From Methanobacteriota archaeon (GTDB lineage Archaea; Thermoplasmatota; E2; DHVEG-1), in assembly GCA_026394495.1 (NCBI GenBank), contig JAPKYE010000030.1:1-55738 (forward strand): 55,738 bases of DNA, given 5' to 3'. The notes beneath the pieces are model-generated. The model did no database searches. It saw only the letters and a list, made by a program, of their open reading frames with translations, and had not been told where the DNA came from. The position numbers were made by a program, and so were the translations under genes. This document shows positions 1-55,738 of the stretch, one piece after another. How positions within the stretch are numbered: the stretch's first letter is position 1; the number at the start of each line of letters is the position of its first letter.

Positions 1-1
1 G

Positions 2-1258
2 ATTCCGTGCTATGGGATGAAACATTTTTTCGCAGAATACATTTCACCGTATCCATATACTAGCGGATTCAGTGCGGTAGTTATCGCGAAATACTACGAA
101 GGCGCATATATTAATGGTACACTACAAAGCAACAATACACCGCTTCCCTATGCTCAAGTGATTATTTTTGACAAATACGGTATTCCTCATGATATCGCCT
201 ACGCAGACGAAAACGGTGCATTTCATCTTATTGCACCTGCAGGAAACATCACTCTTCAGTTCTCCTATGATGCAGGTGATGGAAGACGAGTGAATCTCAA
301 AGATATCACATTCAACAGTACCGATGACCTGTTATTCTCACCGATCACCGAACAAGAAGCAACACGTATAGGAAATTATACGAGAGAAATTAATATCTCA
401 GTTGATTTAGCAGCAGTTGACGGATTCGTGTACGAAGATAACAACAATAACGATTCCTATGAACCTGAAATCGATACACCGCTATCCGGTGTCACCGTTC
501 AACTTAACGACGAGTTCTTCGGAAGAGCTGTTCAACCAGTGACAACAGATGCAAACGGACATTACCAAGTGATGAGCCTATTCCCAAGTCAATATACCAT
601 TATCGCAACACAGGACGGGTTTGATATTCACAGTAACTCTGTGAGCGTTCCACCGGGAACAATGTTCTACAACATGTCAAAACCACAGCTTGCTGGAGTT
701 GAAGGAACAGTCACCGATCCATCAGGAAACACAGTGAATGAAGCTGACGTCACCTTACGCTACAGTAAAGACAACAAGAATGTCGGTACCATGATTACGG
801 ATGCACAAGGACATTACGCATTTTCAAAGCTTGTCCCTGGAGAATACATCCTGAATGTCACTGTAACCAACAGCATCACCCCGTATTACGACTATGTCTT
901 TGAAGATATAATAACACTTGAAGAAAACAAAACACTCTTCTCAAACGTAACATTAGATTATGCTGCAATAACGGTTCAGGGATACACCAAATACGAGACA
1001 CAAAACATCGTAAACATGTCCATCGAATTTTCACCAGATGAAAGTGTTGTCAACAACAGTGCAGAGTATACATCCACCACATCAGATATCTATACTGGCG
1101 TCTTTGGCGTATCACTACAACCTGGATACTACAATATCTCAATATATCAAACAGTAAATGAAAGCGGACAGGATGTCACTTATACATACGAAGGAAACAT
1201 TGTTACAACAAGAGGAGAGGGAATCAAAACCCGCGATCTACTTCTACAACGAGAATAA
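2..1258 (+). CDS. Surface protein with carboxypeptidase-regulatory/SdrD-B-like repeats (5' partial)
   Basis: The reading frame is open from the window edge, so the first ATG at 17 is probably internal and the gene starts outside the window. The visible part is a string of beta-sandwich units of the carboxypeptidase regulatory-like/SdrD-B type: one near residues 30-100, one starting at VDGFVYEDNNNNDSYEPEID (about residue 134), one starting at GVEGTVTDPSGNTVNEADV (about residue 229), and a looser C-terminal unit. Such units act as extracellular spacers or adhesive modules and have no catalytic residues. No membrane anchor is seen at the C-terminus, and many Asn/Thr/Ser residues fit a glycosylated exported protein. 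A strong T-rich terminator follows. The substrate or partner cannot be told from the sequence. Confidence 0.75.
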   Translation: MPCYGMKHFFAEYISPYPYTSGFSAVVIAKYYEGAYINGTLQSNNTPLPYAQVIIFDKYGIPHDIAYADENGAFHLIAPAGNITLQFSYDAGDGRRVNLKDITFNSTDDLLFSPITEQEATRIGNYTREINISVDLAAVDGFVYEDNNNNDSYEPEIDTPLSGVTVQLNDEFFGRAVQPVTTDANGHYQVMSLFPSQYTIIATQDGFDIHSNSVSVPPGTMFYNMSKPQLAGVEGTVTDPSGNTVNEADVTLRYSKDNKNVGTMITDAQGHYAFSKLVPGEYILNVTVTNSITPYYDYVFEDIITLEENKTLFSNVTLDYAAITVQGYTKYETQNIVNMSIEFSPDESVVNNSAEYTSTTSDIYTGVFGVSLQPGYYNISIYQTVNESGQDVTYTYEGNIVTTRGEGIKTRDLLLQRE

Positions 1259-1280
1259 TAAACCATATTAAAACCAGGAG

Positions 1281-1320
1281 CTTTTTTTTCTCCTTTTTTT
1301 TCTCCTTTTTTTTCTTTTTA
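1281..1320 (+). terminator. T-tract terminator after the surface protein gene
   Basis: Three successive runs of 8-9 T, separated by CTCC or C, lie 23 bp after the stop codon. Archaeal RNA polymerase terminates at such T-rich tracts on the coding strand. The next gene has its own TATA-like element (TTTATTTTA near 1326). Confidence 0.7.
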
Positions 1321-1357
1321 CAAATTTATTTTAATGACATCGTGAATACTTTATTTT

Positions 1358-1966
1358 ATGCTTACAGTAATCGAAGGAAAAAAAGCGGTACAGTTTGCTA
1401 GAGAAATCGTAGAACAAGTCGTAAAAAAAACTTCACCTAAATCAAACACAACAGACAGCATATTTGTTGAAAAACAAGGAGTATTTGTCACCTTACATAC
1501 AATACCGGATCTTGACCTCCGAGGATGCATCGGCATTCCCCTCCCAGTGATGTCTTTAAGAGAAGCACTCATTGAGTCTGCACGATCCGCAACACACGAC
1601 CCACGGTTTCCACCCCTGGAAGAACATGAACTTGATCACATTATCGTGGAAGTAACTATTCTCACAAAACCCTTGCTCCTCAAAGCAAAACAACCACGAG
1701 AGTACCTTTCACAGATAGAGATCGGGCGTGATGGACTGATCGTAGAACAAGGATTCAGTAAAGGGTTATTGCTCCCTCAAGTCCCTGTAGAACAACACTG
1801 GAAAAAAGAAGAATTCCTCTCTCACACCTGTATGAAAGCAGGGCTGCTTCCGGATGCTTGGTTTGAGAAACATACAAAGATTTTCAAATTCAGTGGCCAA
1901 ATCTTCACAGAGATATCACCACATGGTGAAATCAAGGAGAAAAAACTCGATGGATCTGATAGTTGA
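1358..1966 (+). CDS. AMMECR1 domain protein (AmmeMemoRadiSam system protein A)
   Basis: 202 residues, the usual length of the archaeal AMMECR1 family. The diagnostic LRGCIG motif is at about residues 50-55, followed by the conserved SA..DPRFPPL segment near residues 78-90. The family often occurs with a Memo-like protein and a radical SAM enzyme; a matching radical SAM gene (AmrS) lies in this window at 37394-38419, but no Memo gene is visible. Its biochemical role is not established. The ATG is about 28 bp downstream of a TATA-like TTTATTTTA, so a leaderless transcript is likely. Its 3' end overlaps the next gene by 17 bp. Confidence 0.85.
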   Translation: MLTVIEGKKAVQFAREIVEQVVKKTSPKSNTTDSIFVEKQGVFVTLHTIPDLDLRGCIGIPLPVMSLREALIESARSATHDPRFPPLEEHELDHIIVEVTILTKPLLLKAKQPREYLSQIEIGRDGLIVEQGFSKGLLLPQVPVEQHWKKEEFLSHTCMKAGLLPDAWFEKHTKIFKFSGQIFTEISPHGEIKEKKLDGSDS

Positions 1967-3248
1967 AGGAAAAACATACATCAACGGTTCGTTTGAATCC
2001 TGTTGTATCGGTATGACCGATGGAAAAATTTCGGCAGTGAAAAAAACACTCACCGGTGAGAACAGACTTCGTTTTGGGAACCAACTGATTCTTCCAGCTG
2101 GAGTCGACATGCACGTTCATTTCCGCGACCCAGGGTTGACACAGAAAGAAGATTTTTTCACAGGCTCGCAAGCAGCAGCATTCGGTGGCATCTCCTGTGT
2201 GTTTGATATGCCAAACACACAACCGCAGACAAAAGACAAAAAAACCATTGAAGAAAAAATCAAGGTCGCAGAAAATAAAAGTGTTGTTGACTTTGGAGTT
2301 TATGCCGGAGTCGCTGATGATTCTCTGGAAAACCTACATGAAGTATTTTCCCTCTGTGATGGATATAAAATTTTCATGGGAAATACAACAAATGCGCTTC
2401 ATCTTAAAGAAGAAAACCTTGCTTTGGCTTTACAGAAAATAGCATCTTCAAAGAAGCCGGTTCTTGTTCATGCCGAAAACGAACGATGCCTGAAAAAACA
2501 TGCGATGACTGAGAATAATTTGAAGGATCATCTCCTCACCCATCCTGCCATATGCGAAGAAACGGCGATACAAGCACTCCTTACTCTTGCAAAACAGATT
2601 CCAGTCCACATGCACATCTGCCATCTTTCTTCTTGCGAAGGAGCCTCTTTAGTGAAGAATCGGCCCTTAAACGTGAGTGTTGGAATTACCCCTCATCATC
2701 TCCTATTTGACGTTTCAACAGTTCAGTCTCATCCGCAATGGTATAAGGTGAACCCACCGATCCGCACAACATTTGACCGGGAAACACTATGGTCCGGATT
2801 AAAAAGCAACCTCTTTGACGTGCTCGAATCTGATCATGCACCACATACCGTTGAAGAAAAAAACACTGAGTTTGAAAAAACACCATCTGGATTGCCTGGT
2901 GTGGAAACCATGTACCCAGTATTTCTTGCGTTAGCTAAAAGAGAGCAAATTGATTTCAAACACCTTCTTTCTTTACTTTGTGAAAAACCTGCGGAACTAA
3001 TGAAGGTGCATAAAGGTAAATTTCTGGTGGGAAACGATGCAGATTTCATCGTCGTTGATTTTAAAGAAGAACCAGAAAAAATACGTGGTGAAAACATGCA
3101 TTCAAAATGCAAATGGACGCCGTTTGAAGGATACAATGCATTGTTTCCGTCCCATGTGTTTATCCGAGGAGAACACATCATCGACAATAAGGAATTCATC
3201 GGTCGTAAAGGATTCGGAAGGCACATCAATCGAAAACAGAAAGAATAA
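1950..3248 (+). CDS. pyrC: Dihydroorotase
   Basis: Catalyses the reversible cyclisation of N-carbamoyl-aspartate to dihydroorotate, third step of pyrimidine synthesis. 432 residues. The metal-binding motif GVDMHVHFRDPG is at about residues 48-59, further His ligands sit in LVHAEN and MHICHLSS, and the catalytic Asp is in ESDHAPH. The start at 1950 is chosen because it follows AAGGAGA at 1935-1940 and opens on MDLIVEGKTYING, the normal family N-terminus; an upstream in-frame ATG would read through the AMMECR1 gene. It overlaps the AMMECR1 stop, suggesting co-transcription and translational coupling. Confidence 0.93.
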   Translation: MDLIVEGKTYINGSFESCCIGMTDGKISAVKKTLTGENRLRFGNQLILPAGVDMHVHFRDPGLTQKEDFFTGSQAAAFGGISCVFDMPNTQPQTKDKKTIEEKIKVAENKSVVDFGVYAGVADDSLENLHEVFSLCDGYKIFMGNTTNALHLKEENLALALQKIASSKKPVLVHAENERCLKKHAMTENNLKDHLLTHPAICEETAIQALLTLAKQIPVHMHICHLSSCEGASLVKNRPLNVSVGITPHHLLFDVSTVQSHPQWYKVNPPIRTTFDRETLWSGLKSNLFDVLESDHAPHTVEEKNTEFEKTPSGLPGVETMYPVFLALAKREQIDFKHLLSLLCEKPAELMKVHKGKFLVGNDADFIVVDFKEEPEKIRGENMHSKCKWTPFEGYNALFPSHVFIRGEHIIDNKEFIGRKGFGRHINRKQKE

Positions 3249-3273
3249 TCTTGTGAACATGGTGAAATCATCA

Positions 3274-4068
3274 ATGGATGAAGACATAAAGAGACTTGCA
3301 CTAAAAACCGTCGAAAAAGCAGATAAAGCAGTACGGAAAATTTACATAAAAGATTTTCATAAACTGAGTAAAAATATTGAAATTGGTGCAGATGGGACGC
3401 CGACAACCTATCTTGATAAAGTCGCAGAAGACGCTGCGCTTTCTTGTATCGAAAAATCAGATATAAAAGTAAATGTGCTTAGTGAAGAGGCGGGTGAAAT
3501 TGATTTTGGTGGAGAGTACACTTTTGTTTTAGACCCGGTGGATGGAACTCGTAATGCGTATCGCGGGATCCCGTTTTTTTCTGTTTCTCTTGCTGTCGGG
3601 AAAAAAAAAGTCAGTGATATCAAATACGCTGTCGTAAAAAATATTCCAACAGGTGATGTTTTTGTTGCTGAGAAACATCATGGTGCATTTTTAAATAACA
3701 AACGAATCAGTGTCTCTGATTGTCCTTCAAAAGAGATCGTGTCGTCGCTTACCCTGGGAAAAAACATTGAACCCATCACGCAGATGCTTTCTCGAAAAGA
3801 CAACGTACGAACTCTTGGTGCATGTTCGCTAGAGATGTGTCTTGTTGCAACCGGTGCTCTTGATTTCTATGTTGCAGGACGAGAGTATATTCGCGTGATT
3901 GATCTAGCCGCAGGCGTCCTTATCGTTCGAGAGGCTGGTGGTTTTGTGAAAAACATCAGAGGCAAGGAACTAGATATGAATTTCTCGCTTCATGAACGAA
4001 CAAGCGTTGTTGCTACAGGCACAGAGGATACCCTGAAAAGCATCTGTTCATCCAAGACAAAATCTTAA
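3274..4068 (+). CDS. Inositol monophosphatase / fructose-1,6-bisphosphatase family (archaeal dual type)
   Basis: 264 residues of the IMPase superfamily. The metal-binding motif LDPVDGTRN is clear, preceded by the acidic LSEEAGE loop; the C-terminal VIDLAAGVLIVREAGG matches the second signature (WD.AAG..i..EAGG) with Trp replaced. Archaeal members hydrolyse inositol-1-phosphate and fructose-1,6-bisphosphate, serving gluconeogenesis or inositol lipid synthesis; which of these applies here is not decided by sequence. The ATG at 3274 is preferred because a canonical GGTGA ribosome-binding site lies at 3261-3265; ATG 3259 is the alternative. It follows pyrC by 25 bp on the same strand. Confidence 0.85.
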   Translation: MDEDIKRLALKTVEKADKAVRKIYIKDFHKLSKNIEIGADGTPTTYLDKVAEDAALSCIEKSDIKVNVLSEEAGEIDFGGEYTFVLDPVDGTRNAYRGIPFFSVSLAVGKKKVSDIKYAVVKNIPTGDVFVAEKHHGAFLNNKRISVSDCPSKEIVSSLTLGKNIEPITQMLSRKDNVRTLGACSLEMCLVATGALDFYVAGREYIRVIDLAAGVLIVREAGGFVKNIRGKELDMNFSLHERTSVVATGTEDTLKSICSSKTKS

Positions 4069-4095
4069 TATCGATACCAGTCATTTCATGTATCT

Positions 4096-4848
4096 ATGAG
4101 TATTGAAAAACAAATCCTTAGACTAGTAAAAAAGAAGACACTTCATTTCTCGCTTCTTGACCCAGATAAACAAGATCCACATGTTGCTGGAGCGATCGCG
4201 AAAACAGCGGCAGAAGCTGGCAGCACCGCAATCATGATTGGTGGATCAACGCTTGCTTCTCAAAAACAGGTTGATGATACTGTAAAAGCGATTAAGAAAA
4301 CAACAAATCTTCCTGTGATTCTGTTTCCATCTGGTGCAAAATTCCTTAGCACCTATGCTGATGCCGTGTTTTTTATGAGTCTACTGAACTCCCGTAATCT
4401 GGATTTTGTGATCCGGGAACATGTAAAAGGAGCATTGTTTGTCAAACAGTCTGGGCTGGAACCAATCCCGATGGGCTATGTAATTGTGGAACCAGGGATG
4501 ACCGTTGGGAGAAAAGGTGAAGCAGACCTCATAAAAAAAGATGATATTGAGTCAGCGGTGGGATATGCTCTTGCAGCACAGTATCTTGGGATGCGTTTTT
4601 TCTACCTTGAGGCAGGATCAGGTGCAACATATCCTGTTTCCAATGAGATGATTTCCTCTGTGAAAAAAAATATTAACATTCCTCTGCTTGTCGGCGGAGG
4701 AATCAGAGATGCTGATACTGCAAAGGAAAAAGCAAAGGCTGGTGCTGATATTATTATTACGGGGACTGCTCTTGAAAAAGAAAAGGATTTGAAACAGACG
4801 CTTTCTTCAATTATACACGCAATTGAGGGATTAAACAAATGTCTCTGA
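4096..4848 (+). CDS. Geranylgeranylglyceryl phosphate synthase
   Basis: Joins sn-glycerol-1-phosphate to geranylgeranyl diphosphate, the first committed step of archaeal ether lipids. 250 residues, a TIM barrel. Seen in order: HFSLLDPDKQDP near residue 16 (metal and phosphate region), GGST at about 50, YLEAGSGA at about 173, LLVGGGIRD at about 195 and ITGTALE at about 221, all of which fit the PcrB/GGGPS family. The stop overlaps the ubiX start by 10 bp. The length and motifs suggest the group II branch of the family, an inference. Confidence 0.92.
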   Translation: MSIEKQILRLVKKKTLHFSLLDPDKQDPHVAGAIAKTAAEAGSTAIMIGGSTLASQKQVDDTVKAIKKTTNLPVILFPSGAKFLSTYADAVFFMSLLNSRNLDFVIREHVKGALFVKQSGLEPIPMGYVIVEPGMTVGRKGEADLIKKDDIESAVGYALAAQYLGMRFFYLEAGSGATYPVSNEMISSVKKNINIPLLVGGGIRDADTAKEKAKAGADIIITGTALEKEKDLKQTLSSIIHAIEGLNKCL

Positions 4849-5411
4849 AACTTTTTTTAAGCATCGGGGGTGCCTCAGGGATCATCTACGGGGTACGAAT
4901 TCTCGAGGAACTAAAAAAAACAGGGCAAGAAGTACACCTTGTTGTTTCCAGTGGCGGAAAAAAAATCCTTGAACATGAAACAACATATTCATACAAAGAT
5001 TTGAAAAAAAAGGCAGACGCCTGGTATGAAAACGATGATTTATACGCAGGTCCCGCAAGCGGGTCTTTTCCCCTGGATGGAATGATTATTGCGCCTTGCA
5101 GTATGAAAACTCTTGCTGCAATTGCGAATGGCTATGGAGACACATTGACTTCTCGTGCTGCGAGTTGCTGTTTGAAGGAAGGCCGAAAACTTGTTCTTGT
5201 TGTTCGAGAGACACCATTAGATCTGCCAGGGATAAAAAACATGCTTGCAGCAAAAGAGGCGGGGGCGGTGATTTTACCAGCGATGCCTGCGTTTTACCAG
5301 AAACCAAAAACCATCAATGATCTCGTTGGTTTCATCACAGGAAAAGTCCTTGATCAATTTAAAATACCTCATACCCTCTTTGCACGATGGGGCATAAAGA
5401 AAAGCAAATAA
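4839..5411 (+). CDS. ubiX: UbiX-type flavin prenyltransferase
   Basis: 190 residues. The N-terminal GASGIIYGVRILEEL is the FMN-binding signature of the family, APCSMKTLAAIANGYGDTL (about residues 86-104) is the second, and LVLVVRETPLDLP the third. UbiX makes the prenylated FMN cofactor for UbiD-type decarboxylases; in archaea this supports steps such as anhydromevalonate phosphate decarboxylation in the modified mevalonate pathway, which would fit its translational overlap with the ether-lipid gene upstream. No UbiD gene is in the window. Confidence 0.92.
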   Translation: MSLKLFLSIGGASGIIYGVRILEELKKTGQEVHLVVSSGGKKILEHETTYSYKDLKKKADAWYENDDLYAGPASGSFPLDGMIIAPCSMKTLAAIANGYGDTLTSRAASCCLKEGRKLVLVVRETPLDLPGIKNMLAAKEAGAVILPAMPAFYQKPKTINDLVGFITGKVLDQFKIPHTLFARWGIKKSK

Positions 5412-5420
5412 CTGATGAAA

Positions 5421-6230
5421 TTATAGAAACTGGGCGAGCCGTGTGATATCTTTATTGGCAACATGCGTGTAGATCTGCGTCGTCTGAAGATTCTTATGAC
5501 CAAGCAGATGCTGAATATACCTGATGTCTACACCATTTTCTAGCAAATGAGTCGCAAAACTATGACGCAGCGTATGCGGAGTCACATTCTTCACAATACC
5601 CGCTTTTTCAGATGCTTTCTTGACGATCAATTGAATCGTTCTTTTGTTATACAATCCACCATATTGCGAGGGGACAAGTAAGCCTTCATTGTTAATTCCA
5701 GACTTTTTCAACAGTTCTTTCACTTTTTCATGCAGGAATACGATCCGTTCTTTACTTCCTTTTGTGATTTTCACATGAATCATGTCTCGTTCAATATCGA
5801 TATCCTGCCATCGCAGATTTCTCACTTCATTGAGTCTCAAACCAGCATAATATAAAAGAGAAAGGACGAGTTTATGTTTCAGGTTCGTTGTTTGTTCCAG
5901 CATTCTATTGAGTTCATCTTTACTCAAGACGATTGGAATCCTTAAGCTTTGTTTTGCTAAGGGTATTTTTTCAGAAAACGGCTGATGCAAAACGTTTTCG
6001 TAAAAAAACTTCAAAGAAAAATAGACTGTTCTCATTGTTGAAGTGGTGTTTTCTCCTTGTAAAAGAAGAAAGTCGTGCGGTGTTTTTTCTGATTTTAAAA
6101 AGTTCTTGACATAGGAGATGTATGTTTTCCCTGTGTCATAAGAACATCGTCTTAATTTTAGCTCATCAATCAGTTTTCCAATAAGCTCATATCTCTGCTG
6201 CGGAGTAATTGTTTTCGTATCTGTCACCAT
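5421..6230 (-). CDS. xerA: XerA-like tyrosine recombinase
   Basis: 269 residues from ATG 6230. An N-terminal SAM-like DNA-binding domain (residues 1-90) is followed by the catalytic domain. The tyrosine-recombinase residues are all visible: R132 in AGLRLNE, a Lys in the TKGSKER hairpin (157-162), H219 and R222 in HTLRHSF, H245 in LLGHKN, and nucleophile Y254 in QIYTHV. Archaeal XerA resolves chromosome dimers at dif. The additional helix found in bacterial IntI between the Lys hairpin and the HxxRH box is not present. A TATA-like element is centred about 25 bp upstream of 6230, favouring a leaderless start over the longer 288-residue frame. The start lies 87 bp from the first junction of a cassette array, the layout of integron platforms. 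Confidence 0.9.
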
Positions 6231-6248
6231 AAAACGAAAGTAATTCCA

Positions 6249-6262
6249 GATATATAAATTTA
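6249..6262 (-). promoter_or_regulatory. TATA promoter of the recombinase gene
   Basis: Read on the minus strand this is TAAATTTATATATC. The TATA centre is about 25 bp from the ATG at 6230, the spacing expected for a leaderless archaeal transcript. Confidence 0.6.
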
Positions 6263-6387
6263 ATCTCGCTTTTAAATATAAAAACAACTATTAAATGCAG
6301 GCTGGGGGTAATAGGAGTTAATAGCAACTGCAGGTCCGCCACTAATTACGACGAAAAATAAACAAATAACAATCAAAACGACGTAAA

Positions 6388-6396
6388 ATTTAAATA
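6388..6396 (+). promoter_or_regulatory. TATA box of the cassette 1 peptide genes
   Basis: ATTTAAATA, with AAGGAAAG ahead of the ATG at 6435. The block from here to the ATG is almost identical to 52505-52552 ahead of the first peptide gene of the orphan cassette, including AACAACGTATAAAATAATAA. Confidence 0.6.
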
Positions 6397-6434
6397 AAAC
6401 AACAACGTATAAAATAATAAGGAAAGAAAAGATT

Positions 6435-6692
6435 ATGGGGCGAAGGTTGGTCTTAATCGGTTGTATAGGAGCGGTTTTCCTCCTCATGCTGACAACATTT
6501 TCATCTGCTGTTTGTTCGCAAAAAGTACAATTAAACGAAAAACAAGTAAATAGTTTTCAACAGATCAAAACTAAAATTGAAAATAATGATTGGGCACCAG
6601 GCGGTATTATTGATACTTTAGGATTTATAATACTTGTATTACTCGTCTTTATTACTGAATACTTAAGATATGGTGGTCCACCGCCAGGATAG
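6435..6692 (+). CDS. Small secreted/membrane peptide, WxPG family (member 1)
   Basis: 85 residues. An N-terminal signal peptide or first helix (RLVLIGCIGAVFLLMLTTF) ends in SSAVCSQK, then a hydrophilic stretch of about 35 residues (LNEKQVNSFQQIKTKIENN), the motif DWAPGGIIDTLGF, a second hydrophobic helix and a Pro/Gly tail (YGGPPPG). It has six relatives in this window (6705, 28608, 28909, 52553, 52801, 53058); the closest is 52553, which shares the leader sequence and opening residues. I recognise no known family. A bacteriocin-like, signalling or membrane-active role is possible but unproven. Confidence 0.75.
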   Translation: MGRRLVLIGCIGAVFLLMLTTFSSAVCSQKVQLNEKQVNSFQQIKTKIENNDWAPGGIIDTLGFIILVLLVFITEYLRYGGPPPG

Positions 6693-6704
6693 GAATTACA
6701 TTAT

Positions 6705-6953
6705 ATGACTAAGAAAATCCTCATCGGAAGCATCGGAATAATCTTCTTACTTGTATTTGTATCGTTTACATCGGTTGTTGGTGCACAAACAATAAAAATC
6801 AATGAAAAAAGAACAACTTTAATCCAATATATTAGAGATAAAATTAAACATAATGATTGGGCACAAGGAGGCATTATTGATACAATCGCATTTATGATAT
6901 TTGCATTTTTGGTAATGATGTCAGCATTTCTAAAAGGTTATCTTTTTTATTAA
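6705..6953 (+). CDS. Small secreted/membrane peptide, WxPG family (member 2)
   Basis: 82 residues with the same plan as its upstream neighbour: helix 1 (ILIGSIGIIFLLVFVSF) ending in SVVGAQT, a charged linker (NEKRTTLIQYIRDKIKHND), WAQGGIIDTI, then a second hydrophobic segment. It lies 12 bp after member 1 and is probably co-transcribed. The segment encoding ILIGSIGI is nearly identical in DNA to that at 52807-52840 in the orphan cassette, so the two cargo sets share ancestry. The motif reads WAQG rather than WAPG. Function unknown. Confidence 0.75.
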   Translation: MTKKILIGSIGIIFLLVFVSFTSVVGAQTIKINEKRTTLIQYIRDKIKHNDWAQGGIIDTIAFMIFAFLVMMSAFLKGYLFY

Positions 6954-7049
6954 TATTTTTATAACATTATGAATTATAAATGTGGCGGGCGGACCTGCAG
7001 TTTTCTTCACCCACGTTTGGGTTTGAAACCCTCGAAGATTCAGGTGCAT

Positions 7050-7156
7050 ATTAACACGCATTAAGAAAACAAAGAACTTGAAATTTTAATTTGCGATTAA
7101 AACTCAAGCCTTCCACGTGTTCAAGTTGAAGGTCTCTTAATGCGATACGTTATAAT
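7050..7156 (+). repeat. S1: attC-like foldable element, A type
   Basis: The left arm ATTAACACGCATTAAGA (7050-7066) pairs with the right arm TCTTAATGCGATACGTTATAAT (7135-7156), leaving an unpaired A against GTAT. Inside are two hairpins: TTTTAAT/ATTAAAA at 7084-7102 and CCTTC/GAAGG at 7109-7132. In S4 the same hairpins read TTTTAAC/GTTAAAA and CCACCACC/GGTGGTGG, so base pairing is kept while sequence changes. Confidence 0.75.
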
Positions 7157-7517
7157 CAGTTCAAAAGGGGGATTTTCGGACAGCACAAATAACAATCAAC
7201 CCTTTAAAATTAAAAAAATAAACTTAACAAATAAAAAAATATTTTAGGGGATAAGTTGGTGATAATCACCCAAAAAAAAAATTAAACGAAAACAACCGGC
7301 TGTCCAAAATCCCCTGAACCCAGCGACCAAATGCTTTGGTCTTGTCGTGCACCGGGACAAACTTGTAATTGTGTGCACGAGATTATAACACGCATTATGA
7401 CTCCACAATCTGATGATTGTTTCGCTCTTCGTCCCATGAACCCAAAAAAGGAGTTTTTTGGTGTGACTCAGGGAAACCCACCCAACCAGTTGGATGGGGT
7501 TCTCATAATGCGATACG
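7150..7517. mobile_element. Cassette 2, type B ends, no coding cargo
   Basis: The left end CAGTTCAAAAGGGGG plus ATTTTCGGACAGC is at 7157-7184; the inverted right end GGCTGTCCAAAATCCCC plus TGAAC is at 7298-7319. The 113 bp between them has no plausible gene but holds GGGGATAAGTTGG and the palindrome GGTGATAATCACC (7258-7270), shared with cassette 3. After the right end come a hairpin GACCAAA/TTTGGTC (7325-7341), a TCGTGCAC/GTGCACGA pair (7345-7380) and S2. Confidence 0.6.
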
Positions 7518-7524
7518 TTATAAT
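7382..7524 (+). repeat. S2: attC-like foldable element, B type
   Basis: Outer arms are ATTATAACACGCATTATGA (7382-7400) and TCATAATGCGATACGTTATAAT at 7503-7524. Inner hairpins: ACAATC/GATTGT (7405-7420), CCAAAAAA/TTTTTTGG (7442-7461), and AACCC..CCAAC/GTTGG..GGGTT in 7475-7501. The second hairpin is conserved in S3; the first and third vary. Confidence 0.75.
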
Positions 7525-7874
7525 CAGTTCAAAAGGAGGGTTTCGGACAGCCAAAAACAACAATCAACGTAAAATTAAAATTAACATAACGAATAAACTT
7601 TTTCTTGGGGATAAGTTGGGGATGATCACCGCAATAATTAAACGAAACAAAAACGGGGCTGTCCGAAACGCCTCTGAACTCTGCAACAATTCCCTGAATT
7701 GTTTTGTCGTGCACCGGGACAAACTTGGTAATGATGTGCACGAGATTATAACACGCATTATGACTCCGCCCAAAAGAGGGCTGCGCTCTTCATCCCATTA
7801 ACCCAAAAAAGGAGTTTTTTGGTGTGACTCAGGGAACCTCCCAACTAGTTGGTAGCTTCTCATAATGCGATACG
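7518..7874. mobile_element. Cassette 3, type B ends, no coding cargo
   Basis: The left end CAGTTCAAAAGGAGGG plus TTTCGGACAGCC is at 7525-7552; the inverted right end GGCTGTCCGAAACGCCTC plus TGAAC is at 7657-7679. Its 104 bp core is related to cassette 2 (CAACAATCAA, GGGGATAAGTTGG, GATCACC). Downstream are a hairpin ACAATT/AATTGT (7686-7702), the TCGTGCAC/GTGCACGA pair and S3. A 156-residue open frame crossing 7331-7801 runs through these repeats and is not credible as a gene. Confidence 0.6.
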
Positions 7875-7877
7875 TTA
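7745..7877 (+). repeat. S3: attC-like foldable element, B type
   Basis: Outer arms are ATTATAACACGCATTATGA (7745-7763) and TCATAATGCGATACGTTA (7860-7877). Inner hairpins: AAGAG/CTCTT (7774-7790), CCAAAAAA/TTTTTTGG (7803-7822) and CCAAC/GTTGG (7841-7852). The right arm is cut short at GTTA, where a type A left end (ATAGCAACTGC) begins. This marks the unit boundary. Confidence 0.75.
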
Positions 7878-8423
7878 ATAGCAACTGCAGGTCCGCCGAT
7901 TAGACGATTAAAAATTAACAAACAACAATTAAAAATTAATTCAAAAAATCAATCTTAACAACAAAAATATTTTATTCTTTTTTATGTTTGTGCACTTTAA
8001 TTTTATAATAATAAATACTTGTAATAAGAAAAAATATTAAAAATGTTAATAGTAGCTTCATAAATAACTCCAATCCTGGAATTGCCGCATAAATAATTGC
8101 GAATATAATAAAAAAAAGTATTGGTAAATAAAGATACCATTTCATATTTTTACTTAATAGTGTAAATACAGGCATTGGACCAAATGATATCATTTAATAA
8201 CTCCTCAAATTATTCAATTTTTAATATCAACATATTCTTTAAAAGCATTACTATAATCAAAATAATTATCGGTGGCGGACCTGCAGCTTTCTACACTGTC
8301 GTTTGAAACCCTCGATTATTCGGGTGCATATTAACACGCATTAAGAGAACAAATGAAATTTTAACTGCGTTAAAACTCAGGCCACCACCGAATCGCAAGG
8401 TGGTGGTCTCTTAATGCGATACG
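7875..8423. mobile_element. Cassette 4, type A ends, small membrane protein
   Basis: The left end TTAATAGCAACTGCAGG plus TCCGCC is at 7875-7897; the inverted right end GGCGGACCTGCAGCTTT is at 8274-8290, followed by CTACACTGTCGTTTGAAACC and S4. The single gene inside is on the minus strand, opposite to the cargo of cassette 1. Confidence 0.65.
7972..8193 (-). CDS. Small two-helix membrane protein (cassette 4 cargo)
   Basis: 73 residues with two hydrophobic segments (WYLYLPILFFIIFAIIYAAI and LLLTFLIFFLITSIYYY) and a basic tail (KIKVHKHKKE), so probably an inner-membrane protein with a cytoplasmic C-terminus. GAGGAG lies about 9 bp before the ATG at 8193. It fills most of cassette 4. No similarity to the WxPG peptides is apparent and I do not recognise the family. 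Confidence 0.6.
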   Translation of the reverse strand: MISFGPMPVFTLLSKNMKWYLYLPILFFIIFAIIYAAIPGLELFMKLLLTFLIFFLITSIYYYKIKVHKHKKE

Positions 8424-8430
8424 TTATAAT
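8330..8430 (+). repeat. S4: attC-like foldable element, A type
   Basis: The left arm ATTAACACGCATTAAGAGA (8330-8348) pairs with the right arm starting TCTCTTAATGCG (8407-8418) and ending ATACGTTATAAT. Inner hairpins: TTTTAAC/GTTAAAA (8359-8375) and a perfect 8-bp CCACCACC/GGTGGTGG (8382-8406). Compared with S1, the first hairpin has a T:A to C:G pair change and the second stem differs almost completely while remaining paired. Confidence 0.75.
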
Positions 8431-8513
8431 CAGTTCAACTGGGGGGGCTTCGGGCGGCAAAATAACAATTAATTAAAAAAAATGTTTTGACAATAGAATA
8501 AATCATCTAATCC

Positions 8514-9653
8514 TCACTGAGGGGCAATTCTTTTGAAATCATCTATGGACAATAGTTCGATTGCATATTCTCCAATAGGTGGAATATACCCTGTGACGAT
8601 TTTCATTGTATATCGGATTTTCAGACCATCAATCTTATACTCATCAGGTAAATTAATAGGATATACAAGGATGGGGCCGCCCCATTCAATAGGTTCTAAC
8701 ATTCCTGTATCAATCACCCAGTAACACTCAAACGTCGCATTCGCATAATCGGCGGATCCATTACTAAAAGTTGGAACCCTCATTCGACTCTCATTTCGGA
8801 TAGTCCCATTGTGCCATACCTTTGATTCATTATAAAAAGACACTTGAATACTATCAATAAATTCATTATGTTTTCCACGGATAGTTATTTCATGCATTCC
8901 CTCGCTGAATGTCATGGTATCAACATCATGGAAAAGATAGATCTCTGATTCTCCATGAGGATCGAAGGGATTTGGCAAGGTATTTGTTGTAAGGGTTGCA
9001 TTATTAACAAACACATTATCGATAAATAATTTCGTTTCACCCCAGCACACATTATAGGGGATGTGAACACCTATCCTTATACTTCCTTTAAGAAATGAGC
9101 CATTTCTTGGATAAGAAATACCTTGATAATAGCCGAATCGATAAAAGAGTGACTGATTCCATCCTTCGATTTGGAGTGTTATCGTTCCTGATCTTGTATG
9201 ATATTGGGCTCGAAATTTTTCTTTTAACATGGAGATATCAAGTGATATTACTTCTTGGATCAATGCTTTACAATGGTCATTATTCGCGTCATGCGCGAGA
9301 AAGAACGTCATCTGTCTCGGTAACGATTCATCGAACATCGAAGGACCGATCAATGCAAATTCATGTACTTTGCATCCACCACCATAAAATAACCAAATTT
9401 TAAGGGAATCGCTTTCAATCCACACATCCTTAATACACTGTTGCCCTCGGGGAAGATGCTGATAATACGCTTCATCCATTATCACCATTCCCTGTCGGAA
9501 AGGATAATCAACCTTTGATCTATCAAAAGCATCTCTCATTTGTTGGTCAGTATGTACGAGGAACGGGAGCGTGTAGCCAGTCGTTGTGCTTAAAAGAAGA
9601 AATCCTATTATTAGAATCAATCCAAACTGAACTTTTTTTGATTTCATATTCAT
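8514..9653 (-). CDS. Exported protein of unknown function (cassette 5 cargo)
   Basis: 379 residues from ATG 9653; a GTG one codon upstream is the alternative. A signal peptide (VQFGLILIIGFLLLSTTTGY) is followed by a wholly hydrophilic protein rich in beta-strand-like segments and possible N-glycosylation sites (NGT, NES, NGS, NAT). The region GGGCKVHEFALIGPSMFDES and then NNDHCKALIQEV contains paired cysteines that could form a disulfide. I do not recognise the family with certainty. A TATA-like element (ATTTATATA on the minus strand, 9679-9687) sits about 27-30 bp ahead, consistent with leaderless transcription. The gene lies wholly between the inverted ends of cassette 5. Confidence 0.75.
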   Translation of the reverse strand: MNMKSKKVQFGLILIIGFLLLSTTTGYTLPFLVHTDQQMRDAFDRSKVDYPFRQGMVIMDEAYYQHLPRGQQCIKDVWIESDSLKIWLFYGGGCKVHEFALIGPSMFDESLPRQMTFFLAHDANNDHCKALIQEVISLDISMLKEKFRAQYHTRSGTITLQIEGWNQSLFYRFGYYQGISYPRNGSFLKGSIRIGVHIPYNVCWGETKLFIDNVFVNNATLTTNTLPNPFDPHGESEIYLFHDVDTMTFSEGMHEITIRGKHNEFIDSIQVSFYNESKVWHNGTIRNESRMRVPTFSNGSADYANATFECYWVIDTGMLEPIEWGGPILVYPINLPDEYKIDGLKIRYTMKIVTGYIPPIGEYAIELLSIDDFKRIAPQ

Positions 9654-9678
9654 CACAATTTTATATTCATCTTGTGAG

Positions 9679-9687
9679 TATATAAAT
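9679..9687 (-). promoter_or_regulatory. TATA box of the cassette 5 cargo gene
   Basis: Minus strand reads ATTTATATA, about 27-30 bp from the start codons at 9656 (GTG) and 9653 (ATG). The promoter lies inside the cassette, so the cargo carries its own promoter, as in cassette 1. Confidence 0.55.
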
Positions 9688-10002
9688 GGTCGGAAAATGT
9701 TCGGAAAAAACCGAATAACACGTCTATAACTTATATATATGATTAAGCGAAACAGGTATTTTCGACCACCCGAAGCACCCCTGAACTCTGCAACCCCACA
9801 AAAGGAGTTTTGTCGTGCACAAAAAACAATAAATTGTGATGTGTGTGCACGAGATCATTACATGCAATAGCCGCATATGACATTTGAAGCAGTACTGCTC
9901 AAAAAAAGATAATGACATTAAAACAACAGACGAACTACAAAAATGACATGAAACTATAAGTAATTGAACAACGATTCTTATAGAAACCATACGAGGGAAA
10001 CC

Positions 10003-10557
10003 ATGGAAATAACAGCGTGTCCGAAATGTGGAAGTAAACGCATTGAAATGGGAACAATGGGTGCAGGGGTGACCTGGGGAGTTACTTCATGGAAAAGTGT
10101 ATGTGAAGATTGCGGATACCAAGGAGAACCTCTTCTTTTTGATTCTGAAAAAGAATACGAAAAATTTGTACAAGGGATGATCTCAAAAGAAATCGAACAA
10201 ACTTCGGATTCAGTTGGAGATGATGATTTGTCTCAGCTATCAAAAAAAGATGAAGAAGTCGTAGGACTTCTGAAAGAAGGAATAAACGAAGAAGAACCTC
10301 AACAAGAAGGTACGCAAAAAGATGGTGTGTTCCCAGAAAACAAATCATGGAGAATTGAAATCGGTTTTGCTATGATTTTAGCATTAGGCGCATTGAGCTT
10401 TTACTTGTTTAATATCTTTCGAACGTTTGATATCGTTTTTCTCATCGTCTATGGTTCGTTGCTATATAGCATACTAGTAATAGGTGAACTTGTTACGATT
10501 GTAATTATTGAGTATGTTTATTTCAGTATGCAGAAAATATCCAGACGAAAGAAATAA
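10003..10557 (+). CDS. Zinc-ribbon membrane protein
   Basis: 184 residues from ATG 10003, which has GAGGG at 9994-9998; an upstream TTG would add 13 residues. The N-terminus is a zinc ribbon (CPKCGSKR at about residue 6 and CEDCGYQG at about 37). An acidic Glu/Asp/Gln-rich linker (residues 60-115) follows, then two hydrophobic helices (FAMILALGALSFYLFNIF and a longer one near residue 145) and a basic tail (KISRRKK). The ribbon is probably cytoplasmic. Function unknown. A 12-bp palindrome AGCAGTACTGCT lies upstream at 9888-9899. Confidence 0.75.
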   Translation: MEITACPKCGSKRIEMGTMGAGVTWGVTSWKSVCEDCGYQGEPLLFDSEKEYEKFVQGMISKEIEQTSDSVGDDDLSQLSKKDEEVVGLLKEGINEEEPQQEGTQKDGVFPENKSWRIEIGFAMILALGALSFYLFNIFRTFDIVFLIVYGSLLYSILVIGELVTIVIIEYVYFSMQKISRRKK

Positions 10558-10569
10558 ACGTTTTTCAAT

Positions 10570-11145
10570 TCACTGTTCACAAAGTTGTACAAAATTTTTA
10601 AAGATTTGTTCCCCATATTCCGTGTGTTCTACTTCAGGATGAAACTGTAAACCATAGAACGGTTTTTTCTTATGATGTATCGCCTGGATCTTACAGTTTT
10701 CACTTCCTGCAAGGAGCAGAAAATTTTTTGGTAACTTTGTGACTTCATCGTTATGAGACTCCCAGACAATTGATTTCTTTGGAACTTTCTCAAACAAAGG
10801 ATCATCACTACAAAGCAAAATAAGCTGAACCTTCCCAAACTCAGGTATCTTCGAAGGTTTTACGTCTCCACCAAAAAAACGTCCCATGAACTGATGACCT
10901 GCACATATCCCAAGGATCGGAAACGTTGCTTTTTCAAGATATTCTGCACAGTTCCCTAGAGTGCCATCACGCCCTATCCGAGGTGCACCACCAGAGAGAA
11001 CCAAACCATCAATCTTCGCATCAAGTAAATCCTGTAGTTTTGTCGTATTTGGAACAATACTCGTCTCAACATCAAGATCCCGAAGCGTACGCCATTCCCG
11101 ATGCGTCCACTGCCCACCATTATCAACAACAAATATTTTTACCAT
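10570..11145 (-). CDS. guaAA: GMP synthase, glutamine amidotransferase subunit
   Basis: 191 residues. Releases ammonia from glutamine and passes it to the ATP-pyrophosphatase subunit to convert XMP to GMP. Class I amidotransferase triad: C81 in LGICAGHQF, H169 and E171 in QFHPEVE. The start at 11145 (MVKIFVVDN) is chosen because it matches the family N-terminus and lies just after the upstream gene's stop; the longer frame runs back into that gene. In archaea the enzyme is split into two proteins, and the partner is immediately upstream with a 4-bp gap. Confidence 0.93.
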   Translation of the reverse strand: MVKIFVVDNGGQWTHREWRTLRDLDVETSIVPNTTKLQDLLDAKIDGLVLSGGAPRIGRDGTLGNCAEYLEKATFPILGICAGHQFMGRFFGGDVKPSKIPEFGKVQLILLCSDDPLFEKVPKKSIVWESHNDEVTKLPKNFLLLAGSENCKIQAIHHKKKPFYGLQFHPEVEHTEYGEQIFKNFVQLCEQ

Positions 11146-11149
11146 ACCA

Positions 11150-12097
11150 TTATTCCCATTCAACAGTACCAGGAGGCTTATTCGTAATATCATACACAAC
11201 ACGGTTGACCTTTTCTTTTAACGTGTTTGTGATCTTCGTTGAAATCACATCAAGAACCTCATGAGGAATATAACTATAGTTACACGTCATCGCATCCACA
11301 CTTTGTACGGCACGAATCGCAATCGTATATCCATAGACACGTTGATCACCATGCACACCAACAGTTTTCACAGGGAGTAAAACCGCGAAATACTGCCAGG
11401 GAAGTTCCATAAGCCCTTTTTGTACAGCGCATTCAATCTCGGTTTCTACAATATTGCAAGCTTCACGAACAATCATGGTTCGTTCCGGCGTCGCCTCCCC
11501 GATAATCCGAATAGCAAGACCAGGGCCCGGAAACGGCTGTCGCTCAGAAACATTCAATTTGAGTGCACGTGCTATCTTACGTACCTCGTCCTTATACAGA
11601 TCATGTAACGGCTCAACAAGTTTCAACTTCATGTCTTTTGGAAGACCGCCGACGTTATGATGAGATTTAATCGTATCCCTGAGTTCACCGCCGGATTCAA
11701 TCCAATCCGGTGCAATTGTCCCTTGGACCAGATAATCAATATGTTCTTCTATTGCGGTTTTTTCAAAAACACGGATGAATTTTTCTCCAATGATCTTTCG
11801 TTTTTTTTCGGGATCCTCAATGCCTTTTAACGCTGAATAATATTCGTTACTTGCATCAATAAATAGAAAATTTAATCTGAGATCCTCCATCATTTTTTTT
11901 ACATGATTTGACTCATTTTTCCTCATATAACCGGTGTCGACATGAACCGCGATTAACCGATTACCTATCGCCTTATGAACTAATGCCGCACACACAGTGC
12001 TGTCGACTCCCCCAGAGAATGCAATCAACGCCTTCCCTCTGATATCAGAGGCGAGCTTCTTAGTTGTCTGTTCAATGAATGTGTCTGCGTTAAACAT
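11150..12097 (-). CDS. guaAB: GMP synthase, ATP-pyrophosphatase subunit
   Basis: 315 residues. The PP-loop motif AFSGGVDSTV near residue 25 binds ATP for adenylylation of XMP; the C-terminal dimerisation part carries the substrate-binding QPFPGPGLAIRIIG and the closing INKPPGTVEWE-like end, here TNKPPGTVEWE. GAGGGAGACG precedes the ATG. It follows purE by 9 bp and precedes the amidotransferase subunit by 4 bp, giving an operon purE-guaAB-guaAA on the minus strand. Confidence 0.94.
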   Translation of the reverse strand: MFNADTFIEQTTKKLASDIRGKALIAFSGGVDSTVCAALVHKAIGNRLIAVHVDTGYMRKNESNHVKKMMEDLRLNFLFIDASNEYYSALKGIEDPEKKRKIIGEKFIRVFEKTAIEEHIDYLVQGTIAPDWIESGGELRDTIKSHHNVGGLPKDMKLKLVEPLHDLYKDEVRKIARALKLNVSERQPFPGPGLAIRIIGEATPERTMIVREACNIVETEIECAVQKGLMELPWQYFAVLLPVKTVGVHGDQRVYGYTIAIRAVQSVDAMTCNYSYIPHEVLDVISTKITNTLKEKVNRVVYDITNKPPGTVEWE

Positions 12098-12106
12098 CGT
12101 CTCCCT

Positions 12107-12553
12107 CTATTTTGATAAAATCTGATCACGCATTTTATTCCGATACTCTTTAAGTTTTTTCGTAAGACTCTTATCAGCAACCCCAAGGATTTCCACAGCA
12201 AGTAACGCCGCGTTCTCACCACGATCCAACCCCACTGCAGCAACCGGTATCCCCGGAGGCATCTGAATAATCGAAAGGATCGCATCAAGGTTAACTTTTC
12301 CACTCACCGGCACACCAATCACAGGCTTTATCGTATGCGCTGCGATCACACCAGGTAATGCCGCTGAAAGTCCAGCGATACCAATAAAAACCTCTGCATC
12401 ACTTTTCTCAACAAGACCCTTAAGGACATCAGGGGTCCGATGAGCTGAAGCAACATCAAGGACATATTCAACCTTAAATTCATTAAGAACTTGCTGCACC
12501 TTCTCCGCAATAGGCATATCTGATTTTGATCCAAGAATAATATGAATTTTCAT
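12107..12553 (-). CDS. purE: N5-carboxyaminoimidazole ribonucleotide mutase
   Basis: 148 residues from ATG 12553; an ATG 12 bp upstream is the alternative. Class I PurE signatures are present: ILGSKSDMP at the N-terminus, SAHRTPD near residue 37 and [15 protein letters not shown] near residue 60. It interconverts N5-CAIR and CAIR in purine synthesis. No purK is adjacent. First gene of the purE-GMP synthase operon. Confidence 0.93.
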
Positions 12554-12670
12554 AATACTCATCATCTGAAAGGAAGATGGATTAGTTAAGAGTTTCGCAC
12601 CATCTTCTCCCTATCGTAAACTAATTATAGCTGCTTTTTATGTGGACACCACGCAACCGGGAATAAAAAA

Positions 12671-14734
12671 ATGAAACTTGTCATCTGCGAAAAAAACATT
12701 GCTGCACGACGCATAGCAGAGATACTCTCAAAAGGAACGTCGAAGACCTCACGACTTGGCACTATCCCGGTGTACGATTTCACAAAAGAAAACGAGCCAT
12801 GGTGTGTCATCGGGTTAAAAGGACATATCATCAATTTAGATTATCCTGCTGAATTTAACCAATGGGCAATGATTTCCCCAAAGGATCTCATTGATGTTGA
12901 ACCATGTAAAAACGTAAGCGAAAAAGGAATAGGTGATGCATTACAGTCACTTGTAAAAAATACGCCATCCATTATTGTTGCCACTGATTTTGATCGAGAA
13001 GGAGAACTCATCGGCGTCGAAGTCCTTGATCTATTGAAAAGCTTCAACAAAAACATCAGTGAGATTAAACGTGCACGGTTCAGCGCAATTACAACATATG
13101 AAATTAACGATGCATTTGAGAATCTTGTTGAGGTTGACTATAACCTTTCAAGTGCCGGTGAGGCACGTCAATTTATAGACCTTGTCTGGGGTGCAGTCCT
13201 CACTCGATTTATCTCTCTTACATCAGGGCGACTTGGACGGGATTTTCTTTCTATAGGGCGGGTGCAATCACCAACGCTTGCATTGCTTGTAGAACGAGAA
13301 AAAGAAATCAAACGTTTTATCCCAAAACCATTCTGGAAAATAGTCGCACAAATAAAAAAAGAGCAGCTATTTGATGCGCAGCATATCAACGGGATTTTTT
13401 TGGAGCAACAACCAGCTCTTGAGATATACAATAAAATCAAAGATGCGCATTCTGCGTTAGTCAAAGAAGCAAAAAAAACTGTTGCAAATGAACTCCCACC
13501 CACACCATTTAATACGACTTCTTTTCTGCAGGCAGCATCAACACTTGGGTTTTCAGCATCAAATGCGATGAACATCGCAGAAGAATTATACATGTCCGGG
13601 TTGACGTCGTACCCACGAACCGATAACACCGTGTATCCGCCATCGATCAACATCAGAAACATTTTAGAAAAACTCGCACAATCCGAGTTCTCAAAAGAAG
13701 CACTTGAAGTGATGAACAACGGTCGCGGATATCCAACCAGAGGAAAAATGCAAACTACGGATCATCCTCCTATTTACCCTGTCGGTGTCCCTGTGAAAAA
13801 AAAAATTACAGCAGATCAGAAAATAATTTATGAGTTGATCTGCAGACGGTTCCTTGCGACATGCGCAAAGGATGCAGTCGCAGAAACCACGGATGTTACG
13901 TTGGATATTTCTGGTGAAGACTTTAAGGCAAATGGATACAAACTTTTAGAAGCAAACTGGAGAACCATTTACCCATATTTCAAAGAGAAAGGAAAACCGT
14001 TGCCGGAATTAGTAAACGGGGAAAACGTCGAGGTAACAAAAATCTCACTCAACGCAGAGGAAACAAAACCGCCGCAGCGATACTCTCAAGGTGCATTGCT
14101 TGGGAAAATGGAACAATTGACCCTTGGAACAAAATCAACGCGTCATGAAATAATAAGTAAACTCTACGGTCGGCAATATATCACAGGCTCCCCACCAATC
14201 CCAACATCTACCGCTATTGCGGTGGTCGATGCCCTTGTGAACTGCGATGTCGTGAAACCAGCGATGACTGCGCAACTTGAAAAAGACATGAATGAGATCT
14301 CTGAAGGCAAAAAAACACTAGGAGATACCGTGAAAGAATCGCGGCAGATGTTGTCGATAGTGATGAAGGAACTTGAAACAGATAAAGAAACCATTAAAAA
14401 CAATATTCAGACCGCACTTCGTGAACAGCATATGATTGGTGTATGCCCAAAATGCGGGAAAGACATGATGGTTCGTGTATCAAGGCAGGGGAAACGGTTT
14501 GTTGGATGTACAAATTATCCGAACTGTACGAATACGTATTCGTTACCGCAGAGTGGCGGCATCATAAAAACCACAAATGTCTGCGATGCATGTCAGACCC
14601 CGATCGTAAAAGTAAAAATGAAGGGGAGAGGCGCCTGGGATCTTTGTCTGAACTCGTTTTGTCCGAAAAAGAATAAAAGGGTTGATGCACCAAAAGAAAA
14701 AGAGAATGTAGCTCCCCCCATCTCAGGAAAATAA
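12671..14734 (+). CDS. topA: DNA topoisomerase I (type IA)
   Basis: 687 residues. The N-terminal Toprim domain (residues 1-150, with ATDFDREGELIG) binds Mg2+; the catalytic tyrosine is Y314 in SGLTSYPRTDN. The C-terminus has a zinc-finger region: CPKCGKDMMVR...CTNYPNC near residue 595, then CDACQTPIVK...CLNSFCPKK near residue 640. It relaxes negatively supercoiled DNA. The gene is convergent with gyrA, 53 bp apart, so the opposing topoisomerases lie next to each other. The divergent purE operon is 117 bp upstream. Confidence 0.95.
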   Translation: MKLVICEKNIAARRIAEILSKGTSKTSRLGTIPVYDFTKENEPWCVIGLKGHIINLDYPAEFNQWAMISPKDLIDVEPCKNVSEKGIGDALQSLVKNTPSIIVATDFDREGELIGVEVLDLLKSFNKNISEIKRARFSAITTYEINDAFENLVEVDYNLSSAGEARQFIDLVWGAVLTRFISLTSGRLGRDFLSIGRVQSPTLALLVEREKEIKRFIPKPFWKIVAQIKKEQLFDAQHINGIFLEQQPALEIYNKIKDAHSALVKEAKKTVANELPPTPFNTTSFLQAASTLGFSASNAMNIAEELYMSGLTSYPRTDNTVYPPSINIRNILEKLAQSEFSKEALEVMNNGRGYPTRGKMQTTDHPPIYPVGVPVKKKITADQKIIYELICRRFLATCAKDAVAETTDVTLDISGEDFKANGYKLLEANWRTIYPYFKEKGKPLPELVNGENVEVTKISLNAEETKPPQRYSQGALLGKMEQLTLGTKSTRHEIISKLYGRQYITGSPPIPTSTAIAVVDALVNCDVVKPAMTAQLEKDMNEISEGKKTLGDTVKESRQMLSIVMKELETDKETIKNNIQTALREQHMIGVCPKCGKDMMVRVSRQGKRFVGCTNYPNCTNTYSLPQSGGIIKTTNVCDACQTPIVKVKMKGRGAWDLCLNSFCPKKNKRVDAPKEKENVAPPISGK

Positions 14735-14787
14735 TAACGAACAAGATAATGCTAAGACATGATTCTGGATTAATAAAAGGCACTTGA

Positions 14788-17700
14788 TTATTTCTTTTGT
14801 TTTGATTTCTTTTTTGTTTGTTTCGGTTGTTTTGTTTTCTTAGGTTTTGTTTTTTGTTTCTTTGGTTTGACTTTTTTCACAATTTTCTTGGCTGGTTTCT
14901 TTGGTTTGGGTTTCGCTTTCTTGGGTATTAATTTTCTGGTTTTTTTAGGTTTTTGTTTTTTAACAATTATTTTCTTTGGCTTTTCTTGTTTTGGTTTCGA
15001 TTTTTTACCAACACTTTTTTTAGACACCGGTTTTTTTGCTACAGCTTTCTTTTCTATTGTTGTTTCCGACGTTTGTTCTATGATTTCAGGTTCTTGAGGC
15101 GCTACTGGTTCTATCTTAGACGGTTCTACTGCTGCTGCATTCTCCCCAGAAGGAGAAGACGAATTCGGGGGTGGTGGCTCTTTGGGTTCCTCTTTTGGCA
15201 CCTCATATGATGCATCTAACTGACTTTTTTCTTCAGGGACACCCTCTACAACACATGTTTCGCTTTCACCAAGAACTTTAGTAATAGAAACAACACGATC
15301 GCCTTCGTTCAAACGCATGATACGAACACCCATCGTATTTCGTCCTTGACTGCGCAGATCCTTCATCGGTATCCGAACAGTCATACCAAGTTTAGTCGTG
15401 AAAATCAGCTCATTCTCATCGATCACCTGACTCACAAAGATTACTTTTCCGTTCCGATCATTAGTCACAATAGTACGAACACCAGTGCTTCCACGATGCG
15501 TCTTACGATATTCCTCAATAGGGGAACGCTTCCCAAACCCGTTCTCAGTCACCGTGATCAAAGATCCTTGCACATCAACATCAGCCATCGCAACCACAGC
15601 ATCATCTTTTTTCTTCAGACGCATACCGATGACACCATGGGCAGTTCGACCCATCGGCCTGATCTCTTTTTCTGTAAAACGCACCGCCTGACCACCGGCT
15701 GATGCCATCATAATCGTCCGTTCACCATCAGAAAGAACAACATTGATGATTTCATCGCCTTCATTAAGCTCAATAGCCCTAATACCATTAACACGAATAT
15801 TACCATATGCAGAAAGCGAGGTTTTCTTCACAAGTCCGTTCTTTGTGGCAAACACCAGATAATGCTTATCATCAAACTCATGAACTGGGATCGCTACCGC
15901 GATTTTTTCGCCCTCGCCAAGACGCGGCAACAAATTGATGATCGCTTTGCCTTTCGCATGACGATCACCCTCAGGAATCCGATATCCCTTCAACCAATAT
16001 ACCTGCCCACGGTTCGTGAAAAACATGATGTAATCATGGGTTGAAGTGGTGAAACAATCAACAACGAGGTCTTCTTCTTTTGTCTTCATGCCGATAACGC
16101 CTTTACCACCTCGATGCTGCGTCCGATACGTATCCACAGGCGTTCGTTTAATGTACCCCGTCTCAGTGATCGTGATAATGACCTCTTGCTTGGGGATTAA
16201 ATCCTCGATTTCAATACCGATTTCACCCTCAACGATTTCAGTGCGCCTCGCATCACCAAATCTCTCTTTAATATCAAGAAGCTCGCGTTTAATTTCATTT
16301 AAAATCTTCTGTTTGTCATTCAATATTTCTTGCAATTGCTCAATTAACAGTTTTGTCTCATTGTAATCTTTCTCTACAGATTCAATCTCCATACCCGTGA
16401 GCTTCTGCAGCCGCATATCAAGAATCGCTTTCACCTGAATCTCAGAGAGTTTAAACCGCGTCATCAACTTGCTTTTTGCTTCTTCGACTTCTTTACTATG
16501 ACGGATGATCTTGATGACCTCATCGATGTTGCGAAGAGCAATCAATAATCCTTCAAGAATATGCATTTTCTCCTTAGCTTTCATGAGATCAAAAGATGTA
16601 CGTTTTGTGATAATCTCAACACGGAACATGATGTACTGCGAAAGAATCTCTCTTAGCATGAGGACCTTTGGCGCTCCGTTCACAATAGCTAGATTCAAAA
16701 TACCAAAAGTAGATTGAAGCTCAGTATGCTCAAACAACTGATTCAACACAACATCCTCTATTGCATCACGTTTCAGATCAATGACAATACGCATCCCTTT
16801 CCGGTCGCTTTCATCACGCAGATCAGAAATCCCCTCTATTTTTTTGTCTTTCACCAGCTCCGCAATCGCCTTAAGCAGATTTGATTTATTGACCATGAAC
16901 GGTATCTCAGTGACAATAATCCGTTTCCGTTCTTCATCCTCAATATGTGTTTTTGCACGAATGCGAACAAGCCCTCTCCCCGTTGAATACGCATTTAAAA
17001 TCCCTTCCCTACCGTAGATAATACCACCAGTCGGAAAATCAGGTCCTTTGATGATTTCCATCAACGAAGCAGTCGATATCTCCGGGTCATCGATCATGCG
17101 GATGACGCCATCGATCACCTCAGACAGATTATGCGGCGCCATGTTCGTCGCCATACCCACCGCGATACCAGAAGAACCATTCAACAGCAGATTTGGTAAT
17201 ACCGCAGGCAGAACAGCGGGTTCCTTTAGAGATCCATCGAAGTTATCATGCCATTGCACGGTTTCTTTATCGATATCCTGTAGCATGAACTTGGTGATCT
17301 TCGCCATTTTAATTTCAGTGTTATGATTAATGAAACCATTGGCAACATAGGAATGACATGTACTATCCACACGAAGTGAATAGACTGTTTTTTCTTCAGC
17401 GGTTCGAGTGATGTTTTTAACACGGTTAAAGAAATATTCATACTGAAGAAGTTCATCAATGAATTTTCTATCCTGCACATCAAGTTTTTTCATAAGTAGA
17501 GAATAATTTTTCCGAAGATTGTTATAACGATCAAAATTGCATCTATCAAGTTGCGAATCTTCATACTTTGTTCGTAAATACTCATTGAGAAAAGGAATGA
17601 AATCGTTTTTACTCATACGAGTCATGTTCATGTCTTTAATCTTTGCTAATCGTTTTTGTTTTTTTGAACAGGAAAAACCGATACATTCCTGAAATCTCTT

Positions 17701-19002
17701 AATATTAGATACATCTGAGATGATGAGCTTGTAACAGGGACATCTTTTATCTTTATACGGCAATGTGGTAACAATCCCAAAATTCAGAAGTGTCGTTTTG
17801 AGTTGACTGATTAATTGCTTACTATTTGAAAGATACGTTAATTCTATGGATTTTCCACCATGACGTCTGTCTACTTTGTTTGAAACCGATCCGTCTCCTT
17901 CATATAAACCACGGAGGAAACTCACAATACATTCTCTTTTAGACTGTAAGACAGTAAAAGGTATTGCTTTTTTCTCAGACTTTACTTGAGTAAGACCAAT
18001 GTTTTTTAAAAATTCGACAACGTGTTGGTAATAAATGCTCAGCTCAGTGCATTTACATTTTGGTAGTTTTCTTTCGTAGAGCTGGATGCCGGGGAATTGA
18101 TGAAGAATTGCTTGTTTTACCTGAGCATAATATTCTTTATCCAAATTAACAAAGAGGATTTGGTTATTATGAAAACTCCCTTCAGATACCAAAGCACCGA
18201 GTAGAAAAGCAAGTTCTGCATTCATTGTTTCTGGGAGATTAAACTTCTTTGCTCTTTTACTTACGATCGGATAATATGGTTTCAATACGACGTTTTTTTT
18301 CGAAAAAAGCTGAGATGATCTGCTCATTGCGACATAATCGTCTTTCGTGATTTCAGCAAGCATTTTCCATTTAAGGTGGGGAATACCATGTTCGTACACC
18401 CATGTTACCACTGGATGATTGTAGGATCCTTCAAGTTCGTAACCTTGTTCAGTTCGCAAGGATATCGTTGGATGTTTACCAGAGTTAAAAAATTTTGATG
18501 CATGTGTTTTTTGATTCTGATAGTTTACAATCCGCAGATTAACATCAGTCTCAGTACCTGAGGCAACATCTTTTATCTCCTTTATTCCTTGATCAGTGAG
18601 AACCATCGTATTTCCTGCGATACAATATCGCATAGCTGCAGGACTGTCACCATCGATTGAACCAAAATTACCTTGACCAGCGACAAGAGGATATCTCAAA
18701 GAAAAATCTTGTGCCATACGTACAAGAGAATCATAGACGGCCTGGTCACCATGAGGATGATACTTACCTAGAACATCTCCGACGATACGCGCAGATTTTT
18801 TATATGTTTTTTCGTAACCAAGTCCCATTTCATTCATTCCAAATAAAATTCGTCGGTGCACCGGTTTTAAACCATCCCGTACATCAGGAAGAGCACGGCT
18901 CATGATCACACTCATTGAATAATCAATGAATGCCCGTTTCATTTCATTTTCAATCGGTTGTGGTTGTTCTCTTTTTTCTGGCGTTGGTTTCTCATCTGTC
19001 AT
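14788..19002 (-). CDS. gyrA: DNA gyrase subunit A with an intein and a Lys/Pro-rich tail
   Basis: 1404 residues before splicing, about 969 after removal of a 435-residue intein. The extein begins with the winged-helix cleavage domain ([18 protein letters not shown]); the catalytic Tyr is the residue just before the intein in SPAAMRY. After the intein come the tower and coiled-coil, then the beta-pinwheel with the GyrA box QHRGGKGV, which marks gyrase rather than topoisomerase IV. After the pinwheel is a tail of about 170 residues: an acidic/Pro-rich linker and then about 110 residues almost entirely Lys, Pro and Val/Ile, like histone H1 tails. The start at 19002 is chosen because AAGGAGG lies 9 bp before it; the ATG at 19011 directly abuts that site. 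gyrB is 14 bp upstream. Confidence 0.95.
17320..18624 (-). other. GyrA intein with LAGLIDADG homing endonuclease
   Basis: 435 residues, in frame inside gyrA. It starts with Cys ([13 protein letters not shown]) directly after the catalytic tyrosine and ends with NGFINHN followed by extein Thr. Splicing blocks are visible: block A at the Cys, block B as [10 protein letters not shown] near residue 67, block F as [17 protein letters not shown] and block G with His-Asn. The endonuclease motifs are [12 protein letters not shown] (about 141) and [12 protein letters not shown] (about 237). The insertion point, next to the active-site Tyr, is the one used by known gyrA inteins in other organisms. Confidence 0.93.
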
Positions 19003-19016
19003 CTTTGTCATCCTCC

Positions 19017-20951
<1,935 letters not shown>

Positions 20952-20952
20952 T

Positions 20953-20974
20953 CAACATACACGCTAGTATGTTG
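20953..20974. promoter_or_regulatory. Inverted repeat upstream of gyrBA
   Basis: CAACATAC (20953-20960) and GTATGTTG (20967-20974), perfect, with a 6-nt spacer, ending 20 bp before the gyrB start. It could be a protein operator or a hairpin in the leader RNA. No consensus that I know matches it. Confidence 0.45.
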
Positions 20975-21245
20975 GGTTTTTTATTGAGCGTTGTTCTCCC
21001 ATCATCCTAGATGTTTTTTCTCGGAGTAGCATATGAAGTAGATGGTAATAAAGGTTACTATTTTCCTGAAGAAATGGGCTTATAAATTTAATGTTAAACA
21101 TTAAAAAATAAATCATTAACGTTTATCTATTTAACCATTAACATTTTCTTAATAAAGTATGGATTTAAATTTAATATTCTCTCGGAGAAACTATGTTAAA
21201 AAAGATTCTGTTTCAGTTGTCATTTGAATTTTCGACATCACTTCT
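20975..21245. promoter_or_regulatory. AT-rich gyrBA upstream region with palindrome
   Basis: There is no gene in this stretch. It is very AT-rich from 21080 to 21180, with the perfect palindrome TTAATGTTAAACATTAA at 21088-21104 and nearby half-site-like copies CATTAAC (21114-21120) and ACCATTAACAT near 21134. TATA-like sequences occur on the minus strand (TAAATTTATAAGCC, near 21078-21091). It probably holds the gyrBA promoter, but the exact start cannot be fixed. Confidence 0.4.
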
Positions 21246-21503
21246 TCATTCTTTTCTGTAAATCTTCCAAACACCCCACAACATGGAAATAGTTGCAACA
21301 AAAAACAAGGGATAGAGAACCTCTGCAGATAGATTCAAAGGAATAAGTCGTGAAAGATCATAGAAAACATAAATAGCAAAGGTAACAAAAAACCCCCACC
21401 CATAGATCTTCTTTTTTTGTAAAGCGATGAAGAGTCCAAAAAGTGCGATAATCGCTTCAATAACAATGGAGATGTAGTGAATAACTTCTATCACAGATAT
21501 CAA
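21246..21503 (-). CDS. Small membrane protein
   Basis: 85 residues with three hydrophobic helices: HYISIVIEAIIALFGLFIAL, WGFFVTFAIYVFYDLSRLI and VLYPLFFVATISMLWGVWKI. It ends in YRKE. The start is a TTG at 21503 or a GTG at 21494; a TATA-like AAAAATATTT about 30 bp upstream on the minus strand supports a start here. Function unknown. Confidence 0.55.
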   Translation of the reverse strand: MISVIEVIHYISIVIEAIIALFGLFIALQKKKIYGWGFFVTFAIYVFYDLSRLIPLNLSAEVLYPLFFVATISMLWGVWKIYRKE

Positions 21504-21611
21504 ATGTTGTAAGCACGGAGGACTTGAAATATTTTTCTTGAATGTAAAAACTAAAATTATTTTACAGGCTGCGGAGAAGAGTTAAATAACCACAGATAAT
21601 ATAGAACCTTG

Positions 21612-23318
21612 ATGGAGGCTATGACTATAAAAAAGATATTCATAATAGGTATGTTAGTTGCCTTATTTGCAGGAAGCATGGGAATATTTGCGACAGCTGC
21701 AGATACGGATCTTGCGCAGCAGTACGCACCAATACTTTATTTTGAACAAAACGAAAAATGTTTTCCCGTTGATGTTTCCTATGCGCTGGATAATTCGGAA
21801 CTCTATCTTTTAGGAACGTCTACACCAATTCTCACAAATCCGAACGCAACAGCAATCGCAACCTATATCCTTCCGCTTTATTATCTTGATAACAACAAAG
21901 GAACTGTGAATGATAACGGAATCATCGATGATTACCAAAGCAAAATGAGTACGCTAGGCTACACTGTGTATGCCCATGTCGTCTCCTCCGATACTACAAC
22001 CACCATTCAGTACTGGTTTTTCTACGCGTTTAACGCAGGTGATTTAAACCAGCATGAAGGCGACTGGGAGATGATCCAGGTTGTTCTTTCCAACGGTCAA
22101 CCAACAGAAGCAATGTATAGCCAGCACTACTCAGGACAGAAAGCGACGTGGAATCAAGTAGACCATGAGGGAGATCGCATCAAAGATTATGTTGCTCGAG
22201 GAAGTCATGCAAATTACTTCCGTTCGTATTCCGGGAAAATTGGTTTGGCGAGCGATGCTGTTGGGAGTAACGGAAACATCCTCCAACCAACAGACTACAC
22301 AATAGAACTTCTTGACACACAAGCATGGCTGCAGTTCGCAGGTAACTGGGGCTGGATTGGTGGTGATCTAGGACAAGCAATTGAATCATCAATCCTTGGA
22401 GCAGCAGGACCGCAGGGACCGATGTATCGAGAAAATGGGAACATGTGGGATGCTCAAACGTGGGGAACAGGATTACCACAGGCAAACGATACCTTTTTTT
22501 TACTCGAGTGGCTGCTCTATAATTTCGTGATGATTTTTTCTGTCGCAACCCTTGCAACAGTCCTCGTACTTTGTTACTTAATTTACCGTCGGAAGAAAAA
22601 ATACGGTTTAGGACCTCGGATTTTATCGATGTTATATATTGATGGGCTCAACAAAAAAAGCATAGGCAACATTCTCTTTATCGCAGGAATCATTGTCGCA
22701 ATCATCGGGCTTGTTGCCCCTTGGTATGCGGTACATATCAACATCGCAATTCCGTCGTACAAAACCACAGGTCTAGTAGATCTCTTAGCAATCGACGGAG
22801 TAAAAGGACTTCAGGTCACGCTTCCTGGTGCTAGCGGTCCAATCCCTCTTGGATCGTTTATCTTGCCGTTCTCATTTGTCATCGGGATTGGTCTGTTTCT
22901 CACGATCCTTGGGTCAGTCGGGGTCCCCCAAAGTAAAAAACTCGGCCGGAAATACATCTGGCGCGGCATCAAACTATTCTTCCCATTCATCATTATTTTT
23001 GCAGTCGTTATGGCTGTTGGACTGATTGTCCCTATTCTTTCCCCAGTTGACATCAAGGGGAACACTGGAGTAACAGCAGCAATCAATGCGTTTTCAAGCG
23101 CACCCTTTGGGGGAAAAACAACGGTCATGCTGACTGATGTCAACGGTCAAGTTCATCTTGACTGGGGGTTTGGAATCGGACTGTATCTTCTCCTCATCGC
23201 AGGGATCATCCTTATTGTTGCAGGTATCTTTGAAAGCATGGCCAAGGCAACATTCTTTGAACAAAAACAAGTAGAACTATCAAAGAAAGAGAAAAAACAA
23301 CAACAGAAAAAAACATAA
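21612..23318 (+). CDS. Vps62-like domain protein with C-terminal membrane domain
   Basis: 568 residues. A signal peptide (KIFIIGMLVALFAGSMGIFA) is followed by an extracellular domain of about 270 residues like the Vps62/DUF946 family: LAQQYAPILYFEQNEKCFPV, a WFFYAFN strand, the conserved QHEGDWEMIQV and ARGSHANYF. The C-terminal half has about five or six membrane helices in two blocks and a Lys/Gln-rich cytoplasmic tail (KKEKKQQQKK). In other organisms Vps62-type domains occur in sorting or toxin-linked proteins; the activity is unknown. The start at 21612 is about 27 bp after TTAAATA; ATG 21621 is the alternative. Confidence 0.7.
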   Translation: MEAMTIKKIFIIGMLVALFAGSMGIFATAADTDLAQQYAPILYFEQNEKCFPVDVSYALDNSELYLLGTSTPILTNPNATAIATYILPLYYLDNNKGTVNDNGIIDDYQSKMSTLGYTVYAHVVSSDTTTTIQYWFFYAFNAGDLNQHEGDWEMIQVVLSNGQPTEAMYSQHYSGQKATWNQVDHEGDRIKDYVARGSHANYFRSYSGKIGLASDAVGSNGNILQPTDYTIELLDTQAWLQFAGNWGWIGGDLGQAIESSILGAAGPQGPMYRENGNMWDAQTWGTGLPQANDTFFLLEWLLYNFVMIFSVATLATVLVLCYLIYRRKKKYGLGPRILSMLYIDGLNKKSIGNILFIAGIIVAIIGLVAPWYAVHINIAIPSYKTTGLVDLLAIDGVKGLQVTLPGASGPIPLGSFILPFSFVIGIGLFLTILGSVGVPQSKKLGRKYIWRGIKLFFPFIIIFAVVMAVGLIVPILSPVDIKGNTGVTAAINAFSSAPFGGKTTVMLTDVNGQVHLDWGFGIGLYLLLIAGIILIVAGIFESMAKATFFEQKQVELSKKEKKQQQKKT

Positions 23319-23358
23319 AAATAAAAAACAATAGCGAAGACATACAAAGGAATACTAT

Positions 23359-24588
23359 ATGATCATCAACGCAGATTTGCACATTCATTCTCGTTATTCT
23401 GCCGCGACAAGCGACAAAATGACGATAGAAACAATCTCCCTTGAAGCACCTCGAAAAGGCATTCAAGTGGTTGCAACCGGGGATTGCTTGCATGGGAAAT
23501 GGATGGAAGAGATCAAAACATGCAATGTTTTTGATGAAGGAACATTTGAACGTAACGGAACACGGTTCATTCTGAGCACCGAAGTTGAGGATATGAACAG
23601 GGTTCATCATCTTCTCTATTTTCCCAGTGTTTCAAAAGCAGAGGAATTTAAAAGTCAGATACAATCTAAGACAAAGAATCTAGAAACTGATGGACGCCCG
23701 AATGTACAATTGAACGGACAAGAACTCGCGGTGTTGGCAAAAGATGTTGATGCATTGATCGGCCCGGCACATGCATTCACCCCGTGGACGTCTATGTATG
23801 CTGCGCATCCTTCATTAGAAAGTTGCTATGGGGATCTTGCTTCGTATGTGCCTTTTGTCGAGTTAGGGTTGAGCGCGGATTCTGATTATGCTGATAAAAT
23901 CCAGGAGTTACATCGGCTCACGTTTTTAACAAATTCGGACAGTCACAGTCCTCATCCGGTTCGCCTGGCACGAGAATTCAACAGGTTTCAAGTAAACGAT
24001 GCGACTTTTGCTGAGATCAAAAAAGCGATTCTTCGAACAGGCGGCAACAAACCGGTGCTTAATGTAGGATTACCCCCTCAAGAAGGAAAATATAATGAAT
24101 CTGCTTGTATCACTTGTTTTACCCATTATACACTCGAAGACGCAGTGCGCAGGAGATGGAAATGCAGATGTGGAAAACGTATAAAGAAAGGGGTGCGGGA
24201 TCGAATCAATGAGATGGCAACATTCAAAGAACCACAACATCCCACACATCGACCTCCGTATGTATATTTGATTCCGCTCACAGAAATAATCGCAAAAGCA
24301 ATCGGTCAGGCGACTCCGTTTACACAGAGTGTCACAAAGCATTGGAATGATTTGATCACTCGATTTGGCAGCGAGATAAATGTACTGCTTGATACGGACA
24401 TTACTGAGATAGCAAAGGCGACACCACCGGCGATTACCGAAGCGATACAAGCGTTCCGCGATCATAAAGTAATAATCATCCCTGGCGGCGGAGGGAAATA
24501 TGGAACCATTGAGCTGCCACATGGCGACGATATACCCGTGATTAACCTAGGACCTAAGGATATGCAGACCAGTCTTTTGGAATACTAA
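23359..24588 (+). CDS. Endonuclease Q-type PHP-domain nuclease
   Basis: 409 residues. A PHP fold begins with INADLHIHSRYSAATSDKM (metal-binding HxH), with further ligands in ATGDCLHG, GPAHAFTPW and TNSDSHSPHPVRL. A four-cysteine zinc site follows (CITCFTHYTLED, then KCRCGKR, about residues 250-275), then a helix-hairpin-helix-like region with GRGGG-like IIIPGGGGKYGTIEL near the end. This order matches archaeal EndoQ, which nicks DNA 5' of deaminated bases (uracil, hypoxanthine). AAAGGA precedes the ATG. Confidence 0.85.
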   Translation: MIINADLHIHSRYSAATSDKMTIETISLEAPRKGIQVVATGDCLHGKWMEEIKTCNVFDEGTFERNGTRFILSTEVEDMNRVHHLLYFPSVSKAEEFKSQIQSKTKNLETDGRPNVQLNGQELAVLAKDVDALIGPAHAFTPWTSMYAAHPSLESCYGDLASYVPFVELGLSADSDYADKIQELHRLTFLTNSDSHSPHPVRLAREFNRFQVNDATFAEIKKAILRTGGNKPVLNVGLPPQEGKYNESACITCFTHYTLEDAVRRRWKCRCGKRIKKGVRDRINEMATFKEPQHPTHRPPYVYLIPLTEIIAKAIGQATPFTQSVTKHWNDLITRFGSEINVLLDTDITEIAKATPPAITEAIQAFRDHKVIIIPGGGGKYGTIELPHGDDIPVINLGPKDMQTSLLEY

Positions 24589-24611
24589 AAAATAGGGAAG
24601 GGGGAAAAAAA

Positions 24612-25058
24612 TTGGATTATAAAAGTTCTGAGATAACAATCAAAAATATTCTTGCCTTACGACATAGTCGCGCATTACAGGATGTCGTTGAGTTTCTCCA
24701 CATGAATTTCAAACACTACTCATGGGTTGGCATCTACATCGTAAAAGGTGATGTATTGATTCTTGGGCCATGGATCGGAAACGAACCAACAGAACACACT
24801 CACATACCGATCGGTGAAGGAATCTGCGGCTCAGCTGCACAATCAGGAAGAACTGAAATCGTGGATGATGTCACTAAAGATGATCGATATCTTTCTTGTT
24901 TTATTTCTACAAAATCAGAGATCGTTGTCCCTATTAAACGATGGAAAAAAGTGATTGGAGAAATCGATATCGACTCCGATACATGTAATGCATTTAGTCA
25001 GGAAGATAAAGTGTTTTTAGAAAGAATTGCTGAGATGCTGAGTCATCATATCAGATAA
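24612..25058 (+). CDS. GAF-domain protein, free methionine-(R)-sulfoxide reductase-like
   Basis: 148 residues from a TTG start preceded by a G-rich AAGGGGG; no ATG in a suitable place. One GAF domain spans the protein: HYSWVGIYIVKGDVLILGPW, IPIGEGICGSAAQSGRTEIV, DDRYLSCFISTKSEIVVPI, IGEIDIDS. The Cys in GICGSAA and the Cys in YLSCFISTKSEIVVP occupy positions used in fRMsr enzymes, which reduce free Met-R-sulfoxide. One resolving cysteine cannot be assigned with certainty, so a plain ligand-binding GAF role is possible. Confidence 0.75.
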   Translation: MDYKSSEITIKNILALRHSRALQDVVEFLHMNFKHYSWVGIYIVKGDVLILGPWIGNEPTEHTHIPIGEGICGSAAQSGRTEIVDDVTKDDRYLSCFISTKSEIVVPIKRWKKVIGEIDIDSDTCNAFSQEDKVFLERIAEMLSHHIR

Positions 25059-25297
25059 AATGTTTCTCAGCACTCAAGATCGTCATCACAGCCCGAAGGC
25101 TCAGCAAAGGTTCGATCATCACGTAAAACCATAATCAGAGTACCTTGATTTAATGTTTTTTATATATGCAGATGACCTATGAAACATATGTGAAAGCGAA
25201 TTTTATCTGCAACCCGCAATCAGATGGTGAAGCGGATGTTTTTGACATCGTCTGTTGTATGAAAACCCTTAAAAAACAGATGTTTTTATCTGGTAAC

Positions 25298-26185
25298 ATG
25301 AAAAAAAGACACATGGCAGTATTCTTGTCATTGATCCTCTCGTTTGCAGTTTTCACTAATATTTGTTTTTCGTACCACAACTACAGAGCTGACGACCAGC
25401 AATTAGAAAACACATTGTTAACCCTACGGTATCATGGCGAAAAACACTCATATACGTTAGACGACTTGAAAGATCTTGAATCATATAGCGGAACAGGCGG
25501 ACGTTTGAATTCAATCAATGAAGTAACCGGCCCCTTGGAATACACAGGCGTGAGAATCTCCACGCTGATAGAAGACATTCCCGGAGTTCACCCCATCGTT
25601 GATCTAATGGTCATCTCAAGTGATGGATACGTGACGAAGTTTACGAACAACCAAATCAACGGACAGGTCACAATATATGACATTCACGGCGAAAAGACCG
25701 GCGTCGGCGGTGTCATCATGATGCTTGCCTATGAAGAAGAAGGTGTATCGGATTTCTCAGGCGGTCCGCTACGCATAGCATGGGTGAATAATGGCAACCC
25801 AATCACTGACTCGTTTCTCTGGATAAAATATGTCCAAGAAATTGACATTATCGACAATGTCACAAGCGACCATCTTGCGCCGACACTGACGCTCACCCAG
25901 CCTGTGAACGGTTTATATTTCATGAATCATCGAATTTTCCCACTACCAGTTCCTTTAATATTCGGAAGTATCATGGTACACGTCTCAACAACTGACGAAT
26001 CATCTGGTGTGATGAATGTGTTGTTCATCGTTGATGAGACTCTCAAGGAGATAAAAGACATCTTTCCTTTCCAATGGACCTGGGATGAAAATATTAAAGG
26101 GTCCCACACCCTAAAAATAATCGCCTACGATTTCGCCGGAAATATCGCAACAAAAGAGCAAAAAGTGATGATATACAATCGGTGA
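25298..26185 (+). CDS. Exported protein: molybdopterin-oxidoreductase-like fold plus Ig-like domain
   Basis: 295 residues from ATG 25298, which starts a signal peptide (AVFLSLILSFAVFTNICFS). The middle part (GEKHSYTLDDLKDLESYSGT, then GPLEYTGVRISTLIEDI) resembles the sulfite-oxidase-type molybdopterin-binding fold found in cofactor-free substrate- or heme-binding domains; the cofactor-coordinating cysteine is not visible. The C-terminal 90 residues are an Ig-like unit (LAPTLTLTQPVNG...HTLKIIAYDFAGN). The longer open frame to 25166 adds 44 residues without export features. A related Ig-like unit is in the protease at 36043 and the M28 protein. Confidence 0.65.
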   Translation: MKKRHMAVFLSLILSFAVFTNICFSYHNYRADDQQLENTLLTLRYHGEKHSYTLDDLKDLESYSGTGGRLNSINEVTGPLEYTGVRISTLIEDIPGVHPIVDLMVISSDGYVTKFTNNQINGQVTIYDIHGEKTGVGGVIMMLAYEEEGVSDFSGGPLRIAWVNNGNPITDSFLWIKYVQEIDIIDNVTSDHLAPTLTLTQPVNGLYFMNHRIFPLPVPLIFGSIMVHVSTTDESSGVMNVLFIVDETLKEIKDIFPFQWTWDENIKGSHTLKIIAYDFAGNIATKEQKVMIYNR

Positions 26186-26338
26186 TACATGCATAATTCT
26201 TAGAGTTTTTTTAAATTTGACATCATATAACAGGAGTATGTCTTTTTATATTTTCTCGATAATAAAGTTATTATACATGTGTCGTATTTTGATTAACAAT
26301 TGTTATTTAATAGCAATTGGGGAACAGGTGAATATTGT

Positions 26339-27616
26339 ATGAGTCAAGATTGGGCACCAATGTGGAAAGAATTAGGGCTGGATCTCAAAGCACATGACGA
26401 ACTCTTGAACGTTCTAGGAAAATTCTACAACGATATTTTCATGAGTCAAAAAGACAGACCGCAGGGCATGCAGTATTTTGATTTTGTGATGAGTGAGGTC
26501 CATGGACTTCGAATCAAAGAACTCCTTGATGCAAAGGCACAGAGCCGAAAAGTGATTGCGACATTCTGCTTGTATATACCTGAAGAGATCGCACTTGCAA
26601 CAAATGCGGTGCAAGTGGGATTGTGCGGTGGCGCAGAAATGGGATTTAACATCGCAGAAAAATATCTTCCAAGAAACACATGCTCATTGATCAAATCATT
26701 TTTTGGGTTTTCCGAGGCGAAAATCTGCCCGTATTTTGAAGCATCAGATCTTGTCGTCGGTGAGAACACCTGCGATGGCAAGAAAAAGGCGTATGAAATT
26801 TTCAAGGATCTGCGTAACCTCTACGTCATGGATATGCCAAACATGAAACATGAGAAAGGAAGGGAACTTCTGAAATCTGAGTATATAAAGTATTTACAGA
26901 TGATGGAAAAACTCACCGGAAAAAAAATCACTGTTGAATCATTGAAGAAAGGAATACATATTGCCAACGAGAAACGAAAAGCAATCGGAAGGGTTATGGA
27001 TCTACGGAAGCACAACCCGACACCGATCTCGGGAAAAGATGCACTGCTCATCAACCAGGTTGCATTCTATGATGATCCCCTTCGATTCACTGATTCAGTG
27101 AACAAGATAGCAGATGAATGCGAGAAACGTGTGAAAAATAAAATTGGTGTTGTATCAAAAGAGACGCCGCGGATTCTTGTCTCTGGTTGTCCAATGGCGG
27201 TTCCAAACTGGAAGGTGCCTCATGTGATTGAAACCAACGGCGCTGTCATTGTCGGTGAAGAATCCTGTGTCGGGATGAGAAATATCCGAAATCTGGTGAG
27301 CGACAAAGGAAACACAGTGGAACAGCTTGTTGACAATCTTGTAGACCGGTATTTCAAGATAGATTGCGCGATTTTCACGCCAAATAAAGATAGACTTGAT
27401 CACATTGTGCAGATGGCAAAGGATCTGAAAGCAGATGGCGTTGTTCATTATTCGTTGCAGTTCTGTACTCCATACAACACAGAAAGTCATCTGGTAGAAA
27501 ACACATTACAGAAAGCAAAGATTCCGTTGTTGAAAATTGAGACCGATTATTCCATGGAGGACATGGGACAGCTTAATACTCGAGTTCAAGCATTTGTCGA
27601 AATGATAAAGAAATAA
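26339..27616 (+). CDS. 2-hydroxyacyl-CoA dehydratase-type / double-cubane cluster protein
   Basis: 425 residues; GGTGA at 26327-26331 fixes the ATG at 26339. It belongs to the HgdB/FldB/BcrB-type superfamily of iron-sulfur reductive enzymes. Conserved cysteines are in VGLCGGAEMGFN, NTCSLIKSFFGF, ICPYFEASDLVV, ENTCDGKKK, SGCPMAVPNWK, GEESCVGMR and LQFCTPYNTE. True 2-hydroxyacyl-CoA dehydratases have two different subunits; here only one gene stands next to an activator, which is the layout of double-cubane cluster proteins with their reductase. The substrate is unknown. Confidence 0.85.
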   Translation: MSQDWAPMWKELGLDLKAHDELLNVLGKFYNDIFMSQKDRPQGMQYFDFVMSEVHGLRIKELLDAKAQSRKVIATFCLYIPEEIALATNAVQVGLCGGAEMGFNIAEKYLPRNTCSLIKSFFGFSEAKICPYFEASDLVVGENTCDGKKKAYEIFKDLRNLYVMDMPNMKHEKGRELLKSEYIKYLQMMEKLTGKKITVESLKKGIHIANEKRKAIGRVMDLRKHNPTPISGKDALLINQVAFYDDPLRFTDSVNKIADECEKRVKNKIGVVSKETPRILVSGCPMAVPNWKVPHVIETNGAVIVGEESCVGMRNIRNLVSDKGNTVEQLVDNLVDRYFKIDCAIFTPNKDRLDHIVQMAKDLKADGVVHYSLQFCTPYNTESHLVENTLQKAKIPLLKIETDYSMEDMGQLNTRVQAFVEMIKK

Positions 27617-27629
27617 AAAGCTCATCGAT

Positions 27630-27671
27630 GAAGGAAGGTTTTACATACCCTCCTTCGTTTTTTCTTTTTCT
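27630..27671 (+). terminator. Hairpin and T-tract between the dehydratase-type gene and its activator
   Basis: GAAGGA (27630-27635) pairs with TCCTTC (27651-27656), extended by GGT/ACC, and GTTTTTTCTTTTTCTT follows. It looks like a terminator or attenuator ending 2 bp before the activator start, so the two genes may not be expressed equally. Confidence 0.55.
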
Positions 27672-27678
27672 TATGAAC

Positions 27679-28467
27679 ATGAAAAAACAAAAAACAGCGG
27701 CAGGAATCGACGTTGGATCCCGAACAATTAAACTCGTTGTCTATGATGGGAAACAGATTGTTCATGAGAAAATCGTTGACAATTCCTACAATACCTCTGA
27801 ACTCATCAAGCAACTGTTAGACGAAGTACGTTATGATGCACTAGTAGCCGCAGGATACGGCCGGGCACTCGTAGAAATAGGTTGGAATTCACCATCAGTA
27901 AGTGAAATCACTGCATTTGCGATCGGTTGTTCACAGGAATTTCCTGGGGAAAAAACAGTACTTGACATCGGTGGACAAGACACAAAAGTCATAAGAGTAA
28001 ACGATCAGGGAAAGGTACTGAAATTTGAAATGAATGACCGATGCGCTGCAGGAACCGGAAAGTTTTTTGAGGTAATGGCAAAAACATTGAACTTAACGTT
28101 GGATGATTTTGCCGATCTATTTGAACCAAAGAAAAAAACGCTTAAAATTAACAGCTTATGTACGGTCTTTGCAGAATCAGAGGTCATCTCACTTCTTGCA
28201 AAAGGGGAAAGCAGGGAAAACATCGTGTATGCACTGCATAAATCAGTCATCAATAAAATTATCCCATTGATAAAAAAAGTTCATACCACCGGTGACATTG
28301 TTTTTTGTGGTGGATGCGCAAAGAACCACCTTCTACATGCACTGTTCGAAGAAGAAATGAACCAGACGATTTTGATACCAAGATCACCGCAACTCGTCGG
28401 CGCCTACGGCGCAAGTGTCATTGCGATGAATAGCCTTTTGAAAAAACAATCTCAGGATATGAAATAG
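27679..28467 (+). CDS. ATP-dependent activator (HgdC/DCCP-reductase family)
   Basis: 262 residues, an ASKHA-fold ATPase: phosphate-1 loop GIDVGSRTIKLVV, phosphate-2 loop DIGGQDTKVIRV and adenosine region CGGCAKN. Cysteines in MNDRCAAGTGKF and in VFCGGCAKN bind the [4Fe-4S] cluster shared between two subunits. It uses ATP hydrolysis to pass a low-potential electron to the partner encoded just upstream. ATG 27673 is two codons upstream and equally possible. Confidence 0.92.
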   Translation: MKKQKTAAGIDVGSRTIKLVVYDGKQIVHEKIVDNSYNTSELIKQLLDEVRYDALVAAGYGRALVEIGWNSPSVSEITAFAIGCSQEFPGEKTVLDIGGQDTKVIRVNDQGKVLKFEMNDRCAAGTGKFFEVMAKTLNLTLDDFADLFEPKKKTLKINSLCTVFAESEVISLLAKGESRENIVYALHKSVINKIIPLIKKVHTTGDIVFCGGCAKNHLLHALFEEEMNQTILIPRSPQLVGAYGASVIAMNSLLKKQSQDMK

Positions 28468-28554
28468 TCGTTAAGTGTAATATTTATGTTGTATTCGTTA
28501 GATATTTTTTAGAGATATCAAATGGATTTATACCCAATATAAAGACATTTCAAC

Positions 28555-28570
28555 AATATTTATATATATT
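28555..28570 (+). promoter_or_regulatory. Promoter of the small-peptide pair
   Basis: AATATTTATATATATT is a strong TATA-like element. The first peptide ATG is at 28608 with GGGG at 28600-28604 ahead of it. Confidence 0.55.
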
Positions 28571-28607
28571 GACCGAGATAACATTATCTATATTAAGACG
28601 GGGGAAA

Positions 28608-28862
28608 ATGAAAACAAAAATCGTAATAGGATGTGTAATTTTTGTTTGTCTTTTGTTAGTGATACCAGCGATATCTGCAGCAGAATTTAACGCCGATACT
28701 GAAAAAAAACTTAGTAGTAATTCTCCATATGTCGAAAGAAAATCCCTCACGAATTTTTTAACGGGAAAACATATAGGTACTTCTGAATGGTTTCCATTTA
28801 TGTTATTATGGATGGTATGGTGCCTCATTTCTTATAAAATAAATGGCCCTTTATACATATAG
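28608..28862 (+). CDS. Small secreted/membrane peptide (member 3, without cassette ends)
   Basis: 84 residues: helix 1 (IVIGCVIFVCLLLVIPAI) ending in SAAEF, a polar stretch of about 35 residues, then SEWFPFMLLWMVWCL as the second helix and a short tail. It shares the plan and the W-x-P-near-helix-2 feature with the cassette peptides, but has no cassette-type inverted ends or S element around it. It is paired with a second gene 46 bp downstream whose first 24 bases are the same. Function unknown. Confidence 0.7.
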   Translation: MKTKIVIGCVIFVCLLLVIPAISAAEFNADTEKKLSSNSPYVERKSLTNFLTGKHIGTSEWFPFMLLWMVWCLISYKINGPLYI

Positions 28863-28908
28863 ATCATTCCTTTAATTTAATGTTAAAAAATTAACAAAGA
28901 GGTTAAAG

Positions 28909-29184
28909 ATGAAAACAAAAATCGTAATAGGATGTATTGCAGCTGCTTGTATTTTACTGATTGTTCCATCAATATCCGCAATTCAATACAATTCAGCAGT
29001 AGAAACAAATATGTCTCAGCTTCTCAACCAAGTACGAAGTAAAGATATCGATCATATGAAGCAAAAAATAATTGAGTTGAAATCTCAACCCAGCGCAACT
29101 CCTCTTGGTTTTATGACATTTATCCACTTGATAATTTTAATAATACTCGATAGTCTTGGACTCATGCCACATTATAAAATATAA
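28909..29184 (+). CDS. Small secreted/membrane peptide (member 4, without cassette ends)
   Basis: 91 residues: helix 1 (IVIGCIAAACILLIVPSI) ending in SAIQY, a longer charged linker (VRSKDIDHMKQKIIELKSQP), then a second helix (FMTFIHLIILIILDSLGL). GAGGT precedes the ATG. The first eight codons are identical to member 3, so this pair arose by local duplication. The Trp of the WxPG motif is missing. It ends 5 bp before the convergent purL stop. Confidence 0.7.
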   Translation: MKTKIVIGCIAAACILLIVPSISAIQYNSAVETNMSQLLNQVRSKDIDHMKQKIIELKSQPSATPLGFMTFIHLIILIILDSLGLMPHYKI

Positions 29185-29189
29185 TCAAA

Positions 29190-31550
29190 TTACCCCATAG
29201 TATTCCAAATTGTATGTGCCCAACAATCCCGCAGTGATGGTATTGTCATATCAATCACTGTTTTCTTGTTATCAGTGATGATCAACGACAACCCTTTGGT
29301 TTTGCCTATGCAGATAAATGGCGCATGTTTTTTTATAAGAAGTTTTTCAAAATCCATTTGTTTTTCCGATTTCACTTCAGCAACCCAGCGTGTGTTTGAT
29401 TCAGAAAACAGTTTGAAATCAGTACGCAAATCGGCTCCAACCTCGGTGATATCAATATTAGCACCAAGATTTCCACCAATCGCCATCTCAGAAAGACACA
29501 CCGCGATACCGCCTTCGCTGACATCATGACACGCTGCAATATACTTCTTATCGATCGCAGAGAGAACGCCATCGATACAGGTTTTAAGAAGACTTACATC
29601 AGAACGAGGAACCAGTCCACCATCTACATTCATCAAATGATAATATTCAGAACCACCCAGCTCTTTCTTGGTTTCATTTCCAATAAGATACACCATGTTT
29701 CCTTCTTTTTTGAAATCCGTGGTCACACAATTTCTTATGTCTTGTACGATGCCGATCCCCATAAGCTCCGGTGTCGGTGGCACCGATGATACAAACGATT
29801 CGTTATACAGACTGACGTTTCCCGATGCAAACGGGAGATCAAGCGCACGAGCCATCTCACCAAGCCCGCGACAGGTCTCATATATTTCTCCCATGCGCTC
29901 CGGTTTCTCAGGGTTCCCAAAATTCAAACAATCAAGAAGCGAATCAGGCCGAGCACCAACTGCAACCAGGTTTCTACACATCTCATCCATCGCAGCACAA
30001 GAACCCCAATATGGATTTATTGCCATAAACCGCGGGTTCACATCAGCAGTTACCGCTAGTCCTTTCCATGAATTCTCCAGTGGTTTGATTACCGCAGCAT
30101 CACCATGGGATTCATTATTCATTTTACCTTGCAAAGGTTTTATGACCGTGTTCCCACGAACCTCATGATCATATTGGCGGATCACCCACTCCTTTGATGC
30201 AATATTTGCTGAAGAAAGAATTTTTTGTAATGATTCCCCTAGCTTGGGCATGGAAAACGATTTTTCATTTTTTTCAACGTGTTCTGGTTTTGGCAAAACA
30301 TAAGGACGGATACACGTATCGTACACAGGTCCGCCCGTGAGAAACTCAAGGTCCATCTCAAGAATCCGCTCACCTTTGTAAAAGACGCGGACAACCTCAT
30401 CCTTAATTACGCTGCCTATCGGTGCTGCGAACACATCCCATTGTTTGCAGATATGCAACACCTGAGGCACATTCTTTGGGTCAACCATGAGCATCATACG
30501 CTCTTGGCTCTCAGAAACCCAAACCTCCCATGGCTTCAAGCCTTCTTCTTTTAAGGGAACATTATCAAGATGAATCTCTGCACCAAACCCTGCAGCATAC
30601 GCAAGTTCTCCACATACACAAGAAAGACCGCCTCCACCAAAATCCTTCAATCCTTCAAGCAGTCCTTTACGGTTAATCTCAAGCGTTGCATGAATCACAG
30701 GTTCTTTGGTGATCGGATCGCCGACTTGCACAGCAGAACGACTGCTTTCCTCACTTTCATCAGTAAGCTCCGCAGAGGCAAACGTCACACCATGAATGCC
30801 GTCTCTGCCTGTTTTTCCACCAACATATACGTACACGTTCCCTGGTGCTTTCGCTGCACTATGAACAAGCTCATTTTTTTTCAAAATACCAATACAACCA
30901 ACATTCACAAGACAATTCCCCAGATAACCAGGATGAAAATACACCTGACCAGAAATCGTAGGGATTCCTATACGGTTCCCATAATCACGGATACCATCGA
31001 CAACACCTTTGAACAGATACCGTGGATGCTTTACTCCTTTCGGAAGCTTGTCTACCGGATAATCAAGTGGACCAAAAAACAAAGGATCAACAAACGCAAT
31101 AGGCTGCGACCCCATGCAGACGACGTCACGGACGACGCCACCAATACCAGTCGCTGCGCCACCATACGGCTCAATCGCCGAAGGATGATTATGCGATTCA
31201 AGTTTCACACAATAATAATAATCCTTATCAAACTCAATGACACCAGCATCTTCCCGTGCTGCGATTTTTTTCTCAGCCACACCGAAGATATATTGCTTCA
31301 AAGGGATTTTAGATGATTTATAACAGCAATGTTCAGACCACGCTTGACCAAGAGCCTGAAGCTCCACATCAGTTGGCAATCGTTTCTTCTTTTGAAAATA
31401 CTCCTTGATTCGTTTCATTTCATCTAAGGCGAGAGCAAGGCCAAGTGTACTACTGAGTTCCTGTAATTCAGAATCATTTGCAGAAAACACATCAATTTCA
31501 TATAAGTCAAACGATAATTTCTTTTTTTTCAGGAGATGATCAATACTCAT
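29190..31550 (-). CDS. purL: Phosphoribosylformylglycinamidine synthase II
   Basis: 786 residues, the size of the small-type PurL that needs PurS and PurQ. Characteristic parts: GQAWSEHCCYKSSK, ESHNHPSAIEPYGGAATGIGG (in overlapping pieces), DFGGGGLSC and the C-terminal HDVSEGGIAVCLSEMAIGG. It makes FGAM from FGAR, ATP and ammonia delivered from PurQ. The start at 31550 follows GGGGGGAGTG. PurS lies 36 bp upstream on the same strand. No purQ is in the window. Confidence 0.95.
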   Translation of the reverse strand: MSIDHLLKKKKLSFDLYEIDVFSANDSELQELSSTLGLALALDEMKRIKEYFQKKKRLPTDVELQALGQAWSEHCCYKSSKIPLKQYIFGVAEKKIAAREDAGVIEFDKDYYYCVKLESHNHPSAIEPYGGAATGIGGVVRDVVCMGSQPIAFVDPLFFGPLDYPVDKLPKGVKHPRYLFKGVVDGIRDYGNRIGIPTISGQVYFHPGYLGNCLVNVGCIGILKKNELVHSAAKAPGNVYVYVGGKTGRDGIHGVTFASAELTDESEESSRSAVQVGDPITKEPVIHATLEINRKGLLEGLKDFGGGGLSCVCGELAYAAGFGAEIHLDNVPLKEEGLKPWEVWVSESQERMMLMVDPKNVPQVLHICKQWDVFAAPIGSVIKDEVVRVFYKGERILEMDLEFLTGGPVYDTCIRPYVLPKPEHVEKNEKSFSMPKLGESLQKILSSANIASKEWVIRQYDHEVRGNTVIKPLQGKMNNESHGDAAVIKPLENSWKGLAVTADVNPRFMAINPYWGSCAAMDEMCRNLVAVGARPDSLLDCLNFGNPEKPERMGEIYETCRGLGEMARALDLPFASGNVSLYNESFVSSVPPTPELMGIGIVQDIRNCVTTDFKKEGNMVYLIGNETKKELGGSEYYHLMNVDGGLVPRSDVSLLKTCIDGVLSAIDKKYIAACHDVSEGGIAVCLSEMAIGGNLGANIDITEVGADLRTDFKLFSESNTRWVAEVKSEKQMDFEKLLIKKHAPFICIGKTKGLSLIITDNKKTVIDMTIPSLRDCWAHTIWNTMG

Positions 31551-31586
31551 AGGTGGCACTCCCCCCAAAATATGTAGGAGACGATA

Positions 31587-31841
31587 TTATTTTTGTTCAC
31601 TTATTTCTATTTCATAGACATGAACCACTGGGTTTGTAAGAAGTCGCTGACACATCTGTTCCACATCTTTCTGAACGGTTTTTTTATCTTTTCCATCTAT
31701 CATAAGATTAAACATCCGCGTCGTCTGCGCATTTTTTACGTTCTCAAAACCAAGTAAACGCAACGCTTTTAGTGTGTTCACACCCTCTGGATCAGAGATT
31801 CCTTTTTTTAATCGAACAGTGACCTTTGCTTCAAACATCAT
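31587..31841 (-). CDS. purS: Phosphoribosylformylglycinamidine synthase subunit PurS
   Basis: 84 residues. FEAKVTVRLKKGISDPEGVN at the N-terminus and GFENVKNAQTTRMFNLMID in the middle are typical of PurS, a small dimeric partner that docks PurQ onto PurL. GGGAG 6 bp before the ATG at 31841 decides the start; an adjacent ATG at 31838 is also possible. Same strand as purL and just upstream, so a purS-purL operon. Confidence 0.92.
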   Translation of the reverse strand: MMFEAKVTVRLKKGISDPEGVNTLKALRLLGFENVKNAQTTRMFNLMIDGKDKKTVQKDVEQMCQRLLTNPVVHVYEIEISEQK

Positions 31842-31883
31842 AAACGACTCCCGAGCGCACAATCAAAAATCTTATTGATTAAG

Positions 31884-32438
31884 TTATCGTTTCATGACAT
31901 CTTTTAGAATCTGCTTGATTTTATTGTGAAAATCCTCAACACGTCCATCGTTTGGGACAATGATATCTGCAACCGCGAACACTTTACCTAGCCCCCAACC
32001 AAGTTCCCGTTGATCCCGTGCTCTGATGTCCTTCAGACTGCTGCTATCATCAGTCCGTTTCCGCTGTAACACACGCTTCTGACGAACCTCATCTGAAGCC
32101 TCGATTGCGATAAGAATAAAATTATGACCAAGCATTGTTTTAAATGTATCAATTTCCTCAACATTACGAATACCATCAATAATCACACATTCGACAGATG
32201 ACAAAGAAACATGGATTTTTTCGACAGTCCGTCGCGCCCAGATGTCTTTACCATTTGTCTCTCGCAGCTCATTGGCGATTTTTCCAACGTTTTTATCGGT
32301 TAATTCAAGACCACGTTGTTTTGTTTCTTCCCAGACAGCGTCACCCATTCTTACGACAGGTATTTTCAGCTCTTTTGCAATGGTGACTGCTTCTGATTTT
32401 CCTGAACAGGGCATGCCGGTGAATGCGATAATTTTCAT
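31884..32438 (-). CDS. P-loop nucleotide kinase-like protein (UPF0200 family)
   Basis: 184 residues from ATG 32438 (MKIIAFTGMPCSGKSEA). The Walker A motif is GMPCSGKS; the lid-like region has QKRVLQRKRTDD; CVIIDGIRNVEEI is the Walker B region. This matches a conserved archaeal family related to dephospho-CoA and adenylate kinases; its physiological substrate is not established. It precedes purS with a 42-bp gap and may be transcribed with it. The tRNA-Leu gene ends 23 bp upstream. Confidence 0.8.
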   Translation of the reverse strand: MKIIAFTGMPCSGKSEAVTIAKELKIPVVRMGDAVWEETKQRGLELTDKNVGKIANELRETNGKDIWARRTVEKIHVSLSSVECVIIDGIRNVEEIDTFKTMLGHNFILIAIEASDEVRQKRVLQRKRTDDSSSLKDIRARDQRELGWGLGKVFAVADIIVPNDGRVEDFHNKIKQILKDVMKR

Positions 32439-32460
32439 GTGAATACCTCTGAAATAGGAG

Positions 32461-32567
32461 TGCAGGGGGAGTGATTTGAACACTCGTGTGCCTTCGCAAC
32501 AGGGTCTCTCAGTGCCTTTGGAGCACTCCTAAGCCCTGCCCCTTGGACCAAGCTCGGGTACCCCTGC
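32461..32567 (-). tRNA. tRNA-Leu (anticodon UAG) with intron
   Basis: Minus-strand cloverleaf: acceptor GCAGGGG/CCCCTGC with discriminator A, D arm with CCCGAGCTTGGTCCAAGGG, anticodon stem CAGGG/CCCTG, a long variable arm (TGTTGCGAAGGCACAC) and T arm GAGTG TTCAAAT CACTC. The loop after removal of a 22-nt insertion is CTTAGGA, anticodon TAG. The long variable arm fits Leu. No CCA is encoded. Confidence 0.93.
32506..32527 (-). other. tRNA-Leu intron with bulge-helix-bulge
   Basis: 22 nt at the canonical site between positions 37 and 38. On the minus strand the fold is outer helix CAGGG/CCCTG, central 4-bp helix CTTA/TGAG, 3-nt bulges GGA and AGA, and inner helix GTGC/GCAC with a 7-nt loop. Cutting each bulge between its second and third base gives the mature loop. 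This is the exact substrate form of archaeal tRNA splicing endonuclease. Confidence 0.9.
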
Positions 32568-32636
32568 ATACCAGATGCCTAATATGAGCTTCGCTCAAAA
32601 ACCTTTTTGAAAAACAGAAATTCCGTAGAATTCAAT

Positions 32637-32861
32637 TTATTTCTTATGTGTTGGAGAACCAGCGATGAGAAAAGGTTCCCCGTACCGCGCATAACAGCTC
32701 GTACAGAACTGACGCGCGATCAACGAATGAAGGTGCTCTTTGGAGCCCTCCTCTTGATGAAACACTTCTCCAACAGGGATGAGTTTGTCGCAATGTGTAC
32801 ACACCCGTGGGAATTTCGAGGTTTTTATCACCAAACGTGTTTCAATCTGCTTCATTTCCAT
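32637..32861 (-). CDS. Small zinc-finger protein
   Basis: 74 residues. Two CxxC pairs, CTHCDKL at about residue 21 and CTSCYARYG at about 53, form a likely zinc site, with a His-rich middle (HQEEGSKEHLHSL). A TATA-like TTATAAATA (32890-32898 on the minus strand) and GTGGAG 7 bp before the ATG support the gene. Probably nucleic-acid or protein binding; family not recognised. Confidence 0.65.
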   Translation of the reverse strand: MEMKQIETRLVIKTSKFPRVCTHCDKLIPVGEVFHQEEGSKEHLHSLIARQFCTSCYARYGEPFLIAGSPTHKK

Positions 32862-32946
32862 TTAAACGCTCCACTTATTCTATTTCATTTGTTATTTATA
32901 ATCTTTGTTATCAAGGATGAATATGGGGGAAAATCTTCGGATAAGA

Positions 32947-32953
32947 TTTATAT
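32947..32953 (+). promoter_or_regulatory. TATA box of the initiator tRNA gene
   Basis: TTTATAT, about 44 bp before the mature 5' end, leaving a leader of about 20 nt for RNase P to remove. Confidence 0.55.
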
Positions 32954-32993
32954 GGGACATCTCACTATTACGGCAAAATCTCAATCTAATTAT

Positions 32994-33068
32994 AGCGAGG
33001 TGGGGTAGTCAGGAAATCCCGACGGGCCCATAACCCGTAGATCAATGGTTCAAATCCATTCCTCGCTA
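32994..33068 (+). tRNA. Initiator tRNA-Met (CAU)
   Basis: Acceptor AGCGAGG/CCTCGCT with discriminator A; D arm with GGGTAGTCAGG..CCC; anticodon stem ACGGG/CCCGT with loop CCCATAA, anticodon CAT; T arm AATGG TTCAAAT CCATT. The A1:U72 pair and three consecutive G:C pairs next to the loop are initiator hallmarks. Position 33 is C instead of U. No CCA is encoded. Confidence 0.92.
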
Positions 33069-33117
33069 TTCTTTTCTTTCACACAGTTTTTATAAGACTG
33101 TTCATTTCCAAAAGATT

Positions 33118-33855
33118 GTGAAACAGGAAGTTATTGATCGATTCTGGGAAGTGGATCTTTTCCGCGGCATCGCTATCAGTATGATGATCATTTATCATTT
33201 TCTCTTTGATTTAAATTTTATTAAAAACTACCAGATACCATTACATTCGCTTCCGTTCCTTTTGTTTTTATATCCGATTGGAACGCTGTTTCTTCTCCTT
33301 GTTGGAATCTCCCTTACCATTAGCTATAATAAAGCGCAGAATAGTTTATCACAAAAACAGATCTTTTTGAAATTTATTCGCAGAGGATTGTTCATTTTTG
33401 GGTTAGGATTACTCGTCACTGTTGTTACTTGGATTCTTCTTCCAAGAGGATTCATTGTTTTTGGTGTACTACATTGCATTGGACTGTCTGTTATTCTTGC
33501 GTATCCGTTCCTTCGATTCAAATTCTCTTTGTTTATCCCGGGTATACTGTTTGTTATACTTGGGATAATCCTGCGATCAATTCAATTTAATTTTTCTTGG
33601 TTTCTATGGCTTGGATTCATCCCATATCATTTCTATACCCTTGATTATTTCCCGTTGCTCCCATGGTTCGGCGTAGTGTTAATAGGGATCATGCTTGGTA
33701 ACTATTTGTATCCCTGCGGAAAAAGACGAAGTAAAATAAACGACTATAGTAAAAAATTACCGGTGAAAGGTCTGTGTTTTCTCGGCAGACACTCACTAAT
33801 CATTTATCTTGTACATCAACTGATTCTTGTTGGGATCATTTATCTTTTTTTGTGA
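33118..33855 (+). CDS. DUF1624 / heparan-alpha-glucosaminide N-acetyltransferase-like membrane protein
   Basis: 245 residues with seven or so membrane helices from a GTG start. RFWEVDLFRGIAISMMIIYH at the N-terminus is the family signature, and the buried His of HFLFDL is in the first helix; GRHSLIIYLVHQLIL closes the protein. Relatives transfer acyl groups across membranes to sugars. The substrate here is unknown. It is convergent with purM and overlaps it by 16 bp. Confidence 0.8.
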   Translation: MKQEVIDRFWEVDLFRGIAISMMIIYHFLFDLNFIKNYQIPLHSLPFLLFLYPIGTLFLLLVGISLTISYNKAQNSLSQKQIFLKFIRRGLFIFGLGLLVTVVTWILLPRGFIVFGVLHCIGLSVILAYPFLRFKFSLFIPGILFVILGIILRSIQFNFSWFLWLGFIPYHFYTLDYFPLLPWFGVVLIGIMLGNYLYPCGKRRSKINDYSKKLPVKGLCFLGRHSLIIYLVHQLILVGIIYLFL

Positions 33856-34883
33856 TCTTCATACAGTAGGTTTAGGGATGGTACTTCAACGCCTTTTCCT
33901 TTCTCGATATGTCCAACAACCTTTGCTTTTGCATTCGATGACTTCTTGAGATTTTTAAGTGTCTCTTTTACATCATCCTGTGCGACAACAACCGAAAAAC
34001 CCATCCCCATGTTGAAGGTTTGATACATCTCTTTATCATCGATGTTTCCGTATTTTTGTAAAAAGGTAAAAATCTGCGGAGGTGAGATTGGTTCATCGAT
34101 AACATATTTCACCGTGTGTTTCAACCGTGGAAGATTTCGCAGTCCGCTTCCTGTGATATGCGCCAGTCCGTGAACCTTCACCTTTTTTAACAGATCGACG
34201 ATTTCTCTGACATAAATACGTGTAGGAGTTAGCAAGACCTCACCAATTGTTTTTCCAGGGTAGAATCCTTTTGGAAACAAATCAAGATAAGAGAGCGTAT
34301 TTATTTCTACGACTTTACGCACAAGGGTATACCCATTCGAATGCACACCGCTGCTCTCAAGACCAATAATCGCATCACCAGGAATTATTTTTTCTCCGAG
34401 AACGATGTTCTTTTTTTTCACATAGGCTAGACAGGTTCCCGCAAGATCAAAACCGTTGATGATTTCTGGGAGATCTGCTGTTTCCCCGCCGATGATTGAG
34501 ATGTTAGCAAGTTTTGCACCCGCCGCTAGTCCTTTGCCTATTTCTTTAGTCATCTCCGGGTTTGGATCATCAACAGCAAGGTAATCTACAAAAGCTAAGG
34601 GTTCAGCACCAACACAAATCGCATCGTTGACATTCATCGCGATACAATCAATACCCACCGTATCCCATTTTTTCATGACGGATGCAATCTTGACTTTTGA
34701 TCCTACACCATCGGTACAGAGGACAAGAGCATATTTATCAAATTCAATCATTCCTGCGTAGTGACCACCCAGTGGTTTTCCGATACCTGTTCGTTTAAAA
34801 TTTATGCTGGAAAGCAAGGTTTCTATTGCCTGTTCTTTTTCTTTGATATCAACCCCGCTGTCTGCATACGTCATTTTTTTCAC
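33840..34883 (-). CDS. purM: Phosphoribosylformylglycinamidine cyclo-ligase (AIR synthase)
   Basis: 347 residues. TYADSGVDIKEKEQAIE at the N-terminus, LVLCTDGVGSKVKIA, GIDCIAMNVNDAICVGAEPL, and IGGETADLPEI follow the PurM order exactly. Converts FGAM to AIR with ATP. The GTG at 34883 has GAGG 9 bp upstream; ATG 34874 is the alternative. Other pur genes are elsewhere in the window, so the pathway is not one operon. It is divergent from thiL. Confidence 0.95.
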   Translation of the reverse strand: MKKMTYADSGVDIKEKEQAIETLLSSINFKRTGIGKPLGGHYAGMIEFDKYALVLCTDGVGSKVKIASVMKKWDTVGIDCIAMNVNDAICVGAEPLAFVDYLAVDDPNPEMTKEIGKGLAAGAKLANISIIGGETADLPEIINGFDLAGTCLAYVKKKNIVLGEKIIPGDAIIGLESSGVHSNGYTLVRKVVEINTLSYLDLFPKGFYPGKTIGEVLLTPTRIYVREIVDLLKKVKVHGLAHITGSGLRNLPRLKHTVKYVIDEPISPPQIFTFLQKYGNIDDKEMYQTFNMGMGFSVVVAQDDVKETLKNLKKSSNAKAKVVGHIEKGKGVEVPSLNLLYEDHKKR

Positions 34884-34966
34884 AATGATCGCCTCGTTTT
34901 CCCTTAGAGTACGAAAACAGTTGGGTTGTGATAAACTTTTTGAACGAAGCAGGCTTCTCTATATCT

Positions 34967-35950
34967 GTGAAAAAACTATCCGATCTAGGGGAGCGAAACG
35001 CCATTAGGCTTATTGAAACAATCCTTTCTAAGGGAGACGCTGCAGTGGGGATTGGTGATGACTGCGCTGCTTTTGCAATAGGGGATGAATATCTTTTGGT
35101 TACTACAGATATGATCACGCAAAAAACCCATATCCCCAAGGGGATGATGCCGTATCAGATCGGGTGGTTTGTGGTTGCGATTAATCTTAGTGATATTGCT
35201 GCGAAAGGCGGAAGACCGCTTGGTTTGGTTCTTGCCCTTGGTTTACCGAAGAACACATCTGAACTGTTTCTCAAGGAACTGCTTAAAGGAGCTGATGCCT
35301 GTGCAACACGCTTTGATACCAGTATCGTTGGTGGTGATACAAAGGGGAACTCTGAGATCACGATTTGCGGGACTGCTTTTGGATTGGTAAAAAAAGATGA
35401 GTTTATACCAAGGAAAGGAGGAAAAATAGGTGACGTTGTTGCTGTCACAGGAAGTCTTGGAAAAGCAGGGGCAGGATATCTTGCGAGTACGCAGCGTATC
35501 CGTGATACTACGCTGTTGAAAGGGTTGTTTGAACCAATACCTCGTATTCGGGAAGGACGAATACTTGCTTCTCTGAAGGTTGTCTCGTCGTGCATGGATA
35601 TCTCTGATGGACTGTCTTCATCGTTGTATCAGCTTAGGGATTTGAATCAGGTTGGGTTTGAAATCTATTCTGAAAAACTGCCGATAGCCTCTGAACTATT
35701 ACAATTAAAGAAACGTCTTACTATAGATGTGACGGAGTGTGCGGTTCACTTTGGTGGGGATTATGAATTGTTATTAACTATTTCTTCTGAAAACTTTGAA
35801 AAAGCAAGAAGAAAAATAGAAAAAATAGGATTATCGCTTACGGTTATTGGAAAGGTTACGAAAAACAAAGAAATCATCATGAAATTAAAAAACAAAAAGA
35901 AAATCCTTGAAAACAAAGGATATGAGCATTTTAAAAAAAATGATTATTAA
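34967..35950 (+). CDS. thiL: Thiamine-monophosphate kinase
   Basis: 327 residues from GTG 34967 (KKLSDLGERNAIRLIE, the normal family N-terminus); an upstream GTG at 34928 adds 13 residues. Motifs: GIGDDCAAF, LVTTDMITQKTHI, NLSDIAAKGGRPLG, SIVGGDTKG and SCMDISDGLSSSL. Phosphorylates thiamine phosphate to thiamine diphosphate. It shares the PurM/ThiL fold with its divergent neighbour. No other thiamine gene is nearby. Confidence 0.93.
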   Translation: MKKLSDLGERNAIRLIETILSKGDAAVGIGDDCAAFAIGDEYLLVTTDMITQKTHIPKGMMPYQIGWFVVAINLSDIAAKGGRPLGLVLALGLPKNTSELFLKELLKGADACATRFDTSIVGGDTKGNSEITICGTAFGLVKKDEFIPRKGGKIGDVVAVTGSLGKAGAGYLASTQRIRDTTLLKGLFEPIPRIREGRILASLKVVSSCMDISDGLSSSLYQLRDLNQVGFEIYSEKLPIASELLQLKKRLTIDVTECAVHFGGDYELLLTISSENFEKARRKIEKIGLSLTVIGKVTKNKEIIMKLKNKKKILENKGYEHFKKNDY

Positions 35951-36042
35951 ATAGCCATCTGGAGAAAATAAGGCGGACATTGGGTACTTCTTGTCCCATA
36001 AAGTTCTTAAAGGAGGAAAACGAACACTATAGATAGAGATCT

Positions 36043-37359
36043 ATGCGTATACGATACATTATCCTTGCAGTCCTTCTTGTTATTGTAATTATCCTTCCTG
36101 TGTTCTACTTTTCAGGATATTTAGACAACGTTGTCAACCTACATCAAAAACCTACGATTAGTATCACCTATCCGCAGAACGATGAAACCGTATCAAAACT
36201 TGTGATGATCAGCGGGATTGCGTCTAATCTAAAAAATGATGCATCAGTCCTCAGCGTTGAAGTACAAATAAACAACGGAGAATGGGCTCTTGCAGATGGA
36301 ACCATAAAATGGAGCCTCAGCTGGGACGCATACACCGCATCAGACGGCTCGTATACGATAAGTGCACGCGCCTACGATGGCATAGAGTATTCAGATATCA
36401 AAAGCATCACTGTTCAAGTTAACAATCCAGAATCAAATGATGCAGATTCTGGTGCGCATAAATGGGCTATTTTTATTGCAGCTGCAAACTTTCCCGAAGA
36501 CAACAAAAGTAAACTAGGAAACGGAGGACTCAGCCTTGCAGAAGAAATGGCAGCATATTTCATCGATACATACAACTATCCTGCATCCAACACGTTTATC
36601 TTGTTTGATGACGGCTGGATCCGATCAGATAACGGTTACGGTGAGCGCATACAAACATTACAGGAGCGTACCCACACATACGACATCACCTATGGCGCGG
36701 CAAAGAAAAAAACAGTACTTGACATCCTTAACTACGTTATCAGCGAATCAAACAAATACAAAGACAGCGAAGTGTTCCTCTGGGTTTTCAACCATGGATA
36801 CGGAAATGAAAACAAAACATTTACCGGTGGAAAAATCCTTTCCCGCAGCATCATTTTCCTCTGGGATGATACCATGACCGACAAAGAACTCGGGCAGGTG
36901 CTAAAACCGCTGAAATCAACAAAAACATGTGTTATCGTCGATGCATGTTACAGCGGAGGGTTTGCCGATAAAACCATTTTTGAACGCCCAACATCACTTC
37001 TCCTTCATTCCGGTATCCCTAAAGTGGGAAGGGTTGTGATTGCCGGTGCAAGTAAATACAGAAAAGGATACGCAAGCACCACAGAAGGACCCCTGTTTAC
37101 GCTTTTGTGGTTTGAAGGATTAAAAGACGGAAAAGCAGATGGATATAAACCTGGTTTGCTTGGTCGCGGCAGACCAATGTACCTTAAATTTTTCAAAGAT
37201 GGGAAAGTCTCAGTGGAAGAAGCATTTTACTACGCTAGATACGTCCTTCGCACAGATTCCACATTAAAAGACTATAAATCCATGCAGCCGCAGATAAACG
37301 ATGATTATCCTCACAGAGGAATAATCCTGTTGAACCGAAAAGAGATGATCCTGGGATAA
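36043..37359 (+). CDS. Membrane-anchored caspase-like (clan CD) cysteine protease
   Basis: 438 residues. One N-terminal helix (YIILAVLLVIVIILPVFYF) anchors it outside the cell. An Ig-like unit (residues 35-125, PTISITYPQNDETVSKLV...SYTISARAYDG) follows. The catalytic part starts at HKWAIFIAAANFPE; the His is in WVFNHGYGNE and the Cys in CVIVDACYSGGF, the order and spacing of clan CD peptidases (legumain, caspase, gingipain). The C-terminal region may bind substrate. The target is unknown; surface-protein processing is a guess. AAAGGAGG lies 25 bp upstream of the ATG, too far for a normal site, so the start is not certain. Confidence 0.8.
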   Translation: MRIRYIILAVLLVIVIILPVFYFSGYLDNVVNLHQKPTISITYPQNDETVSKLVMISGIASNLKNDASVLSVEVQINNGEWALADGTIKWSLSWDAYTASDGSYTISARAYDGIEYSDIKSITVQVNNPESNDADSGAHKWAIFIAAANFPEDNKSKLGNGGLSLAEEMAAYFIDTYNYPASNTFILFDDGWIRSDNGYGERIQTLQERTHTYDITYGAAKKKTVLDILNYVISESNKYKDSEVFLWVFNHGYGNENKTFTGGKILSRSIIFLWDDTMTDKELGQVLKPLKSTKTCVIVDACYSGGFADKTIFERPTSLLLHSGIPKVGRVVIAGASKYRKGYASTTEGPLFTLLWFEGLKDGKADGYKPGLLGRGRPMYLKFFKDGKVSVEEAFYYARYVLRTDSTLKDYKSMQPQINDDYPHRGIILLNRKEMILG

Positions 37360-37393
37360 AATTAATAACGGTCATAGGGCTTTGAAACCTGAA

Positions 37394-38419
37394 ATGAAGA
37401 GCGAAGCGTGTTTTTGGATACCAAGTGATAAGAAACTTCAGTGTCAGTTATGTGCCCATGCCTGTATGATCTCTGAGGGAAAAACTGGTTTTTGCGGCGT
37501 ACGGAAAAACGAAAACAAAAGACTCTACTCATTGATTTATAGTTCCTGTACCTCGGTCTCAGCAGATCCTATTGAAAAAAAACCGCTGTTTCATTTTTAC
37601 CCTGGAACCTCGGTACTGTCTTTTGGGTCCATCGGCTGTAATTTCCGTTGTCCGTATTGTCAAAATTTTACGATTTCTTCTGCTGGCGCTGATGACCGGT
37701 CTCTGCAGGATATCACCCCAGAAGATGCGGTAGCAATGGCAAAAACAGATAACTGCAAAGGAATCGCCTGGACATATAACGAGCCCACCATCTGGTATGA
37801 ATATACGTTAGATACTGCAAAACAAGCAAAAAAAGAAGGCCTGTACACGGTGTATGTCACAAACGGATACATCAAAGAAGACCCGCTCAAGGAGATATCC
37901 CCGTATCTTGATGCGATGAACATCGATGTCAAAGCATTTGATGAGAAATTCTACAAAAAGATCTGCCAGGCGAAACTGGAGCCAGTACTGCAAACATGTA
38001 TCATTGCAAAAAAACTAGGTATTCATATTGAGCTCACCTATCTAGTGATTCCCGGATACAACGACTCCTTAGAAGAGATAAATAAGTTCTGCAAATGGGT
38101 TGTTGACGCTCTTGGTGTTGATATCCCGGTGCATTTCTCCCGGTTTCATCCAGATTATAAGATGACAGATGCACCAGTTACACCTGTTGATAGCCTTATT
38201 CGTATTTATAAAGAGGCTAAAGATGCTGGTTTGCAGTATCCGTATCTGGGAAATGTCCCTCATGGATCCTATGAGAACACGATCTGTCCGTCCTGTGGGG
38301 CTATCTGTATCGAGCGGCATGGATACACCATTAAATTAACTGGTTTTAAGGAGGGAAAATGCATCCATTGTGGAACGAACATCCCTCTCATTTTTGATTC
38401 AAAAGAGCAGAAAAGATAG
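37394..38419 (+). CDS. amrS: AmmeMemoRadiSam radical SAM enzyme
   Basis: 341 residues from ATG 37394; an in-frame TTG lies 12 bp upstream. An N-terminal zinc-like part (CQLCAHACMISEGKTGFCGV) precedes the radical SAM motif CNFRCPYCQNF. Substrate-side features include WTYNEPTIWYEY and IDVKAFDEKFYK. The C-terminus has a second four-Cys site (CPSCGAICIE and CIHCG). Matches the AmrS family of the AMMECR1/Memo/radical SAM group. The AMMECR1 gene is 35 kb away at 1358-1966. Confidence 0.92.
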   Translation: MKSEACFWIPSDKKLQCQLCAHACMISEGKTGFCGVRKNENKRLYSLIYSSCTSVSADPIEKKPLFHFYPGTSVLSFGSIGCNFRCPYCQNFTISSAGADDRSLQDITPEDAVAMAKTDNCKGIAWTYNEPTIWYEYTLDTAKQAKKEGLYTVYVTNGYIKEDPLKEISPYLDAMNIDVKAFDEKFYKKICQAKLEPVLQTCIIAKKLGIHIELTYLVIPGYNDSLEEINKFCKWVVDALGVDIPVHFSRFHPDYKMTDAPVTPVDSLIRIYKEAKDAGLQYPYLGNVPHGSYENTICPSCGAICIERHGYTIKLTGFKEGKCIHCGTNIPLIFDSKEQKR

Positions 38420-38554
38420 GGTACCGATAGGTTGTTTATCCCTATGAATAATTAAAATTCTAAATATATAATAAAAAGGAAAAATTTAATAAAGGGGGAA
38501 GTATACTTATAATTACGGGTAAATAAAAATAAGACCCGATAATAGGTGAACCAA

Positions 38555-39286
38555 ATGAGTCCTCTGAAAGCAAACGATAAATTGATTATCATTGGGGGTA
38601 TTATCGTCCTTGTTGTCGCAGTTATAGGAATTGCTCTGTACGTTCAGCCGACACCAGAAACACCAACGATTCCGCTGCCAAGCCAGGGAACAGATACCTA
38701 CGATGTCACCTGGAGTGAACGATCCGGTTCTCTTCAAGAAATATCTGAGTTTGCAAGTAAAAAAACACCCTACGAAGGCAACGTAAAAATCCTGGTGGGA
38801 AACATTAAAAGCATCACGTTTAACCTCAGCTGGATCGACGACAAAGCATTCTTGAAAAGATTTGGCTTAGACACACTAACAATAGAAATCACTACACCAG
38901 ATGGAAAAACCTTTACTGAATCAGCAAAGAGCGCAAAAAGAACCAAGGCAGGAAACATTGCATTAACTGTTGATGTAAACACGAACATGCCTTCAGATGA
39001 TCCGATTACTGCAACAAGTCAAGCAGATGCAGAAAAACAAATCCAGGATATGCTAAGCAACAAATGGATGAACAAAGAAATCACTGTGAAAGTCAGTGTA
39101 AAAGTCGGGGGACTTTTCCTGAAAATATTTGACAAAGGAAATGATTTCACATTAATAGTAGATTACCAGTACTACAAAGGCAGCGTCACACCAATTAATG
39201 TAAACGATGAGAACAAACCAACCAGTCTAGAAGAAGACTGGCGTGCAACACCATTCTTCAGCACATCGCTTATCGGAAGAACATAA
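38555..39286 (+). CDS. Membrane-anchored extracellular protein of unknown function
   Basis: 243 residues; GGTGA at 38545-38549 fixes the ATG. One N-terminal helix (IIIGGIIVLVVAVIGIALYV) is followed by a Pro/Thr linker (PTPETPTIPLPS) and a domain of about 190 residues. The segment VGNIKSITFNLSWIDD looks like a beta-sandwich strand, as in jelly-roll proteins. No catalytic motif is visible. Its family is not recognised. Confidence 0.7.
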   Translation: MSPLKANDKLIIIGGIIVLVVAVIGIALYVQPTPETPTIPLPSQGTDTYDVTWSERSGSLQEISEFASKKTPYEGNVKILVGNIKSITFNLSWIDDKAFLKRFGLDTLTIEITTPDGKTFTESAKSAKRTKAGNIALTVDVNTNMPSDDPITATSQADAEKQIQDMLSNKWMNKEITVKVSVKVGGLFLKIFDKGNDFTLIVDYQYYKGSVTPINVNDENKPTSLEEDWRATPFFSTSLIGRT

Positions 39287-39300
39287 AATCGCTCTAAGGA

Positions 39301-40350
39301 TCATTCTACGATTTTATACCGCAGAAACGCGCCAACTCCTCCGATTCCCTCAAATTTTTTTCCAGTCTCATGAAGCACATTAATAATCGTAAATTTACTA
39401 TTGGTTTTCCGTGCTAATTCAAGGAGACGCTCACCTTCTTTACTGCGGACAAACGTATCAACAATCAAAAGATGCACAACCGCTCCTCTGTTGAGGGCAT
39501 CAGAGACCTCTTTTTTCCCGTACGTCACAAGACCTTCTTTTCTGATCTCCTCAAAAAGTTTTTCCACAATCTGCGTTTCAAAAGAGACTCGATTCTCCTT
39601 TGTAACCTTGTCTGCAACCCCTAGCTTGATTGCTTCATGAACACCATTTAATCCTGCTGAACCCGTACTCAGAACGGTATACGGGGTGAACAACTCTGGC
39701 TCTTTGTCTTTGCCGTACTTCACAAAATGTTCCCTGGCAAACCCAGTACCAACAACAATCAACGGCACCTCAGGTTTCTTATATGTTTTCATCACCGAGA
39801 TGATATCACCATAATACTCACTTTCCGTATTGACGCCTTCATACATCTTACCTGATCGATGGGAATCAATGTCTGCGACCCACTGCACACCACTCTGCCG
39901 AAGAACAGCTATCGTCGCAGTATCCTCATCAAGTGAAACAAACAACAAGAACGGCTGCGTCCGCTGCCGCACCGCCTCTTCAAGACGATCCAGCTCATGC
40001 TGCTCCCACCACTCTTTCACAATGGTGAGTTTCTCCATCTCCTCAGCAGTAACATTGAGTGTATGGTACGAACCAAGAGCCTGCGGCCCCTCCTCAATAG
40101 TTCCCTGGATACGCAGCCGATCGGAAAACTCATGAAAACCCTTCTTCTCAACTCGTATCCCAAGCATCATCCGCACTTTCTCAATTTTCTTTGAACGGAT
40201 TTTATCATCGCTTTGTTCAGCGGTGCGAAACGTGACCGCACGAACAAGATCTCCCTCTTGGATAATGTTGTACAAATGCCATAGATCATCCAGATTCTCA
40301 GGAATAACCTTTATCTCCCCTTTCCGTAGATCTTTAAAGACTATTTGCAC
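39301..40350 (-). CDS. pelA: Pelota, ribosome-rescue factor
   Basis: 349 residues, full length. The N-terminal Sm-like domain begins MQIVFKDLRKGEIKVIPENL; the middle eRF1-like domain and the C-terminal GFAREHFVKY...GLNGVHEAIK follow. Dissociates stalled ribosomes together with ABCE1 or aEF1A. Fifteen bp downstream of rqcH on the same strand, so the rescue factor and the quality-control factor form one operon. Confidence 0.95.
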   Translation of the reverse strand: MQIVFKDLRKGEIKVIPENLDDLWHLYNIIQEGDLVRAVTFRTAEQSDDKIRSKKIEKVRMMLGIRVEKKGFHEFSDRLRIQGTIEEGPQALGSYHTLNVTAEEMEKLTIVKEWWEQHELDRLEEAVRQRTQPFLLFVSLDEDTATIAVLRQSGVQWVADIDSHRSGKMYEGVNTESEYYGDIISVMKTYKKPEVPLIVVGTGFAREHFVKYGKDKEPELFTPYTVLSTGSAGLNGVHEAIKLGVADKVTKENRVSFETQIVEKLFEEIRKEGLVTYGKKEVSDALNRGAVVHLLIVDTFVRSKEGERLLELARKTNSKFTIINVLHETGKKFEGIGGVGAFLRYKIVE

Positions 40351-40364
40351 AAACTATCCTCCTT

Positions 40365-42329
40365 TTATTTCACCGCAACACCAACGGTTTGTGTAATCTG
40401 AGCATCACCTGGCGGAAACACCCTAAGGACGTCATCGCTAGAGGCATCAAATGCTTTTGACAACAGATGGGAAAGCGTGCTGCTTTTTATGGTTCCTGGT
40501 GAGATAACCACGTATTTTTCAGTTTGACTTTTCACGGTTTCAAGAGCGCCTGCCATGACTCTTTGTTCTCCATCCAGTTGTACCTGCCCGATGGCAAGCT
40601 GCATCGGACAACGAACATAGTTACGTTTCCCCCGGATAATAAATGCGCCTTTCGGAAGAAAATCACCGCTCTCCGGCGTCTTACTCACCTGCTCAGGAAG
40701 TACCCAATACGCCTGCGCTTCACCATACTGCTTCCATGCCTTAGAAAAACACGCACCAAACACACAGGCTTCCTCAAGAGTTTTCTCAGAGATTGGTATG
40801 ATTTTCCCATGAATATCCTGGTTTTTTACGATACAGCTTGGGGCACCATGAACATCCGCATGAACATATCGATCACCGTCACCTAAGTATTTTTTGACTA
40901 CTTGCTCGTTGGTTTTTACATCACGTCCGCCGACAATCACATTTCCCTCTGACGAAATACACCAACGGTACGACTCAAACCAAAATCGTTTCAAAGGAAC
41001 CGTTGATTTCTTTTTTTCTTTTTCTATGATTTGTTTTGCTTGTAACGTCTCAATCTTTTTTTGTGTCTCAATAATAGCTATTTTTGCGCCATCGATTTTC
41101 TCCTTGTGTTTTTTACTGTCTTCGTATGCCTGCTGCGCGTTCTCCGATACGTTCTTACGAAAATCAAGAGAAATCTCATGCTGTTTTCCAGCATCATCTG
41201 ATAGGAAAACAACAAGTGTGTTTTCCACAGGATCAAATGTCTTCACAGCGAGGTTTTTGTTGATTGTTATTATTCCTTCATCTTTTTCTTTCTGTCTTAA
41301 AAGCAGCGTGATCTGGTCAAGGAGATTTTGACAGACTTGATACTGCAGATAAATCAGGTCTCCTTGCTGTTTTTTCTGCATTACCTCTTTTTCAAATTCC
41401 TCGATAGACTGCTGCTGCTGGAGGAGCTGTCTTTGAAGTTTTTCTATTGCTTTTTTATGCGCAGTGATTGCTTTTGGTTCATCTGTTTTTTTGTTGATAA
41501 ACTCCTCAAGACCAATGCTATAATTCTCGATAGCTACCGAATGTCTATCGTTGTAACTGAGAAACGGAATCGGAAGAATATTGACGATATCTTCACCTTC
41601 TTTAATGAAAACAGGGTGAAAATCTTTTTTTGTAAAAACATCTAAAAACGATTGTAAAACCTGATACAGTTTCTCGATAGACGCTTGATCCATCAGCTTT
41701 GTTTGTATGTTTTTATCGATACCCGCACGAAGACACAGCTCTTCAGCGTAAATACCGCTGAAATTAAGTGTTGTCGCAATGGTTCGAACAAGATCCTTTG
41801 TGCTCTCTTTAAGAAGTTTTTCAAACTCTTCAAACGAAAGATTAAACGGGTTTTTTGGCGCTGGCGGCGGTGTATAAAGCTCATGGGGTTTTATAGTTCT
41901 ATGCGCCCAATGCTGCAGATAAAGCGGCTGAACAATTTTTTCTTCTGAATCTAAAAGTATGACGTTTCCGTTTTTAAACAATTCACAGATAAGCGTGTAT
42001 CTTCCTTCTTTTGTCATAATACTGAATCTGATGATTCTGTCGAAATCCTGTTGTGTTATCTCTTGAAGGGTCCCATTCTGAACATATTTCCGAAGCATCA
42101 TGGTAAACGCTGATGGTTTCTCAGGCATCGTGAACTGTTGTTGCGTCCGACAAATGAGTTCCCCGTTTCTGATAAAAATCGTTTCTTTCTGATTTGTGGC
42201 TCTTGTTTTAATTTTGATTAGTACTTCGTTTCGATTCATCTGATAGATTTTCTCAATATAGCTGCCGCGAATATTTTGGAATTCAGAGACAATGACGTAG
42301 ATGTCGAAAGAGGATAGGCCTTGTTCCAT
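40365..42329 (-). CDS. rqcH: RqcH/NEMF-family ribosome quality-control protein
   Basis: 654 residues. NFACT-N domain with SSFDIYVIVSEFQNIRGSYI; helix-hairpin-helix region near residue 190; long coiled coils (about 290-330 and 395-445); the NFACT-R domain with VIVGGRDVKTNEQ, DRYVHADVHGAPSCIV. The DVHGAPS motif is where bacterial and eukaryal homologues recruit tRNA to add C-terminal tails to stalled chains on large subunits. Archaeal function is inferred. Operon with pelA. Confidence 0.92.
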   Translation of the reverse strand: MEQGLSSFDIYVIVSEFQNIRGSYIEKIYQMNRNEVLIKIKTRATNQKETIFIRNGELICRTQQQFTMPEKPSAFTMMLRKYVQNGTLQEITQQDFDRIIRFSIMTKEGRYTLICELFKNGNVILLDSEEKIVQPLYLQHWAHRTIKPHELYTPPPAPKNPFNLSFEEFEKLLKESTKDLVRTIATTLNFSGIYAEELCLRAGIDKNIQTKLMDQASIEKLYQVLQSFLDVFTKKDFHPVFIKEGEDIVNILPIPFLSYNDRHSVAIENYSIGLEEFINKKTDEPKAITAHKKAIEKLQRQLLQQQQSIEEFEKEVMQKKQQGDLIYLQYQVCQNLLDQITLLLRQKEKDEGIITINKNLAVKTFDPVENTLVVFLSDDAGKQHEISLDFRKNVSENAQQAYEDSKKHKEKIDGAKIAIIETQKKIETLQAKQIIEKEKKKSTVPLKRFWFESYRWCISSEGNVIVGGRDVKTNEQVVKKYLGDGDRYVHADVHGAPSCIVKNQDIHGKIIPISEKTLEEACVFGACFSKAWKQYGEAQAYWVLPEQVSKTPESGDFLPKGAFIIRGKRNYVRCPMQLAIGQVQLDGEQRVMAGALETVKSQTEKYVVISPGTIKSSTLSHLLSKAFDASSDDVLRVFPPGDAQITQTVGVAVK

Positions 42330-42445
42330 GGTTTACGGATACCTTATATGTTGAACCAATAAAAAAGAATCGTATTGGTGTAAGGATGTTTTTATATGGG
42401 TTGTAAGTGTTTGGTGGTAGTTTTTTTAAAAAAATTGGTGGATTT

Positions 42446-43426
42446 TTATTTTTCAGGTAGATAACAAAATTTGTGAGTGGTTAGAAAACAAATATACGTG
42501 TAGTGTCGTATACTATTTGGAAATTTGGTCTCTATATCTCCCATGATTTCGTTTAGTTCGTTTGTATTTTTAAGAATAAATTCTAGTTCTAAATCAACAT
42601 ATCCAATTGTGTTATCAACGCAGAAAAAATTTGGATTTGATTCTGCATATCGGATGATGGGGCGGAGTTTATCCCGTTCTTTGAGTACAATATCAATTTT
42701 AAAGAGTTGATATCCAAGTTTAGAGAAATCAATATTTATTTTGTATCCTTGGATGACCTGTAGTGTTTTTAATTTTTTAATTCGGTAATGAATAACCTCC
42801 GGAGTTGACTTTGTGATTTTAGCAATTTGTATTAATGAACTTCTGGCTTTTGTTGATAAGATAGTCAATATCTGACGATCTAATGCATCGATGTCAATTT
42901 TTGTTGACGTATCATGTAAGAGGATGAGTTTTTTTCTATCAGATTTTTGATTGATGAGAAAGGCGCAGTCATATAGATGTTCTTGAAAATAGAGGGAAAA
43001 AATTTGGTTTGAAAAATAATCACGATATTTGTCTAATGTCTGTTTCCAGAACGTATAAAATTCAGGTATGTCGTTTACTGCCATAAATACGACAAGGTCA
43101 TAACTGCCTTCGACTGAATGGAGGATTACCACATATTTTGATTTTAGGAAATAATCAATGATTTCTTTCTTTATTTTTGGAGTAACATATTGATATTTTA
43201 TATAAAATCTAAGAAAGAGGTATCCTAGTTTTGAGATATCGATCATTGTTTTAAAATCTTTGATAACTCTTGTTTTTAGTAAATTATTTATTCTGTAGGT
43301 GATTACTGTTTTTGGTAAACCTACTTTTTTTCCTATTTGTGAGAATGATTGTCGTGCATCGAGCTCAAGCTCGTAGAGTATTTTTCTATCTTTTATATCT
43401 AAATCATCCAAATTTTTTTTATTCAT
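42446..43426 (-). CDS. Tandem Lrp/AsnC-family transcription regulator
   Basis: 326 residues made of two Lrp-type halves. Half 1: HTH at residues 8-55 (DIKDRKILYELELDARQSF), then a RAM-like ligand domain. Half 2: HTH at about 175-220 (IDALDRQILTILSTKARSSL), then another ligand domain. This double architecture occurs in archaeal regulators and suggests a dimer with four HTH units. The target is unknown; the gene is separated from rqcH by 116 bp. Confidence 0.85.
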   Translation of the reverse strand: MNKKNLDDLDIKDRKILYELELDARQSFSQIGKKVGLPKTVITYRINNLLKTRVIKDFKTMIDISKLGYLFLRFYIKYQYVTPKIKKEIIDYFLKSKYVVILHSVEGSYDLVVFMAVNDIPEFYTFWKQTLDKYRDYFSNQIFSLYFQEHLYDCAFLINQKSDRKKLILLHDTSTKIDIDALDRQILTILSTKARSSLIQIAKITKSTPEVIHYRIKKLKTLQVIQGYKINIDFSKLGYQLFKIDIVLKERDKLRPIIRYAESNPNFFCVDNTIGYVDLELEFILKNTNELNEIMGDIETKFPNSIRHYTYICFLTTHKFCYLPEK

Positions 43427-43753
43427 TTTAGTATATTATTGATTTCTATTTAAATATACTTTTCGTTTTGGTCAACTTTTGAATGAATAAATTTATATGT
43501 TAAGTGTGACAAATATATACACAAGCATGTATTTGACATGCATGGAAGAGGTGATAAAAAAACGAAATATTGCATGGAAAAAAGGAGGCGGGGTTTTTCT
43601 GATAATATTTGGACGATCAGGACGGAAATATAATAAGTCCTTATCCTGGAAGGCAAATAAAAAAAAATATATAAGAAAATGAAAGGGGGAAAGGAAAGAT
43701 ATGGACATTTTGTTTGTATGTAATCAAACGAAATTGAAAAAATGGAGGAAAAT
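43427..43753. promoter_or_regulatory. Intergenic region between Lrp regulator and calcium-binding repeat gene
   Basis: No credible gene. There is an imperfect repeat GCATGTATTTGACATGC (43523-43539, arms GCATG/CATGC), and GGAGG (43744-43748) ahead of the next ATG. A short open frame at 43497-43682 is Lys-rich without family features and is not called. The region is placed where both divergent promoters must lie. Confidence 0.4.
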
Positions 43754-44578
43754 ATGATGTATGGTAAAAAAGTAATATTGAAAATGTTTGAACTATCGAT
43801 TGTATTGATGCTACTGTTTGCAATGGCCGTGCCAATATGCAGTGCAGACGATGATCGTGATACTGATACTGATGGAGATGGAATAAATGACTTTGATGAT
43901 CGATTTCCAAAAGATCATGACAATGATGGAATAGATGACATAATTGATGCCGACGATGATAATGACGGAATACCAGATAGACAAGATGCAAATCCAAAGG
44001 ATCATGACAATGATGGGATACCCGACGGTAAGGACCGTGATGATGATAATGATGGGAAACCAGATCTGGGGGATCCATACCCACACGATCATGACAATGA
44101 TGGACAGGATGACAGAAATGATGCCGACGATGATAATGATGGAATACCTGATCCAAAGGATGATTATCCATATGATCATGATAACGATGGTATTCCAGAT
44201 AATATAGACGGTGATGATGACAACGATGGAATACTAGACAAAGATGATAAATTTCCATTTGATCATGATAACGATGGGATAGATGACCGATGGGACGATG
44301 ATGATGATAACGATGGAATATCAGACAAAGAGGATCCGTTTCCATATGATCGTGATAACGATGGTATCCCAGATGATTATGAAATGATCGGAGACAGTGA
44401 TGGGGACGGAATACCAGATTATGCAGATGAATTTCCGTATGACCGAGATAACGATGGTTGGAATGATGATATAGATCCTCTTCCGGACGATCCATCATAT
44501 CCATATCATCCACCAGGGTGGTACATGAATTCTTATTCGACAGGGCAGAACAATCAAGTCGAAAATCTCCATTGTTAA
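43754..44578 (+). CDS. Exported protein with thrombospondin type 3-like calcium-binding repeats
   Basis: 274 residues. A signal peptide (VLMLLFAMAVPICSA) is followed by about 14 units of the DxDNDGIPD form, for example HDNDGIDD and DDNDGIPD, in which the Asp/Asn positions bind Ca2+. Pairs of units alternate with the link FPKDHD / YPYDHD. The last 40 residues (PSYPYHPPGWYMNSY) are Pro/Tyr-rich and unlike the repeats. Probably a rod-like surface protein; no anchor is visible. GGAGG 5 bp before the ATG fixes the start, with ATG 43757 nearly equivalent. Confidence 0.8.
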   Translation: MMYGKKVILKMFELSIVLMLLFAMAVPICSADDDRDTDTDGDGINDFDDRFPKDHDNDGIDDIIDADDDNDGIPDRQDANPKDHDNDGIPDGKDRDDDNDGKPDLGDPYPHDHDNDGQDDRNDADDDNDGIPDPKDDYPYDHDNDGIPDNIDGDDDNDGILDKDDKFPFDHDNDGIDDRWDDDDDNDGISDKEDPFPYDRDNDGIPDDYEMIGDSDGDGIPDYADEFPYDRDNDGWNDDIDPLPDDPSYPYHPPGWYMNSYSTGQNNQVENLHC

Positions 44579-44779
44579 AGCTAGGTGGATGTGAACAAAT
44601 AAAAATCGCATCCATTTTTTTATTTTTTATCAGCTTACAAAACCTAATAACAATAATCGGATAAGTAACAGTTTATCTCTTCAGACAACAATATGATCAT
44701 CATCGCCGTACAAAACTTTGTAGTTCCCAACGTCGTTACTCTGTACTTCCTGTTTTTCTCGTAAAAGAAATTATGTTTT

Positions 44780-46090
44780 CTAACGATTTACAAAAAGATG
44801 AATATACCGTATATTTTTCCAGTCATGTGCACTATTCCCTAGTGAATCATAGATGATGACGCTTATCTTGTGTTCTTTTATGAATGATCGATTTGTGAGA
44901 TGCCAGCTGAACGGCGGCTCGGTATCCACATACGTTAGATTATCATCATAATAAAACTCGGCTCGTACAACTAGGGCTATCCCGGGTTTTACCTCAGCCC
45001 AGACCACGATATCACCAAGAACAATTGTTTTTAGATCAGAGATAGGAAACATTTCCCGTCCATCAAAATAAAGATATCCAAAACGCGGCGATGCGATGCG
45101 GACTTGTGGATTGGGGACATCGTGATCTGCAAGATATGCCATTGTTGCGGCTATGAGACGAGTGGTATTGACCAGATAACTAAAATTAACATTGTTGATG
45201 TCGTCTCCTGGCAGATGCATCTGAGGATTCCATTCCCCTTCGAAAAATGCAACAGTCTCAAAACCATATTCGATAAAGGAGAAATAATCGCTTCCCCCTC
45301 GGCCTTCTTCGTTTGTGACGCTGCGGGAAATATTGCTAAACGGAAGATTATACATGGAATTAATGTCAAATATTGTATCTACGACCCACTGAGCATCAGC
45401 TGTCGCAGGAGTACGGATTTTTTCTTTACCCTCTGCGGTTTCTATATGCCCAATCATATCTGCATTAAGGTCAACAATGATATTTTTATCCGCTTCATAT
45501 GCCTCTTTTGCGTAGGCATGACTTCCGAGAAGTCCTTCTTCTTCACCAGAGACTCCAAGAAACACCACGGTGTGATTAAATGAAAATTTGCTGAGCGCAT
45601 ATGCTGCTGCAAGCACTGCTGCAGTACCGTCCCCATTGTCATCTGCTCCAGGGGTGGTTCCAACGCCGTCATAGTGAGCATTGAAAATCACGAGTTTATC
45701 ATCGGTTATTCCTTGTTTTTTCCCCTCAACGTTTTGACTGTTGAATTTTCCGGGATGCCAGCGGTTCCCATATCCTGTCCAGTTCTGATATCGCGTCTCA
45801 AGATTCATAGATGTGAATTGTTGGTGGATGTATGTGGCTGCTTGTTGGCATCCGTAGGTCCCTGTTACTCTTGGCGCAAATCCAACGAGTGTGGTAAGAT
45901 ATTCTCTTAGTAATGATTCATTGATGCTGTCGATGATCGCAGTTATTTTTGGATCAGTTCTCTTTACACTATAATAGGGAGGTAATTTTATAAATGTATC
46001 TATATTGAAATAAGGATGGGATGGAGAGGCGCTGTTCCCCCTTTTTTTAAGAGATAAGGAGAGATGGGATGTAGAGGACGCGCCTCTCAA
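44780..46090 (-). CDS. M28-family metallopeptidase with Ig-like tail, start uncertain
   Basis: M28 zinc ligands are in order: His in IFNAHYDGV, the bridging Asp in PGADDNGDGT, the Glu in GVSGEEEGLLGS (catalytic Glu first), Asp in LNADMIGH and His in QMHLPGDD. About 100 C-terminal residues form an Ig-like unit (PQVRIASPRF...KISVIIYDSLGN). The frame is open to 46090 with TTG as its first codon, but the first 45 or so residues (SLSLKKRGNSASPSH...) show no signal peptide and look untranslated. No ATG or GTG stands near the start of the peptidase domain, and a TATA-like TTTATAAAA lies inside the frame near 45990. The 5' end is either mutated or uses a rare start codon. Confidence 0.65.
   Translation of the reverse strand: MRGASSTSHLSLSLKKRGNSASPSHPYFNIDTFIKLPPYYSVKRTDPKITAIIDSINESLLREYLTTLVGFAPRVTGTYGCQQAATYIHQQFTSMNLETRYQNWTGYGNRWHPGKFNSQNVEGKKQGITDDKLVIFNAHYDGVGTTPGADDNGDGTAAVLAAAYALSKFSFNHTVVFLGVSGEEEGLLGSHAYAKEAYEADKNIIVDLNADMIGHIETAEGKEKIRTPATADAQWVVDTIFDINSMYNLPFSNISRSVTNEEGRGGSDYFSFIEYGFETVAFFEGEWNPQMHLPGDDINNVNFSYLVNTTRLIAATMAYLADHDVPNPQVRIASPRFGYLYFDGREMFPISDLKTIVLGDIVVWAEVKPGIALVVRAEFYYDDNLTYVDTEPPFSWHLTNRSFIKEHKISVIIYDSLGNSAHDWKNIRYIHLFVNR
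46024..46088. repeat. Inverted repeat in the 5' region of the M28 gene
   Basis: GAGAGGCGC (46024-46032) and GCGCCTCTC (46080-46088), perfect 9-bp arms, 47 bp apart. The region to 46260 is G-rich with many GATGGGA copies, unlike neighbouring DNA. Its origin is unknown. Confidence 0.5.
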
Positions 46091-46302
46091 TTAGGAGGAG
46101 AGCGTAGAGAAAGGGATTATTGATAGGATGGATGGGATCACTTCGCATCGATTGGATGGGAAAACCTCCCCCAAGGTTTTCGGGATGCGTAGTGATTGTG
46201 TGAGTGATGGGATGTTGGTTCATGATCTGCTCACCAAATTCGCCATGCGCTTATGCCTGGCATTAACCACTATGACATATATAGTATATAAATATTTCGC
46301 CA

Positions 46303-46346
46303 TATGCATTGCATAAGTGATTACCAAAAACGAAATGCATAAATAT
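46303..46346 (+). promoter_or_regulatory. Palindrome and TATA box upstream of the PAS regulator
   Basis: TATGCATTGCATA (46303-46315) is a perfect palindrome, with TGCATAAATATT repeating part of it at the TATA box (46335-46346). The TATA centre is 25 bp from the GTG at 46367, so a leaderless transcript is likely. The palindrome could be a site for self-regulation. Confidence 0.5.
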
Positions 46347-46366
46347 TCAACACCACATCGGAGACT

Positions 46367-46978
46367 GTGGAAAGCTACCAAAAAGAACTAGACAACATCA
46401 AAACAATCCTCAAAGAAAACCCTAAAGGAATGACGGTCACAGACATCGCACATAAAATAAACATCAACAGAAACTCAGTCGCAAAATACCTAGACGTACT
46501 TCTCATATCAGGCAATGCTGAAATGCTATCATTTGGCCCTGCCAAAGTATACTTTCCCGCACGACGCATGCCACTCTCAGCGATGCTAAACTTCGTCTCA
46601 GATTACATCCTCATCATCGATGAAACATGTACCATCATCCAAGCAAACACATCATTTTTAGACTTCTTTAACATAGAACGAGGGAAAATTGTAAATAAAC
46701 ACATAGAACGAACACTTCTTGTTTCATTCATCGGAGAAACCTTCATACAAAACATAAAAGAAGCACTCCAAGGAAAAGAATGCACAGAAGAACTCTGCCT
46801 ACGAACCGAGGAAAACGAGTTTTATTTATCATTTAGAGCAATCCCAACAGCCTTTGACGATGGAAAACACGGGGTAACCATCATCTTTACAAACATCACA
46901 GAAAAAAAGAACATCGAAACCGCACTCAAAGGAACCAAAAAAACGTACCGCACAGATACAAACGATAAAAAACCATAA
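46367..46978 (+). CDS. HTH-PAS regulator
   Basis: 203 residues from GTG. The N-terminus is a helix-turn-helix (VTDIAHKININRNSVAKYLD, residues 24-43) and the rest is a PAS domain (DYILIIDETCTIIQANTSFL...GVTIIFTNITEKK). It is a one-component sensor-regulator; the ligand and targets are unknown. The domain order is common among euryarchaea. A palindrome sits just upstream of its TATA box. Confidence 0.85.
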   Translation: MESYQKELDNIKTILKENPKGMTVTDIAHKININRNSVAKYLDVLLISGNAEMLSFGPAKVYFPARRMPLSAMLNFVSDYILIIDETCTIIQANTSFLDFFNIERGKIVNKHIERTLLVSFIGETFIQNIKEALQGKECTEELCLRTEENEFYLSFRAIPTAFDDGKHGVTIIFTNITEKKNIETALKGTKKTYRTDTNDKKP

Positions 46979-47018
46979 AGAAAAAAACAAGAAAAACAAG
47001 ACAACTATTTATTGTTTT

Positions 47019-47297
47019 TTAGCCTGCAATGGTAAGAATTCTCATGGTGCTCATGGTGATAAGCACAAACAATGTCAGAACAGCATTGGTTTTCAAATCA
47101 AAAACCTTCACCCATTCAAGCAACACAAGAATTGCATATGACAACACAATTAACAGACCCAACTGAGCGACAATGATTCCTGCAGATAAAAAAAGATCAG
47201 TGTTCGTTCCTCTGAAAATAGGTATGATGATCTCCCATATCGTCGCAAAATATGCAAGCAGCGCCACCGTCAACTGTGCCTTTGTTAACTCCTTCAT
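47019..47297 (-). CDS. Small three-helix membrane protein
   Basis: 92 residues from ATG 47297. Three hydrophobic segments: TVALLAYFATIWEIIIPIF, AGIIVAQLGLLIVLSYAILV and AVLTLFVLITMSTMRIL. A TATA-like TTTATAA lies about 28 bp upstream on the minus strand, fitting a leaderless start. No family recognised. It is divergent from the EamA gene, 101 bp apart. Confidence 0.6.
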   Translation of the reverse strand: MKELTKAQLTVALLAYFATIWEIIIPIFRGTNTDLFLSAGIIVAQLGLLIVLSYAILVLLEWVKVFDLKTNAVLTLFVLITMSTMRILTIAG

Positions 47298-47398
47298 CAA
47301 ACAATACAACCGACTGGTTCCTTATAAAACTTTTTCACAATCAAAAAAACAAAAGCCGGTTGTTTTTTATACAAATCCTTTATTGTCAAACGCCACAT

Positions 47399-48346
47399 AT
47401 GACCAATACAGAAAACACAAAAAATGTACGACCAACGTACCGATTCGCCCTGATGATGCTATGCTGCATTGTGGTCTGGGCGTTCGCGTTCCCATTTATA
47501 TCTCTCGCTCTTGAAGATCTTTCCTATACAAACCTCACACTCCTGAGATTCTTCGTCGTCTGCCTCCTCCTTCTCATAATACTTGCCATAAAGCCAAAAA
47601 AATTCTCAAAACTATACAAAAAAGACATAGTCCCCCTCTTTCTTTTAGGCTTCTTCGGCGTCATGATGTATCATCTCGCCTTAAACTACGGAGAACAATA
47701 CATCTCACCAGGCGCAGCAAGCCTCATTATAGCTACATCACCAATATTTACCATCCTCCTCAGCGTATTTCTCCTCAACGAAAAATTCACCAAAAAAAAG
47801 ATCCTTGGAACAACTCTTGCACTCAGCGGCGTCATCTTAATATCACTCTGGGGAAAACAAGGAGAAAACATCGAAATCAAATATCTCTTTGCAGCCCTAG
47901 CTGTTGTAGTCTCATCCATTGCAAGCGCAGCCTATACAATCGCAGGAAAAACACTCCTGAAAAGATACACCCCTCTTTCCCTTGTCAGCTATGCGATGCT
48001 TCTTGGTAGTCTCGGTCTTCTCCCGATCCTATTATTTGACACATCAGTTTTCTCTCAAGCAGCAGCCATGTCTTTATCAACACGTGGAGCAATTCTTTTT
48101 CTCGGATTGTTTTCAACAGTGATTGGATATGTCATATGGTATGTGGCTCTTGAAATGAAAACCGCATCTGAGATCAGCATATATCTCTACAGCATCCCTG
48201 TGTTCTCCACAATCATCAGTTATTTTATCTTTGGCCACATGATCACCATATTGTTTGTTTTCGGTGGTGTATTGGTCGTCATTGGTCTGATACTAGTAAA
48301 TCTAAAAGAAAAATCAAAAAACCAACTGAAAATTAATAAAGGGTAA
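47399..48346 (+). CDS. EamA/DMT-family transporter
   Basis: 315 residues with ten predicted membrane helices in two EamA repeats: the first starts VWAFAFPFISLALEDLSYTN, the second at about residue 165 (AALAVVVSSIASAAYTIAGK). The repeat ends YLYSIPVFSTIISYFIFG and a Lys-rich tail match drug/metabolite exporters. ATG 47399 is about 28 bp after TTTTTATAC; the longer frame upstream is not plausible. Substrate unknown. Confidence 0.88.
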   Translation: MTNTENTKNVRPTYRFALMMLCCIVVWAFAFPFISLALEDLSYTNLTLLRFFVVCLLLLIILAIKPKKFSKLYKKDIVPLFLLGFFGVMMYHLALNYGEQYISPGAASLIIATSPIFTILLSVFLLNEKFTKKKILGTTLALSGVILISLWGKQGENIEIKYLFAALAVVVSSIASAAYTIAGKTLLKRYTPLSLVSYAMLLGSLGLLPILLFDTSVFSQAAAMSLSTRGAILFLGLFSTVIGYVIWYVALEMKTASEISIYLYSIPVFSTIISYFIFGHMITILFVFGGVLVVIGLILVNLKEKSKNQLKINKG

Positions 48347-48402
48347 GAAAACTTTTATACAGGTGTATGCATAGTTGCCCTTAGAAAAAAAACGTGGATG
48401 AG

Positions 48403-50631
48403 ATGAGAATACAAAAAATTGTCCTCATTGGTGGATTTATCTGCATCTGCTCATTGTTTGCTATTATTGGTGTTCACGCACAAGACGAAGCATCAGACAA
48501 CAGAGTTACAGCAACCTTTGCAACAACGTTTCAAACAGGGACCGATTTACAGGCTGACATCACCATGGACGTCCAGCGGTTTACCACTGATAAAACATAT
48601 ACCAGCTCTGACATCAAAAGTACCAATACCTCTCAAGAGATACAGGACCTTAGGGCAATTATCAGATACTATTTATACGAACGTCTTAGAAGCCAATTCC
48701 AAGGAGTATACGGCGACTCATCCCTTTTAAATTTCACAATGCCTACATACAGTACAAGTACACAAACATTCATAGAAACATTAAATGTACAACTCTCACC
48801 ATCATTTTTTAACCTCAACCAATCAGTCGATGCAGAATCATTCATCAACGGAGTCCTCGACATGGATGCAGTCGTATACTATACCTGCGATTTCAAAACA
48901 GAGACCGGATGGAACAACACCCATCAAATCATCCTTCCAAGTACGATACAGTTCCGCTACACCGATGGAATCGTCAGCGGACAAACAATCCAATGGAGCA
49001 CAGAGAACTGGAACGGCCTTCATCCGAACAGAACAGGTAGCGTCTCCATTCAATTTACACATCCGACGACACCACATCAAACAACAGACGACATCTCCTT
49101 AGAATTTACACTAGACGCAACAAAGATAAAAACCACAACGTTTGATACAACATTCATCACAAACTCTCTAAACATCAGCTCCTACAACATCATGCCCTTT
49201 AGTATTACAAACATCGACGTTATCACAGCAGACGGCATACGATTATTTGTAAAAAATAATTTACTCTCCTGGGATGTCATATATCAAAAAACACTACAAA
49301 ACCTCGAACAAACCATCAGTTCAACCATCGAGCAGTCAACATTCAACCAACCTCTTGACCTTACATTTACATGGGATTCTGAAACAACGACAAACTGTTC
49401 AACCCCTTATACGACAACACACATGGATTCAATACCACCCGTAAAAGCAACATTGACCGATGCAGATGTTGACCTTAAAATCTTCAATATTACCGCCAAA
49501 GCAGTATTTGGGCTTGCGAACGCTGGTGCTATCGCTGATGTTACATCCTCTGACATAAATTTTGGAGATAAACTCAGTGAGATCGGACGACCGTACACCT
49601 GTTCACTTATGTTGCCTTCAAATATTTACCTTACAGGAAAAAGCATCTACCAATGGAACGACACCAATCCGCCTTCAGGCGAACTCACATCAAGTATATC
49701 TCCTACGTACTCAAAAGAAGAAAAAAAGATGTACGTCACCACAGAAATCACAAAAATGGATTTAAATCTCCCAAGTTTCTTCACCGGAAAAACAGAATTA
49801 ACCGCACCTCTCGACATCAAAGAAGATATTGATCTGTATCTTACGTCGCTCCCCGAGGAGTTTACCCTCCCTGAACACCTTTATCTTACATACTTAAACT
49901 CTGATGCATTCCGGTTATGCGCAGAAGAAAAAGTATTCACAGACCAAGAAACATCCACGTTTTTAGCAAACAAAAAACAACAGTTCGAAACTCGTATGTC
50001 TGAAATGCTCCATGGTTTAAAAATAAACGGTGCAAGTGATACCAACAAGTTTGCTGCGTCTCTACGCTGGGATGGCGACATCGCAAAAATGGATAAAAAC
50101 ACGCCTGTGATTGTTGCCTCAAATGCACGTTGCATCTACCCAGTTGCATGTTCTCTTTCTCTGGCTCCGCCGAGTTTTAGTATCTCCACCCAAAACATTA
50201 CACTCATGGGTTTTACTGACCAAAGCGTCACCTACCGATTTGTTTTCCCCAAAGGAATCACGGTCACTGCATCTGATACGCTAGAAAAACAAATAACCTA
50301 TGGAAAAACCATTGATGGGACGAATTATATCGAACTCACATTAGATGAGAAAGATTCGCCAGAGACCGACGCTCTTTTATTTACTATGACTGCGGATCCT
50401 TTGTACGTTCTTGGACTGTTTCTCCCCTGCATCCTTACATTGTTCCTTGTAATTATTCTTATTGTCGTCATCTACCTCATCAGAAGGAAACGAGGACCGC
50501 TCTTTGTGCGAGGAGAAAAGAAACCTCGACGACGAAAGTCACGACGAACTGAGGAATCAGAGGAAGCGGATGAAGAAGGTGGTTTTGAAGGACAAGAGTT
50601 CTACGTACCGCCGCCACCCGGATCTCGCTAA
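48403..50631 (+). CDS. Large single-pass exported protein
   Basis: 742 residues; a GTG three codons upstream is the alternative. A signal peptide (VLIGGFICICSLFAIIGVHA) is followed by about 650 extracellular residues rich in Thr/Ser and short beta-strands, with no recognised domain. One C-terminal helix (GLFLPCILTLFLVIILIVVI) is followed by a cytoplasmic, Arg/Lys-rich then acidic tail (RGEKKPRRRKSRRTEESEEA) and PPPPG. TTTTATA at 48353 is a likely promoter. It might be a receptor or surface scaffold. Confidence 0.7.
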   Translation: MRIQKIVLIGGFICICSLFAIIGVHAQDEASDNRVTATFATTFQTGTDLQADITMDVQRFTTDKTYTSSDIKSTNTSQEIQDLRAIIRYYLYERLRSQFQGVYGDSSLLNFTMPTYSTSTQTFIETLNVQLSPSFFNLNQSVDAESFINGVLDMDAVVYYTCDFKTETGWNNTHQIILPSTIQFRYTDGIVSGQTIQWSTENWNGLHPNRTGSVSIQFTHPTTPHQTTDDISLEFTLDATKIKTTTFDTTFITNSLNISSYNIMPFSITNIDVITADGIRLFVKNNLLSWDVIYQKTLQNLEQTISSTIEQSTFNQPLDLTFTWDSETTTNCSTPYTTTHMDSIPPVKATLTDADVDLKIFNITAKAVFGLANAGAIADVTSSDINFGDKLSEIGRPYTCSLMLPSNIYLTGKSIYQWNDTNPPSGELTSSISPTYSKEEKKMYVTTEITKMDLNLPSFFTGKTELTAPLDIKEDIDLYLTSLPEEFTLPEHLYLTYLNSDAFRLCAEEKVFTDQETSTFLANKKQQFETRMSEMLHGLKINGASDTNKFAASLRWDGDIAKMDKNTPVIVASNARCIYPVACSLSLAPPSFSISTQNITLMGFTDQSVTYRFVFPKGITVTASDTLEKQITYGKTIDGTNYIELTLDEKDSPETDALLFTMTADPLYVLGLFLPCILTLFLVIILIVVIYLIRRKRGPLFVRGEKKPRRRKSRRTEESEEADEEGGFEGQEFYVPPPPGSR

Positions 50632-50639
50632 AAAAAAGT

Positions 50640-51626
50640 TTATCGTTGTTTTCTATAATGAGAAATAAGTTTAAGGAGCGAGGGTTTTTTCTTTACCAAA
50701 GGCATAACCAGATGTGAGGGATAATCAATTTCCCCATACGAATTAATGATTTCGATGGTTTCTTCGTTATTTAATTTTTTAATGTAGGCATCCATATCTT
50801 TATCTTGAAGATGGGTAAAGATTTTTCGAAACCTCATTCCAAGTTGAAGTTCTTTTCCGATTTCATCAGTCCATTTTTTATGATACTGGCTCAATGTTTT
50901 TTCGGTGAATGATTTTTGTTGCAATGCCTCAATTGCCACACGGGCACAAAAGCGTGCACTGAGCAAACCAGTGTAGATGCCGCCTCCTGAGGTTGGTTTT
51001 ACTTGTGCAGCAGCATCGCCGACAAGTATGACATGATCGCTGACTGTTTTTTTTGGTGCACCTAATGGGATCCTAGAATCAAGATTGGCATCTGTTATCT
51101 CGGCACCAATCCCCTTCAACATTTCTTTTGGTTCTGGAAGATTAAATGCTTTTCTTATAAATGAATGCGGTCCATCTGCACCGACGACAATATTTCCTGC
51201 TAGCTGTATTTGATTGTTTGATTGTTTTGCGTCAAGTACTATAGTATGATCTGTTTTTTTTGCTGATATGACTCGTGTACCAGAGAAAAGCGAGACCCCT
51301 GCGTTCATTGCTAGACTGGCAAGTTTTGCATCAAACTGTGTTCGATCAATTGCGAATGCATGGAGTTTATCCCCTCCGACACCCAATACGTCTCCTGATG
51401 GAGAATGAATGTTTGCTCCGTAAATCTCATTTTGTACAATGTTTTGTGAAGGGATTTTGAATGTTTCAAACACACGCGGGGTGATGAGACCTGCACATTG
51501 TACGGGTAGACCTATATGCGTATGTTCTTCAATGAGTGCGACTTTGTATTGTTCTTTCGCTATTTCTGATGCAACAAAACATCCAACAGGGCCTGCACCA
51601 ACCACCATTACATCGTACTGTTCCAT
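50640..51626 (-). CDS. Geranylgeranyl reductase family protein
   Basis: 328 residues, an FAD-dependent oxidoreductase. Dinucleotide-binding motif DVMVVGAGPVGCFVASEIAK, then the CxGxxxP-like QCAGLITPRVFETF, GADGPHSFIRKAF and the second FAD motif ILVGDAAAQVKPTSGGGIY. Members reduce geranylgeranyl chains of archaeal lipids (digeranylgeranylglycerophospholipid reductase) or related isoprenoids. The archaeal lipid enzyme is usually somewhat longer, so the exact substrate is open. Confidence 0.85.
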   Translation of the reverse strand: MEQYDVMVVGAGPVGCFVASEIAKEQYKVALIEEHTHIGLPVQCAGLITPRVFETFKIPSQNIVQNEIYGANIHSPSGDVLGVGGDKLHAFAIDRTQFDAKLASLAMNAGVSLFSGTRVISAKKTDHTIVLDAKQSNNQIQLAGNIVVGADGPHSFIRKAFNLPEPKEMLKGIGAEITDANLDSRIPLGAPKKTVSDHVILVGDAAAQVKPTSGGGIYTGLLSARFCARVAIEALQQKSFTEKTLSQYHKKWTDEIGKELQLGMRFRKIFTHLQDKDMDAYIKKLNNEETIEIINSYGEIDYPSHLVMPLVKKKPSLLKLISHYRKQR

Positions 51627-51681
51627 TCAGTGGAGTATATGGTAGCAAAGATTTATAAAAAAACCGGTATTACGGTGGACA

Positions 51682-52050
51682 ATGATTCTAGCAAGCCTTA
51701 CCAGCCACTTGTTCATTTTTTCAAGACGAAACCATACAAATAAAGCAAATGACGAAGAAGAAGAAAATTTCACCAAACAAAACAATCTTCTCTGCAGATT
51801 TGTATTCGATGGAACCGGAGTTAAGGTCGGTGAAACCGTATCTCTTGCTGGAGACATCATTATTATAAAAAATGGGAAAAAATATCTCGGTGTTCCTCTG
51901 AAACACATTGATGAAGAAGGAAAAACCCTGATGGTCAAAGGATTGGTTGACTTTAGTAAAGCAGAAGAACTCGGTGAAGAGTGGCGGAAGAAATCATTTC
52001 GTGACTTTAACCAAGATGTGAACCATGATGGGAAAAACAATATCGTTTGA
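51682..52050 (+). CDS. Conserved small archaeal protein
   Basis: 122 residues. A short N-terminal hydrophobic stretch, a charged linker (ANDEEEENFTKQN), then a compact domain RFVFDGTGVKVGETVSLAGD...DEEGKTLMVKGLVDFSKA that looks like a small beta-barrel. TATA ATTTATAAAA (51648-51657) lies about 28 bp upstream and fits a leaderless start. It overlaps pth2 by 26 bp, suggesting a translation-linked role. Family name not certain. Confidence 0.7.
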   Translation: MILASLTSHLFIFSRRNHTNKANDEEEENFTKQNNLLCRFVFDGTGVKVGETVSLAGDIIIIKNGKKYLGVPLKHIDEEGKTLMVKGLVDFSKAEELGEEWRKKSFRDFNQDVNHDGKNNIV

Positions 52051-52399
52051 TTATAAGATGGTTATTGTTACCAGAAAAGACCTTAAATTATCGCCTGGGA
52101 AACTCGCTGCACAGGTCGCTCATGCCGCTGTTGATTGTGCCTTATCAACAAAAAAAAATAAACCAGCCTGGTTTGCAAAATGGCATAATGAGGGTGGGAA
52201 AAAAGCTGTGGTAAAGGTTGAATGTGAAGAAGATTTCTACTTTTTAAAAGAAAAAGCAGAAAAACTTGGTATCGTGGCAAATCTTATTATTGATGCGGGT
52301 CACACGGAAATACCTGCAGGGACAAAAACCGTTCTTGGTCTAGGTCCTGCACCAGATAATTTAATTGATCAAATAACTGGTGATTTACCACTTCTCTAA
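52025..52399 (+). CDS. pth2: Peptidyl-tRNA hydrolase, Pth2 type
   Basis: 124 residues. KMVIVTRKDLKLSPGKLAAQ, VAHAAVDCAL, then IIDAGHTEIPAGTKTVLGLG and GPAPDNLIDQITGDLPLL match Pth2 through its whole length. It frees tRNA from peptidyl-tRNA that falls off ribosomes. The upstream gene overlaps it by 26 bp. The orphan cassette begins 26 bp after its stop, following a T-rich stretch. Confidence 0.95.
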   Translation: MMGKTISFDYKMVIVTRKDLKLSPGKLAAQVAHAAVDCALSTKKNKPAWFAKWHNEGGKKAVVKVECEEDFYFLKEKAEKLGIVANLIIDAGHTEIPAGTKTVLGLGPAPDNLIDQITGDLPLL

Positions 52400-52504
52400 T
52401 GATTTTGTTTTTTTAAAATATTTATTAATAGCAACTGCAGGTCCGCACGGAAACGACATAAAAACAAACCAATAACTAATAAAAACAATCAAAAACAACA
52501 ATAA

Positions 52505-52513
52505 ATTTAAATA
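52505..52513 (+). promoter_or_regulatory. TATA box of the orphan cassette peptides
   Basis: ATTTAAATA, followed by the same leader (AACAACGTATAAAATAATAA and AAGGAAAGAAA) as in cassette 1. Confidence 0.6.
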
Positions 52514-52552
52514 AAACAACAACGTATAAAATAATAAGGAAAGAAAGAAACT

Positions 52553-52804
52553 ATGGGGCGAAGGTTGGTCGTAGTCGGAGTTACAGGAGTAATTTTCCTC
52601 CTGATATTAGCAATGTTTCCATCGATTGTGAGTGCACAAAAAGTACAGTTAAACGAAACGCAGAAAAATGTTTTTCAACATTTCAAAGATAAAATCGAAA
52701 ATAAACTTTGGGAACCAGGAAATTTTCTTGATGATATCATGGTTTTAATTTTTATGATCATTTGGCTACTTGTAACCGGGGGAGTAGGACCTGGTGCACC
52801 ATGA
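52553..52804 (+). CDS. Small secreted/membrane peptide, WxPG family (member 5)
   Basis: 83 residues: helix 1 (LVVVGVTGVIFLLILAMF) ending in SIVSAQK, linker (VQLNETQKNVFQHFKDKIEN), motif LWEPGNFLDD, second helix and Gly/Pro tail (GGVGPGAP). It starts MGRRLV and reads KVQLNE like member 1 and shares its leader DNA, so the two are recent copies. The stop overlaps the next ATG (ATGA). Confidence 0.75.
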   Translation: MGRRLVVVGVTGVIFLLILAMFPSIVSAQKVQLNETQKNVFQHFKDKIENKLWEPGNFLDDIMVLIFMIIWLLVTGGVGPGAP

Positions 52805-53043
52805 ATAATAAAATCCTCATCGGAAGCATCGGAATAATATTCTTACTTGTTCTTATGTCATTTACATCAGTTGTTAGTGCACAAACAACAAAGAGAACAA
52901 TTAATGTAAGGATGCTTCAACAAATAAAAACATTTGTAAAAAACACTGAATGGTTTCCAGGACAAATTCTCGGAACACTTTTCGTTGCATTTTTAACTTT
53001 ATTATGGTATCTGACTAAATGGTTAATATCACCGCATAATTAA
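52801..53043 (+). CDS. Small secreted/membrane peptide, WxPG family (member 6)
   Basis: 80 residues: helix 1 (KILIGSIGIIFLLVLMSF) ending in SVVSAQT, basic linker (TTKRTINVRMLQQIKTFVKN), motif EWFPGQILG, second helix and a short tail. Closest to member 2. It is coupled to member 5 by an ATGA overlap. Confidence 0.75.
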   Translation: MNNKILIGSIGIIFLLVLMSFTSVVSAQTTKRTINVRMLQQIKTFVKNTEWFPGQILGTLFVAFLTLLWYLTKWLISPHN

Positions 53044-53057
53044 AAAGAGAAAAATAC

Positions 53058-53312
53058 ATGAACAAGAAAATCCTCATCGGAAGCATCGCAGTTGTTTTTC
53101 TGATTCTTTTTGTTTTATTTAAACCTACGGTTGATGCCAGATCACTTACAAAAGACAGCACAAACAAATTACTAAAAAATAAGATTATTTGTAGTCCTGG
53201 TCATTTTATTGATATTTTACTTATGCTTATTTATGGTACTATTGTTCTTATTTTTGCCATCCTTGGATATGAAAATCATTTCAGTGATATAATGAAATAT
53301 TGGTCGCCATAA
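53058..53312 (+). CDS. Small secreted/membrane peptide, WxPG family (member 7)
   Basis: 84 residues: helix 1 (KILIGSIAVVFLILFVLF), linker with Lys/Asn (LTKDSTNKLLKNKIICSPG), second helix (FIDILLMLIYGTIVLIFAIL) and a longer polar tail. Its PG is preceded by CS instead of Trp and a residue. The signal region is nearly identical to members 2 and 6 and then diverges, so the mature part evolves faster. It lies 14 bp after member 6. Confidence 0.72.
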   Translation: MNKKILIGSIAVVFLILFVLFKPTVDARSLTKDSTNKLLKNKIICSPGHFIDILLMLIYGTIVLIFAILGYENHFSDIMKYWSP

Positions 53313-53486
53313 TTCTTTTTATAAAATAATTAATTATAAATGTGGCGGCAGACCTGTAGTTTTCTACACTATCGCTTGAAGCCCTCGAAGGTTCTGGTGC
53401 ATAGTAACATATATTGTAAAAAGATATAAATAGGGATAACATATTTTATATACAAGTAAACATATAAATTTAGTATGGTAATAACG

Positions 53487-53954
53487 ATGACAAAAACATT
53501 GATAGGTATTATTGCATGTGTTCTCATAGTACTTCCAGCCTGTTCATTTACAGCGATGTCTGCTAACTATAGATCTAATCATGCTGAAGAAAATACTAGG
53601 CCTCATCTAGATTTTTTAGTTCAACCTCAAGCAATTGGTTGGGGCTTAATTCTATGGAACTACGGCAAACACCCTGCTGTTTTTGTTACATATGAAATTG
53701 AGATGAAAAAAGTGGGGAACACAAAGGTAATCGGCGGCAATCAAAAAGGAATCATTCCAGTACTACGTACAAGAGATACTTTATTTATACATCCACTGAA
53801 TTTTCCAATGGTAAAAATGATTTATCCATTCGGGTATGGCGAAGTAGAAATTACTGTACATGTTTCCTGTAAAAACGCTAACTATGATGTGACACAGACG
53901 AAACATTGGATCATCAATGGATTCAAACTAATGCCTTTAGCCGATCAAGATTAA
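53487..53954 (+). CDS. Exported protein of unknown function
   Basis: 155 residues from ATG 53487. Signal peptide (TLIGIIACVLIVLPACSFTA), then about 125 residues with a beta-rich pattern (GWGLILWNYGKHPAVFVTYE, PFGYGEVEITVHVSC). TATAAAT at 53463 is about 22-25 bp upstream. It begins right after the decayed end of the orphan cassette. Family not recognised; the fold may be Ig-like. Confidence 0.65.
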   Translation: MTKTLIGIIACVLIVLPACSFTAMSANYRSNHAEENTRPHLDFLVQPQAIGWGLILWNYGKHPAVFVTYEIEMKKVGNTKVIGGNQKGIIPVLRTRDTLFIHPLNFPMVKMIYPFGYGEVEITVHVSCKNANYDVTQTKHWIINGFKLMPLADQD

Positions 53955-54013
53955 ATTAGTAGAATACAGTGCTCTGCGAAAAGAAAAACAAAGAAGACGT
54001 TGTAATTATTTCA

Positions 54014-55195
54014 TCATACGGTTAATCGTGTTTGACTTTTCGTCTTATAGTTCGCCAAATCTTTAAACATATCATCTTCTTGAAGAACAACCAACAAATC
54101 TTTCGTGGAAACAGGCACCTGGATCTCCCTGGTCCGTCCATATCTTCCTTTAGAGATCACACGTGCTGTAATGATCCCAAGCATATCAAGCTCGGAAACC
54201 AGATCAGTAATCCTTCTCTGTGTTAAACAATCATACCGCGCTTTTTTACATAAATCCCTGTAGGTTTCAAACACCTCACCCGTCGTCATCATCTGATTTG
54301 CGCCTTCTTTTTTGTTCTGTTTGTTAATAAGAAGAATAGAAAACAAAATAAGTTTTGACTGATTGGGTAACGTGCGAACAACCTCTGTGATGTGATCGAT
54401 TTCTATCTTATGCTGTGCCACTCGCACGTCTCTGTTTGTTATTCTCTTTGCGTTGCTTCGTTCCGCGATCTCCGCAGAAACTCGTAAAAGATCCAACGCC
54501 CGCCGTGCATCCCCATGTTCCTGGGCAGCAAGTGCAGAACACAACGGGATCACATCATCGTCGATTACCTGAAATTTTAACGCCATCTTCACCCGACGTT
54601 CAAGAATATCCTGAAGCTGACCGGCATCATAGGGATAAAAAATCATGTTTTCCTCCCCAAGACTTGATTTTACCCGGGGGTCTAAAAACTCAGTGAATTT
54701 TAAATCATTTGAAATCCCGATAATAGATACTTTTGCAGTTACAAGATCGCTGTTAATACGAGAGAGCGTATAAAGCGCTTCATCTCCTTTTAGTTTGTCA
54801 ACTTCATCTAAAACAATAACGGTAACACCTTCATCTTTATCCATCATCGAACGAACTTTTGCATAGACCTCATCAGTTGGCCAACCGGTGAACGGAACAT
54901 GTTCATTCCATTCTTCTATAAAATGGTTTGCAATGTTTTGCAACAATCGATATTGAGTATCAACAATTTCGCAGTTCATGTAAATATAATTTACATGCTT
55001 TCCTTTTTCTTTCCCTTTTTTTATTAGTTCTTTTCCAACAAATTTTGCAACAGCTGTTTTACCGGTACCGGTTTTTCCGTAAATGAAAACATTTGATGGT
55101 GTTTCACCGCGTAACGCAGGGACAAGAACTGATGCAAGATCCTTGATTTCTTTTTCTCTGTGGGGGAGAATCTCAGGCATGTACGTCGGCCGCAT
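54014..55195 (-). CDS. Orc1/Cdc6 replication initiator
   Basis: 393 residues from the first ATG. AAA+ domain: Walker A YGKTGTGKTAVAKF, Walker B VIVLDEVDKL, sensor 1 IIGISNDLKF and sensor 2 HGDARRALDLL; the C-terminal winged helix (RRITDLVSELDMLGIITARV) contacts origin DNA. Homologues carry another 20-25 residues before this ATG, and the upstream sequence does encode such an extension in frame (LFTNREVMRPTYMPEILPHR spans the junction), so the true start is probably upstream, near 55270, with a non-ATG codon. A cluster of ORB-like elements is next to the gene. Confidence 0.93.
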   Translation of the reverse strand: MRPTYMPEILPHREKEIKDLASVLVPALRGETPSNVFIYGKTGTGKTAVAKFVGKELIKKGKEKGKHVNYIYMNCEIVDTQYRLLQNIANHFIEEWNEHVPFTGWPTDEVYAKVRSMMDKDEGVTVIVLDEVDKLKGDEALYTLSRINSDLVTAKVSIIGISNDLKFTEFLDPRVKSSLGEENMIFYPYDAGQLQDILERRVKMALKFQVIDDDVIPLCSALAAQEHGDARRALDLLRVSAEIAERSNAKRITNRDVRVAQHKIEIDHITEVVRTLPNQSKLILFSILLINKQNKKEGANQMMTTGEVFETYRDLCKKARYDCLTQRRITDLVSELDMLGIITARVISKGRYGRTREIQVPVSTKDLLVVLQEDDMFKDLANYKTKSQTRLTV

Positions 55196-55288
55196 GACTT
55201 CTCTGTTTGTAAAAAGCCCTTCTGATTTTAAAAGCGTACCGAATAAATCTTCACCAACTTTCTCTTTTATCGTTGTAACACTCCCCCG

Positions 55289-55294
55289 TATAAA
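55289..55294 (-). promoter_or_regulatory. TATA box of the orc1/cdc6 gene
   Basis: TTTATA on the minus strand, followed by GGGGGAG (55281-55287) that could be a ribosome-binding site 10 nt before an in-frame ATA at 55270. The promoter agrees with translation starting well upstream of the ATG at 55195. Confidence 0.5.
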
Positions 55295-55406
55295 TCAGAA
55301 AGTAAGTGATTGGAGTATAATAACTTTTATGTAATTAATGCTACATTTTCCTTGCGTTTTTTTTGTGAGTTATATCTGTTGAAGACGAATGGGACGGGGG
55401 GGAGCA

Positions 55407-55738
55407 TTTCCTATGGAACGGAAGGGCGTTGCCGATTTCATTTTAAAATTTTTTTAAAAATATATTTTTAAAAATCAGAACATTTAAATAAACCAAAATT
55501 CATACCGAAATGACTATACTACGTCACAGTTTCTGTTCACAAATTATACAAAGGCACTTTTTATGAGTTCCATGAGAAATGAAGGGGTCTGGGCTGAAAC
55601 CTGAATTCCGCAGGTGATCGTTCTTTTCTTGATTAGAACACATTTCGCACTTCACATTTTTTTTGGTTTTCAGCCAGTAAAAAAGGCTGAAAAACTATGA
55701 TCCTGGTGTTTTTCCACAGAAAATCAGAGTATTGATCC
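55407..55738 (+). other. Probable chromosomal replication origin (ORB-like repeats and AT-rich unwinding region)
   Basis: Two ORB-like elements lie in the same orientation: TTTCCTATGGAACGGAAGGG (55407-55426) and TTCCATGAGAAATGAAGGGG (55568-55587). They fit the euryarchaeal pattern TTCCA..GGAAA..GAAGGGG that I recall. A weaker third, TTTCCACAGAAAATCAGAG, is at 55711-55729. Between the first two is an AT-only-like stretch (55438-55500) suitable for unwinding. The stem TTTTCAGCC/GGCTGAAAA is at 55667-55693. The nearby Orc1/Cdc6 gene supports the call. The rest may extend outside the window. Confidence 0.6.
55667..55693. repeat. Perfect 9-bp inverted repeat
   Basis: TTTTCAGCC (55667-55675) and GGCTGAAAA (55685-55693), 9-nt spacer AGTAAAAAA. 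It might be a stem-loop in the origin or a terminator for a gene beyond the edge. Confidence 0.55.

Follow-up and report, generated by a model that had tools for sequence, protein, structure and literature searches.

Can gene cassettes be captured in the manner of an integron by a recombinase that lacks the domain by which integron integrases are known? The question is raised by an array of head-to-tail units beside a tyrosine recombinase gene in a 55,738-nucleotide stretch of DNA (hereafter the window) from an archaeon related to Thermoplasmata. A single inserted domain serves to identify integron integrases, and surveys demand its presence. Our best reading of the locus is a small integron-type gene-capture platform; from sequence comparisons, we put the probability that this archaeon has an integron-like system served by a non-IntI integrase at roughly 0.85.

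In a repeat comparison within the window, G^TTA starts all five units (6317, 7149, 7517, 7874, and 8423), which confirms the junctions reported in the preliminary description of this DNA; all units point the same way and share this junction (Table 1). Four units are closed by a hairpin of the form TAAC-A-L''(10–12 bp)...L'-ATAC-GTTA, in which TAAC and a single A precede the L'' arm, CGCATTA(A/T)GA, and a variable loop, the complementary L', ATAC, and GTTA follow. Folding of the four closing elements beats that of dinucleotide shuffles (z -2.3 to -6.6). The earlier claim that a foldable element closes every unit holds for units 1–4 and fails for unit 5, the right end of which (9780–9865) is a decayed half-site that retains R''/L''-like GATCATTAC-ATGCAATAG without an L'/R' partner downstream; the array thus comprises four complete sites and one decayed end. 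The L'-R' 16-mer core (ATAATGCGATACGTTA), allowing up to two mismatches, has four matches in the 2.22-Mb genome, all within the array. Rfam yielded nothing credible for positions 6000–10100, the sole match being U6, below gathering. The recombinase gene and array (~4.6 kb) split a gene pair that is adjacent in eight relatives: the flanking genes are 14–53 bp apart in eight genomes of the window's own family, whereas in the window the recombinase gene and array lie between them.

The inverted left and right ends described within the units are real (AACTGCAGGTCCGCC/GGCGGACCTGCAGTT and GGGGGATTTTCGGACAGC/GCTGTCCAAAATCCCC), and are common to units 1 and 4 (type-1) and to units 2, 3, and 5 (type-2). 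When the excised-circle form is folded, these internal ends pair mutually and extend the attC stem, giving one large cruciform. Long internal ends like those of the window were not found in the related arrays inspected; they look like a peculiarity of the cassettes of this genome rather than a hallmark of the system. Its hallmarks are G^TTA at the junctions, a hairpin of the form TAAC-A-L''/L'-3..5 nt-GTTA, an attI-like element, and the recombinase. As for cargo, units 2 and 3 proved as devoid of convincing ORFs as first reported, and unit 4 does encode a membrane peptide. No Pfam or NCBIfam family was above cut-off for the window cargo, and PADLOC gave no matches for the cargo or the recombinase.

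Table 1. Features of the recombinase locus and cassette array, with positions in the window.
Feature	Position	Strand	Remarks
Tyrosine recombinase, proposed integrase, 269 aa	5421..6230	-	Intact; points away from the array
Recombinase promoter region	6251..6273	-	TATA-like box 6251-6261, AAGCGAG box 6265-6273
attI-like site	6288..6320	+	Dyad CTATTA (6288-6293)...TAATAG (6309-6314); adjoins G^TTA junction 6317/6318
Unit 1, type-1 ends	6318..7149	+	Two related secreted/membrane peptides, ORFs 6435-6692 and 6705-6953
attC-like site closing unit 1	7048..7157	+	Covariance model, 41.4 bits
Unit 2, type-2 ends	7150..7517	+	Without convincing ORF
attC-like site closing unit 2	7382..7525	+	Covariance model, 40.8 bits
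Unit 3, type-2 ends	7518..7874	+	Near copy of unit 2; without convincing ORF
attC-like site closing unit 3	7745..7882	+	In model training; absent from cmsearch list with default filters
Unit 4, type-1 ends	7875..8423	+	73-aa membrane peptide, minus strand, 7972-8193
attC-like site closing unit 4	8328..8431	+	Covariance model, 46.3 bits; outside the model's training set
Unit 5, type-2 ends	8424..9865	+	380-aa ORF 8514-9656, minus strand; decayed right end, without closed hairpin
Solo type-1 unit, elsewhere in the contig	52425..53408	+	Three paralogous secreted peptides; without attC hairpin

The attI-like element lies between the recombinase gene and the first unit, with 87 nt from its junction to the recombinase start (86–91 nt in the DPANN loci measured). 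Many orthologues carry (A)AC|AACTATTAAGCGAGATAAAT.TTCGCTTAATAG, then AAAAAGCGAGATTTTATATA, ~90 nt before the recombinase start; the window counterpart, at the same distance, is a weaker version (TCCTATTA...TTTAATAG and AAAAGCGAGATTAAATTTATATA). TATA-like and AAGCGAG boxes are present upstream of DPANN orthologues too, in a comparison by eye. Across five DHVE2 genomes, identity from the junction into the gene is 82–100% (binned), and 25–42% beyond AAC. These genomes share one platform and differ in their first cassettes. The conserved element, with its sharp drop in identity at G^TT, is a putative counterpart of the attI that serves integrons as insertion point beside the integrase gene.

The recombinase gene is situated just outside unit 1 and points away from it, and the enzyme lacks the IntI-specific insertion, both of which had been noted at the outset. 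The interval that separates the KG(S)K/ER motif from TPHTLRH is 54 residues long, compared with 98 in IntI1, and it spans 51–54 residues in 33 further aligned orthologues. The catalytic residues (R132, K157, H219, R222, H245, and Y254) show no variation among 34 orthologues. The window protein scores below the cut-off of the integron-integrase model TIGR02249 (182 bits; cut-off 265) and also below that of the archaeal XerA equivalog NF040815, its best NCBIfam model (201.5 bits; 220 required). For an AlphaFold model of the recombinase (pLDDT 82), the best Foldseek E-value is to XerA (5hxy), and the integron integrase 2a3v gives a higher TM-score than 5hxy. Orthologues are 50–67% identical and spread over DPANN and Thermoplasmatota, with a patchy distribution (5 of 98 relatives encode one that is complete or nearly so and ≥50% identical). 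In the tree they form a single clade (100/99) on the IntI1 side, apart from XerA-like rows (99/97); the exact place of IntI1 is unsure because its branch is long. The enzyme clade common to DPANN and Thermoplasmatota thus appears to fall on the IntI side of the tree, without the patch III insertion that defines IntI. A role in chromosome-dimer resolution (XerA/dif) was considered for this enzyme and rejected because of the separate clade, the patchy distribution, and the linked arrays.

About 57 archaeal recombinase loci were recovered by scanning named genomes; they come from Aenigmatarchaeota, Pacearchaeota, Woesearchaeota, Nanoarchaeota, Micrarchaeota, Diapherotrites, DHVE2, and other Thermoplasmatota. 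All genomes were at MAG level, so broken or chimeric contigs are possible. A simple hairpin scan found TAAC-A-L''...L'-3..5 nt-GTTA sites upstream of many of these loci. The scan selected on pairing and spacing. Neither the ACTT that precedes L' nor the identity of the single A beside R'', which is conserved in the sites, played any part in selection. Stem covariation was 0.544 vs. 0.123 in shuffles, in an alignment that had itself been fitted to the structure. With a covariance model (E ≤ 0.01), 27 sites were found in 20 loci that partly overlap the training loci of the model, and all 27 were upstream and antisense of the recombinase, with none downstream (binomial p 2e-15 given the sequence searched, more of which was downstream than upstream). 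Several recombinase loci had no site detectable with this model. In 32 of the 57 loci the contig breaks off less than 1.5 kb upstream of the recombinase, and in two it does so within that distance downstream, as would be expected if repeated sites lay upstream and caused the breaks.

The association also holds in an independent set of 188 genomes from the class of a DPANN member, in which recombinase and sites were searched separately. Nine previously unused genomes (G211, G229, G306, G258, G293, G232, G273, G172, and G265) have a site and a recombinase on one contig, and in all nine the site is upstream and antisense. Sites occurred in 22 of 84 recombinase-positive genomes vs. 5 of 104 recombinase-negative genomes (p 4e-5). 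These counts depend on a single model, which is filtered strictly when searches are large; its genome-wide run left three of the four window sites undetected. Matching arrays, some of which have a cassette in common despite different surroundings, are present in many archaea and suggest that integron-like gene capture is widespread and is served by an enzyme without the part thought to define integron integrases.

The R'' box of an integron cassette pairs with R' once the cassette is circular, and R'' should therefore match the start of its own cassette. This was found for 13 of 16 cassettes from genomes outside model training (at least four of five positions beyond GTTA), vs. 1 of 16 for the start of the next cassette (permutation p = 5e-5). 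In the window, R'' matches its own start at 5/5 positions in units 2 and 3, and at 3/5 in units 1 and 4. Such matches are as expected if the cassettes were formerly circles. The cassettes of related arrays mostly hold one ORF each, with cargo that includes a tRNA-editing domain, isochorismatase, methyltransferase, MFS transporter, serine hydrolase, HIT, HAD, pyroglutamyl peptidase, and trypsin-like protease.

Cassettes are exchanged among related arrays, as seen between relatives of the window array. An isochorismatase cassette of 706 bp (90.65% identity) is common to L062 and L151, the neighbourhoods of which differ: it adjoins attI in a Pacearchaeota genome and lies inside another array in genome G287. 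The homology begins exactly at the G of G^TTA, the flanking sequences show no relationship, and the two copies are unlike in their attC halves. L056 and L061 have a 677-bp stretch in common (83.6% identity) in the same manner. Thus, among relatives, the same cassette occurs in different arrays, as it does in integrons. The preliminary description had proposed an archaeal integron-like system off the known consensus, and each of its named tests that was run lent support: the covariance model search retrieved tandem copies at other loci, separated by different genes, and relatives differ in content, by different first cassettes at the same attI and by the same cassette in different neighbourhoods.

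In another recombinase group, which is more distantly related (L044, L048), arrays with this geometry also occur, though on the downstream side of the gene. Three tandem sites of this kind, showing the own-start pattern, are found at a Flavobacterium locus (L108).

We propose that the recombinase encoded at 5421–6230 would act at the attI-like site near its own start codon, and also on the hairpin-forming attC-like sites at the cassette ends. Strand exchange would take place at G^TTA, such that circular cassettes could enter attI, be excised, and be reshuffled; circles would be joined at attI, and excision would occur between attC-like hairpins. The folded single strand is the probable substrate, because the stem is conserved and because of the own-start rule, and the intermediate would be a circle.

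It is unlikely, in our estimation, that the same cassettes are moved by an enzyme that recombines double-stranded core sites, in the style of Xer/dif or pdif modules, with the hairpins being incidental or serving, for example, in transcription termination. The fold of the enzyme does resemble that of XerA, the IntI insertion tied to folded-site recombination is missing, and the attI-like element is a dyad around the junction, similar to an Xer core site. However, compensatory changes keep the stem while the stem sequence varies, and R'' matches the start of its own cassette although the two are separated by hundreds of bases in the array, which is expected if R''/R' pairing matters; moreover, the spacer beside R'' is a conserved single A that site selection did not use. 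The long inverted ends common to units 1/4 and 2/3/5, together with the solo type-1 unit without a hairpin (52425–53408), are what a transposon-like cluster would offer, in which MITE-like repeats with terminal inverted repeats lie side by side, unrelated to the recombinase. This is very improbable given the one orientation and one G^TTA junction of all units, the confinement of complete sites to the array within the genome, and the arrays of other genomes, which keep junction, hairpin, and recombinase without the long ends.

There is also a small chance that the locus is a canonical CALIN (attC cluster without IntI), the cassettes of which are moved by a classical IntI elsewhere, with the neighbouring recombinase as a bystander. 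Archaeal integrons and CALINs have been described (Ghaly et al., 2022; PMC9668308), the latter from overlapping groups including Nanoarchaeota and Aenigmatarchaeota, and the R''-L''-L'-R' layout is common to attC and the sites reported here. Against this, no IntI above cut-off was found in 60 genomes (the window's own genome and 59 relatives), and the recombinase adjoins attI in a fixed orientation at many loci across phyla. The boxes and spacers depart from those of class-1 attC, and the archaeal covariance model found no sites in five class-1 integron regions. Points against a dedicated non-IntI integrase are the five genomes that carry sites without a detected recombinase, the recombinase loci in which this model detects no site, and the lack of a complete attC in unit 5 and the solo unit.

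Returning to an integron-like system with its own integrase, we lean toward a broader view, with distinctly less confidence than for the window itself: DPANN and Thermoplasmatota may use a distinct integron lineage, the integrase of which never had, or has lost, the IntI patch III insertion and recognises a tighter hairpin. The integrase that many archaeal CALINs seem to lack may be of this lineage, and cassette capture would not require the insertion. If an archaeal lineage does capture cassettes without the IntI domain, integrons are more widespread, and probably older, than has been counted, and the integrase of many archaeal arrays termed integrase-less may have been missed. The accepted structural explanation of recombination at folded sites would become directly testable, and DPANN archaea, with their small genomes and much borrowed gene content, would have a concrete route of gene acquisition.

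Among known systems, archaeal XerA/dif provides the closest fold by Foldseek E-value (5hxy) and the best NCBIfam model (NF040815), but differs in that the recombinase here is patchily distributed, forms a separate clade (99/97), and is accompanied by cassette arrays rather than a single dif site. The pdif modules moved by XerCD are also gene modules bounded by recombinase core sites; they use host XerCD and are not known to have a folded attC or a linked recombinase. The archaeal CALINs (PMC9668308), compared by their description, are likewise archaeal cassette arrays without canonical IntI, whereas here a dedicated non-IntI recombinase accompanies the arrays; beyond that paper, no report of a recombinase-array link was found in the literature covered, which excluded preprints. 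The class-1 attC differ in their spacers (~5 and 6 nt vs. 1 and 3–5 nt here) and in their L stem, which is interrupted, with an extrahelical base, whereas the stem here is an uninterrupted 10–12 bp; a class-1-like central spacer and extrahelical bases are absent from the sites reported here. R' is GTTANNNGC-like (GTTATAATC/GTTAATAGC in the window) as opposed to GTTRRRY in integrons; the R''/R' consensus RYYYAAC/GTTRRRY fits neither the window (GTTATAATC, GTTAATAGC) nor relatives with GTTATATTC, GTTATACGC, and similar boxes, and does fit some relatives (GTTAAACTC, GTTAGGCGT). The enzyme, at ~269 aa and without the IntI insertion (51–54 vs. 98 residues), likewise differs from that of IntI integrons. 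With those integrons, the archaeal system has in common an attI-like site adjoining the recombinase gene; cassettes in tandem with G^TT junctions and foldable ends (unit 5 of the window being without a complete site); a foldable R''-L''-L'-R' site that ends the cassette and an R'' that agrees with the start of its own cassette; cargo that is mostly a single accessory ORF; and cassettes common to different genomes.

Unit 1 of the window array, with long internal inverted ends (type-1 ends) that recur in unit 4, encodes members of a family of short secreted or membrane peptides. By tblastn this family has 17 matches in the organism's own genome, four of them in tandem on C48; at the remaining family sites checked in that genome, type-1 ends were absent. 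A solo type-1 unit, with no attC-like closing hairpin after it, is possibly a cassette that was inserted into a secondary site and then decayed. The window also encodes an intein with a LAGLIDADG domain, inside the gyrase subunit A gene (14788-19011).

Coordinates of peptide-family, recombinase and attC-like features
Feature	Location	Remarks
Peptide family members	Window 6435-6953, 52553-53312; own genome C48, C93, C42, C30, C28	
Solo type-1 unit copy	Window 52425-53408	Carries three ORFs for secreted peptides, paralogues of those in unit 1
Recombinase orthologues broken by stop codons	L067 1557-2363; L103 10001-10720	
attC-like sites by more distant recombinase	L044 7497-9694; L048 11021-11102	
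Three tandem TAAC-A-L..L-CGGAC-GTTA sites	L108 11402-12463	Flavobacterium

Among loci in other genomes, L067 and L103 are possible decayed platforms, with one and eight stop codons, respectively, when the tblastn match is read in a fixed frame. The attC half of the cassette common to L151 and L062 differs between the genomes (9604-9712 vs. 1903-1995), as if its closing site had been exchanged. L044 and L048 represent a second array type within the same family of archaea: the geometry of the attC-like sites is that of the main arrays, their position is downstream of the recombinase gene, and the L048 recombinase carries an N-terminal extension. The cassette system may also be present in Bacteroidota, given the Flavobacterium locus, where the sites show R'' boxes matching the cassette's own start and the nearby recombinase is non-IntI-like.
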